DNA of 33,787 nt from a virus. The position numbers were made by a program, and so were the translations under genes. Positions within the stretch are counted from its first letter, which is position 1. Every line of letters begins with the position of its first letter. The notes below the pieces were generated by a model that saw nothing but the letters and a program-made list of their open reading frames with translations, made no database searches and was not told where the DNA came from. Positions 1 to 33,787 of the stretch are shown in pieces. Where the stretch lies: IMG/VR virus record IMGVR_UViG_3300043427_004668, positions 1 to 33,787 of that record; one strand, 5' to 3'.

Positions 1-1020
1 CAATGTAGGGGAGTCATCACCAACAATGCAACAGGTGAGATATTGGTTAGACCTTTCAAGAAGTTTTTTAATTATGAGGAGTTGGTAGGTAATAAATGGA
101 AAGAATCTCAACTTCCACCAATGAGTGATTATGTTTACATACAAGAAAAACTTGATGGATCACTCGGTATTCTCTTCAACTATGAAGGAGAGTGGATAAT
201 GGCAACCCGTGGTTCTTTTGTTTCAGAACAAGCGATAAGGGGTCTCGAAATTCTTAAGTCAAAGTATAATTTGGATACTTGGTTGAAACACTACGTCTAC
301 CTTGTTGAAATAATCTATCCTGAAAACAGGATCGTTGTTGATTATGGTAAAAAAGAAAGGATAGTATTTCTTTCAGTTGTCATGAATGAAAGTTTCAAGT
401 GGGAACCATTTGATGATAGTGAATTACATTGGACCACCGCGAAATCAATATTCAAGATGAATGGAATAAAAAAACAAGATATCGTAAATACAGAACAACA
501 TTTTAATTTTTCTGACGACCTTTATAAGTCGTTAAAAGAAAAAAATGAACAAAATAAAGAAGGTTTTGTACTGAGATTTCAACCCGGTAATTTTAGGGTA
601 AAAATAAAGTTTGAAGAATATGTCAGATTACATAAAATCATAACTCAAGTGTCAACATATGATATATGGGAACATTTGAAAAATGGGAAAGATATTTTTG
701 AACTACTTGATAAAGTACCTGATGAATTTGATAAGTGGGTGAAGAAAACAGTTTCAACATTACAATATCATAAGTATGTACTTGAAGAACAGTGTGGTAA
801 ATCTCACGATTATTTCAGATATGGAAAATACAATGATGTAGAACCAGAACCAACTAAAAAAGAGTTTGCGGAACACGTAAAAAAATATACTAATCCAAAA
901 TTACACGGACTTATGTTCGCAATATGGGATGGTAATCGTGATAAAATTGATGAAATTCTTTGGAAATTAGTTAAACCTAACTATTCCAAACCATTTTGGC
1001 AAAAAGAAACAGAAACATGA
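1..1020 (+). CDS. rnlA: T4 Rnl1-family RNA ligase (5' partial)
   Basis: ATP-dependent RNA ligase that would seal 3'-OH/5'-phosphate RNA ends, classically to repair tRNAs cut by host anticodon nucleases. The frame is open to the window edge and begins inside the conserved CRG...RPFKKFFNYEE segment, so the true start lies upstream. The TTG at 43 is only an in-frame codon. The nucleotidyl-transfer lysine is in motif I, EKLDGS (Lys codon 148-150). It is followed by ATRGSF, by motif III-like EIIYPENRIVVDYG, and by motif IV/V EGFVLRF and RVKIKFEEYVRLHK. About 339 residues are visible, close to T4 Rnl1 (374 aa), so little is missing. It opens a five-gene operon; its TGA overlaps the next ATG. All ligase motifs are intact, so assignment to the family is strong; the RNA substrate is not shown. 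Confidence 0.93.
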   Translation, partial: QCRGVITNNATGEILVRPFKKFFNYEELVGNKWKESQLPPMSDYVYIQEKLDGSLGILFNYEGEWIMATRGSFVSEQAIRGLEILKSKYNLDTWLKHYVYLVEIIYPENRIVVDYGKKERIVFLSVVMNESFKWEPFDDSELHWTTAKSIFKMNGIKKQDIVNTEQHFNFSDDLYKSLKEKNEQNKEGFVLRFQPGNFRVKIKFEEYVRLHKIITQVSTYDIWEHLKNGKDIFELLDKVPDEFDKWVKKTVSTLQYHKYVLEEQCGKSHDYFRYGKYNDVEPEPTKKEFAEHVKKYTNPKLHGLMFAIWDGNRDKIDEILWKLVKPNYSKPFWQKETET

Positions 1021-1220
1021 AATCCGAATTACAAGAAATAATAAAAAAAAATATTGTGCACAGCTCTTTTTTAGATAAACAATCAGTTGAGAAGTGTGTT
1101 GAAGAATCTTATAATTTGGGGGTGGATGATGTATTGAATTGGCTATCAAACATGGATTACCTTTCAGACAATATTGAGTATGTAATTGAAGAATGGAATA
1201 ATCAGTATCGTAAAAAATAA
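1017..1220 (+). CDS. Small hypothetical protein in the RNA ligase operon
   Basis: 67-residue protein of unknown function. I start it at the ATG overlapping the ligase stop (ATGA). A longer reading from 996 would overlap the conserved end of the ligase needlessly. It is acidic at the C-terminus and predicted mostly helical, with a single Cys and no recognisable domain. The ATGA junction implies translational coupling to the ligase. The following gene starts 3 nt after its stop. Confidence 0.75.
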   Translation: MKSELQEIIKKNIVHSSFLDKQSVEKCVEESYNLGVDDVLNWLSNMDYLSDNIEYVIEEWNNQYRKK

Positions 1221-1223
1221 ATT

Positions 1224-1526
1224 ATGACACAAGAAACAATAATTAACACGCTTAAAGGAACAATTGTACTTTTAGTTATTTTTATAATTTGGGTGGTGAC
1301 AACCAACTCAAGAAATTATTTTGAGAATAAAAGAATTTATCAAAAAACATTAGATAGTTTATCCAACCAAATTATTATTGTCTCAGAAAGGGCCGATAGT
1401 TTAGGTGGAGAAATATTCATATATGAAACACAACTCAACAGATATCAAATTGCTCTTGAGATGTTAGAAAATGAAGATCCTGACGCAGCAATTGAATTTA
1501 ATAAAAGACTATCAATGACTGAGTAA
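1224..1526 (+). CDS. Membrane-anchored coiled-coil protein
   Basis: 100-residue protein with one hydrophobic helix near the N-terminus (about residues 11-27, rich in Ile, Val and Leu). A polar, probably coiled-coil segment follows (about 30-90). This is the layout of a type II inner-membrane protein with a periplasmic rod; spanin-like and membrane-tether proteins of phages look like this, but nothing identifies it as one. It sits between the ligase-linked small gene and the Smr gene with 1-3 nt gaps, so it is co-transcribed with them. No family recognised. Confidence 0.72.
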   Translation: MTQETIINTLKGTIVLLVIFIIWVVTTNSRNYFENKRIYQKTLDSLSNQIIIVSERADSLGGEIFIYETQLNRYQIALEMLENEDPDAAIEFNKRLSMTE

Positions 1527-1527
1527 T

Positions 1528-1740
1528 ATGAAACAATTAGATCTACATGGTTTATCTCGTATTGAGGTTAGGGATATAGTTGAAAACTTTGTTCTTCTCC
1601 ATTCTACCGAATTACCTGTTAGAATTATAACAGGTAATTCTAATCATATGAGAAATCTCACCACTAACATATTGAATAAACATAAATTTACCTACGATAT
1701 CCCCGCACATAATGCGGGTGAAATAATTGTATTATCATGA
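1528..1740 (+). CDS. Smr-domain protein (minimal)
   Basis: 70-residue stand-alone Smr domain. The two Smr signatures are visible: LDLHGL at residues 4-9 and the ITGNSNHM segment (34-41) in place of the usual TGxGxHS loop, followed by a small-residue segment before the final strand. Smr domains of MutS2 and related proteins bind nucleic acids and many nick DNA or RNA. The tip of the loop differs from the consensus, so nuclease activity is uncertain. At 70 aa it is about the size of the domain alone. Its TGA overlaps the ThyA start (ATGA). Confidence 0.8.
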   Translation: MKQLDLHGLSRIEVRDIVENFVLLHSTELPVRIITGNSNHMRNLTTNILNKHKFTYDIPAHNAGEIIVLS

Positions 1741-2879
1741 ATAACATAGACCGTCAGTATAAAGAACTATTAGAACACATCTTACATTTTGGTGTAGATA
1801 AGAAAGACCGTACAGGTACAGGAACCAAATCAATCTTCGGTTGGCAAATACGTCATAATATGAAAGAAGGATTTCCATTACTTACAACAAAAAAAATGGC
1901 GTGGAAAACTATGGTAACTGAATTGTTATGGTTCCTTAGAGGTGATACTAATATTAAATTCTTATTGGATTATGATTGTCACATTTGGGATGGTGATGCC
2001 TATAAGAATTATTCTAGTTATGTTATTCAAGAATGGGAAGATGGTTATATAAATGAACTTGAACAAGATAATTTACTGGTTGAATCTTCTAAAGATGTTT
2101 ATAGAAGATTAACAAAAGAAGAATTTATCAACAAAATCAAAACCGATGATGAGTTTGCTAAAAAGTGGGGTGAATTAGGACCAATATATGGTAAGCAGTG
2201 GAGAAATTGGGTATATGATAAAGATTTCGATTATGGTACAGAAAGTAGTGTAGACCAAATCACAAACCTAATCTCAGAACTTAAAACAAATCCTGATAGT
2301 AGAAGATTGATGGTCAGTGCTTGGAATGTAGGTGAATTAAACCAAACGGTACTCCCTCCTTGTCATTATGGTTTTCAAGTTTATACAAGAGAATTGACTT
2401 TTAATGAAAGATATTCTTTATATAGCAACAAACCATATGACGGAAACGCCTATGGAATGATAAATACGTTAGATTATTTAGATGATAAAAATATTCCAAC
2501 CAGAGCAATTTCTTTAATGTGGAATCAACGTTCTGTTGATACATTTTTAGGGTTACCTTTCAATATATCATCATATGCTTTGTTATTAGAAATTATCGCA
2601 AGAGAAGTGAATATGGTTCCTGATGAATTAATTGGTAATTTAGGTGATGTACATCTTTATTCGAATCATATCGAGCAAGCAAAAGAACAGATTATTAGAA
2701 CTCCATACGAATTACCTAAAGTAAAAATAACTGAAAGAAATTGGTACATGCACGAATCAGTTAAAGAGAAATTGGGTGAAAAGAATTTCGGTGAAAAAAT
2801 ATTGAGTTACAGACCTGATTGTTTTGAGTTACTTAATTATCAATCACACCCAAAGATTAAGGCACCATTAAGTAATTAG
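1737..2879 (+). CDS. thyA: Thymidylate synthase ThyA, enlarged phage form
   Basis: Converts dUMP and methylene-tetrahydrofolate to dTMP, supplying thymidine for phage DNA synthesis. Visible hallmarks: DRTGTGTKSIFG (24-35), the PPCH catalytic site with Cys209, RRLMVSAWN (189-197), QRSVDTFLGLPFN (264-276) and GDVHLYSNH (303-311). At 380 aa it exceeds the usual 264-290. The extra length is in two places: about residues 89-145, acidic and Tyr/Lys-rich, before the WGELGPIYGKQWR block; and about 218-258, between the Cys site and QRSVD. All catalytic blocks remain, so it should be active. It is the last gene of the operon and its TAG shares four bases (TTAG) with the stop of the convergent gene. Confidence 0.96.
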   Translation: MNNIDRQYKELLEHILHFGVDKKDRTGTGTKSIFGWQIRHNMKEGFPLLTTKKMAWKTMVTELLWFLRGDTNIKFLLDYDCHIWDGDAYKNYSSYVIQEWEDGYINELEQDNLLVESSKDVYRRLTKEEFINKIKTDDEFAKKWGELGPIYGKQWRNWVYDKDFDYGTESSVDQITNLISELKTNPDSRRLMVSAWNVGELNQTVLPPCHYGFQVYTRELTFNERYSLYSNKPYDGNAYGMINTLDYLDDKNIPTRAISLMWNQRSVDTFLGLPFNISSYALLLEIIAREVNMVPDELIGNLGDVHLYSNHIEQAKEQIIRTPYELPKVKITERNWYMHESVKEKLGEKNFGEKILSYRPDCFELLNYQSHPKIKAPLSN

Positions 2880-3487
2880 TTCCCGATAGGTAGAGTAATG
2901 TATAATTGTAGTAATTTTATTGCATAATATTCTAATCTTCTTGAAACCTTACTCAACTCAATTTCTTGATTATTCTCTTGCATTGCTTTCATGGTTCCTT
3001 GTATCATTTTATATCTGGCATCGTCCGCCATTTCTAAAACCTCTTGGAAATCCTCATTTTCTTCTTTCCCTTCACCATAATATCTTTCAATTCTTTCCTT
3101 ACCCATATGTAAAAGAGGTGCGGCACTAAACATGTTCACAACACCAGAATCTCTAACTTTAAGAAGGTAATTTCTAAAGAATCTCCAGTCAAAATTTTTG
3201 AATATTTCAGGATTTTTTTTAACATAATCGTATATAGGATCACCCGAATTACTTTGTTCATTTAATTGTTCATCCGTGACAAGTTTGAAAACATCATGTT
3301 TTAATAAAAGATTGAGTGTTGATCCATTATCCCAATTAACATGAATAAAATCAAAATCCCTATCAAATGGATCTTGTTCTACACGAGTAACAGTACCCTT
3401 AGTTAAGGGTGGCACGCCTGTTTCACCTTCCATATGAAATAATTGTATTCTATCTCCAACTTTTACTTTAGGATTAACCTTTCTCAT
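2876..3487 (-). CDS. Protein with N-terminal DUF4314-like SH3 fold
   Basis: 203-residue protein of unknown role. The first about 70 residues (VGDRIQLFHM..., PPLTKGTVTRVEQD..., HVNWDNGSTLNLL) match the small DUF4314/SH3-like barrel, a common phage module with a G-D-R-I start and a W-DNGS turn. The remainder is helical and charged and I do not recognise it. The ATG is preceded at 4 nt by ATATTTAT (3492-3499, minus strand), which supports this start. The stop overlaps the thyA stop by four bases. Confidence 0.75.
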   Translation of the reverse strand: MRKVNPKVKVGDRIQLFHMEGETGVPPLTKGTVTRVEQDPFDRDFDFIHVNWDNGSTLNLLLKHDVFKLVTDEQLNEQSNSGDPIYDYVKKNPEIFKNFDWRFFRNYLLKVRDSGVVNMFSAAPLLHMGKERIERYYGEGKEENEDFQEVLEMADDARYKMIQGTMKAMQENNQEIELSKVSRRLEYYAIKLLQLYITLPIGN

Positions 3488-3491
3488 ATTT

Positions 3492-3499
3492 ATAAATAT
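3492..3499 (-). promoter_or_regulatory. Phage promoter-like box ATATTTAT, N4-ATG
   Basis: On the minus strand ATATTTAT lies 4 nt before the ATG at 3487. It is one of the recurrent (G/A)TATTTAT octamers of this window and is divergent to the plus-strand copy at 3517. Confidence 0.5.
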
Positions 3500-3516
3500 A
3501 AAACTAAATTAATAGT

Positions 3517-3524
3517 GTATTTAT
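3517..3524 (+). promoter_or_regulatory. Phage promoter-like box GTATTTAT, N7-ATG
   Basis: GTATTTAT is followed after 7 nt by the ATG at 3532. With the minus-strand copy at 3492-3499 it makes a compact divergent promoter pair. Confidence 0.5.
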
Positions 3525-3531
3525 TAAATAG

Positions 3532-4152
3532 ATGAATTATATAATAACAGAAAATCAGTTAAGAAATATCCTTTCAGAAGTTAAAGATAATAGATTTAGT
3601 AATGATCTTAAAACAATGAACTCATTTACTAAAAATATTGTAAATAAAACTCAGAAGACATACGGTATTAATCTTAGATTCCTGTTGAAGTGGGGATCAG
3701 CGATTGGTGGTATGGTTATGCCTTTAGATAATTGGATTAGAACAGGCAAATTTGAATTAAATGATGATCAGATAGCACTAATTTTAATCGGAGTGGCATG
3801 TACTTTCTTTTTTGAGAATAAAAAAATTCTTAAAGAAGTAGTTGATAAAATTAAACAGGAAGGATTATTGAAACATTTTAGAAAAGCTCTTTCTAAAGGT
3901 GAGGAATTAAGACAATCTTTTTTTAATTTTTTAATATCATTGAATCTAACCTTTACCGAAATGGTTGATATGATATCCTATTCTTTTTTAATACCTATAG
4001 TAAATGATTTAGTAGATCTGTCTCATGGTGCTGATATGTATGCAACAGCTGAAACCGTGGCCGAAAGAATGGTTGCTTCTGGTACAATAATTCTTACAGG
4101 AAATATTATTATTGAAGTTGTGAATAAGATACTTAAGCGTTTTTCACAATAA
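3532..4152 (+). CDS. Unknown membrane-associated protein with LTE-type N-terminal segment
   Basis: 206-residue protein that begins with an ITENQLRNILSE segment, one of the recurring N-termini of this window. After it come a polar region and two or three hydrophobic helices (about 50-65, 78-95 and 185-200), so it is probably membrane-associated. No known domain. An I/L-x-E site (LSE at residues 14-16) ends the tag and could be a prohead-protease cleavage point (inference). The 3' end overlaps the convergent gene by 20 nt. Confidence 0.72.
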   Translation: MNYIITENQLRNILSEVKDNRFSNDLKTMNSFTKNIVNKTQKTYGINLRFLLKWGSAIGGMVMPLDNWIRTGKFELNDDQIALILIGVACTFFFENKKILKEVVDKIKQEGLLKHFRKALSKGEELRQSFFNFLISLNLTFTEMVDMISYSFLIPIVNDLVDLSHGADMYATAETVAERMVASGTIILTGNIIIEVVNKILKRFSQ

Positions 4153-4861
4153 AAATTTTCTTCAAATCCGTTTCAGATGGAGGCATATCTGATATCCTAT
4201 CAACACTAAAACCATTTACAGTTCTTAATAAAAGATTAGATGTTATCAACATATCTTCTAAAAGTTTTAGTTCGTCATTTAGTATATAAAAACACTCATC
4301 CGCAACATCCATAGATAAATTTGGATCTCCGTTTAGTAATTCCCATATCCAAGCCGTAACATCTTCAAGATAAACTTCTCTAAATGTTATTTGTTTATTA
4401 ATATACTGTAAACGATTAACATCAACAAAAAAAGGAATCTCTATCTCATCAAAATTACTTCCATATTTTTTTGGTGTAAAATCAAAGGACAAATTAATTG
4501 TGTAATTACCATATTTGAATTTATTAAACTTACTATTAATTTGTTTATATATTTGATTCAGTTTTTGCTTATTAATATAACAAGGTAGTGATGGTAAAGA
4601 ATTTATCGTTAGATCCAGACTCATTGCAATTTTATTTCCGAATATTGGATACGTCACCTCTCCTATAATATCAGTAGCTCTTTGTTCCAAATCTCTTTTG
4701 AAGTAAGACCATTCTTTAGTTGGTAGAATAACATTAACACCAAATTTGAAATAGGTGTCTTCTGACTTAACATAGTTAAATTCAAATATAAACCCATCAA
4801 CTATATGTTTCTTTTTACTAAGAAACCTATAAAATATTTCCGCTAGTTTTTTATTGTCCAT
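4133..4861 (-). CDS. Hypothetical phage protein
   Basis: 242-residue protein I do not recognise. The N-terminus is a helix (KLAEIFYRFLSKK) followed by alternating strands rich in Tyr, Phe and Asn, then a helical end. Its start overlaps the end of the upstream HExxH gene by 11 nt, so the two are probably translated together. Short proteins elsewhere in the window (26210, 32411 and 33411 genes) show the same helix-then-strand opening, which may indicate a dispersed phage family. Confidence 0.7.
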   Translation of the reverse strand: MDNKKLAEIFYRFLSKKKHIVDGFIFEFNYVKSEDTYFKFGVNVILPTKEWSYFKRDLEQRATDIIGEVTYPIFGNKIAMSLDLTINSLPSLPCYINKQKLNQIYKQINSKFNKFKYGNYTINLSFDFTPKKYGSNFDEIEIPFFVDVNRLQYINKQITFREVYLEDVTAWIWELLNGDPNLSMDVADECFYILNDELKLLEDMLITSNLLLRTVNGFSVDRISDMPPSETDLKKIFIVKNA

Positions 4862-5525
4862 TTTTAAGTTTTGAAGTTCTTATTGGTAAACCTAACTGGA
4901 TCGCATAATCAACTAATGTGTCTATTACTATTTTTTTTCTTTCAGGACCCAAAAAAGTAATTTGTTTATTTTTTTCTAATTTGTCCAAATGATCTGAAAC
5001 TACAAGATCGAATGGTTTTAATTCTTTTTTTGATTGTAAATAATATCCTCTTATTTGAGGTTCTATTTCCTTTTTTTTAAGTAGTGTCGATAAACTATCT
5101 CCTCTATAACTATGTTTTTTAGGGTATGAAACTCTCTCATATTCAGTTATAACTTGTAAAAGGTGTTCATACTCATGTCTTAAAGTATAAATTAAATTAT
5201 TTCTAATTTCTTTAATCTGAGATTTAATTTGTTTAGGATTATAATAAATTGCAACCCTTAAAAACTCTTCATCTAAAGATCCGGGGGCATCCGCTTCAAT
5301 TTTATAAGACTCATCATTTGTCTTAAACAAATATAATTCAATGAAAAAATCATAAACTTCACCATAGAATGTTGGTGTTTGATAATATTCACCCTCATCG
5401 GGAAGATCTACTTGTGCTTCAGATAATTTTGAATTATTGAATAACTTGATCTGTTCCAAAACATCTCTAGTGATATTAATAATTAAATTATCATGTTTAG
5501 ACTCATTTATAATATTATCTCTCAT
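4851..5525 (-). CDS. Metallopeptidase-like phage protein (HExxH)
   Basis: 224-residue protein with RHEYEH, an HExxH zinc site at His117-Glu118-xx-His121. An EIEPQIRGYY segment about 45 residues later could supply the third ligand. This arrangement (RHE-x-EH followed by an E-x-Q/A-x-x-R helix) recurs in uncharacterised phage proteins. It suggests a zincin-type protease or a structural relative; activity is not proven. A GTATTTAC variant of the phage box lies 14 nt upstream, at 5540-5547, inside the end of the previous gene. Confidence 0.7.
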   Translation of the reverse strand: MRDNIINESKHDNLIINITRDVLEQIKLFNNSKLSEAQVDLPDEGEYYQTPTFYGEVYDFFIELYLFKTNDESYKIEADAPGSLDEEFLRVAIYYNPKQIKSQIKEIRNNLIYTLRHEYEHLLQVITEYERVSYPKKHSYRGDSLSTLLKKKEIEPQIRGYYLQSKKELKPFDLVVSDHLDKLEKNKQITFLGPERKKIVIDTLVDYAIQLGLPIRTSKLKNGQ

Positions 5526-5536
5526 ATAAATTATAA

Positions 5537-5977
5537 TTAGTAAATACCTCCGAAAGTTGCCGATATCCCAACCCCATAAGTTACTTTGGTTTGATAGTTT
5601 ACTGAAAAGACAAAATCCAATCCGTTTGGAGTATTAAATATTGTCCTCAATGGATAGAAATTAATCCATATGTCAGGTTTGAATTCTCGTTTACTTTTAT
5701 AGTTTTCTATTTTAGTTCCTAACATTACACCCCACCTATTCTGAGATCCAGTAAGTGTTATTCCAACACGATTGATTATCGATAGTGGGGTTGTGTAAGT
5801 GAATGGGAACGGAAAATCTTTGGTTAGATAACCACCCGCATAGAATCCGATTGGGGTAAACCCATATCTCAAGGATGTAATCAATGATTTTTCTTTTGGG
5901 AGATATATAATGTCAGTGGTTTGTGAATGACTTGATAAACACACAAAAAAGAAAAATGTTAATAATATTGTTTTCAT
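5537..5977 (-). CDS. Secreted, outer-membrane-like beta protein
   Basis: 146 residues with a clear signal peptide (MKTILLTFFFFVCLSSHSQ, cleavage near residue 18-19). The mature part alternates hydrophobic, aromatic and glycine residues like a small beta-barrel or sandwich and ends in an aromatic residue (GGIY). The export signal and barrel-like pattern suggest an envelope-located product in a Gram-negative host. No family recognised. A TATATTTG box ends 4 nt before the ATG. Confidence 0.72.
   Translation of the reverse strand: MKTILLTFFFFVCLSSHSQTTDIIYLPKEKSLITSLRYGFTPIGFYAGGYLTKDFPFPFTYTTPLSIINRVGITLTGSQNRWGVMLGTKIENYKSKREFKPDIWINFYPLRTIFNTPNGLDFVFSVNYQTKVTYGVGISATFGGIY
5540..5547 (-). promoter_or_regulatory. 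Variant phage box GTATTTAC
   Basis: The minus strand reads GTATTTAC 14 nt before the ATG at 5525. It has one mismatch to the recurrent octamer and lies inside the 3' end of the upstream gene. Confidence 0.3.
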
Positions 5978-5981
5978 TCTA

Positions 5982-5989
5982 CAAATATA
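5982..5989 (-). promoter_or_regulatory. Bacteroidetes-type -7 box TATATTTG
   Basis: TAnnTTTG on the minus strand, 4 nt before the ATG at 5977. It is only one base away from the opposing TATCTTTG of the plus strand. Confidence 0.5.
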
Positions 5990-5990
5990 C

Positions 5991-5998
5991 TATCTTTG
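5991..5998 (+). promoter_or_regulatory. Bacteroidetes-type -7 box TATCTTTG
   Basis: A perfect TAnnTTTG box for the plus-strand gene at 6015 with a 16-nt leader. Transcription would diverge from the 5977 gene. Confidence 0.55.
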
Positions 5999-6014
5999 TA
6001 TCAAATAGAAAAAA

Positions 6015-6239
6015 ATGTTTTGGATAATTTATGTAATATCGGTCATTTATTGTATATGGAGAATGACAAGAAGCTATGTTAAAAGATATGGAAATGATCC
6101 TGTTGGGGCAACACCAGGTCTTGAAACTTTGGCAATTTTAGTGATGGCTCCTGTATTGATGGTTGTCGATGTAACTTTAACTTGGATTCGCATGTATTCT
6201 GAAGCCGAAAACGCTAGAAGAAAAAATAGTTCTTTGTAA
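6015..6239 (+). CDS. Small two-helix membrane protein
   Basis: 74 residues with a transmembrane helix at about 2-17 and a second at about 38-58, linked by a basic/polar loop containing YGNDPVGATPG and followed by a charged tail. This could be a holin-like or other small inner-membrane phage protein; the sequence does not decide. It is preceded by a good host-type -7 box. Confidence 0.68.
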   Translation: MFWIIYVISVIYCIWRMTRSYVKRYGNDPVGATPGLETLAILVMAPVLMVVDVTLTWIRMYSEAENARRKNSSL

Positions 6240-6287
6240 AATATAGGTTGAGTATACCTGTTTTAGATACTTTTAATGTCTACCTAC

Positions 6288-6295
6288 ATATTTAC
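6288..6295 (+). promoter_or_regulatory. Variant phage box ATATTTAC
   Basis: ATATTTAC lies 16 nt before the ATG at 6312. It matches the recurrent octamer except for the last base and supports the shorter HNH start. Confidence 0.28.
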
Positions 6296-6311
6296 TATTA
6301 AAGTAATTGAT

Positions 6312-6725
6312 ATGCCGGGTAAATATTCGGAAAAAATTTGTCCTTGTTGTGGTAAAATAGGGAGAAGAAGAACCGATTTTTGTTCACAAACTTGTGTCGC
6401 TAAAGTTAAACGAGAAACCAAAATTCAAGAGTGGTTAAATGGTAACCACAACGGAATGAGGGGTAAAACATCGACCGCATATTGGATAAAACAATATATG
6501 ATCGAAATTCACGGTGAAAAATGTATGTTGTGTGATTGGTCAAATAGAAATCCACATACAGGAAAAATACCAATTGAATTGAGTCATAAGGATGGAGATT
6601 TTACAAATAATAAAATCGAAAATCTTGAGTTAATTTGCCCAAATTGTCATAGTTTAACGAATAATTATAAAGGAGCCAATAAAAAACAAGGTAGACCTCG
6701 TAGTAAATATTATAGGGGTTTATAA
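6312..6725 (+). CDS. HNH endonuclease with N-terminal zinc ribbon
   Basis: 137 residues. The N-terminal CPCCGKIG...DFCSQTC is a zinc finger. The C-terminal half is an HNH core: CMLC (71-74), IELSHKDGD with His92, NNKIENLELICPNCH with the second CxxC and His113. This ββα-metal nuclease type is frequent in phages as a free-standing homing or nicking enzyme. I choose ATG 6312 because a promoter-like box precedes it; ATG 6276 in the same frame would add 12 residues. It ends 5 nt before tRNA-Ser, the kind of target homing nucleases occupy. Confidence 0.88.
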   Translation: MPGKYSEKICPCCGKIGRRRTDFCSQTCVAKVKRETKIQEWLNGNHNGMRGKTSTAYWIKQYMIEIHGEKCMLCDWSNRNPHTGKIPIELSHKDGDFTNNKIENLELICPNCHSLTNNYKGANKKQGRPRSKYYRGL

Positions 6726-6730
6726 TAAAT

Positions 6731-6818
6731 GGAGAGATGGCAGAGTTGGTCTATCGCGTCAGACTTGAAATCTGAAGACCTCGCAAGGGGTCCGTGGGTT
6801 CGAATCCTACTCTCTCCG
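6731..6818 (+). tRNA. tRNA-Ser (anticodon UGA)
   Basis: Acceptor stem GGAGAGA/TCTCTCC is perfect. The anticodon stem TCAGA/TCTGA holds loop CTTGAAA, with anticodon TGA at 6766-6768, reading UCA. The long variable arm (GACC/GGTC) and discriminator G fit serine. The T arm has GTGGG-TTCGAAT-CCTAC. CCA is not encoded. UCA is a favoured codon type in AT-rich phage genes. Confidence 0.93.
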
Positions 6819-6909
6819 CACTTAGAAGTAACCGCAAGCCATTCGGTATTTAGGTCTTTTTTGACATAATGGTCTCTGTCGAAAATGTAAATCCTGCTTC
6901 TTTTTCAAT

Positions 6910-7070
6910 TGTAAGGTGGTGAAATGGGTAAATCCCAAGGCAGACACACCCTTCAGTCACGGGGGCACTGAAAAAAAGAAAGTAGGTAATGAATATAGAT
7001 TGACAACAAGCTGTCACAGATTTGTTCATTACTAAATCTCAGTTTGAAGGTTCGAGTCCTTCCCTTACAG
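6910..7070 (+). ncRNA. tRNA-Leu-like RNA with oversized, pseudoknot-prone interior
   Basis: The two ends form a perfect tRNA half: acceptor TGTAAGG (6910-6916) pairs with CCTTACA (7063-7069), discriminator G, and a T arm GAAGG-TTCGAGT-CCTTC (7046-7062). The 5' part, TGGTGAAATGGGTA, is a tRNA-Leu D arm, but about 11 extra bases precede the AGACAC that should close it. CAG, a leucine anticodon, occurs at 6954-6956 after TT. Instead of a normal anticodon/variable region there are hairpin TTCAGT/ACTGAA, hairpin TGACA/TGTCA, and GTAATGAA (6986-6993). The last is complementary to TTCATTAC, which is the loop of a third hairpin AGATTT/AAATCT. The span is 161 nt against about 85 for tRNA-Leu. It could be an intron-containing tRNA, a tRNA invaded by an insert, or a new tRNA-like RNA. 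Confidence 0.55.
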
Positions 7071-7120
7071 CTATTTGACAAGAAATTTAATTTTTATTAG
7101 AATTACAAAAAAGAAAAACA

Positions 7121-8059
7121 ATGTCGAGAATAGAAACTCTGAAAAAACAATTTCCACATCTCAATATTACTTTATTGGATATATTATCTGAACTTGATGG
7201 TACAAAAAGTCATAAATATTTACAGCTTCTCTGTAAAATACTTTCTAACAGACATACTTTCAATAATAAAGAAATGGGTGACAATGATAAAAAACATTTC
7301 GAAAATGAAATTAATAACTTTTTATCTAATCTTGGATTTATTGAGGATCAAGATATTAATCTGAAATATATTAAATTCAGAATATTGGAGGGAATTTACC
7401 TAAAAGATGAGTTGGAACTCTTCACGGAGTTCAAAAATTTCAACGAAAAAGGTATTGTTGGAAAAACAGATCTCACAAAATATTCTAATTTCTCTGACAT
7501 CATGGCAGAAGTCTCATTGTGTAATATTAAGGAAACGGAGAAATTTTTAGAAAAACAAATAGTTAAAGAGTTCGAAAATGATACATGGTTAGTGATAAGA
7601 CCATTATCGTTTGAAGCATCATCAAAATATGGATCTGGTACCAAATGGTGTACTACATTCAAGAGGGAAAAGGATTACTTTTTCAAGTATTTCCATAATG
7701 GTAGTTTGGTTTATTTTATTAACAAAAAAACAGGATATAAAGTTGCAATGCACGGTGTCACTGATGATGTAATGAAAGATATTACTTTTTGGGACTCATT
7801 AGATAATAGACGTGATTCGATTGAACTTGATTTGGATGATTGTTTAGTTCCTACAATTAAATCAATAGTAAAATGTAACAAACCTAATTCATGGTTTCTA
7901 GATCTCAAAACGTTACATAAAGTAGCTGAAGAATGTAATTCACTCTATAGATTGTCCCCTGATATGAATGTTAAAGCCTGTGAACCTGATGTTATTGAAG
8001 AAACCAGACAACAATTAACTGAGTTAATGCCAAGAGTCGCCCCAAATATGAGAGCCTAA
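7121..8059 (+). CDS. Phage protein with KYGxGTKWCT motif
   Basis: 312-residue protein. The middle carries a block I associate with uncharacterised proteins of large phages: WLVIRPLSFEASSKYGSG then TKWCTTFKRE, followed by an aromatic YFFKYF and a strand-rich LVYFINKKTGYKVAMHG. The invariant-looking Trp-Cys pair resembles a catalytic or nucleotide-handling site, but no function can be assigned. The N-terminal third is helical; the end is polar and ends PNMRA. The start has an A-rich, Bacteroidetes-like leader without a Shine-Dalgarno. It ends just before a strong terminator. Confidence 0.78.
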   Translation: MSRIETLKKQFPHLNITLLDILSELDGTKSHKYLQLLCKILSNRHTFNNKEMGDNDKKHFENEINNFLSNLGFIEDQDINLKYIKFRILEGIYLKDELELFTEFKNFNEKGIVGKTDLTKYSNFSDIMAEVSLCNIKETEKFLEKQIVKEFENDTWLVIRPLSFEASSKYGSGTKWCTTFKREKDYFFKYFHNGSLVYFINKKTGYKVAMHGVTDDVMKDITFWDSLDNRRDSIELDLDDCLVPTIKSIVKCNKPNSWFLDLKTLHKVAEECNSLYRLSPDMNVKACEPDVIEETRQQLTELMPRVAPNMRA

Positions 8060-8062
8060 GAA

Positions 8063-8090
8063 ATAAACCCCACACAAAAGTGGGGTTTAT
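8063..8090 (+). terminator. Rho-independent terminator-like hairpin
   Basis: Perfect 11-bp inverted repeat ATAAACCCCAC/GTGGGGTTTAT with a 6-nt loop, directly after the stop at 8059. The T run is short. Confidence 0.65.
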
Positions 8091-8103
8091 AATTAATAGG
8101 ACT

Positions 8104-8111
8104 ATATTTAT
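8104..8111 (+). promoter_or_regulatory. Phage promoter-like box ATATTTAT
   Basis: ATATTTAT directly abuts ATG 8112 and lies 6 nt before ATG 8118. The usual spacing of this box favours the second ATG as the start. Confidence 0.45.
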
Positions 8112-8117
8112 ATGAGT

Positions 8118-8885
8118 ATGACACAACTCAACGAAATACTTGACAAGTATAACATTTCAGAAAAAAATGGTTCAACAGGAAACCTTAAAAGGTTAGAAAA
8201 AACAATATCCGAACTTGATAAGTTAGATAAGGTTCTTTTACTTTCATGTTCTAACCGATATAACTGGGATCAAAATAAAGTAGACATACCAAAGTCTACT
8301 ATCTTAGCTATGGTGATTCAGGAAGCTTTAGGTGATAAAGCGGTTTTAATTGATGTTCCTGAACTTAATATAGCACCTTGTGAGGGTAATGTATCAAGAG
8401 CCGATGGTAATAGTTGTGGATTAAAAAAAGCTCTCCTTAAAGACGATAAAAAGAACCCATCAGGGTATCATAGATGTTGGGCATCTCTTAATTTTAAGGA
8501 TGACGAACTATGGAAAATATCTAAAGAACTGTTCGAGTCTAATGCTGTAATATTTTTCAGTTCAGTAAGATGGGGTCAAGCCAGTGTTTTCTATCAAAAA
8601 CTTATCGAAAGATTAACTTGGATTGAAAATAGACATGCAACTTTGGGTGAATCAAATATTGTAGAAAATATTCAATCAGGGTTTATTTGTACAGGACAGA
8701 ATTGGAAGGGTATGGACGTGGTTGACACTCAAAAAAAAGTACACCAATTCTTTGGTTTCAAAGTAAAAAATCAGTTTTATTGGAACTGGCAGTTTACAAA
8801 TAAAATTACGGATGAGACATCCAAATCATACAAAGAATCATTTCCAGCATTCGTTAATAAATTTGATATTGAAAAATTTATTTAG
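8118..8885 (+). CDS. Flavodoxin-fold NAD(P)H/FMN reductase-like protein
   Basis: About 255 residues resembling the NADPH-dependent FMN reductase family: a first strand with an FMN-phosphate-type loop (VLLLSCSNRYN), a mid strand with VIFFSSVRWGQASVFYQKLIERLTW, typical of the ...P.Y..s.p..LK..iD region, and a third strand GFICTGQNW. Family members reduce flavins or quinones. The cysteine-containing insert between the first two strands (APCEGN...NSCGL) is unusual. I choose ATG 8118 by promoter spacing; ATG 8112 adds two residues. Its stop shares four bases (TTAG) with the convergent oxygenase stop. Confidence 0.72.
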   Translation: MTQLNEILDKYNISEKNGSTGNLKRLEKTISELDKLDKVLLLSCSNRYNWDQNKVDIPKSTILAMVIQEALGDKAVLIDVPELNIAPCEGNVSRADGNSCGLKKALLKDDKKNPSGYHRCWASLNFKDDELWKISKELFESNAVIFFSSVRWGQASVFYQKLIERLTWIENRHATLGESNIVENIQSGFICTGQNWKGMDVVDTQKKVHQFFGFKVKNQFYWNWQFTNKITDETSKSYKESFPAFVNKFDIEKFI

Positions 8886-9655
8886 AATCTAAAAATATCA
8901 GTTGAATTAATCCTTTCAACAGTTTCTTGAGGAGATTCCTTCCATAATACAGATGTCATATCTCCATCCCTCATATTAATTTCAATTTCATCTTCAGGTC
9001 TTTCTTTTGTAAAATAATACAAAGCGAAAGAATATCTAGATTTTCCTTCAGGGCAAGATAATGGTTTCGGATGACCATGAAGTGCATTGTTTGTTATGTT
9101 AAAAATAACGGCTCTATTGAAATATGGTTCGATGTTAGCAATACACTCGGACATATCAGGTTTCCATAATTCTAAATTTCCACCCCATTCTTTTTCCCAA
9201 CCTTCATTCATGTATAAAAGTAAATTTATCCTTCTGTGTAATCCTGTAAATCTATGATAACTATAATCCGCATGAACTGCCAATTGACCTCCAGGGTTTA
9301 TTTTATGAATTCCACCACCATAAAAACTATCATCAGGAATCAATCCTTCTATTCCTGTTAATTCTGTTAAAAAATCTAAAACGGTTTGTGAATAAAGATA
9401 TTTTAACATATACCTACAGATAGGTGCGTCTCTCTCAAGTTCTTTAATGTTTTCTTCACACCATGGGGTATTGAATTTATTAACTTCCATCTCTCCTTGT
9501 GATGAATCAAACCCCCAGTTCTTATAGTTTTGAATTTCTTGATGTGCAGCTCTTAAAATATGAGGGTCAACAAAATTATCCAAAACTATGTGAGGATATG
9601 GAAAGGCATTTCTATATTGTGACTTAATTTTTGATGCTAAATTGTAATCTACCAT
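8882..9655 (-). CDS. 2-oxoglutarate/Fe(II)-dependent oxygenase
   Basis: 257 residues of the prolyl-hydroxylase-like 2OG-Fe(II) class. The iron ligands are visible as HAD (His128, Asp130) and a distal His in NALHGHP (193 or 195). Arg207 in KSRYSFALYYF is placed to bind 2-oxoglutarate. LLLYMN and WGGNLELW are typical strands of the double-stranded helix fold. Substrates could be protein side chains, sugars or a nucleobase; related proteins are frequent in marine phages with unknown targets. It is followed downstream of an operon containing a cupin-like gene. Confidence 0.9.
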   Translation of the reverse strand: MVDYNLASKIKSQYRNAFPYPHIVLDNFVDPHILRAAHQEIQNYKNWGFDSSQGEMEVNKFNTPWCEENIKELERDAPICRYMLKYLYSQTVLDFLTELTGIEGLIPDDSFYGGGIHKINPGGQLAVHADYSYHRFTGLHRRINLLLYMNEGWEKEWGGNLELWKPDMSECIANIEPYFNRAVIFNITNNALHGHPKPLSCPEGKSRYSFALYYFTKERPEDEIEINMRDGDMTSVLWKESPQETVERINSTDIFRF

Positions 9656-9675
9656 GAACTAAAAATAAGATAATT

Positions 9676-9945
9676 TTAATTCAATTCAACAATTTCTACG
9701 ACTAATTTTGAATCTCCCTTTATTACTCTATGCCAAACAAATTTTTCAATGAATAATTCTTGTCCTACATGTAATTTGTTTGGCAATTGATCTTCTAACT
9801 GAAATTGCCAGTTACCACTTTCTATTATCTTAACTCTTCTATCTTTTAGATCTTGATGCCATTTCAATTCTTCAGAATCAACATCAATCTGAAATGTTCT
9901 AATTATTTTACCGTCTTTTTGTAATTGTTCGAATGGAAATTCCAT
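9676..9945 (-). CDS. Small cupin-like protein
   Basis: About 89 residues with the pattern of one cupin barrel: LKWHQDLKDRRVKIIESGNWQ, then LHVGQELFIEKFVWHRVIKG, i.e. a strand ladder with a G-x-x-x-x-I and a conserved W-H-R-x-I-K-G turn. Metal ligands are not clearly complete, so it may be structural. I favour ATG 9945, 4 nt after the upstream stop; ATG 9960 would overlap it by 11 nt. It is in one operon with the 9950 gene. Confidence 0.68.
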   Translation of the reverse strand: MEFPFEQLQKDGKIIRTFQIDVDSEELKWHQDLKDRRVKIIESGNWQFQLEDQLPNKLHVGQELFIEKFVWHRVIKGDSKLVVEIVELN

Positions 9946-9949
9946 ATAA

Positions 9950-10576
9950 TTACCAAGCATTTTTCGAAGATAGACCTAATTGTTTTGCATATCTACCAAC
10001 ATTACAAGACCAATACCCTGCGGTAGTTCTATCTTTTTTTTCAGAGCACTTATGTCTAGCTCTAAATGATTTTGCTGCTTTTTTGTTAGCGTTTTTGACT
10101 TTTAATCCAGGATCACCAAATGTAACTTTTTTTACACCACCACCAGGTTTTCTAACATACACCGCAAATTTTTTCGGACCACCCGGTGTTCTAAATGGTT
10201 TTCCAAGTTTTACATTTTTACCTCTATGTTTCGCTTCTTCCAAAATTTCTTCCTCAGTCCAAGATTCCAAGATAAAAGGTGCATCTAAGTAAATTAATTC
10301 ACCATTAATTTCTGTTATTGATCCTAAATCTGACTCAACCATTTGGACATCTTCCTCATTTAACTCAATTAATTCTTCATTCCAAAGATCTCTAACCTCA
10401 TTAATTAAATCAAAATATGCTTGGGAATAAACTCTATATATGTTATTTGTCAACGATAATTTGTTATCTATATGATACTTCAAAGAATCAGAAATTTTAA
10501 TGTCTTCTTTAAGAATCAATGTTGGTTCTTTATAATTTTCTAATACCTCTAATATTAAATCTTTTAAGTTTTCCAT
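9950..10576 (-). CDS. Likely head/scaffold-associated phage protein
   Basis: 208 residues. The C-terminal about 70 residues (KKFAVYVRKPGGGVKKVTFG, DPGLKVKN, SFRARHKCSEKKDRTTAGYWSC) match a short conserved module common in T4-like and large marine phages. I recall it from genes near prohead and core genes, but its function is unknown to me. The two Cys and the His in RARHKC/YWSC suggest metal binding. The N-terminus MENLKDLILEVLE is acidic and amphipathic with an L-x-E site, reminiscent of a capsid-targeting sequence. It heads the four-gene run 8882-10576 and is close to the membrane-protein genes upstream. Confidence 0.68.
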   Translation of the reverse strand: MENLKDLILEVLENYKEPTLILKEDIKISDSLKYHIDNKLSLTNNIYRVYSQAYFDLINEVRDLWNEELIELNEEDVQMVESDLGSITEINGELIYLDAPFILESWTEEEILEEAKHRGKNVKLGKPFRTPGGPKKFAVYVRKPGGGVKKVTFGDPGLKVKNANKKAAKSFRARHKCSEKKDRTTAGYWSCNVGRYAKQLGLSSKNAW

Positions 10577-10580
10577 AAAA

Positions 10581-10841
10581 TTATTTTGTAGAATCTATTG
10601 TTACAAAAATAGTATCAACTTTTATTATTTCTATAGTATCACCAGTTTCTAAACTATCTATAAATGTTTGATCTATTTGATCAATAATTAATCCAAAATT
10701 AATTGATTCTTCACCAATATATCCTTTTTGTATTGCAAATACTCCAAGACCAATAAGTAAAACCGAAAATATAATAACAATCGGTTTTTTACCACTTAGT
10801 TTGGTAATCGCAGGTATTAATTTTCCAAGTAAATTTTTCAT
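10581..10841 (-). CDS. Small single-pass membrane protein
   Basis: 86 residues with a basic N-terminus, one transmembrane helix (about 20-38, IVIIFSVLLIGLGVFAI) and an acidic extracytoplasmic tail rich in Asp, Thr and Ile. It is flanked at 4-6 nt by neighbours on the same strand, so it is in an operon with the two envelope proteins upstream. A role in host membrane disruption is possible but unproven. Confidence 0.68.
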   Translation of the reverse strand: MKNLLGKLIPAITKLSGKKPIVIIFSVLLIGLGVFAIQKGYIGEESINFGLIIDQIDQTFIDSLETGDTIEIIKVDTIFVTIDSTK

Positions 10842-10847
10842 GAGTAA

Positions 10848-11459
10848 TTATTTGAACTTTATTTTCCAATAAATACCTCCGTTTACATAAGGTGTTAAAT
10901 TATTAGATGTTACTCCTCCCCCTATTTGAAATATCTTATCTCTTTTTGTTTTAAGTAATATGGATCCTCCAACACTATTGACAAAACTTGGTTTTGAAAA
11001 TTGACTATTAAGCCCAATATAAACCTGATTTTTAGGTAAATCTTTAACAATTTTTGTATCGGTAATTACTTTTTCTCTCACGTCAGAACTAAATGTCCTA
11101 AATAAAATTTTATTCTGAGAAATTGTATCTGATATAGAAACAAATCCTAAACTATCAGGAAGTATAAGAGTATCCTTGTATGAATTTTTAGCATAAAAGT
11201 TTTTGAGAATTTGTAAAGTATCAACTTTTTCAGGTACTTTAACATAAATTGTTGTGTCCTTTATAATAGTTTTACCTGGTTTAGCAACAATAACTTTTTT
11301 AGAAACATATTGAGTATCTATCTTCCATTTTAACACCTCATAAGGTTTACCATCAACTCTAATCATTTCAGGTTTTTTCCCTGGAGTACATTTATCAAAA
11401 ATAATAATCCCTAATAGTATTAATATTAGTAAGTTTGGTAAGGTAATTAGTTTTTTCAT
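10848..11459 (-). CDS. Membrane-anchored envelope protein
   Basis: 203 residues: an uncleaved signal anchor (about 4-22), then Cys24 just after the helix (FDKCTPGKK). A strand-rich periplasmic domain with many Thr-Ile-x-Val steps follows, and a glycine-rich end (VNSVGGSILLKTKR, GGGVTSNNLTPYVNGG). The layout fits an inner-membrane protein reaching to the outer membrane, as spanins do, but there is no signature. A GTATTTAT box sits 10 nt before the ATG. Confidence 0.68.
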   Translation of the reverse strand: MKKLITLPNLLILILLGIIIFDKCTPGKKPEMIRVDGKPYEVLKWKIDTQYVSKKVIVAKPGKTIIKDTTIYVKVPEKVDTLQILKNFYAKNSYKDTLILPDSLGFVSISDTISQNKILFRTFSSDVREKVITDTKIVKDLPKNQVYIGLNSQFSKPSFVNSVGGSILLKTKRDKIFQIGGGVTSNNLTPYVNGGIYWKIKFK

Positions 11460-11469
11460 GTCTTTTACA

Positions 11470-11477
11470 ATAAATAC
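11470..11477 (-). promoter_or_regulatory. Phage promoter-like box GTATTTAT
   Basis: Minus-strand GTATTTAT, 10 nt before the ATG at 11459, overlapping the last base of the upstream gene's stop region. Confidence 0.48.
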
Positions 11478-12358
11478 TACCAGTTAATACCTAAACCAAA
11501 TGTGAAATTATTTCTAAGTGGATCAAAATCCCCTTTCAAAGAAACTCTATTCATGTCATGAACAACACCAATCTTAGCTGATATAAAATCTCTCGAAAAA
11601 TTATCAATACTATATTTTCCGTTATTTGAAAGAATATATGTTTCATCAAAATATTGATAATAATCTCTTTGTGAAACATACCCTAACATAAAGTGAACAC
11701 CCGTTCTTTTATATCTTTTACCTAACCCCATATATAAAGACCAACCTTCCTCAATGTCAGACAATTTTTTGTCATTCCACACAATTACCTGATCTACAGT
11801 AATTTCCGGGTAATATATTGACTTATTTTTAGAATTTTTAGAACTAAAATCAACAATAAAATAATCTCTATTACCTATCGTTAAAAATCCTCCGATTTCA
11901 TTAATTGTTGAGGTCTGCAAACCAAATGATATTGGTGTTTTTTTCCCACGAATTGTGTCTTTTTTCCCGTTTTCATAGTGGTAAATCCTCATTGGTTGTC
12001 TATAACCCCACTGATCTCTATAGAATCCAGGGCTATAATAATTAAATCCGAACATCGGTGCTCCCCACATTCCCCAACGATTAAATCCCCATCCAAAATC
12101 CCAATAAGGATCATAAAATCCTGGTCCTATAATCACGTTAGATCCGGGCTTTGTTGGTCTTGGTCTGTTATAGTCTCGTTCTGAGTATTTCTGTTGTCTC
12201 TCATCGTAGAAATTTGATCTAAGTTGGGGAGAATTATTGAACGTACTTGGTGTGAACCCACCACTTCTAATGTTTAGCTTTTGTTGTCTTTCACTTGATT
12301 GAGCTAGTAATGTAAAAGTCATCAAGGAGAGAAATGAACATAATATTAACTTTTTCAT
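11477..12358 (-). CDS. Secreted outer-membrane-like protein
   Basis: 293 residues with a signal peptide (MKKLILCSFLSLMTFTLLAQ). A Pro/Gly/Tyr/Trp-rich low-complexity stretch (about 70-125) is followed by a C-terminal half of amphipathic strands ending FTFGLGINW, an aromatic end like outer-membrane barrels. It resembles Bacteroidetes envelope proteins more than typical phage proteins, so a host-derived gene is possible (inference). The ATATTTAT box lies 15 nt upstream of the start. Confidence 0.72.
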   Translation of the reverse strand: MKKLILCSFLSLMTFTLLAQSSERQQKLNIRSGGFTPSTFNNSPQLRSNFYDERQQKYSERDYNRPRPTKPGSNVIIGPGFYDPYWDFGWGFNRWGMWGAPMFGFNYYSPGFYRDQWGYRQPMRIYHYENGKKDTIRGKKTPISFGLQTSTINEIGGFLTIGNRDYFIVDFSSKNSKNKSIYYPEITVDQVIVWNDKKLSDIEEGWSLYMGLGKRYKRTGVHFMLGYVSQRDYYQYFDETYILSNNGKYSIDNFSRDFISAKIGVVHDMNRVSLKGDFDPLRNNFTFGLGINW

Positions 12359-12373
12359 AGCTTGATGTTTTAT

Positions 12374-12381
12374 ATAAATAT
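12374..12381 (-). promoter_or_regulatory. Phage promoter-like box ATATTTAT
   Basis: Minus-strand ATATTTAT, 15 nt before the ATG at 12358. Confidence 0.45.
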
Positions 12382-12415
12382 AAAAAAAATCTATCTTAAA
12401 TTAAACTAAATAATA

Positions 12416-12423
12416 ATATTTAT
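12416..12423 (+). promoter_or_regulatory. Phage promoter-like box ATATTTAT (long leader)
   Basis: Plus-strand ATATTTAT, 58 nt before the ATG at 12482. The distance is larger than for most copies, so it may not be used. Confidence 0.25.
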
Positions 12424-12481
12424 GATAACCAAGATATTATCTCAATTTATTGGTTAATAAAAAAATATAAATAATAAAATA

Positions 12482-12784
12482 ATGGCGAATCATAAACCAG
12501 CGGTTAATAATGTGCTGAAATCAATAAAATCACCAATAACATTTACGGAGTTTTCTAAAGAACCCGTTAAAGGATTGTTATTTATAGTAATACTTGCCGT
12601 TGGATATTTGTATGTTGATGGTAAAATCAACTATAATAATCAAATTGAAAAACAAGGAAAAAAAATAGAAGTTTTAGAAAAAAGGGTCGAGGTACTTTCA
12701 GACCAACTTAGAAGATCAGATAGCGCTCTTGCAGCGGCAATTGCTAAAATTTCATTATTACAAGAATTAGGTAAAATACAATGA
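12482..12784 (+). CDS. Membrane protein with coiled-coil tail
   Basis: 100 residues: a polar N-terminus, one transmembrane helix (about 30-45, GLLFIVILAVGYLYV) and a heptad-patterned coiled coil (about 52-98, KKIEVLEKRVEVLSDQLRR and on). It probably oligomerises in the membrane. It starts a four-gene membrane/lipoprotein operon; its stop overlaps the next start (ATGA). No family recognised. Confidence 0.72.
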   Translation: MANHKPAVNNVLKSIKSPITFTEFSKEPVKGLLFIVILAVGYLYVDGKINYNNQIEKQGKKIEVLEKRVEVLSDQLRRSDSALAAAIAKISLLQELGKIQ

Positions 12785-13065
12785 TACTGAATACTATTGC
12801 TAGCGTTTTAATTGTTTTAGGGATGTCTTTTTTTGTTTTTAAGGGTTTCAAAAAAAAAGATGATAATATTATTAATAAATTACCTACATTTGAAAGGTTA
12901 TATCTCAAAACTAGTATTATTCTTGTTTTGATTGGTGCAACATCAAATATTGTAATATCTTATAATCCTAGATTTAGTGAAATTACTCTGAATATTGGAA
13001 TTGGGATGTTACTATCTTGGTCGGTATTTTTTTATTTGAAATATCTGATTAAAAATAAAAAATAA
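12781..13065 (+). CDS. Small multi-pass membrane protein
   Basis: 94 residues with about three hydrophobic helices (2-21, 40-58 and 70-88) separated by short basic loops. Holin-like in size and topology, directly downstream of the coiled-coil membrane protein and upstream of two lipoproteins. Function is open. Confidence 0.68.
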   Translation: MILNTIASVLIVLGMSFFVFKGFKKKDDNIINKLPTFERLYLKTSIILVLIGATSNIVISYNPRFSEITLNIGIGMLLSWSVFFYLKYLIKNKK

Positions 13066-13066
13066 T

Positions 13067-13444
13067 ATGAAAAAATTTATAATAATCTGTTCTCTATTCT
13101 TTTCTTGTACTTCAAATGACTTATCAGAGAGTGAGTATAATTTAGAAGATAGTATTTTATTTAAGAGTCAGGAAAATATTGTAAAATCAGATAGTGTATT
13201 TAAGAAATGCGACTCAATAACAAATGAAAGAATTATTGGGGTATTAAGAGAAATTCAATTGTATAAATCTGAGAAAACCATTTTTCAGAAAAAATTATCA
13301 AATTTCCCTAAACTATATCTAACCCGAATTGATACTATATTTATAAATGTAGAGAGAAATATTTCTGAAGATAGTTCGTTCAAAACTATTGACTCATTAG
13401 AATTAAATCAGAAAATTGATACTTTACAATTAAATCAAAATTAA
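13067..13444 (+). CDS. Lipoprotein
   Basis: 125 residues beginning MKKFIIICSLFFSC, a short lipoprotein signal with a lipobox ending at Cys14. The mature protein is polar, Ser/Glu/Asp-rich and helical, with no recognised domain. In the same operon is a second lipoprotein 5 nt downstream. Such pairs occur among phage spanins (outer-membrane lipoprotein plus inner-membrane partner), with the 12482 gene as a candidate partner. That is only inference. Confidence 0.7.
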   Translation: MKKFIIICSLFFSCTSNDLSESEYNLEDSILFKSQENIVKSDSVFKKCDSITNERIIGVLREIQLYKSEKTIFQKKLSNFPKLYLTRIDTIFINVERNISEDSSFKTIDSLELNQKIDTLQLNQN

Positions 13445-13449
13445 TCAAA

Positions 13450-13866
13450 ATGAAAAATTTATTATTACTGTTATTTTTAACTTTATCTATCTCTTGTAAT
13501 AAAGTATCTGAGGAAAGTGTGATTATAGACAATGTCGTTATCGAAACTCCTATTATAACTGAAGAAAAAGTAACAATTCCTTTAGAATCAAGTGATTCTA
13601 TGAGGAGTGCTAGAGTTAGATCGAAAGATACTATTGTAATGAATGGTAGAGTTAGACCTAGTGATGGATCAACCCCTGTTGATACAACAAGAAAACCACG
13701 AGTAAGATCGAGTAATACTCCAACTCCTGTTGATACAACAAGAAAACCACGAGTAAGATCGAGTAATACTCCAACTCCTGTTGATACAACAAGAAAACCA
13801 CGAGTAAGATCGAGTAATACTCCAACACCTGTTGATACAACAAGAAAACCGCGAGTAAGATCGTAA
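13450..13866 (+). CDS. Lipoprotein with Arg/Thr/Pro tandem repeats
   Basis: 138 residues. Signal and lipobox are MKNLLLLLFLTLSISC with Cys16. After an acidic region, the C-terminal half is a repeat of the 17-residue unit PVDTTRKPRVRSSNTPT. There are three full copies and a fourth that ends at RVRS, encoded by near-identical 51-bp DNA repeats. The repeats are basic, Pro/Thr-rich and probably disordered; they could bind peptidoglycan, LPS or nucleic acid. The preceding degenerate copy (RARVRSKDTIVMNGRVRPSDGSTP) suggests growth from an ancestral motif. Confidence 0.8.
   Translation: MKNLLLLLFLTLSISCNKVSEESVIIDNVVIETPIITEEKVTIPLESSDSMRSARVRSKDTIVMNGRVRPSDGSTPVDTTRKPRVRSSNTPTPVDTTRKPRVRSSNTPTPVDTTRKPRVRSSNTPTPVDTTRKPRVRS
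13675..13863 (+). repeat. 51-bp coding tandem repeat (3.7 copies)
   Basis: Units start at 13675, 13726, 13777 and 13828 (partial). They are identical except for isolated changes such as CCA to CCG and ACT to ACA. Repeat length is a multiple of three, so copy number can change without frameshift. Confidence 0.93.
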
Positions 13867-13889
13867 ATTTACAGACAACGAATAAAATT

Positions 13890-13917
13890 AATCCCCTCTA
13901 AATGAGGGGATTTTTAT
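13890..13917 (+). terminator. Rho-independent terminator
   Basis: AATCCCCTC/GAGGGGATT with TAAAT loop, followed by TTTTATTTG, 23 nt after the lipoprotein stop. Confidence 0.85.
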
Positions 13918-13963
13918 TTGACATTATAACATATTTTGTTTAACATTTATTAAATTTTATATT

Positions 13964-14305
13964 ATGACAATTTTATGTATTATCGGTTGGGTTATTTCAG
14001 TAGCCACCTCTTTGTTCTTATCGAAAAACGCATTTGATAAAATTAGAGGTACTGAGGAGTCTAAAGGAAACTTCAAATTTATGAACTTAGAGAAATATAG
14101 ATTTGAAACTGGTGTTGGAGAAATGATAGGCTCTATATTACTTTTGATTCCAATGACTTCAGTATTCGGTCTTGTTTTGATTTCCACTTTCATGGGTGGT
14201 GCAGTTGTTGCTCACTTGTCTTTGATGGGTGGTAATAAGAAAGAGTTTCCTATTGGTGTATGGGTAGGTGCTTTAGTAGGCTATTTACTCAGAGTTTATT
14301 GTTAA
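13964..14305 (+). CDS. DoxX-like membrane protein
   Basis: 113 residues with four hydrophobic helices. The central ETGVGEMIGSILLLIP and FMGGAVVAHL segments match the DoxX-like family (E..G...LLIP, ...GA...HL). Family members are small inner-membrane proteins, some linked to quinone or redox processes; the role in a phage is unknown. It is a single-gene unit between two near-identical terminators. Confidence 0.65.
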   Translation: MTILCIIGWVISVATSLFLSKNAFDKIRGTEESKGNFKFMNLEKYRFETGVGEMIGSILLLIPMTSVFGLVLISTFMGGAVVAHLSLMGGNKKEFPIGVWVGALVGYLLRVYC

Positions 14306-14323
14306 TCAAAAAATTACCTACTT

Positions 14324-14355
14324 AAAAACCCCCTCTAAATGAGGGGTTTTTTATT
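14324..14355 (+). terminator. Rho-independent terminator
   Basis: AAAACCCCCTC-TAAAT-GAGGGGTTTT then TTATTTTTTT. The core CCCCTCTAAATGAGGGG is the same as in the terminator at 13890. Confidence 0.85.
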
Positions 14356-14373
14356 TTTTTTATTTCGTGAGAA

Positions 14374-14386
14374 GTATTTATCTTTG
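14374..14386 (+). promoter_or_regulatory. Composite box GTATTTATCTTTG, N4-ATG
   Basis: The phage octamer GTATTTAT (14374-14381) overlaps a host-type -7 box TATCTTTG (14379-14386) that ends 4 nt before ATG 14391. Initiation about 5-7 nt downstream would give a leaderless or nearly leaderless PPK2 mRNA. Confidence 0.55.
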
Positions 14387-14390
14387 TACC

Positions 14391-15488
14391 ATGGAAATAC
14401 TTAACGAAGAATTATCAAGAATAAAATCAGTAATGGGTATCAATGAAGAGGAAACTCCTATCATGAACCCTAATTTGGATAAAACAATAGAAATCCTAAA
14501 ATATCTTAAATTATATAAAGGACCTATTGAAAAGATGTTATTAGATATCTCTAAAAAAGCGAAAAATCAAATTATTGATTTTGGTCTTTTAGAAAGAGGA
14601 TTAAGAAAAGTATTATTGAAAAAGGGTGATAAGAAAAAGAATGTTGAATCTTATTTTGGTAAGGTTTTGACTTCATTACAATATAGAGATAGATCCGGGT
14701 ATGGTGTAGAACCAGAATTTGACGACTATGATTTTGAAGATGAGGAACCGTCAATCTTATCTAAGAAAGTTTATAAAAAAGAACTTTTCGATTTACAAGT
14801 TGAATTGTTGAAATTACAGGAGTGGTTAAAGAAAACCGGAAAAACTGTAATAGTTGTTTTTGAGGGTAGAGATTCTGCAGGAAAGGGATCTTCAATTAAG
14901 AAATTTGTTGAAAACTTAAACCCAAGATATTACAATGTAATTGCTCTTGGAATTCCAACTCCTGAAGAAAGAAAATCATGGTGGGATAGATACAAAAAAC
15001 AAATCAGACCAGGAATGATTAATCTATTTGACAGAAGCTGGTATAATAGAGGGTTAGTTGAACCTGTTATGGGTTATGGTAGTGCAGAAGAATATGAGGA
15101 CTTTATGGAGAATGTTGAAAATTTTGAAAATGATTTAGTTAAAGAAGGTGATTACCTTTTTAAGTTATGGTTCTCAATCGATAAAGAAACTCAAAAGAGA
15201 AGATTTGATATTAGACAAAAATCACCATTAAAATACTGGAAGTATTCCCCTAACGACGCAAAAATGCAAGATCTATGGGATAGATTTACTGAGTTCAAAG
15301 AAAAACTATTTGACAAAACTTCAACAGTAAATCACCCTTGGGTAATCATAGATGCTGAAGATAAACGTATCTCAGGTTTGAATTCAATTAGATATGTACT
15401 TCAGAATATACCGTATGAGGATAAGAACAATAAGGTTTTAGATGTTGAATATCCTGAAGTAGTTACGGTATTGAAGCCTCAGAACTAA
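14391..15488 (+). CDS. ppk2: Polyphosphate kinase 2 (PPK2) with N-terminal LTE-type segment
   Basis: Transfers phosphate between polyphosphate and nucleotides, mostly making ATP or GTP from diphosphates. The kinase core is at about residues 130-352 of 365: Walker A FEGRDSAGKGSS (Lys165), the Asp-Arg-Ser-Trp-Tyr-Asn-Arg Walker B/lid at 214-220, VMGYGSAEEY and LLKYWFS-like KLWFSIDKE segments. The N-terminal about 130 residues are extra and start with EILNEELSRIKSVMGINEE, similar to the other tagged proteins here. ATG 14391 is preferred over GTG 14367 because the promoter box would otherwise lie inside the gene. Phage PPK2 is unusual; the subclass (ADP or AMP substrate) cannot be decided by eye. 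Confidence 0.93.
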   Translation: MEILNEELSRIKSVMGINEEETPIMNPNLDKTIEILKYLKLYKGPIEKMLLDISKKAKNQIIDFGLLERGLRKVLLKKGDKKKNVESYFGKVLTSLQYRDRSGYGVEPEFDDYDFEDEEPSILSKKVYKKELFDLQVELLKLQEWLKKTGKTVIVVFEGRDSAGKGSSIKKFVENLNPRYYNVIALGIPTPEERKSWWDRYKKQIRPGMINLFDRSWYNRGLVEPVMGYGSAEEYEDFMENVENFENDLVKEGDYLFKLWFSIDKETQKRRFDIRQKSPLKYWKYSPNDAKMQDLWDRFTEFKEKLFDKTSTVNHPWVIIDAEDKRISGLNSIRYVLQNIPYEDKNNKVLDVEYPEVVTVLKPQN

Positions 15489-15503
15489 AAAGTATTGTTG
15501 GAG

Positions 15504-15511
15504 GTATTTAT
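15504..15511 (+). promoter_or_regulatory. Phage promoter-like box GTATTTAT
   Basis: GTATTTAT preceded by GGAG, 18 nt before the endolysin ATG at 15530. Confidence 0.48.
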
Positions 15512-15529
15512 TTGAAAAAGTAAATTACC

Positions 15530-16339
15530 ATGATACTAAAATTAGGTTCTAAAGGTGAAGACGTAAAAAAACTCCAACAGAAATTAGGTCTTGTCTCAGA
15601 TGGTGATTTTGGTAAGAAAACCGAAGAAGCCGTAAAAAACTTTCAATTAAAAAATGGATTAACTCCTGACGGTATTGTCGGTGATTCCACATGGAATAAA
15701 ATTATGGGTGTTTCATCTACCCCTCAAGTTGCCCCTCAGGTCGGTGGATTAAAATTAGATAAACTTAAGGGTCATATACCTGATTCAGTGATCTCACAAA
15801 TACCTGAAACTGCGGAAAAATTCAAGATTGACACTCCACTTAAATTGGCTCACTTTTTAGCACAATGTGGACATGAATCAGGTGGATTTAAGGTGGTAAA
15901 TGAGAATCTTAATTACTCCTCACAAGGTCTAAAAAAAATATTTCCAAAATATTTTCCAGGTACTCTTTCAGAATCTTATGCAAAACAGCCTGAAAAGATT
16001 GCTTCAAGAGTATATGGTGGAAGAATGGGAAATGGTATTGAGGAAACAAAAGAAGGTTTCAAGTTTAGAGGCCGCGGCTATATTCAGTTAACCGGAAAAA
16101 ATAATTATACCGCCTTTGGTAAAGCGATTAATGAAGATTTAGTTTCAAATCCTGATTTGGTTGCAACAAAATATCCTTTATTGTCAGCTGCATGGTTCTT
16201 CAGCAAGAATTGTCTAAGTAAATGTGTAGATTCAACAGACGCAACTGTAACCAGCGTTACCAAATGTGTTAACGGGGGTACGATTGGTTTGGAGGATAGA
16301 AAAAAACATTTCAAAGAATATTATTCTTTATTGACCTAA
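15530..16339 (+). CDS. Endolysin: peptidoglycan-binding domain plus GH19 chitinase-like lysozyme
   Basis: 269 residues. Residues 1-60 are a PG_binding_1 domain (LGSKGEDVKKLQQKLG, GDFGKKTEEAVKNFQ, DGIVGDSTW). A short linker follows, then a glycoside hydrolase 19 domain with catalytic Glu116 in AQCGHESGGF, the NLNYSSQGLKKIFPKYF block and FRGRGYIQLTGKNNY. This pairing is typical of phage endolysins cutting the glycan chain. There is no signal peptide, so release needs a holin; candidates are among the small membrane genes. A 13-nt gap separates it from the zinc peptidase-like gene downstream. Confidence 0.95.
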   Translation: MILKLGSKGEDVKKLQQKLGLVSDGDFGKKTEEAVKNFQLKNGLTPDGIVGDSTWNKIMGVSSTPQVAPQVGGLKLDKLKGHIPDSVISQIPETAEKFKIDTPLKLAHFLAQCGHESGGFKVVNENLNYSSQGLKKIFPKYFPGTLSESYAKQPEKIASRVYGGRMGNGIEETKEGFKFRGRGYIQLTGKNNYTAFGKAINEDLVSNPDLVATKYPLLSAAWFFSKNCLSKCVDSTDATVTSVTKCVNGGTIGLEDRKKHFKEYYSLLT

Positions 16340-16352
16340 TTTCGAAAATATT

Positions 16353-16757
16353 ATGGAAGATTTAACATATAAAAGTGAGTTTATACCTGAGGTACTAATA
16401 TCTGTTGTTCTTTCAGATAACCCTAATTATGAAAAATTAAAACCAATATTCGATGTATTGGGTTATGGGTTTATGGTTCCAAATCAAAATTTAATTATTA
16501 TCGATGGTGAACAGTTTATTGATAATTTTGATTCTGATATATTGAAGTTCATTGAAGCACATGAAATTTCCCATATTATTATGGGTCATGATAATGATAG
16601 AAACGAAGATGACGAAATTGATGCAGACCTTGGTGCCTATTTTTTATTGAAAAAACATAACAAATCTTTAGATCCATTAATTGATAATTTTTATGACAGA
16701 CATGGTATTGAGTTTGACGAAAAATTATTAAAAAGAGTAGAGAAATATTTTCAATAA
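16353..16757 (+). CDS. Zinc metallopeptidase-like protein (HExxH)
   Basis: 134 residues with the gluzincin-type motif AHEISHIIMGH (His70, Glu71, His74), followed by an EIDADLGAYFLL helix that could supply the third ligand. This resembles ImmA/IrrE and DUF955-type proteases, which cleave regulators. It is short and lacks a DNA-binding domain. It follows the endolysin by 13 nt, so the two may be co-expressed. Proteolytic activity is inferred from the motif only. Confidence 0.75.
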   Translation: MEDLTYKSEFIPEVLISVVLSDNPNYEKLKPIFDVLGYGFMVPNQNLIIIDGEQFIDNFDSDILKFIEAHEISHIIMGHDNDRNEDDEIDADLGAYFLLKKHNKSLDPLIDNFYDRHGIEFDEKLLKRVEKYFQ

Positions 16758-16782
16758 TTTGTCTATTTTAATAAATTAAACT

Positions 16783-16790
16783 ATATTTAT
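16783..16790 (+). promoter_or_regulatory. Phage promoter-like box ATATTTAT before a hairpin/terminator
   Basis: ATATTTAT in a non-coding spacer. About 6 nt after it comes a CACTC/GAGTG hairpin (16797-16809), then the terminator at 16832. No ORF begins in between; a short RNA is possible. Confidence 0.35.
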
Positions 16791-16831
16791 CCGTATCACT
16801 CATTGAGTGTTCTCATATACATGCATTCCAA

Positions 16832-16867
16832 AAGACCCGCAAATTTATTTGACGGGTCTTATTTTTT
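16832..16867 (+). terminator. Rho-independent terminator
   Basis: AAGACCCG/CGGGTCTT (8 bp, 13-nt loop) followed by ATTTTTTT. It closes the 15530-16757 unit or a short RNA. Confidence 0.8.
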
Positions 16868-16871
16868 TCCT

Positions 16872-16879
16872 TATCTTTG
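16872..16879 (+). promoter_or_regulatory. Bacteroidetes-type -7 box TATCTTTG, N4-ATG
   Basis: TATCTTTG followed after 4 nt by ATG 16884, immediately behind the terminator. It starts the 16884-19658 operon and fits a leaderless transcript. Confidence 0.6.
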
Positions 16880-16883
16880 TAAA

Positions 16884-17039
16884 ATGAAAGTCGTAATAAT
16901 TTTAGTTATATTAAGTTTTGTTTGGTTGGCTTATGAAGTGTGGAGAGCACCTCATATAGAAGAAATGCCTGATGGTTCAATCAAAACAATCAAACCGGAA
17001 AAGAAATTTTTAGAACTTTTCAAAAAAAGAAAAAAATGA
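16884..17039 (+). CDS. Small membrane protein
   Basis: 51 residues: an N-terminal transmembrane helix (about 2-18) and a basic C-terminus (FLELFKKRKK). I start it at ATG 16884, directly after a host-type -7 box; an upstream ATG at 16821 would put the terminator inside the gene. Its stop overlaps the next start (ATGA). Function unknown. Confidence 0.7.
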   Translation: MKVVIILVILSFVWLAYEVWRAPHIEEMPDGSIKTIKPEKKFLELFKKRKK

Positions 17040-17662
17040 AGAGTAAATTTCCCGATAGTCTTGGTAAATCAATTAAGAGGTTGATTTGGCACCATCACCC
17101 TGTATATAAATTCTATGAATTATTCAGGTACAAGATTCCTATGTTTTTCAAGAACTTATGGTTCTTCAGGAAAGAACTATTCGAATATAGAAGATGGGAT
17201 TATACTTTCAATCTGAACCTTTTCAGAAGGTCTTTAGAAGGTACTGTTGATTATATAGAAATAAAAGGATGGGAAATCGATAGCTCAAGGTTGAAGAAGG
17301 TTGCAAAAATGAGGCGTGCTATCGAAATTTTGAATAATATTGATACTCACCCATACATCGAAATGGCAGAATCCAAACTTGGTAAATTATCTAAAATGAA
17401 TTTCGAGTTTGAACCTTTACCAGACAATCCTGAACTGTATCGATTAAAAGATAGCGAATCCGAAGACGAGAGAAAACATAATAGGTCTGTTTATGATTTA
17501 TCCGACCAACTTGAAAATGACGAATGGAACGAATTATGGACGATTCTGAGGGGTCAAGATGTGAAAGAATACAAGACCTTAACAGATTCAAAAGAGGTTA
17601 AAAATGGGTTCGAATGGGATGAATGGTTTGATGGTAGTGGTATGAATCACTGGTGGGACTAA
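17036..17662 (+). CDS. Hypothetical phage protein
   Basis: 208 residues. An aromatic, basic N-terminal half (FRKELFEYRRWDYTFNLNLF) is followed by a helical region (RRSLEGTVDYIEIKGWEID) and an acidic Trp-rich end (WDEWFDG, HWWD). I recognise the general look of proteins conserved among large phages but no function. Trp and charged residues without signal or membrane segments suggest a cytoplasmic or virion protein. Confidence 0.7.
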   Translation: MKSKFPDSLGKSIKRLIWHHHPVYKFYELFRYKIPMFFKNLWFFRKELFEYRRWDYTFNLNLFRRSLEGTVDYIEIKGWEIDSSRLKKVAKMRRAIEILNNIDTHPYIEMAESKLGKLSKMNFEFEPLPDNPELYRLKDSESEDERKHNRSVYDLSDQLENDEWNELWTILRGQDVKEYKTLTDSKEVKNGFEWDEWFDGSGMNHWWD

Positions 17663-17680
17663 TTATTAAAAAGAAATTTT

Positions 17681-17839
17681 ATGTTTATAATTTATTTTGT
17701 TACTTTTGCCCTAATAGGTTCTCTCGTATGGTTATGGGTAGGTGGTATTGATTATATGAGAAAGAATCATCCCGACTATAAAGGAGAGGATTTCTTAAAT
17801 TGGGACACTGATGAACAAGATAAAGAACAAATATTATGA
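17681..17839 (+). CDS. Short membrane protein (52 aa)
   Basis: ATG at 17681 opens a 52-residue frame, MFIIYFVTFALIGSLVWLWV then GGIDYMRKNHPDYKGEDFLNW and an acidic tail. It has one N-terminal transmembrane helix. The TGA overlaps the ATG of the metallophosphoesterase (ATGA), as do other genes of this operon, and the gap to the upstream gene is 18 nt. It is a real small gene by junction and hydrophobic pattern; function unknown. Confidence 0.75.
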   Translation: MFIIYFVTFALIGSLVWLWVGGIDYMRKNHPDYKGEDFLNWDTDEQDKEQIL

Positions 17840-18516
17840 AAATTACATTTATAAGCGACACTCACAACAAACACGAATACCTTACCAGCAAGGCTTATAA
17901 TAATATTCTTGGAGGTGGTGATGTATTAGTTCACGCTGGTGATTGTACCGGTATGGGTAAAACCCACGAGATCAAGAACTTCCTCGATTGGTTTTCTAAC
18001 ACTAATTATACTCACAAAATATTCATTGCAGGTAATCACGATTGGGGTTTTGAACTTCACAACGATATCGGACCTGAATATAAAGAAAAAGGGGTTCATT
18101 ATCTTTTCGATAGTGAAGTTGTTATCGATGGTGTTAAGTTTTATGGTAGTCCATGGCAACCTGAATTTTATAATTGGGCATTCAATCTACCAAGAGGGGA
18201 AAAACTCGCTGAAAAGTGGGCTTTGATACCTAACGATACTGACGTATTGATTACTCACGGTCCTGCTCACGGGATGCTTGATTGGCTTCCGAGTGGTACT
18301 CAAGTTGGTTGTCAAGATTTATTTTATAAGATAATGGAGATACAACCTAAGATCCATGTTTGTGGTCACATTCACTGTGCTTACGGACAAAAGTATTTTA
18401 ACGGTGTAGAATTTCTAAACGCCTCAGTTTTGGATGAACAATACCAACACCATAACAAACCAATATCTTTGGAATTTGATAACATAGAGAAAAAAATTGT
18501 TGAATATTATGTCTAA
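17836..18516 (+). CDS. Calcineurin-like metallophosphoesterase
   Basis: 226 residues with the complete metal-binding set: ISDTH (Asp8, His10), HAGDCTG (Asp36), AGNHDWG (Asn67, His68), ITHGPAHG (His141) and CGHIHCAYG (His178, His180). Class members hydrolyse phosphomono- or diesters, including cyclic nucleotides and RNA ends. Substrate cannot be read from sequence. It sits in one operon with the cRec protein, which handles cyclic-phosphate ends in other systems, so RNA or nucleotide-end processing is an attractive shared role (inference). Confidence 0.93.
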   Translation: MKITFISDTHNKHEYLTSKAYNNILGGGDVLVHAGDCTGMGKTHEIKNFLDWFSNTNYTHKIFIAGNHDWGFELHNDIGPEYKEKGVHYLFDSEVVIDGVKFYGSPWQPEFYNWAFNLPRGEKLAEKWALIPNDTDVLITHGPAHGMLDWLPSGTQVGCQDLFYKIMEIQPKIHVCGHIHCAYGQKYFNGVEFLNASVLDEQYQHHNKPISLEFDNIEKKIVEYYV

Positions 18517-18808
18517 AGAACTATGTTCCTGTGGTGCAGTTGCAGTTTGGGATTATATGCCAGGATTTTCTAATGGGAGTAGTTCTCTATTTTGTGATGA
18601 CTGCGTTCCAAGGGGGTGTGCTTGCAATCACAGATACAGTGATGTGAATGCATATCACCCCCCTTTAGAAAAACCTGACTTACCTGATGGTGAAGAGGGT
18701 AAAGATTGGAAATGGGTAAGTGAAGGTGTGTGGTGTCATATTGACGAAAAAGGAAGAGAATATCCTTGTGTTGAATATATGTATGACGAAGATGGTTGGG
18801 ATATATGA
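18509..18808 (+). CDS. Cys-rich zinc-finger-like protein
   Basis: 99 residues. Cysteines are paired as C-x-C (6-8) and C-x-x-C (about 29-32), followed by G-C-x-C, a plausible zinc site. The C-terminal half is acidic and aromatic (WKWVSEGVWCHIDEKGREYPC). I start it at ATG 18509, overlapping the phosphoesterase stop by 8 nt. No known family. Confidence 0.68.
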   Translation: MSKELCSCGAVAVWDYMPGFSNGSSSLFCDDCVPRGCACNHRYSDVNAYHPPLEKPDLPDGEEGKDWKWVSEGVWCHIDEKGREYPCVEYMYDEDGWDI

Positions 18809-19098
18809 AATCAAAAAGTATGACAATATTAGGTTTTAGAATAAGTTTTGTCTTCAGACATAAGTTTGAAAAAGACAGAGGAAAGATTGATAAGATTATG
18901 TATTGGAGACAATATAATCTTGGTATTTGGTTCAAATCCTACACTACGGTTTCAAAACCAAAAAATGGTCCTGCAGTAATCGGAAAAAATGGAACTACAT
19001 CAAGAAGTTTCCTCTTCGGTGTTGATTTGTTAATTTGTAAATTTTGGATTAATATTTGTCATAGACCTTTCATATTTCAAATAAATGAAAAAGATTAA
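18805..19098 (+). CDS. Small basic hypothetical protein
   Basis: 97 residues starting at ATG 18805, which overlaps the upstream TGA (ATGA). It is basic and aromatic, with hydrophobic strands near both ends (TILGFRISFVFRHKF, SFLFGVDLLICKFWI). Possibly membrane-associated. It overlaps the next gene by 14 nt. No family recognised. Confidence 0.6.
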   Translation: MKSKSMTILGFRISFVFRHKFEKDRGKIDKIMYWRQYNLGIWFKSYTTVSKPKNGPAVIGKNGTTSRSFLFGVDLLICKFWINICHRPFIFQINEKD

Positions 19099-19336
19099 CG
19101 ACGGGCACTACTTAGAATTGATGGACAGACTTTACATTGAAATTTGTACTGTCGAAGATCATTTATTGTGTCATCCATTAACAAAAAAAAATAAAAAAGT
19201 AAAAAAATTAATTGACAAGGTAGGTATGTGCTTAGCGGAGGCGTATCAAATTGTTGGAGATGAATCCTTCAAAAATGATGAAAAAAATGGAATACAAAAA
19301 ATTATACTTAGACGACGTAAGAACCCCAAAAAGTGA
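19085..19336 (+). CDS. Small hypothetical protein
   Basis: 83 residues, helical and Lys-rich with three Cys, ending in a basic tail (ILRRRKNPKK). It overlaps its upstream neighbour by 14 nt and its downstream cRec neighbour by about 50 nt. The C-terminal overlap is unusually long, so either this gene ends in a region shared with the cRec start or the cRec start is further downstream. Unknown function. Confidence 0.6.
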   Translation: MKKINDGHYLELMDRLYIEICTVEDHLLCHPLTKKNKKVKKLIDKVGMCLAEAYQIVGDESFKNDEKNGIQKIILRRRKNPKK

Positions 19337-19658
19337 GGGATGGGACATTGTTCGTAGTTACGATGAATTCGTAAACTATATTGAACTCAACGGAGTACCT
19401 GATGAGATATCTTTTGATCACGATTTATCCAGAGAACATACAAAATATTTTTTCAATAATGGAGGTCATGAAAACCCACCAAATCCGTTAGAGGGTGAAT
19501 TCGAGGAAAAAACAGGTTATGACGCTGCTAAATGGTTATGTGATTATTGCTGGACTAACGGAATTCCATTACCTAAATGGAATGTTCATTCTGCAAATCC
19601 TGTTGGTAGTGATAACATTAAGTTCTTAATGAAATCTTTCGAAAAAAAGTTTATTTAA
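19287..19658 (+). CDS. Cyclic-phosphate-processing receiver (cRec) domain protein
   Basis: About 123 residues matching the cREC/REC family: KLYLDDVRTP at the N-terminus with the acidic pair, SYDEFVNYI, ISFDHDLS, GYDAAKWLCDYC and a final HSANPVGSDNI. The receiver-like fold is predicted to act on cyclic phosphates in RNA repair. I choose ATG 19287 because the conserved LDD strand begins five residues later. ATGs 19278, 19275 and 19260 are alternatives. It ends at a bidirectional terminator. Confidence 0.85.
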   Translation: MEYKKLYLDDVRTPKSEGWDIVRSYDEFVNYIELNGVPDEISFDHDLSREHTKYFFNNGGHENPPNPLEGEFEEKTGYDAAKWLCDYCWTNGIPLPKWNVHSANPVGSDNIKFLMKSFEKKFI

Positions 19659-19660
19659 TA

Positions 19661-19687
19661 AAAAAGTGGGATTAACCCACTTTTTTT
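19661..19687 (+). terminator. Bidirectional terminator between convergent genes
   Basis: AAAAAGTGGG-ATTAA-CCCACTTTTTTT, with A and T runs on both sides. It serves the plus operon ending at 19658 and the minus gene ending at 19672, whose stop lies in the loop. Confidence 0.85.
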
Positions 19688-19890
19688 CTTCTTGCTTCTT
19701 TGGCTAGATCACCTAAAGTTTTCTTTTTTTGGTCCCAAGGATTATATTGTTTTTTCCACCTTGTTTCAACGTCTACAGGACCAAATTGAGTTTTTTTTGA
19801 GTTATACCTCCAAATTTGAACACATTCGTCATCTTCATAAGTAACCTCCCATTTATCTGGTTTAGGTTCAGGTTTTTTTTCAAACGCCAT
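19672..19890 (-). CDS. Small hypothetical protein
   Basis: 72 residues, charged, with a Trp-rich middle (WEVTYEDDECVQIWRYNSKK) and a basic C-terminus (LAKEARRKKVG). The last codons lie within the terminator hairpin. No domain recognised; it ends a run of minus-strand genes. Confidence 0.62.
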   Translation of the reverse strand: MAFEKKPEPKPDKWEVTYEDDECVQIWRYNSKKTQFGPVDVETRWKKQYNPWDQKKKTLGDLAKEARRKKVG

Positions 19891-19904
19891 AAGAATATAC
19901 TTTA

Positions 19905-20765
19905 TTAATAGTTCCCAATAAGTGTAAGTGGTTTTGGATTTTGTATTGCAGTAATTAATTCTTCTTCAATTTTATCAGGAGGAAACTTATAATGAATCCT
20001 AATTAAATTAATATTATTTTTTTTACAAAATTCATTTTTGATATTATCATTTTCTTTTGTAGTTTCAAATTTTTCACCACCAAATTTTTTACTTGGTCTA
20101 AAGTGTTGTTCCCCATCAAATTCAATTATAGTTTTTAATTTAGGTAAATAAAAATCAAATCTCAATGGTCGACAGTACTTTCCTTTTTTAGTATTAACAC
20201 AATTGTCAAAAAATACCTCTCTATTTGGACAATTCCTATATGAAAGACAATTAACATCGATAAGTCCATTATCAACTAATATTTTGGAAATTTGACGTTC
20301 TCCTGATGATTCTTTTTCAAAAACAAAATGTGATGTTATTTCATCATAAAACTCTTTCCCTCTTTTTTGTGATGCATTAAAATACAATGGAGAATTTCTT
20401 TTGAACTCTGATGAAGTTTTGAACTTCATAGCCTCATCGGATAACTCCTGATCAGAATATTTTAACTTACTTTCAATAAAATCAAATCTACAACCTTGTC
20501 CTTGTAAATGTTTTGACGGTCTGATCGTAAAATATTCATTTCCAGTTTTTTCAATCCATTTATCTTTATGTTTTGGACATATGATTTTTACAGGTGTATT
20601 TGAATCTTGATAATCCACCAAAGAATAATCGTACTTTGGAGTGCCGTCGCTATTAACATGTATCTTTTTAGATTTTTCAATAAATGTATCAGTACTCAAC
20701 TTATTCTGACCACCTCTTTGTTCCAAAAAACGAAAATATTGAGATTCCGTTAATATAATATTCAT
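19905..20765 (-). CDS. DUF723 plus Vsr-like PD-(D/E)XK nuclease with LTE-type segment
   Basis: 286 residues. It starts NIILTESQYFRFLEQ, the tag-like N-terminus. Residues about 45-95 (YDYSLVDYQDSN, KIICPKHKD, HLQGQGC) are a DUF723-like zinc module found in phage nucleases. The C-terminal 130 residues are a very-short-patch-repair-like nuclease: Asp204 in LRFDFYLP, Glu215 in IIEFDGEQH, and a terminal IHYKFPP. Enzymes of this type cut DNA or act in homing. With the tag in front, packaging into the virion as an ejected nuclease is a testable idea. Confidence 0.82.
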   Translation of the reverse strand: MNIILTESQYFRFLEQRGGQNKLSTDTFIEKSKKIHVNSDGTPKYDYSLVDYQDSNTPVKIICPKHKDKWIEKTGNEYFTIRPSKHLQGQGCRFDFIESKLKYSDQELSDEAMKFKTSSEFKRNSPLYFNASQKRGKEFYDEITSHFVFEKESSGERQISKILVDNGLIDVNCLSYRNCPNREVFFDNCVNTKKGKYCRPLRFDFYLPKLKTIIEFDGEQHFRPSKKFGGEKFETTKENDNIKNEFCKKNNINLIRIHYKFPPDKIEEELITAIQNPKPLTLIGNY

Positions 20766-20770
20766 AAACT

Positions 20771-20778
20771 ATAAATAC
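20771..20778 (-). promoter_or_regulatory. Phage promoter-like box GTATTTAT, N5-ATG
   Basis: Minus-strand GTATTTAT 5 nt before the ATG at 20765. Confidence 0.52.
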
Positions 20779-20797
20779 CAAAATTAAATAAAAATCC

Positions 20798-21052
20798 TTA
20801 TTCCGAAGTATTATCAGACCCTTTTGTTTTATTAATCCACTTATCTACAGATGCAATACCGAAACATCCTAACACTAACCAAAGGAAAGAATTAAATATA
20901 AATTCATTAATTATAAGATCTTTTCCTAAAGATCCTGTTATTATATCTGCGATTGCAAACCCTATCATCATAGTAAATGCCATAAACCCAACAACACTTT
21001 TTTCATTAATTGTGTTGTTATCATTAAATAATTTTGAAAAAAATCTTTTCAT
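20798..21052 (-). CDS. Holin-like membrane protein
   Basis: 84 residues with two hydrophobic helices (about 20-40 and 53-68), a basic N-terminus and a polar, Lys/Thr-rich C-terminus. Size and topology fit a class II-like holin, which would let the endolysins reach the cell wall. No sequence signature proves it. An ATATTTAT box lies 21 nt upstream. Confidence 0.6.
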   Translation of the reverse strand: MKRFFSKLFNDNNTINEKSVVGFMAFTMMIGFAIADIITGSLGKDLIINEFIFNSFLWLVLGCFGIASVDKWINKTKGSDNTSE

Positions 21053-21073
21053 ATCTTGGTAATTTAGTTACCA

Positions 21074-21081
21074 ATAAATAT
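21074..21081 (-). promoter_or_regulatory. Phage promoter-like box ATATTTAT
   Basis: Minus-strand ATATTTAT, 21 nt before the ATG at 21052 and downstream of the methyltransferase stop. Confidence 0.42.
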
Positions 21082-21083
21082 TA

Positions 21084-21719
21084 TTATTTCTTAAGTCTTA
21101 ATAATGGTGAATAATATGTTGACCATTCATACTTCCAATAATACATGTCATTTCTACCACTCTGTCTTTCATATGTGTCAATAAATGGTATTTCCATTTT
21201 AGTCATTTCAATATCAAAATATTTCTTCAACTGATCCACAATCTCATCAGGTAGATTATCACCATCTTTATCGTCTTTTGGATTGTTAAAAAAAGTCGCA
21301 ACAGATGTTGGTTTCATTATCGATGGTAAAAAATCAATATACTCATTCATTTGTTCATCCCACGTATCAAAATAAATTCCATCAAACTTAGGTAATTTAT
21401 TCTTAAATGACCTCCAGTCACCAAAATATAATCTAACATGATCCTTTGCATTCCAACCTAAAGATAATATTTTACTTTGTACTGTAGGATGAATTTCAAT
21501 TATTGTATGTGTTTTAGGATTATATTTTTCTATTTCATGATCAGCAAATCCCATTCCATACCCGATGTTAATAATATCACCACCATTTTGGGATACTTGT
21601 TTTGCCTGAAATTCCATTAACGGTCTCTCCCAATCCATCATAATAGAATATCCACTATCCTGCTCAATTAATCTACCATCTTCAGTATAATATATCTCTC
21701 TTTCTGAATACAAACCCAT
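21084..21719 (-). CDS. Guanidinoacetate/arginine N-methyltransferase-like (GAMT/RMT2 type)
   Basis: 211 residues. It matches the GAMT/RMT2 methyltransferases: MMDWERPLMEFQA at about 27-39 (the substrate-carboxylate W-E-x-P motif), NIGYGMGFAD (51-60, SAM loop), a HTIIEIHPTV strand with Glu75, GDWRSF and KFDGIYFDTW (111-120). These enzymes methylate the guanidino group of guanidinoacetate or of arginine in proteins. In a phage the target may be arginine-containing protein or a small guanidino compound; not shown. The neighbouring minus-strand terminator at 21752 insulates it from the ncRNA. Confidence 0.82.
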   Translation of the reverse strand: MGLYSEREIYYTEDGRLIEQDSGYSIMMDWERPLMEFQAKQVSQNGGDIINIGYGMGFADHEIEKYNPKTHTIIEIHPTVQSKILSLGWNAKDHVRLYFGDWRSFKNKLPKFDGIYFDTWDEQMNEYIDFLPSIMKPTSVATFFNNPKDDKDGDNLPDEIVDQLKKYFDIEMTKMEIPFIDTYERQSGRNDMYYWKYEWSTYYSPLLRLKK

Positions 21720-21734
21720 AATTATAAAATATAA

Positions 21735-21771
21735 AAAAATAAAATAAAAAAGGGAAGACCGTCGTCTTCCC
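21735..21771 (-). terminator. Strong minus-strand terminator
   Basis: Perfect 8-bp hairpin GGGAAGAC/GTCTTCCC with a 4-nt loop at 21752-21771. On the minus strand it is followed by TTTTTTATTTTATTTTTTT. It ends the structured RNA from the promoter at 22057. Confidence 0.9.
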
Positions 21772-22050
21772 GTGAGTCCCCGTCAGGACAAGATTCGAGT
21801 TGTTTTGTGGTAGGTCAATCTCTGAAACCCGTAAAGTTGGACAAACTTCTGTTTTTTTAATTAAGTCTGAAAAAACATACCATAGAAAAAAAGACTTGGT
21901 GAGTTTTATCTTTTACAGAAAGATTGAGATGACCATTCTCACAAACTGCCCGTGTTTTTAATGAAATCTGATTCTAATTTATAAAGCGGAGAAGAATCCA
22001 TTCAGGTGAGTATGGGAAACCACCGTTAACAAACATTCCGCTGTCCATTT
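21752..22050 (-). ncRNA. Structured non-coding RNA candidate (about 300 nt)
   Basis: No plausible protein-coding frame spans this stretch on either strand. On the minus strand a TATCTTTG box starts it and a strong terminator ends it. Between are several short paired elements: AGCGGA/TCCGCT, GGTG/CACC, TGAGA/TCTCA, AAGTCT/AGACTT, AAGTT/AACTT and GTCC/GGAC. The density of hairpins suggests a defined RNA. I found no tmRNA tag, RNase P or 6S signature. A tRNA-Phe lies just upstream, so the two may be transcribed together. Confidence 0.5.
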
Positions 22051-22056
22051 CTTTTA

Positions 22057-22064
22057 CAAAGATA
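22057..22064 (-). promoter_or_regulatory. Bacteroidetes-type -7 box TATCTTTG for the ncRNA
   Basis: Minus-strand TATCTTTG with TTTG-rich sequence about 16-20 nt upstream, fitting the -33 element. Start would be near 22050. Confidence 0.55.
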
Positions 22065-22110
22065 AGTAAGTTTCGACAAACAAACAAATCTTTTAATAAA
22101 AATTTTTTTG

Positions 22111-22186
22111 TGGTAGGGAGTGGAATCGAACCACTGGCACACATCGGTTCAAGATGTTGCTCTACCTGAACTGAGCTACCACTACC
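22111..22186 (-). tRNA. tRNA-Phe (anticodon GAA), atypical acceptor
   Basis: D stem GCTC/GAGC, anticodon stem ACATC/GATGT with loop TTGAACC (GAA at plus 22148-22150), and T arm AGTGG-TTCGATT-CCACT are canonical. The acceptor GGTAGTG/CCCTACC has one T-C mismatch, and there is an extra G before the usual TA of positions 8-9. C37 instead of A37 is unusual for Phe. CCA is not encoded. It may be functional or slightly degraded. Confidence 0.78.
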
Positions 22187-22246
22187 AAAGAACTTAATTT
22201 GAGTTACCTGAGTATCTTTCATCACCTATGGGTCTCAAATCCTTTA

Positions 22247-22254
22247 CAAAATTA
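22247..22254 (-). promoter_or_regulatory. TAATTTTG -7 box upstream of tRNA-Phe
   Basis: Minus-strand TAnnTTTG about 60 nt before the tRNA, with TTTG 20 nt further upstream. It fits the host consensus and would transcribe the tRNA and possibly the ncRNA. Confidence 0.45.
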
Positions 22255-22280
22255 AGACAAAGTTTTGATTAAGACAAATT

Positions 22281-22571
22281 TTATATGAAAAAATCTAAAT
22301 ATTTTTTTACTGTTCTTCTGATTGTTGGTTTATCAATATGATTAAACTTATCTTCTATTAAACCAAAAATCTTATTAACCAAAAACTTTTTATTTCCCTC
22401 AATCCAATAGGATTTATTATTAACCGTAATCATATTTGGAGAAAATCCGCCGATATCTATAACAGGATTCCCCACAGGAAAATTTCTTCTAAGATGACGT
22501 AGGACTTCATCTGAAGTATTATCACTATATTTTTTTAATATATCTTCTCTTTCTTGTTCTGATAATATCAT
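22281..22571 (-). CDS. Hypothetical protein with LTE-type N-terminus
   Basis: 96 residues beginning MILSEQEREDILKKYSD, similar to the tagged proteins of this window. The rest has mixed strands and helices with Lys and Phe-rich ends. It matches no family I know. The ATATTTAT box lies 4 nt before the start and supports it. Confidence 0.68.
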   Translation of the reverse strand: MILSEQEREDILKKYSDNTSDEVLRHLRRNFPVGNPVIDIGGFSPNMITVNNKSYWIEGNKKFLVNKIFGLIEDKFNHIDKPTIRRTVKKYLDFFI

Positions 22572-22575
22572 GTTT

Positions 22576-22583
22576 ATAAATAT
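22576..22583 (-). promoter_or_regulatory. Phage promoter-like box ATATTTAT, N4-ATG
   Basis: Minus strand, 4 nt before the ATG at 22571; it faces the CTATTTAT box for the plus-strand gene at 22612. Confidence 0.52.
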
Positions 22584-22587
22584 TAGA

Positions 22588-22595
22588 CTATTTAT
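22588..22595 (+). promoter_or_regulatory. Variant phage box CTATTTAT
   Basis: Plus strand, 16 nt before ATG 22612, one mismatch at the first base. It is divergent to the 22576 box. Confidence 0.35.
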
Positions 22596-22611
22596 TCACA
22601 AAACCTATATT

Positions 22612-22740
22612 ATGGCAAAAGGTACAAAGGGCGGAGAATCAAGGAAAGTAAATTTTGGAAAAAGAAAAAAAGGTAAACACCAAAAATCTTACAACAAACA
22701 CGATAGATCCGAGAAGAATTATCGTGGTCAAGGTCGATAA
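22612..22740 (+). CDS. Small, very basic protein (42 aa)
   Basis: ATG 22612 to TAA 22740: MAKGTKGGESRKVNFGKRKK continuing GKHQKSYNKHDRSEKNYRGQ and ending GR. About a third of the residues are Lys or Arg and there is almost no hydrophobic core, so it is likely to bind nucleic acid or be disordered. Small basic proteins of this kind occur in phage heads and around ribosomes; neither is shown. A promoter-like box precedes it. Confidence 0.7.
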   Translation: MAKGTKGGESRKVNFGKRKKGKHQKSYNKHDRSEKNYRGQGR

Positions 22741-22776
22741 AGTTTAAGACTTAAGTTTTTTTTATATATTTCTATT

Positions 22777-23061
22777 ATGGATAGGAAGAGGAAAATCTGT
22801 CGCCTAATCGAAAAACATATCAACAAAAAGAATTCCGATGTTATCAAGGAAGCTTATGGTGAAAATTCTTCAATTAAAATACATAATTTAACTTACTCAA
22901 TCACAAATCCTTCAATTTTAGTAGAGGCCGTTATTATGTTGGGTGATGAAATAAATGAATCAGTTATGGATAGAGAAATTGCCGATTATTTGATTCAAGA
23001 AACCTTACCGTATTTCTTTTCAGATATTCCAAGTAAAGTTATGATAAGATGGGATGTTTAA
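22777..23061 (+). CDS. Hypothetical protein
   Basis: 94 residues; basic N-terminal helix (KRKICRLIEKHI), then strands and a hydrophobic helical segment. The end overlaps the convergent gene's stop by four bases (TTAA). No domain recognised. It may be related in style to the 26210 and 33411 proteins, which also start with a charged helix followed by strands. Confidence 0.66.
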   Translation: MDRKRKICRLIEKHINKKNSDVIKEAYGENSSIKIHNLTYSITNPSILVEAVIMLGDEINESVMDREIADYLIQETLPYFFSDIPSKVMIRWDV

Positions 23062-24047
23062 CTCCTTTTTATCCAAGCAATCTTACCCCCACCTCTCAAT
23101 TTATTATAAGGATCCGAATAAACATCTCCACCTATATTGTGAAAAATTAAAGGAACTCCATTTTTTATACCGCCAACAATTCCTAAGTGGGTGTTCATAC
23201 CAAAACCTTTTCCTGTTGAAATAGTATTACCCTTTTTCCAACCCCCTTTACCATCAGAAACGAAGTAAGGTTTACCTGCTTCATAAAAAGCTTCTTCATG
23301 ATGATCTGACGGTGGATAATATATTCCAACCACATCGTCAACCTTTAGATTCGATGGTGAAACATCTTTAATTAACTCCTGTTGAAGTGATTTAATAGAT
23401 TCAACTTGACCACCATTTTTTCTTGCTTTCGGCCCTCCTTGGTTAACTATTTTTTTGAATATATTAAAAACCTTATCAATTTGTTCAGGATTTAATGATG
23501 TATAAGAACTCATAACTCTAGTTCCTGCTTTATCAATATCATGAGCTAACCAAGCATTACCAACTGCAGTAAGTTTTTTTGAAAATTCATTAACAAATGT
23601 ACCACAGTCAGGTTGACCTGCTTTACACACAAAAGTAGAATCTTTATCATTCAGTTTTTCAATTTTGAATTGATCCTTAAATTTTGTATCTATATTTCCA
23701 CTTAAAGCACTGTCTTTTGATGATACTGGTTGAGTTTTATTAGATGTATCTTTTGTTGATTTTTTTGGCAATACAGAACTTTCATAAGCATCCAAAGCGG
23801 ATTTAGTCAATGGGCCGAAATATCCTGTTGGGATCATTGATTTGGTTTTTAGAAGTTTCAAATCCATCAGTTTTTGCTGTAATTTTTTAACATCTCCAAC
23901 TTGTTTTGGATTTTTTCTACCTCCATCACCGAGTTTCAAGTTTTTTGGATTAATATTTTCTTTAGAACCGATATTTGATTGTTCTTGAAGAACCTGATTT
24001 ATTATTCTTCCTAAATCCTGTTCGGTTAATTTTATAATTTTTTTCAT
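23058..24047 (-). CDS. Peptidoglycan-binding, NlpC/P60-like cysteine peptidase with LTE-type segment
   Basis: 329 residues. The N-terminal KKIIKLTEQDLGRIINQVLQ is the tag-like segment. Residues 50-92 are a PG_binding_1-like module (VGDVKKLQQKLMDLKLL, TGYFGPLTKSALDAYE). The C-terminal domain has Cys148 in DCGTFVNEF and His287 in NTHLGIVGG plus His303, which fits a CHAP/NlpC-type cysteine peptidase core. It would cut peptide crosslinks in peptidoglycan. The tag suggests a virion-associated entry enzyme rather than a lysis endolysin, by analogy with tail or core lysins (inference). Confidence 0.78.
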   Translation of the reverse strand: MKKIIKLTEQDLGRIINQVLQEQSNIGSKENINPKNLKLGDGGRKNPKQVGDVKKLQQKLMDLKLLKTKSMIPTGYFGPLTKSALDAYESSVLPKKSTKDTSNKTQPVSSKDSALSGNIDTKFKDQFKIEKLNDKDSTFVCKAGQPDCGTFVNEFSKKLTAVGNAWLAHDIDKAGTRVMSSYTSLNPEQIDKVFNIFKKIVNQGGPKARKNGGQVESIKSLQQELIKDVSPSNLKVDDVVGIYYPPSDHHEEAFYEAGKPYFVSDGKGGWKKGNTISTGKGFGMNTHLGIVGGIKNGVPLIFHNIGGDVYSDPYNKLRGGGKIAWIKRS

Positions 24048-24065
24048 ATTTTACTATTATCTCAA

Positions 24066-24073
24066 ATAAATAT
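24066..24073 (-). promoter_or_regulatory. Phage promoter-like box ATATTTAT
   Basis: Minus strand, 18 nt before the ATG at 24047 and close to the opposed host-type box at 24076. Confidence 0.46.
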
Positions 24074-24075
24074 CC

Positions 24076-24083
24076 TATCTTTA
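24076..24083 (+). promoter_or_regulatory. Host-type -7 box TATCTTTA, N4-ATG
   Basis: One mismatch to TAnnTTTG; ATG 24088 follows after 4 nt. Divergent to the phage box at 24066. Confidence 0.48.
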
Positions 24084-24087
24084 CCTT

Positions 24088-24810
24088 ATGAAACATTTTA
24101 TTACCGTAATAATTGTCTCTTTTATGTTCATATCACCAAATATTGAACAAACCCAACAACTTGAAAACAAAGTCAGAATTTATCAAAAAGACTTTTCAAC
24201 AAAAAATAAAATAATCTCCAAAGTTAATATAATTGAATTATATAAAGGTTCTGTGTCTTACAGAATAGTAAATAAAAATCATCGTAAATACGATTTCTAC
24301 ATAAATTCAAATTATTTCACTATAGAAAACGATCCGTTGGGTGAAGTAAAAATAAATGGTAAAACCATAAAAAAAAGAAACAAAAATGGTGGATTTTTTA
24401 CATCGAATGGAGATACACCATCATTTTATTTTAACGACAGACCAAATAATGTCTTATATTCTTCACAAACCCATACCCCAATACTAAAAGAAGGAATTCC
24501 ATATTATAAAATCTTCAATAAAAAATGGGCCAAATATAAACTACCAAGACTTTTAATTGGTGAAAAACGAAACGGTAATATTGTAGTAGTTCATACAATT
24601 GAAAATTCTAAATGTTCCGTTTATGATTTTTATTTGATATCTAAGATGTTAGGATTGAGGAATGCATTGATGTTTGATGGAGGGGCGTCAATTGAAGTTG
24701 GTGTGTCATATAAAAATATAAATTACAAATACCAAACAGTCACTGATCTACAACGTAAAATAGGAAAAGTACCAACACCATCTGTTTTTATTGTGGGTAA
24801 CTTTAATTAA
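24088..24810 (+). CDS. Phosphodiester glycosidase (NAGPA-type), secreted
   Basis: 240 residues with a signal peptide (about 1-20). The NAGPA family signatures are present: RLLIGEKRNGNIVVVHT, a YDFYLISKMLGLRNALMFDGG block and the FDGGAS site (196-201). Family members remove GlcNAc from phosphodiester-linked sugars, for example uncovering mannose-6-phosphate or hydrolysing wall teichoic or capsular phosphodiesters. A phage could use it to strip surface polysaccharide, but the substrate is not known. The stop shares TTAA with the neighbouring SLT gene. Confidence 0.88.
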   Translation: MKHFITVIIVSFMFISPNIEQTQQLENKVRIYQKDFSTKNKIISKVNIIELYKGSVSYRIVNKNHRKYDFYINSNYFTIENDPLGEVKINGKTIKKRNKNGGFFTSNGDTPSFYFNDRPNNVLYSSQTHTPILKEGIPYYKIFNKKWAKYKLPRLLIGEKRNGNIVVVHTIENSKCSVYDFYLISKMLGLRNALMFDGGASIEVGVSYKNINYKYQTVTDLQRKIGKVPTPSVFIVGNFN

Positions 24811-25754
24811 AAACAATTCAAAGAATTCATATACCCATTAACTTCCTCAACGTATCCTATCCCAGTGTGTTTTGGACCTCTCAAATTTGGAAAAAACCCA
24901 TCTACCACCTCATTTTTTTTAACGATCAATTCACCAGGAAATTGTTTTAATTTAGGATCTTTTACTTTTTGTAACAAAGTATTATTAGGGTCAAATGAAC
25001 TTGGGTTGGTATATGGTGAATGCTTTGTTTTGAAACAAGGTGCCATATATAATTCGTGGTTAGTCTTACAATAAGGATAAATTGTTGATTGTTCAGGCAT
25101 ATTATGACCTAAAATTGCCATATCTAAAGCATGATTACCAGTACCATTTATATTTTTAACTATACCATATTTTGATAATATAGGATTAACTGAAGGATTG
25201 GTTTTTAATCCGTTGGATAAAGCCTTTTTATACCTGGTGGTTAGTGAATATAGTACACCTAATCCCTGACTTATTTCGTTAAAAGATTTGTCATAATCAC
25301 CAATACTTTTATCAAGACCATATTTTTTCCATGCACTAGGTGTAAATTGTCCAATCCCTAAACTCTGTGTTCTTTCTGGCCCGTATATTTTTTTCATCCC
25401 CCAATCAATTATAGAACCTAAACCAGCACTACGTAATCTTTCAGAAAATACATCAGAGGATTCTATAAATTGTCCGAACTTAGATTCTCTGCCAATAATA
25501 CCAATCGAAGCTTTTGTAAGTAAAGTTAGTGTGGGAAAATCAACATTTAATTCTTTCATCAAAGTTGATTGATTTGTAATCACATAATCTACGAATAATT
25601 TCAAATTTTCAGGAACACAAGAATAACCTTTTACAGTTTTTTTTGTACTATCTAATTTCGTGTTTGACGTTATTCCAGGTCCAGTTTGTTCGTGAATTAT
25701 TTTTTCAATAATTTCTAAAAGTTCTGATTCTGTTATTTTAATTACTTTTCTCAT
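24807..25754 (-). CDS. SLT/lysozyme-like muramidase with LTE-type segment
   Basis: 315 residues. Starts RKVIKITESELLEIIEKIIHEQ, the tag with an IHE site. Residues about 83-150 hold a lytic transglycosylase-like core: GIIGRESKFGQ with Glu90, then QSLGIGQFTPSAWKKYGL. There is no signal peptide. The C-terminal third is Pro/Asn/Cys-rich and unassigned. Candidate for a virion-carried peptidoglycan hydrolase used at entry. The start overlaps the stop of the upstream coiled-coil membrane gene by four bases. Confidence 0.82.
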   Translation of the reverse strand: MRKVIKITESELLEIIEKIIHEQTGPGITSNTKLDSTKKTVKGYSCVPENLKLFVDYVITNQSTLMKELNVDFPTLTLLTKASIGIIGRESKFGQFIESSDVFSERLRSAGLGSIIDWGMKKIYGPERTQSLGIGQFTPSAWKKYGLDKSIGDYDKSFNEISQGLGVLYSLTTRYKKALSNGLKTNPSVNPILSKYGIVKNINGTGNHALDMAILGHNMPEQSTIYPYCKTNHELYMAPCFKTKHSPYTNPSSFDPNNTLLQKVKDPKLKQFPGELIVKKNEVVDGFFPNLRGPKHTGIGYVEEVNGYMNSLNCF

Positions 25755-26059
25755 AAAGAACTTTTGTTAAGTAACGTATGTAATTCAGAATTTTCTTTCT
25801 GTAAAAAATCAACTTTAACCGCAAGAGCAGCAACTTGTTCTGTTAATTTAAGAATAGTTATTCTCATCTCATCTTTTTCTTTTGATGAACTTTCTAATAG
25901 TGCCTCTAATTTTGCAATTCTATCTTTACAATCATGACGAATGAATTCTTCATCTCTTTCTTTTCTCATTGCTCTTTTTTCGTAGTATCTCCAAGCCGAA
26001 CCTCCTCCTAATACTGTTGTTATTGTTACTAAAACTGTCCAAATTGTTTCTTGTGGCAT
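25751..26059 (-). CDS. Membrane-anchored coiled-coil protein
   Basis: 102 residues: an N-terminal transmembrane helix (about 6-22) followed by a charged, heptad-rich rod (30-98). It is coupled to the SLT gene (ATGA overlap), an arrangement seen for lysis accessory proteins, so spanin- or holin-associated roles are possible. A GTATTTAT box lies 19 nt upstream. Confidence 0.7.
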   Translation of the reverse strand: MPQETIWTVLVTITTVLGGGSAWRYYEKRAMRKERDEEFIRHDCKDRIAKLEALLESSSKEKDEMRITILKLTEQVAALAVKVDFLQKENSELHTLLNKSSL

Positions 26060-26209
26060 TACTTCTTTTTTATAAACAATAAATACAAAGACACTACTAA
26101 AAATTTTTTTGGTGAAAAAATGTCTTTTTAAGACGAGGGCAATAATTATTATTCTTTTAGAATAATAATATAAATTAAAAAAATATTAATAAAAAATACT
26201 AGTCTAGGC
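26060..26209. other. Intergenic stretch of 150 bases with long hairpin and CTAG cluster
   Basis: Contains ATTATTATTCT-TTT-AGAATAATAAT (26145-26169, 11-bp perfect hairpin), a smaller GTCTT/AAGAC hairpin (26122-26134) and CTAGGCCTAG, one of three CTAG sites in about 15 bases. It may include a weak terminator for the genes at 26210-26817. No gene seen. Confidence 0.45.
26079..26086 (-). promoter_or_regulatory. Phage promoter-like box GTATTTAT
   Basis: Minus strand, 19 nt before the ATG at 26059. Confidence 0.48.
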
Positions 26210-26452
26210 CTAGTAGGAAAAATCTACGATAAATTCGCACCCAACATAATCTTCCATTAGTTTAGAGACATCAACCCTTTCATAATGATCACTACCTGTT
26301 CTAGTAACTTCAATAAAAACACAATAAGAATATTCTCTCCATACACCATCCTCACACAACTGGTGTGTGGGGTGTAAACGAAATGATGTGATTGAAAAAT
26401 TATATTTCTCAAGTATTTTTGAACAAATCTTCTTTAGTCTATTCTCGTCCAT
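26210..26452 (-). CDS. Small hypothetical protein
   Basis: 80 residues: a basic N-terminal helix (KKICSKILEKYNF) then strands with His, Arg and Tyr (FRLHPTHQLCEDGVWREYSY). No domain known to me. It overlaps the upstream DUF2452 gene by 19 nt, which implies a co-translated pair. Confidence 0.66.
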   Translation of the reverse strand: MDENRLKKICSKILEKYNFSITSFRLHPTHQLCEDGVWREYSYCVFIEVTRTGSDHYERVDVSKLMEDYVGCEFIVDFSY

Positions 26453-26817
26453 GTTAGGTCAGAATTTAATACAACAGAATAAAGATGTTTCATCGACCAT
26501 TCGTTAGGAGAGATCAGAGACAATGTTTTCCTACCTTTAGAATCCTCATATAAGTGATATACCTCCCCAATAACAGGTTCAAAACTATAATGTGAGTCAT
26601 AGACCTCCTGATTGGTTAAATACGAATTTTGGAGGGTTTCTGCTTCTTTAACGAGTTCTTCGTACCTCCTCTTTAATACCTTATTAACTTTTTGAGTTCC
26701 TTTATCTTTGAAAAATGTCGTATCTACAGGTTCAATTTTTGGTGCCCCTACATGATGTGGATAATGGAGAATGTTTGGCTTAAGATTAACTTTGTCTATA
26801 TGACTTTGTGTGCTCAC
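26434..26817 (-). CDS. DUF2452 (C1orf50-like) protein
   Basis: 127 residues that match DUF2452: NILHYPHHVGAPKIEPVDTT at about 15-34, a helical middle, then VYHLYEDSKGRKTLSLISP and NEWSMKHLYSVVLNSDLTW. The family is found in bacteria and in animals (C1orf50) and has no assigned biochemical function. The translation starts at GTG 26817. Presence in a phage is uncommon in my experience. Confidence 0.85.
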   Translation of the reverse strand: MSTQSHIDKVNLKPNILHYPHHVGAPKIEPVDTTFFKDKGTQKVNKVLKRRYEELVKEAETLQNSYLTNQEVYDSHYSFEPVIGEVYHLYEDSKGRKTLSLISPNEWSMKHLYSVVLNSDLTWTRID

Positions 26818-26834
26818 AATAAATTATAAAACAA

Positions 26835-26864
26835 AAAAGGGAATAATCAAATTATTCCCCTTTT
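26835..26864 (-). terminator. Rho-independent terminator
   Basis: GGGAATAAT-CAA-ATTATTCCC with T runs on both sides. On the minus strand it ends the gene whose stop is at 26852. Confidence 0.82.
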
Positions 26865-27349
26865 ATCATTCCGAGTCCATGTTTCAGGAATTCCTTAGCT
26901 CTTGCGGATAAATAATCCGTTTGATATACTTTTTCAATATCTTTAACCAATTCTTCACCGTGCTTATTCTCTTTGTAAAGTTCAATTATTTTATCCATTG
27001 ATCTATTACAACTCTTATTAGTTTCTTCAAAATAATTGTAAGGTTTGTACGCCTTTAACGAATTCATAATGTTGAATGCCAAATCTTCTCCACCATCAGA
27101 GATTTGTGGATGTAATCTTAGTGTTTTAAGTAGTTCGATCATATCAACCAAACCATTAACACCTTTCTTACGTAACTTAACCCCTTCAATATAATCTTCA
27201 CCTTCAAGGTCACCTACAATCTCCTCTAAAGATTTTGTATTACCTTTATGGCAAAATCTTTTTTCCTCGGACTTTTCCGATTGCTCAAAGAAATAGAAAT
27301 TTCTAATATCCTTTTTTTCTTCTTCTGTTAAAATAAATTGCTTTCTCAT
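26852..27349 (-). CDS. Unknown helical protein with LTE-type segment
   Basis: 165 residues starting at ATG 27349: MRKQFILTEEEKKDIRNFYF then FEQ, the recurring N-terminal form with an FFE end. The rest is helical and charged, with two Cys (FCHKGN...) and no recognised domain. A GTATTTAT box 5 nt upstream supports this start rather than a longer one at 27409. It ends within a terminator. Confidence 0.7.
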   Translation of the reverse strand: MRKQFILTEEEKKDIRNFYFFEQSEKSEEKRFCHKGNTKSLEEIVGDLEGEDYIEGVKLRKKGVNGLVDMIELLKTLRLHPQISDGGEDLAFNIMNSLKAYKPYNYFEETNKSCNRSMDKIIELYKENKHGEELVKDIEKVYQTDYLSARAKEFLKHGLGMIKGE

Positions 27350-27354
27350 AATTG

Positions 27355-27362
27355 ATAAATAC
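27355..27362 (-). promoter_or_regulatory. Phage promoter-like box GTATTTAT, N5-ATG
   Basis: Minus strand, 5 nt before ATG 27349 and 9 nt after the upstream stop. Confidence 0.52.
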
Positions 27363-27371
27363 TTTTTAGTT

Positions 27372-28019
27372 TTAGAATGTGTCGTGAATGAATTTAATTT
27401 TAATTTCATCGCTTAAAACCTCATTAGTAAATGAAAATGGATCATAATCAAATAAGTGAAAATGATTAAAAAAGTAAACATACACCAACTTTGCAGTCTC
27501 AACATCATAAAAGTCTTTATAATCATATTTCATATCGATAGGGTAAACTATATCTCTAAATTCATGATATTCCAAACTACCAATATTTAATAAACTTTTA
27601 ATATTTTTTAAGTCATCCTGTATATTTTCATTTTTTATATATAAATCAGGTATTTTACCCTCAAAAAAAGATTCTTGGAGAGATTGGACTATTTTACTGT
27701 TTTTCCCATAGTCATTTAGGTCAACAACTAATTTCCTTTTCTCAAAACAAATATGAATCCATTCTTTGAAATATTTTATGATTGTGTTCTTAATCTCTTT
27801 AGTAAGTGCAACCCTATGAATAATTTCAAGATTAATAAATAAAGATAAAACCCTTTCATATGGGTTCCTAACACTACAAATGACTTTACAATCTGAAATG
27901 TCTATATTTTCATCAACTAATAATTCAAAACCCAATTTTTCTATTAAAAAAATTAAATTTTCATGAGTAGTTTCATCTGGAATCTTCCACACAAACCCTT
28001 CTTTTTTGTAAATTACCAT
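27372..28019 (-). CDS. Sulfotransferase-like protein
   Basis: 215 residues. CKVICSVRNPYERVLSLFINL (44-64) is the PAPS-binding R-x-P-x-x-R-x-x-S motif of sulfotransferase family 2 (Arg51, Ser59). A late FYDVETAKLVYVYFFNHFHLF segment matches the end of the same family (DxELFxY-like). The usual N-terminal GxxK P-loop is not clear, so activity is uncertain. It could transfer sulfate to phage or host glycans. Together with the glycosyltransferase-like and methyltransferase genes it points to carbohydrate modification. Confidence 0.68.
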   Translation of the reverse strand: MVIYKKEGFVWKIPDETTHENLIFLIEKLGFELLVDENIDISDCKVICSVRNPYERVLSLFINLEIIHRVALTKEIKNTIIKYFKEWIHICFEKRKLVVDLNDYGKNSKIVQSLQESFFEGKIPDLYIKNENIQDDLKNIKSLLNIGSLEYHEFRDIVYPIDMKYDYKDFYDVETAKLVYVYFFNHFHLFDYDPFSFTNEVLSDEIKIKFIHDTF

Positions 28020-28053
28020 AATGAAGTTATAACCTAAAATAGTTTTGAGTAAA

Positions 28054-28061
28054 GTATTTAT
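28054..28061 (+). promoter_or_regulatory. Phage promoter-like box GTATTTAT, N4-ATG
   Basis: Plus strand, 4 nt before ATG 28066. Confidence 0.52.
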
Positions 28062-28065
28062 TTTT

Positions 28066-28704
28066 ATGAAAAAAATATACGTTTTTTTTATTTTATTATC
28101 CTTAATATCATGGTCTTACGCTCAAGATACTATCAGGATAAGTCATAAGAATTATATAACAGTTTTTTCAAAATCCAAAAAATATCCGGTACTTGTTGAA
28201 TGGTGGGTAACAAACGCTAAAGTAACTTGTGATAAACCAATACCGAGAAAAGATAAGTTTGCTCCGGATCCAAAACTACCAGATCATACAAATTTAGAAT
28301 TGGATTATAAAGGAAGTGGCCTTGATAGAGGTCATATGGCACCTGCCGCTGACAATCAGTGTGAAACCACTAAGGAAATGGAAGAATGTTTCTATTTTTC
28401 AAATATGTCACCACAATATCACTCATTAAATGCGGGTGATTGGAAATCACTTGAGGTTTTTACTAGGGAACAGGCGAAAAAATATGATTCGGTGAAGGTA
28501 TGGGCTGGAAATATAGGTGAAATAAAAAAAATAGGTCGTGTTTCAGTTCCAAATGAATGCTGGAAGGTTATTTACATCAAAAAAACAAAAGAGTGGTACG
28601 CATTTATGTTTTACAACACAACAGAAAAACCAACAGGGTTAAAATCACATGAAGTACCCAAAGAAGTTGTTGAAAATGTAACAGGTTTCAAATTCAAAGA
28701 TTAA
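28066..28704 (+). CDS. Secreted NUC-type non-specific DNA/RNA endonuclease
   Basis: 212 residues with a signal peptide (MKKIYVFFILLSLISWSYAQ) and the complete NUC (ββα-Me) site: GLDRGHMAPAAD with His90, then FSNMSPQYHSLNAGDWKSLE with Asn113. It would degrade DNA and RNA without sequence specificity in the periplasm or outside the cell, for example to deny entry to competing phages, scavenge nucleotides or break extracellular DNA. I start it at ATG 28066 because a promoter box lies 4 nt upstream. Confidence 0.94.
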   Translation: MKKIYVFFILLSLISWSYAQDTIRISHKNYITVFSKSKKYPVLVEWWVTNAKVTCDKPIPRKDKFAPDPKLPDHTNLELDYKGSGLDRGHMAPAADNQCETTKEMEECFYFSNMSPQYHSLNAGDWKSLEVFTREQAKKYDSVKVWAGNIGEIKKIGRVSVPNECWKVIYIKKTKEWYAFMFYNTTEKPTGLKSHEVPKEVVENVTGFKFKD

Positions 28705-28757
28705 TTTGTTTGATAGATATAACTTTTTTTATTAAGTTTATAAAAAATAGAAAAGTT

Positions 28758-28967
28758 ATGAGAAATTCGGTTATTAACATGCTTAGAACGTCCGCAGAAT
28801 CTGATAAGGCTAAGGCGTTATTATCTTTAGAACTTCTAATGGATAATTCCGTAGGTATTGGAGACCACTCAACTAAGGATTTTTGGAATAATGCTGAAGA
28901 TGCACTCAGGTTGTTGATTGATGCGGAAGACAGATTGGAAATCTTGGATAAATATTACTCTATTTAA
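28758..28967 (+). CDS. Small conserved phage protein
   Basis: 69 residues from ATG 28758: MRNSVINMLRTSAESDKAKA continuing with LLSLELLMDNSVGIGDHSTK and DFWNNAEDALRLLIDAEDRL. This helical, acidic pattern (GIGDHST) is familiar from small unknown proteins of large phages. The stop shares TTAA with the convergent peptidase-like gene. Confidence 0.7.
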   Translation: MRNSVINMLRTSAESDKAKALLSLELLMDNSVGIGDHSTKDFWNNAEDALRLLIDAEDRLEILDKYYSI

Positions 28968-29497
28968 TCAAGTAATATTTTGGATATTGCATTTGATAGA
29001 GACTTTTCTCTGTCAAATGCATCATCCTCCCAAGGTCTTTTATCATAATCAGTTTCATTAAGATTGAATTCATCTCCTTTCCAGTAAACAAATCCATCCA
29101 AATAACTTAAATCTCCACTACTATATTGTTGTACGTGGATTAATTCGTGTGAAATAACTTTAATAGCATCATCTCTATCAAAATTTCCCACAAATAAGTA
29201 AAAACTACCATTCCATTCCCTAATATGTGCTTTAAGTTCATAATTTGGTACAAGTAATTGTGCCGATTCAGACATATCATTAACAATGATATTAATACCT
29301 TCCAAACCAAGTTGGTCTAAACCAACGCTTATAATTGTATCTAAATATTTTGGTAAAATATTATTTGTTATTACATTATTATTAGATAATTCTACAGGTA
29401 AAAAATATTTTTCTTCACTGCTGGTTTTTAATATTAAAAAAAATAAACCAACAAGGATCATTAATCCAATTAAAATATACAGTATTTTCTTTTTCAT
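28964..29497 (-). CDS. Membrane-anchored zinc peptidase-like protein
   Basis: 177 residues: N-terminal transmembrane helix (about 5-24), then an extracytoplasmic domain with VISHELIHVQQY (His117-Glu118-xx-His121), the HExxH motif. A third ligand is not obvious; the YWKGDEF segment follows. It could be an envelope metalloprotease. ATG 29497 is preferred because ATATTTAT lies 4 nt before it; ATG 29521 would begin inside the terminator hairpin of the next gene. Confidence 0.72.
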   Translation of the reverse strand: MKKKILYILIGLMILVGLFFLILKTSSEEKYFLPVELSNNNVITNNILPKYLDTIISVGLDQLGLEGINIIVNDMSESAQLLVPNYELKAHIREWNGSFYLFVGNFDRDDAIKVISHELIHVQQYSSGDLSYLDGFVYWKGDEFNLNETDYDKRPWEDDAFDREKSLSNAISKILLD

Positions 29498-29501
29498 ATC
29501 T

Positions 29502-29509
29502 ATAAATAT
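29502..29509 (-). promoter_or_regulatory. Phage promoter-like box ATATTTAT, N4-ATG, abutting a terminator
   Basis: Minus strand, 4 nt before the ATG at 29497 and immediately next to the T-rich side of the terminator at 29510. Confidence 0.5.
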
Positions 29510-29533
29510 AAAAACCCTCATAAGAGGGTTTTT
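29510..29533 (-). terminator. Rho-independent terminator next to promoter
   Basis: AAAACCCTC-ATAA-GAGGGTTTT hairpin; on the minus strand it ends the 29537 gene. The T run of the terminator merges with the promoter box of the next gene. Confidence 0.78.
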
Positions 29534-29536
29534 AAT

Positions 29537-29725
29537 TTAATATAATTTTTGACTTTTTCCGTAAAGATCTCTTAATACTCCTTCAAGATAAAGTATTTTT
29601 TTTTGATCAGATTCTGAAACCTCAAAATTTTTTGCCTTTATCTGACGTATCTCTTCTTGTACTTTTTGATATTGATATAAAAGTTGATTATAAATTTTTG
29701 CCTTTTGTTCGTTATTTAGATTCAC
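29537..29725 (-). CDS. Small coiled-coil protein
   Basis: 62 residues starting with GTG 29725. Almost entirely heptad-patterned, Gln/Lys/Glu-rich (YNQLLYQYQKVQEEIRQIK, LEGVLRDLYGKSQKLY). Likely a dimeric coiled coil, function unknown. A GTATTTAT box is 40 nt upstream. Confidence 0.6.
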   Translation of the reverse strand: MNLNNEQKAKIYNQLLYQYQKVQEEIRQIKAKNFEVSESDQKKILYLEGVLRDLYGKSQKLY

Positions 29726-29765
29726 AAATTTTAATTTTAATTAAGATAGATGATTGTTTATTAAG

Positions 29766-29773
29766 ATAAATAC
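29766..29773 (-). promoter_or_regulatory. Phage promoter-like box GTATTTAT (long leader)
   Basis: Minus strand, 40 nt before GTG 29725, just downstream of the FeoA-like stop. Confidence 0.38.
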
Positions 29774-29781
29774 TTAATAAG

Positions 29782-30039
29782 TTATATATCCTCCAATATT
29801 ATCTGAACAGTTTCTTCATCTCTTAATGCTAACACCTGCTCGCCATAACCACTTTCAGATAAAAATTGTATAACCCAAATTCCATGCATATGTTTCAAAA
29901 TCTTAAAACTAGAATTAGGAAAAAACCCTACTTCCATTAATCTCAAACGAGTACAAGTCTCACAATCTAAACAAGGATTATTCTGTACAATATCTTTTAC
30001 CTTATAAATTTTACCAATTTCTGCAGATGAAAACATCAT
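29782..30039 (-). CDS. FeoA-like SH3 domain protein
   Basis: 85 residues with the FeoA layout: a CLDCETCTRLRLMEVGFFPN turn (Cys pairs at about 23-29; RLMExGF is the family core), then a hydrophobic strand set and ALRDEETVQIILED at the end. FeoA helps the ferrous-iron permease FeoB, but no FeoB is seen here. The extra CxxC could bind metal. A phage copy could affect host iron uptake or act as an adaptor domain; not known. Gap to the cyclophilin gene is 5 nt. Confidence 0.78.
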   Translation of the reverse strand: MMFSSAEIGKIYKVKDIVQNNPCLDCETCTRLRLMEVGFFPNSSFKILKHMHGIWVIQFLSESGYGEQVLALRDEETVQIILEDI

Positions 30040-30044
30040 AACAA

Positions 30045-30479
30045 TTACGATTCAATTGAAATTTGAATTATCTTGTCTCCAGGTTTTATTTGATCTATCA
30101 CATCCAATCCAACAATTACTCTACCAAAACATGTATGATTTTTATCTAAATGTTGTGTATTTTGTCTATTATGACAAATAAAAAATTGTGATCCTCCAGT
30201 ATTTCTACCCGCATGTGCCATAGATAAAACACCTCGATCGTGAAACTGTTTTTCCGCATCAACTTCACAAGGAATTGTGTATCCTGGACCACCACGACCA
30301 TCACCATTAGGACACCCACCTTGAATAACAAATCCAGGAATTACTCGATGAAAATTTAGTCCATCGTAAAAACCTTTTTTAATTAACTCTAAAAAATTGT
30401 TTACAGTAATTGGAGTTTCTTGATCATATAATTCGGCAATCATATCGCCCTTTTCTGTTGAAAATTTAACTTTTGACAT
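30045..30479 (-). CDS. Cyclophilin-type peptidyl-prolyl isomerase
   Basis: 144 residues matching the short bacterial cyclophilins: FHRVIPGFVIQGGC (Arg45, Phe50, Gln53 of the active site) and VLSMAHAGRNTGGSQFFI, then a NTQHLDKNHTCFGRVI end. It would speed prolyl bond isomerisation in protein folding. Phage cyclophilins are rarely reported. It sits between the FeoA-like and methyltransferase genes of one operon and has no signal peptide, so it acts in the cytoplasm. Confidence 0.95.
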   Translation of the reverse strand: MSKVKFSTEKGDMIAELYDQETPITVNNFLELIKKGFYDGLNFHRVIPGFVIQGGCPNGDGRGGPGYTIPCEVDAEKQFHDRGVLSMAHAGRNTGGSQFFICHNRQNTQHLDKNHTCFGRVIVGLDVIDQIKPGDKIIQISIES

Positions 30480-30498
30480 ATTATTTCGTTTTAATTTA

Positions 30499-31203
30499 TT
30501 ATTTTCTTATAACTGTTGAAATATTCAAACCATGTGGTTCAGGTAACGCAATTGTTGGTCTTTTCCCTAATTTTAATTCAATATAATTCATCACCTCTTC
30601 AGTAAAATAGTCGGGAAAAGTATCGTGATAAACCACAATACATTTATCCGCTAAATAAGGTAATATTACTTCAGTATCTTTTATTATTTGTTCAGGAAAA
30701 TGACCACCATCAATAAAGGCGTAATCAAACTTCTCCTGTGTATATTCACTTAAAATTGTTGGAATATCGTATGGACTCCAACCAACTTTAGGTGTTATAA
30801 TATCATCAAGCCCAAAACTTTTAATAAGGAAATTTACTGATTTCCAACCATCAGTGTTTTCGTAAGAGACAGGTTCTCTATCTCTATAAATAAAATAATT
30901 TTCACTTTTTTCTTCAACGTAAGAATCTATAGTTACTAATTTTCCCTTATTCTCTTTGAACCCTAGTCCTGCCCCTATCGCACTCACACCAAATCCAGTT
31001 GCAACTTCATAACCATTTTTAAGATTATACCTTATTACCAAATCCTTTAAGAAAAAAAATTCTGTTTCATATAATGACATAGGCCATCTATGATTTTCCA
31101 TAACAAGACTTTTACCATCAGACCACAGTTTGTACTTAACAGGTTGATTAGGTAAATCTAAAATCTTAAAAAATTCACTTTTTTGTTCTAAAATATCAAA
31201 CAT
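30499..31203 (-). CDS. Class I SAM-dependent methyltransferase-like (copy B)
   Basis: 234 residues, paralogue of the gene just upstream. The nucleotide-binding fold is visible: GYEVATGFGVSAIGAGLGF (SAM glycine-rich loop), GKLVTIDSY (acidic strand end), FDYAFIDGGHFPEQIIKD and an IVVYHDT strand. The FIDGGH pattern is that of the Methyltransf_24/sugar-O-methyltransferase group. Substrate unknown. It follows copy A after 1 nt. Confidence 0.78.
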   Translation of the reverse strand: MFDILEQKSEFFKILDLPNQPVKYKLWSDGKSLVMENHRWPMSLYETEFFFLKDLVIRYNLKNGYEVATGFGVSAIGAGLGFKENKGKLVTIDSYVEEKSENYFIYRDREPVSYENTDGWKSVNFLIKSFGLDDIITPKVGWSPYDIPTILSEYTQEKFDYAFIDGGHFPEQIIKDTEVILPYLADKCIVVYHDTFPDYFTEEVMNYIELKLGKRPTIALPEPHGLNISTVIRK

Positions 31204-31204
31204 A

Positions 31205-31897
31205 TTAAAAATTTATAATAACGGCCAAATAATCACCAATAGGTCTTGGAAATACAATAGTAGGATATTTCCCGAACTTTTCAACTAATACATCTAATAC
31301 TTCATTAGTGTATGAATCATCCATATAATCATGAAGTACGATTACATTTTTTTCTGCCAGATACGGATAAAAACCATTAATATCCTTAATAATTTGTTCA
31401 GGGAAATGACCTCCGTCCAAAAATACAAAATCCAATTTATCAACACCATTTTTCTCTAAAATAGTGGGTATATCATCAGGACTCCAACCAACTTCCAATT
31501 TAACATGGTCGTTTAGATTAAAATGATCTACAAGATAATTCCGTGATTTATAACCGTATGTGTTTTTATGAACTTCTTTGATATTACCATAACTATGTGG
31601 ATTATCCATAGACTCTTCTATATAAGCATCAACAGTAATTAACTTACCACCATTTTGCTTAAATCCTAATCCACAAGCAACGGAACTAACACCAAAAGCG
31701 GTTGCCACCTCTAATCCTGATTTAAGGTTGTATCTGATAACAATGTCTCTCAGGTAATTAAACTCCACTTCTCTAATCGACATCGGATAAGATTGATGAG
31801 TCATTTTAATATTTGGAGCTCGAATAAATAATTCATATTCAACAGGACCTCCTTTTAGATCTAAGATCTGTTGAAACTCTGAAAGTTGATTTATCAT
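31205..31897 (-). CDS. Class I SAM-dependent methyltransferase-like (copy A)
   Basis: 230 residues with the same fold: GLEVATAFGVSSVACGLGF, GKLITVDAYIEE, LDFVFLDGGHFPEQIIKD and IVLHDYMDDSY. The two copies align end to end with shared blocks (VGWSPxDIPTIL, FPEQIIKD, KxPTI) and look like a tandem duplication that has diverged. It heads the methyltransferase-cyclophilin-FeoA operon. Confidence 0.78.
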   Translation of the reverse strand: MINQLSEFQQILDLKGGPVEYELFIRAPNIKMTHQSYPMSIREVEFNYLRDIVIRYNLKSGLEVATAFGVSSVACGLGFKQNGGKLITVDAYIEESMDNPHSYGNIKEVHKNTYGYKSRNYLVDHFNLNDHVKLEVGWSPDDIPTILEKNGVDKLDFVFLDGGHFPEQIIKDINGFYPYLAEKNVIVLHDYMDDSYTNEVLDVLVEKFGKYPTIVFPRPIGDYLAVIINF

Positions 31898-31932
31898 TAT
31901 GATAAATTACAATAAAAAAAAACAATATAAAG

Positions 31933-31960
31933 AAAAAACCCCCAAATAAATATGGGGGTT
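31933..31960 (-). terminator. Terminator carrying a promoter box in its loop
   Basis: AACCCCC/GGGGGTT with a 10-nt loop; on the minus strand a TTTTTTC run follows. It ends the 31964 gene. The loop reads ATATTTAT. Confidence 0.75.
31946..31953 (-). promoter_or_regulatory. Phage box ATATTTAT inside a terminator loop
   Basis: Minus strand, 48 nt before ATG 31897, within the loop of the terminator at 31933. Confidence 0.3.
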
Positions 31961-31963
31961 AAA

Positions 31964-32254
31964 TTAGTTGTAGAATCCAGCACCTTGTGGATAACCACCA
32001 ATTATGTGCCACGTAGCATACGGGTTAGTTTCACTATAAGATAATCTATAATATCCATCTGAAACAGGATTTGTTAGTGCTTCATCTGTAAATACTTGTT
32101 GTGTGGTTTGAACACAAGCCCAACAACTTGCAGTTAAATCAACACAAGGAGCACATAATCCAAAATCTTCAGCATAAACTGTAATATCCAGAGGAGCTTC
32201 CTTAGCTTCCTCAAGAGTGTTACCAAAAGATACCGTAAATGTTAAATTAGCCAT
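31964..32254 (-). CDS. Small Cys-rich structural-type protein
   Basis: 96 residues starting ANLTFTVSFGNTLEEAKE, with a cluster of Cys (LCAPCVDLTASCWACV) in the middle and a strand-rich end (SDGYYRLSYSETNPYATWHI). The pattern of short strands and a YxLSYSE turn fits a virion or surface subdomain, e.g. a small head- or tail-decoration protein; this is only an impression. It sits in a run with a short basic gene upstream. Confidence 0.6.
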   Translation of the reverse strand: MANLTFTVSFGNTLEEAKEAPLDITVYAEDFGLCAPCVDLTASCWACVQTTQQVFTDEALTNPVSDGYYRLSYSETNPYATWHIIGGYPQGAGFYN

Positions 32255-32274
32255 TTTATTTTACTTTATTCTTT

Positions 32275-32385
32275 TTATTGCATTAGTTTTTTTAGTACCT
32301 CATGATTTTTGGTAACCAATTTTGCACTTTTGATACCACTTCTTCTTGATCTCATGGGTTTTGGTTTTTTCTTAGCATTTGCCAT
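32275..32385 (-). CDS. Very short basic protein (36 aa)
   Basis: ATG 32385 to TAA 32275: MANAKKKPKPMRSRRSGIKS, then AKLVTKNHEVLKKLMQ. It is basic and helical at its end. An ATATTTAT box lies 14 nt upstream and the 31964 gene follows after 20 nt, which together support a real gene. Confidence 0.68.
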   Translation of the reverse strand: MANAKKKPKPMRSRRSGIKSAKLVTKNHEVLKKLMQ

Positions 32386-32399
32386 GTAAATATTTTATA

Positions 32400-32407
32400 A
32401 TAAATAT
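32400..32407 (-). promoter_or_regulatory. Phage promoter-like box ATATTTAT
   Basis: Minus strand, 14 nt before ATG 32385, downstream of the 32411 gene. Confidence 0.47.
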
Positions 32408-32410
32408 TCA

Positions 32411-32683
32411 TTAATTAGAAACAACTCTAATCTCAAAACCATTTTCCATACCATAATAGTTAAAAAGTTTTTGTACTTCAGATAACATTTTGAATTGTTG
32501 ACATTCATCGTTTTTAACAAATTCATTTAACGATAAAATAATTGAATAATATTCTTGTGGAATTTCATTAAGTACTGATAATTTAACCGATTCAATCCCA
32601 TCCAATCTTTTAGGTATATTTTTTTCTAAAAATCTAAAAAAATGATCTCTAATATTTTTGGTCTCTTTCTTGGTATCAGTCAT
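32411..32683 (-). CDS. Small hypothetical protein
   Basis: 90 residues: charged N-terminus, helix (HFFRFLEKNIPKRLDG), strands, then a helix and a terminal strand. No domain. It resembles the 26210 and 33411 products in length and helix-strand order. Confidence 0.62.
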   Translation of the reverse strand: MTDTKKETKNIRDHFFRFLEKNIPKRLDGIESVKLSVLNEIPQEYYSIILSLNEFVKNDECQQFKMLSEVQKLFNYYGMENGFEIRVVSN

Positions 32684-32749
32684 AATACGATATATTTTAT
32701 TTAATGATAATAAATTGATTTTACATTAAAAACTCATATTTTTCATATC

Positions 32750-33409
32750 ATGAAATTTGCAATAAGTTCTCATAAAGATTTTTTTGATTTAACACATAAG
32801 AGATTATTAAATTCTATGGTCGATTCTGGTGTTGATAAAAATGATGTCTATTTTTTCGTAGGTGGACACGATGATTTAGAAAACTACGAAAAAGTTAACT
32901 GCGAATTAAATGTTTACAATGTTCCACATAACTCTTTTGATTTTACAGGATTAATTTCAGTTTTAGAACTTGGTTTAGAAAATCCTTGGTGGTTTTTACT
33001 TCATGACACCTGTTATGTTGGTAAAAACTTTTTCAATAGAATTAAAAATTATGATTATGGTAATTGGCCGAGTATAAGATTATCTTGTATCTATGATAGC
33101 ATGAATATCGGTGCTTATAGATGGAGTTATCTTCAAAAATGTTCACACATTTTAATGGATTATAAAGGAAATAATAAGGAATCTCAAAAATATAAAAGAA
33201 AATTAATTTACCGAGAAGATGTTTTATTAGAATTTGGTCCTGAAATAGTTTGTTTCAGCGATGTCCCGAGAAAAGAATTTGGTCCTATCGATTACTATGG
33301 AACTGGAGTATTGAGAAAGATATACTATTACGAAAAAATTGACCTATATAAGATACAATCCAACTGGATACCAAAAAAAGAGGATGAAGAATATATTTTA
33401 GACCTATAA
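32750..33409 (+). CDS. Glycosyltransferase-like (GT-A) phage protein
   Basis: 219 residues. MKFAISSHKDFF starts like a GT-A N-terminal strand (x-S-H/H-x). PWWFLLHDTCYVGKNFF at about 79-95 places an HDT where glycosyltransferases carry the DxD nucleotide-sugar site, and DSMNIGAYRWSYL follows like an acceptor loop. I consider it related to the phage glycosyltransferase-like proteins, but the DxD is not canonical. It is flanked by unknown genes and convergent to the 33411 gene with a 1-nt gap. Confidence 0.55.
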   Translation: MKFAISSHKDFFDLTHKRLLNSMVDSGVDKNDVYFFVGGHDDLENYEKVNCELNVYNVPHNSFDFTGLISVLELGLENPWWFLLHDTCYVGKNFFNRIKNYDYGNWPSIRLSCIYDSMNIGAYRWSYLQKCSHILMDYKGNNKESQKYKRKLIYREDVLLEFGPEIVCFSDVPRKEFGPIDYYGTGVLRKIYYYEKIDLYKIQSNWIPKKEDEEYILDL

Positions 33410-33410
33410 T

Positions 33411-33719
33411 CTATCTCCCAATATCCATGAACTTAAATTGTGTGGATTTAGTCAAATCTCCAAATGACTCATCCATATATTTTACCATTCCTGAAAACTT
33501 CTTACTTAAAGTGTTAATATCAATTTGATTAGGGATCTGAGGATATGAATAAATTTCCGCAACATAATTGTATTTCTCCATATCATCCATAAAATCACTC
33601 CTTCTCAAATATACACTAAATCGGATTGGCTCTGAAATGTCATAGTTATCCTGAATATATTTATTTCCGTAAGTATTGAACAATTTAGATAACATTATAG
33701 ATATTTTTTTTAGATTCAT
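33411..33719 (-). CDS. Hypothetical protein
   Basis: 102 residues, start helix (KKISIMLSKLFNTYG) and alternating strands (FSVYLRRSDF, YVAEIYSYPQI). Polar and slightly acidic. No family recognised. It closes against the glycosyltransferase-like gene and lies next to a partial gene at the right edge. Confidence 0.64.
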   Translation of the reverse strand: MNLKKISIMLSKLFNTYGNKYIQDNYDISEPIRFSVYLRRSDFMDDMEKYNYVAEIYSYPQIPNQIDINTLSKKFSGMVKYMDESFGDLTKSTQFKFMDIGR

Positions 33720-33722
33720 TTT

Positions 33723-33787
33723 TTAATTATTTTCTAATTTATTACAATCCTTTACGATGTTCCCAACATACACATCAATATCTAAAA
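33723..33787 (-). CDS. 3' end of a gene cut by the window edge
   Basis: The minus strand reads an open frame ending ...DIDVYVGNIVKDCNKLENN then stop at 33723. Only 20 residues are visible. It is on the same strand as, and 3 nt before, the 33411 gene. Function cannot be told. Confidence 0.5.
   Translation of the reverse strand, partial: LDIDVYVGNIVKDCNKLENN

Follow-up and report, generated by a model that had tools for sequence, protein, structure and literature searches.

The window analyzed here, a stretch of 33,787 nucleotides covering positions 1 to 33,787 of the IMG/VR virus record IMGVR_UViG_3300043427_004668, encodes a polyphosphate kinase 2 (PPK2) preceded by a long N-terminal region that begins with a tag-like segment. 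This raises the question of what a phage PPK2 uses such a start for, and whether the enzyme is made in the infected cell or brought into it by the virion. Genes were called with our own simple ORF caller, and the parts of the locus are listed below.

14375..14381, + strand: TATTTAT, late-type promoter motif (GTATTTAT), 9 nt before the PPK2 start codon
14391..15488, + strand: PPK2 gene, complete open ORF of 365 aa (PF03976; virus record)
14391..14447, + strand: N-terminal tag, residues 1-19 (MEILNEELSRIKSVMGINE), proposed capsid-targeting sequence (tag HMM A, 2.3e-9)
14448..14468, + strand: variable linker, residues 20-26, low model confidence, pN/pS 0.62
14469..14690, + strand: phage-specific four-helix region, residues 27-100 (AlphaFold2 helices 27-38, 45-57, 64-75, and 81-100)
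14757..15431, + strand: PPK2 catalytic domain, residues 123-347 (PF03976, 5.5e-73; top Foldseek match 5ll0, Francisella tularensis PPK2, 1.3e-22)
14865..14894, + strand: Walker A motif GRDSAGKGSS, residues 159-168, conserved in aligned phage relatives
15030..15050, + strand: DRSWYNR, residues 214-220, counterpart of F. tularensis PPK2 D117

The kinase domain and its phage clade

The PF03976 profile matched the window protein with 245.8 bits (curated cut-off 22.3) over profile positions 2-228 of 229, and the core residues of Walker A and DRSWYNR, including K165 and D214, were identical across all 39 phage relatives aligned, variation being limited to positions outside the catalytic residues. 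The assignment as a PPK2 with intact Walker A and B motifs, made earlier from the letters alone (the sequence-only reading), was thereby confirmed. When the AlphaFold2 model (mean pLDDT 76.7) was compared with the PDB using Foldseek, ranks 1-15 were all taken by PPK2 of F. tularensis or S. meliloti, class II structures following from rank 16 and class III from about rank 33. Sequence comparison likewise placed the F. tularensis and S. meliloti enzymes nearest, before the class II and III structures, and the top total score of P. aeruginosa 3czp arose because its two domains add up. The S. meliloti entry 6dzg (SMc02148) is titled class I in the PDB, the F. tularensis PPK2 is an enzyme which we take to be class I, and D214 aligned with D117 of the latter, the residue mutated in 5llf. 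Judged by model and sequence, the window enzyme is class I-like, being closest to class I and not to class II or III. It resembles the class I enzymes (F. tularensis 5ll0/4yeg; S. meliloti SMc02148, 3czq/6dzg) in kinase fold and motifs, with 41-46% identity in structural alignments, and differs from them in belonging to a phage-only clade and in carrying an added helical region and a tag.

PPK2 relatives were encoded in 103 of 121 pattern-matching IMG/VR stretches, and the best 80 of these 103 were kept; their loci lie on viral contigs of up to 321 kb. A T4-type (S77) prohead protease was found in 10 and a Gp23 capsid protein in 8 of the 16 relatives' contigs searched, and the window itself (33.8 kb) contains no head genes. 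Maximum-likelihood analysis separated 56 phage from 56 bacterial rows with 100/100 support, with bootstrap not fully settled and with the closest bacteria only (rows from the best 80 of 594, two patterns, distant bacterial PPK2s lying outside the sample). The bacterial rows represent 56 of 80 loci after removal of edge-cut, motif-less, and redundant ORFs, and the set of phage relatives with the window's tag comprised 50 distinct members of 80. The window PPK2, a freshwater phage enzyme, is thus in a phage-only clade on T4-like jumbo-phage contigs. The virus record, the jumbo-phage relatives, and the clade together rule out host contamination, and the view that the gene is phage-encoded and not a contig mix-up with a bacterial chromosome held. 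The expectation that PPK2 is rare in phages was contradicted by a wider viral scan, in which 324 of 356 pattern-matching IMG/VR stretches encoded relatives (at least 324 places).

One relative, G001, has a gene for ribosomal protein bS21 (PF01165, 1.7e-10) within its head module but on the other strand, an arrangement reported for freshwater Bacteroidota jumbo phages (PMC9723584); the likeness to those phages is one of bS21 placement.

The N-terminal extension and tag families

The sequence-only reading had described about 130 extra N-terminal residues, such as normal PPK2 proteins would lack. The stretch before the Pfam domain comprises 122 residues, and bacterial relatives also have a leader, Walker A being preceded in them by 84 residues (median) as compared with 161 in the window's phage clade and 179 for the remaining phage lineages, so that the real excess is about 75-95 residues. 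What stood of the claim is that the region is longer than in bacteria and phage-specific; having a leader is not unique to phages. Within these 122 residues, model and alignment distinguish, from the N-terminus on, a short helix (2-14), a linker with little order (pLDDT under 50 at residues 16-21), the four-helix region, and a second linker. At E<=0.01, an HMM of the helical region matched 20 of the 43 N-terminal regions from other phage PPK2s and none of the 56 from bacteria (from the best 80 of 594), and this domain is phage-specific among the sampled relatives.

The tag-like start also proved real. All 80 of the relatives that were kept have it, as do other proteins of these phages (MNLNENISRVKELMGLVSE and similar). 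Its conserved positions are spaced (E7 37/39, R10 33/39, I11 34/39, M15 37/39, G16 37/39) and their codons vary, and pN/pS was 0.46 in the tag versus 0.62 in the linker that follows. All N-termini of a genome were then compared with one another, pairs with similar bodies being excluded and internal windows of the proteins serving as a control. Pairs scoring >=40 numbered 112 in G001, 69 in G003, and 107 in G004, and 3, 5, and 2, respectively, for internal windows. The same test applied to T4 gave 5 versus 1 and recovered the known IPII/IPIII targeting peptide; it also picked homing endonucleases and two baseplate proteins. Starts resembling signal peptides (MKKx-hydrophobic, secretion-type; G003 and Flavobacterium phage immuto) are included in the pair counts and were not used as tags.

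Four tag families emerged, namely A (the PPK2 type), B (consensus MKKIVRLTESDLxRIVKRVIKEQ), C (MKYIITESQLxxLI), and D (MxKFIITEEEKxxI). Their HMMs matched 19, 36, 36, and 24 N-termini versus 0, 1, 0, and 0 internal windows; the N-terminal counts are partly circular because the HMMs were seeded from the same genomes, and the internal-window and T4 controls are not. Tagged genes made up 7 of 60 in the window, 32/388, 34/373, and 31/369 in three large relatives, and 5/181 and 5/150 in two shorter ones. The HMMs found none in T4 (0/253), immuto (0/210), or parts of RM378 (0/55) and LR756502 (0/101), and one weak match in a part of phi38:1 (1/74). Besides the PPK2 gene, the tagged genes in the window are:

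3532..4152, + strand: type C, TATTTAT upstream
19905..20765, - strand: type C, weak (4.2e-3), TATTTAT upstream
22281..22571, - strand: type D, TATTTAT upstream
23058..24047, - strand: type B (MKKIIKLTEQDLGRIINQVLQEQ), weak PG_binding match, TATTTAT upstream
24807..25754, - strand: type B, no TATTTAT upstream
26852..27409, - strand: type D by tag HMM, tag read from an internal Met about 20 residues in

Profile matches to 105 tagged proteins were few overall and comprised PPK2 (6), M23 peptidase, L,D-transpeptidase, glucosaminidase, peptidoglycan-binding, sigma-70-like, and P-loop kinase domains; no Alt-like ADP-ribosyltransferase was found among them (21 families scanned; 105 of 113 prepared references). 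Weak internal tag-like matches (E<=1) fell in head modules in 4 of 10 cases, these modules holding 8% of residues, and one of the ten is a likely mis-called start; an enrichment there is suggestive only.

Immuto has tags of its own, of the FDLKKFLVENKLT and LAGIITE types, and we found no virion proteomics for this phage in the literature. In G004 (L145-L158), a 268-kb IMG/VR contig with two S77 proteases and two Gp23 genes, six immuto-type tags are confined to an immuto-like part and 31 A-D tags to the other. Gene affinities change near 118 kb, from immuto-like (0-118 kb) to G001-like (118-268 kb), which argues against one phage with two head modules; the contig is therefore probably two phages joined in assembly.

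Protease-type ends and the late-type promoter motif

The tag of the window PPK2 ends in INE, and its sequence offers possible prohead-protease sites after E6 (LNE) and E19 (INE). The pattern [LIV]xE occurred within residues 2-26 in 87 of 91 tagged N-termini, 423 of 1040 untagged ones, and 377 of 1131 internal windows. Among PPK2 starts it was found in 50/50 of the window's clade, 29/35 from other phages, and 15/56 bacterial ones (from the best 80 of 594). The 35 are what remained once redundant rows had been dropped, together with ORFs in which Walker A lies <60 or >200 residues from the start, a filter that takes out the large fusions; six of the 35 resemble the clade with tag A, without which the count is 23/29, and the pattern is absent from 6 of the 35. 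The major-capsid propeptides of the same phages, with the cut placed by alignment with T4, end LINE/A or LINE/S, that of immuto IVSE/A, and that of T4 gp23 LTE/A.

Starts in the T4 record include MKTYQEFIAE and MELITE, and IPI has a 19-residue stretch ending TITE, after which it is presumably cut. According to PMC9026906 and PMC3012670, T4 internal proteins are loaded via an N-terminal peptide of about 10 residues that is removed by gp21, and foreign proteins fused to this peptide are packaged and delivered. In PMC5694885, Alt is cleaved at ITE-6 and LTE-619, and there, as in PMC9026906, tag-bearing proteins stay in the heads and enter the next host. The phages studied here share with T4 IPI-IPIII and Alt a short N-terminal peptide common to unrelated proteins of one phage, and a hydrophobic-x-E end; a T4-type protease and a Gp23 capsid protein occur in the window's phage group, in 10 and 8 of the 16 relatives' contigs, respectively. 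They differ in the tag sequences, in having several families in each genome, with some 30 proteins tagged, and in a cargo that would include a metabolic kinase, whereas that of T4 is an anti-restriction protein or an ADP-ribosyltransferase; moreover, packaging is demonstrated for T4 and proposed here. Since the tags show no similarity to the T4 targeting peptide, and their HMMs match none of 253 T4 genes, the tag may work like that peptide by analogy and is not a member of its family.

A second line of evidence concerns the TATTTAT motif, the fuller form of which ([AGC]TATTTATA) precedes many late genes. With orthologues assigned by similarity to immuto's annotated genes, it lay within 60 nt upstream of 26/40 structural genes (sheath, tube, protease, portal, and others) and 0/20 replication genes. 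Among genes with >=30 nt of free upstream space it preceded 45/49 tagged, 17/25 structural, 0/13 replication, and 155/368 other genes (P values for this comparison ignore relatedness between genomes). It occurred in 7 of 1157 windows inside genes, before about 25% of unclassified genes, and directly upstream of 0/5 major-capsid genes. Ahead of PPK2 it is kept in 42 of 48 distinct relatives. A PPK2 made late and plausibly useful early is what packaging predicts. We also considered a host sigma (TAnnTTTG) promoter for PPK2, a copy of which lies 4 nt before the ATG in the window. We read it as a chance overlap, because only 3 of the 48 relatives have TAnnTTTG within 40 nt, in none of them with the gap being 3-6 nt, as compared with 42 that have TATTTAT. 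As a separate observation, of the genes having TAnnTTTG within 40 nt, 9 of 27 (G001) and 11 of 37 (G003) show a distance of exactly 4 nt from it to the start codon, a spacing that hints at leaderless transcripts from host-type promoters.

Proposed packaging, rival readings, and other PPK2 lineages

By analogy with T4, we consider it probable that the PPK2 tag is a T4-style capsid-targeting sequence and that the enzyme is packaged in the head and injected with the DNA. We infer the following course of packaging, cleavage, ejection, reaction direction, and benefit: (i) PPK2 would be synthesized late in infection, from the late-type promoter; (ii) the 19-residue tag, as a functional analogue of the T4 sequence, would load it into the prohead; (iii) the S77 protease would cleave it after INE; (iv) the mature enzyme, consisting of the helical region and the kinase, would be ejected with the DNA into the next host; and (v) there it would recharge ADP/GDP to ATP/GTP from host polyphosphate, ahead of any phage gene expression. 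The sequence-only reading had left it between an enzyme brought and one made by the phage, and the tag together with the late-type promoter favors the former.

Some chance, although a small one, must be given to a conventional auxiliary metabolic enzyme, made and acting in the infected cell, with the tag serving localization, stability, translation, or partner binding. PMC13188868 lists virus-encoded ppk2 among auxiliary metabolic genes and describes its transcription, packaging of PPK2 is a proposal, and many tagged proteins are small unknowns. However, the late-type motif ahead of PPK2, absent ahead of replication genes, is odd for an enzyme feeding early replication, and the tag ends in a prohead-protease motif and differs across phage lineages that have the same enzyme. 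Less probable again is a late energy supply, in which PPK2, brought by its tag to the outside or inside of the prohead, would fuel the DNA-packaging motor with ATP and would not be injected; the late-type motif and a head-associated tag fit it equally well, but in T4 the proteins so tagged remain in the head and pass into the next host (PMC9026906 and PMC5694885), and the occurrence of PPK2 within polyvalent-like proteins, described below, points to delivery. A kinase domain without activity, retained in an internal protein for a structural or polyphosphate-binding role, is very improbable, given its invariant motifs and a pN/pS of 0.10.

The enzyme also occurs in other lineages. The 642-kb phage LR756502 and its kin have the same kinase with a different start (MINNFIKFINEE), and adjacent genes begin with MKYLKRFNEE and MENIKSFDSFNE. 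As a further point in favor of packaging, other phage lineages have their own, different xxE tags on this enzyme, and some neighboring genes share those tags, with 15 N-terminal versus 2 internal matches among 442 neighbors. Contigs of these lineages had S77 above the cut-off in 2 of 17 cases and below it in 6. Separately, an S77-like domain below the cut-off was seen in ORFs of about 700 aa on contigs of another PPK2 lineage (L275, L280, L282, L288, and L298).

Members of the phage PPK2 clade were, in addition, seen embedded in ORFs of 550-2377 aa (L293, L300, L308, L310, L315, L334, and L335), the largest being L308:5080-12210 (2377 aa), L315:5080-10086 (1668 aa), and L293:5071-8418 (1115 aa). 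These very large ORFs are possibly polyvalent proteins, which PMC5512222 proposes to be injected; like those, relatives embed the phage PPK2 in ORFs of 521-2377 aa, one of them with a peptidoglycan-binding domain. The window protein differs in being a single enzyme with a tag and a helical region; only its relatives are fused, and it does not combine several disparate catalytic domains. A further gene of the window is linked to PPK2 by such fusions:

2876..3487, - strand: DUF4314-like protein; in L334 and L335 a PPK2 domain is inserted between its N- and C-terminal halves

No N-terminal tag was found on the PPK2-DUF4314 fusions of L332, L334, and L335.

More broadly, the tags nearly all end in a prohead-protease motif and their genes are mostly preceded by TATTTAT, and we lean slightly toward a multi-tag address code in Bacteroidota-type jumbo phages, in which interchangeable, mostly late-driven tags would load about 30 proteins per genome, including a generator of ATP/GTP from polyphosphate, the kinase lineage being re-tagged or fused elsewhere. 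If so, the energy metabolism for starting an infection would arrive in the cell with the virion itself. Should packaging of PPK2 be true, an energy-metabolism enzyme would be delivered by a phage as protein and not only as a gene, and the reading of viral "auxiliary metabolic genes" would change, the tag and promoter telling when and where an enzyme acts. The sequence rule of shared tag, [LIV]xE end, and TATTTAT promoter would then mark dozens of proteins whose function is unknown, in abundant freshwater phages, as predicted to be injected. We found no report of a packaged PPK2 in the literature on phage PPK2 and such tags, subscription journals being mostly outside reach, nor by term look-up in the main texts of PMC9723584, PMC5512222, PMC7824862, PMC12619734, PMC7162821, and PMC13037316; that of PMC5512222 contains neither "polyphosphate" nor "PPK," and that of PMC9723584 does not contain "polyphosphate."

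Two other genes of the window may be mentioned. The protein encoded at 9950-10576 (- strand) lies near PPK2 in 77 of the 80 relatives' loci and has homologues, nearly all annotated as hypothetical, in immuto and in Methylophilales and Pelagibacter phages. The ORF at 13450-13866 (+ strand) is lipoprotein-like, with tandem repeats of about PVDTTRKPRVRSSNT recognized by eye.
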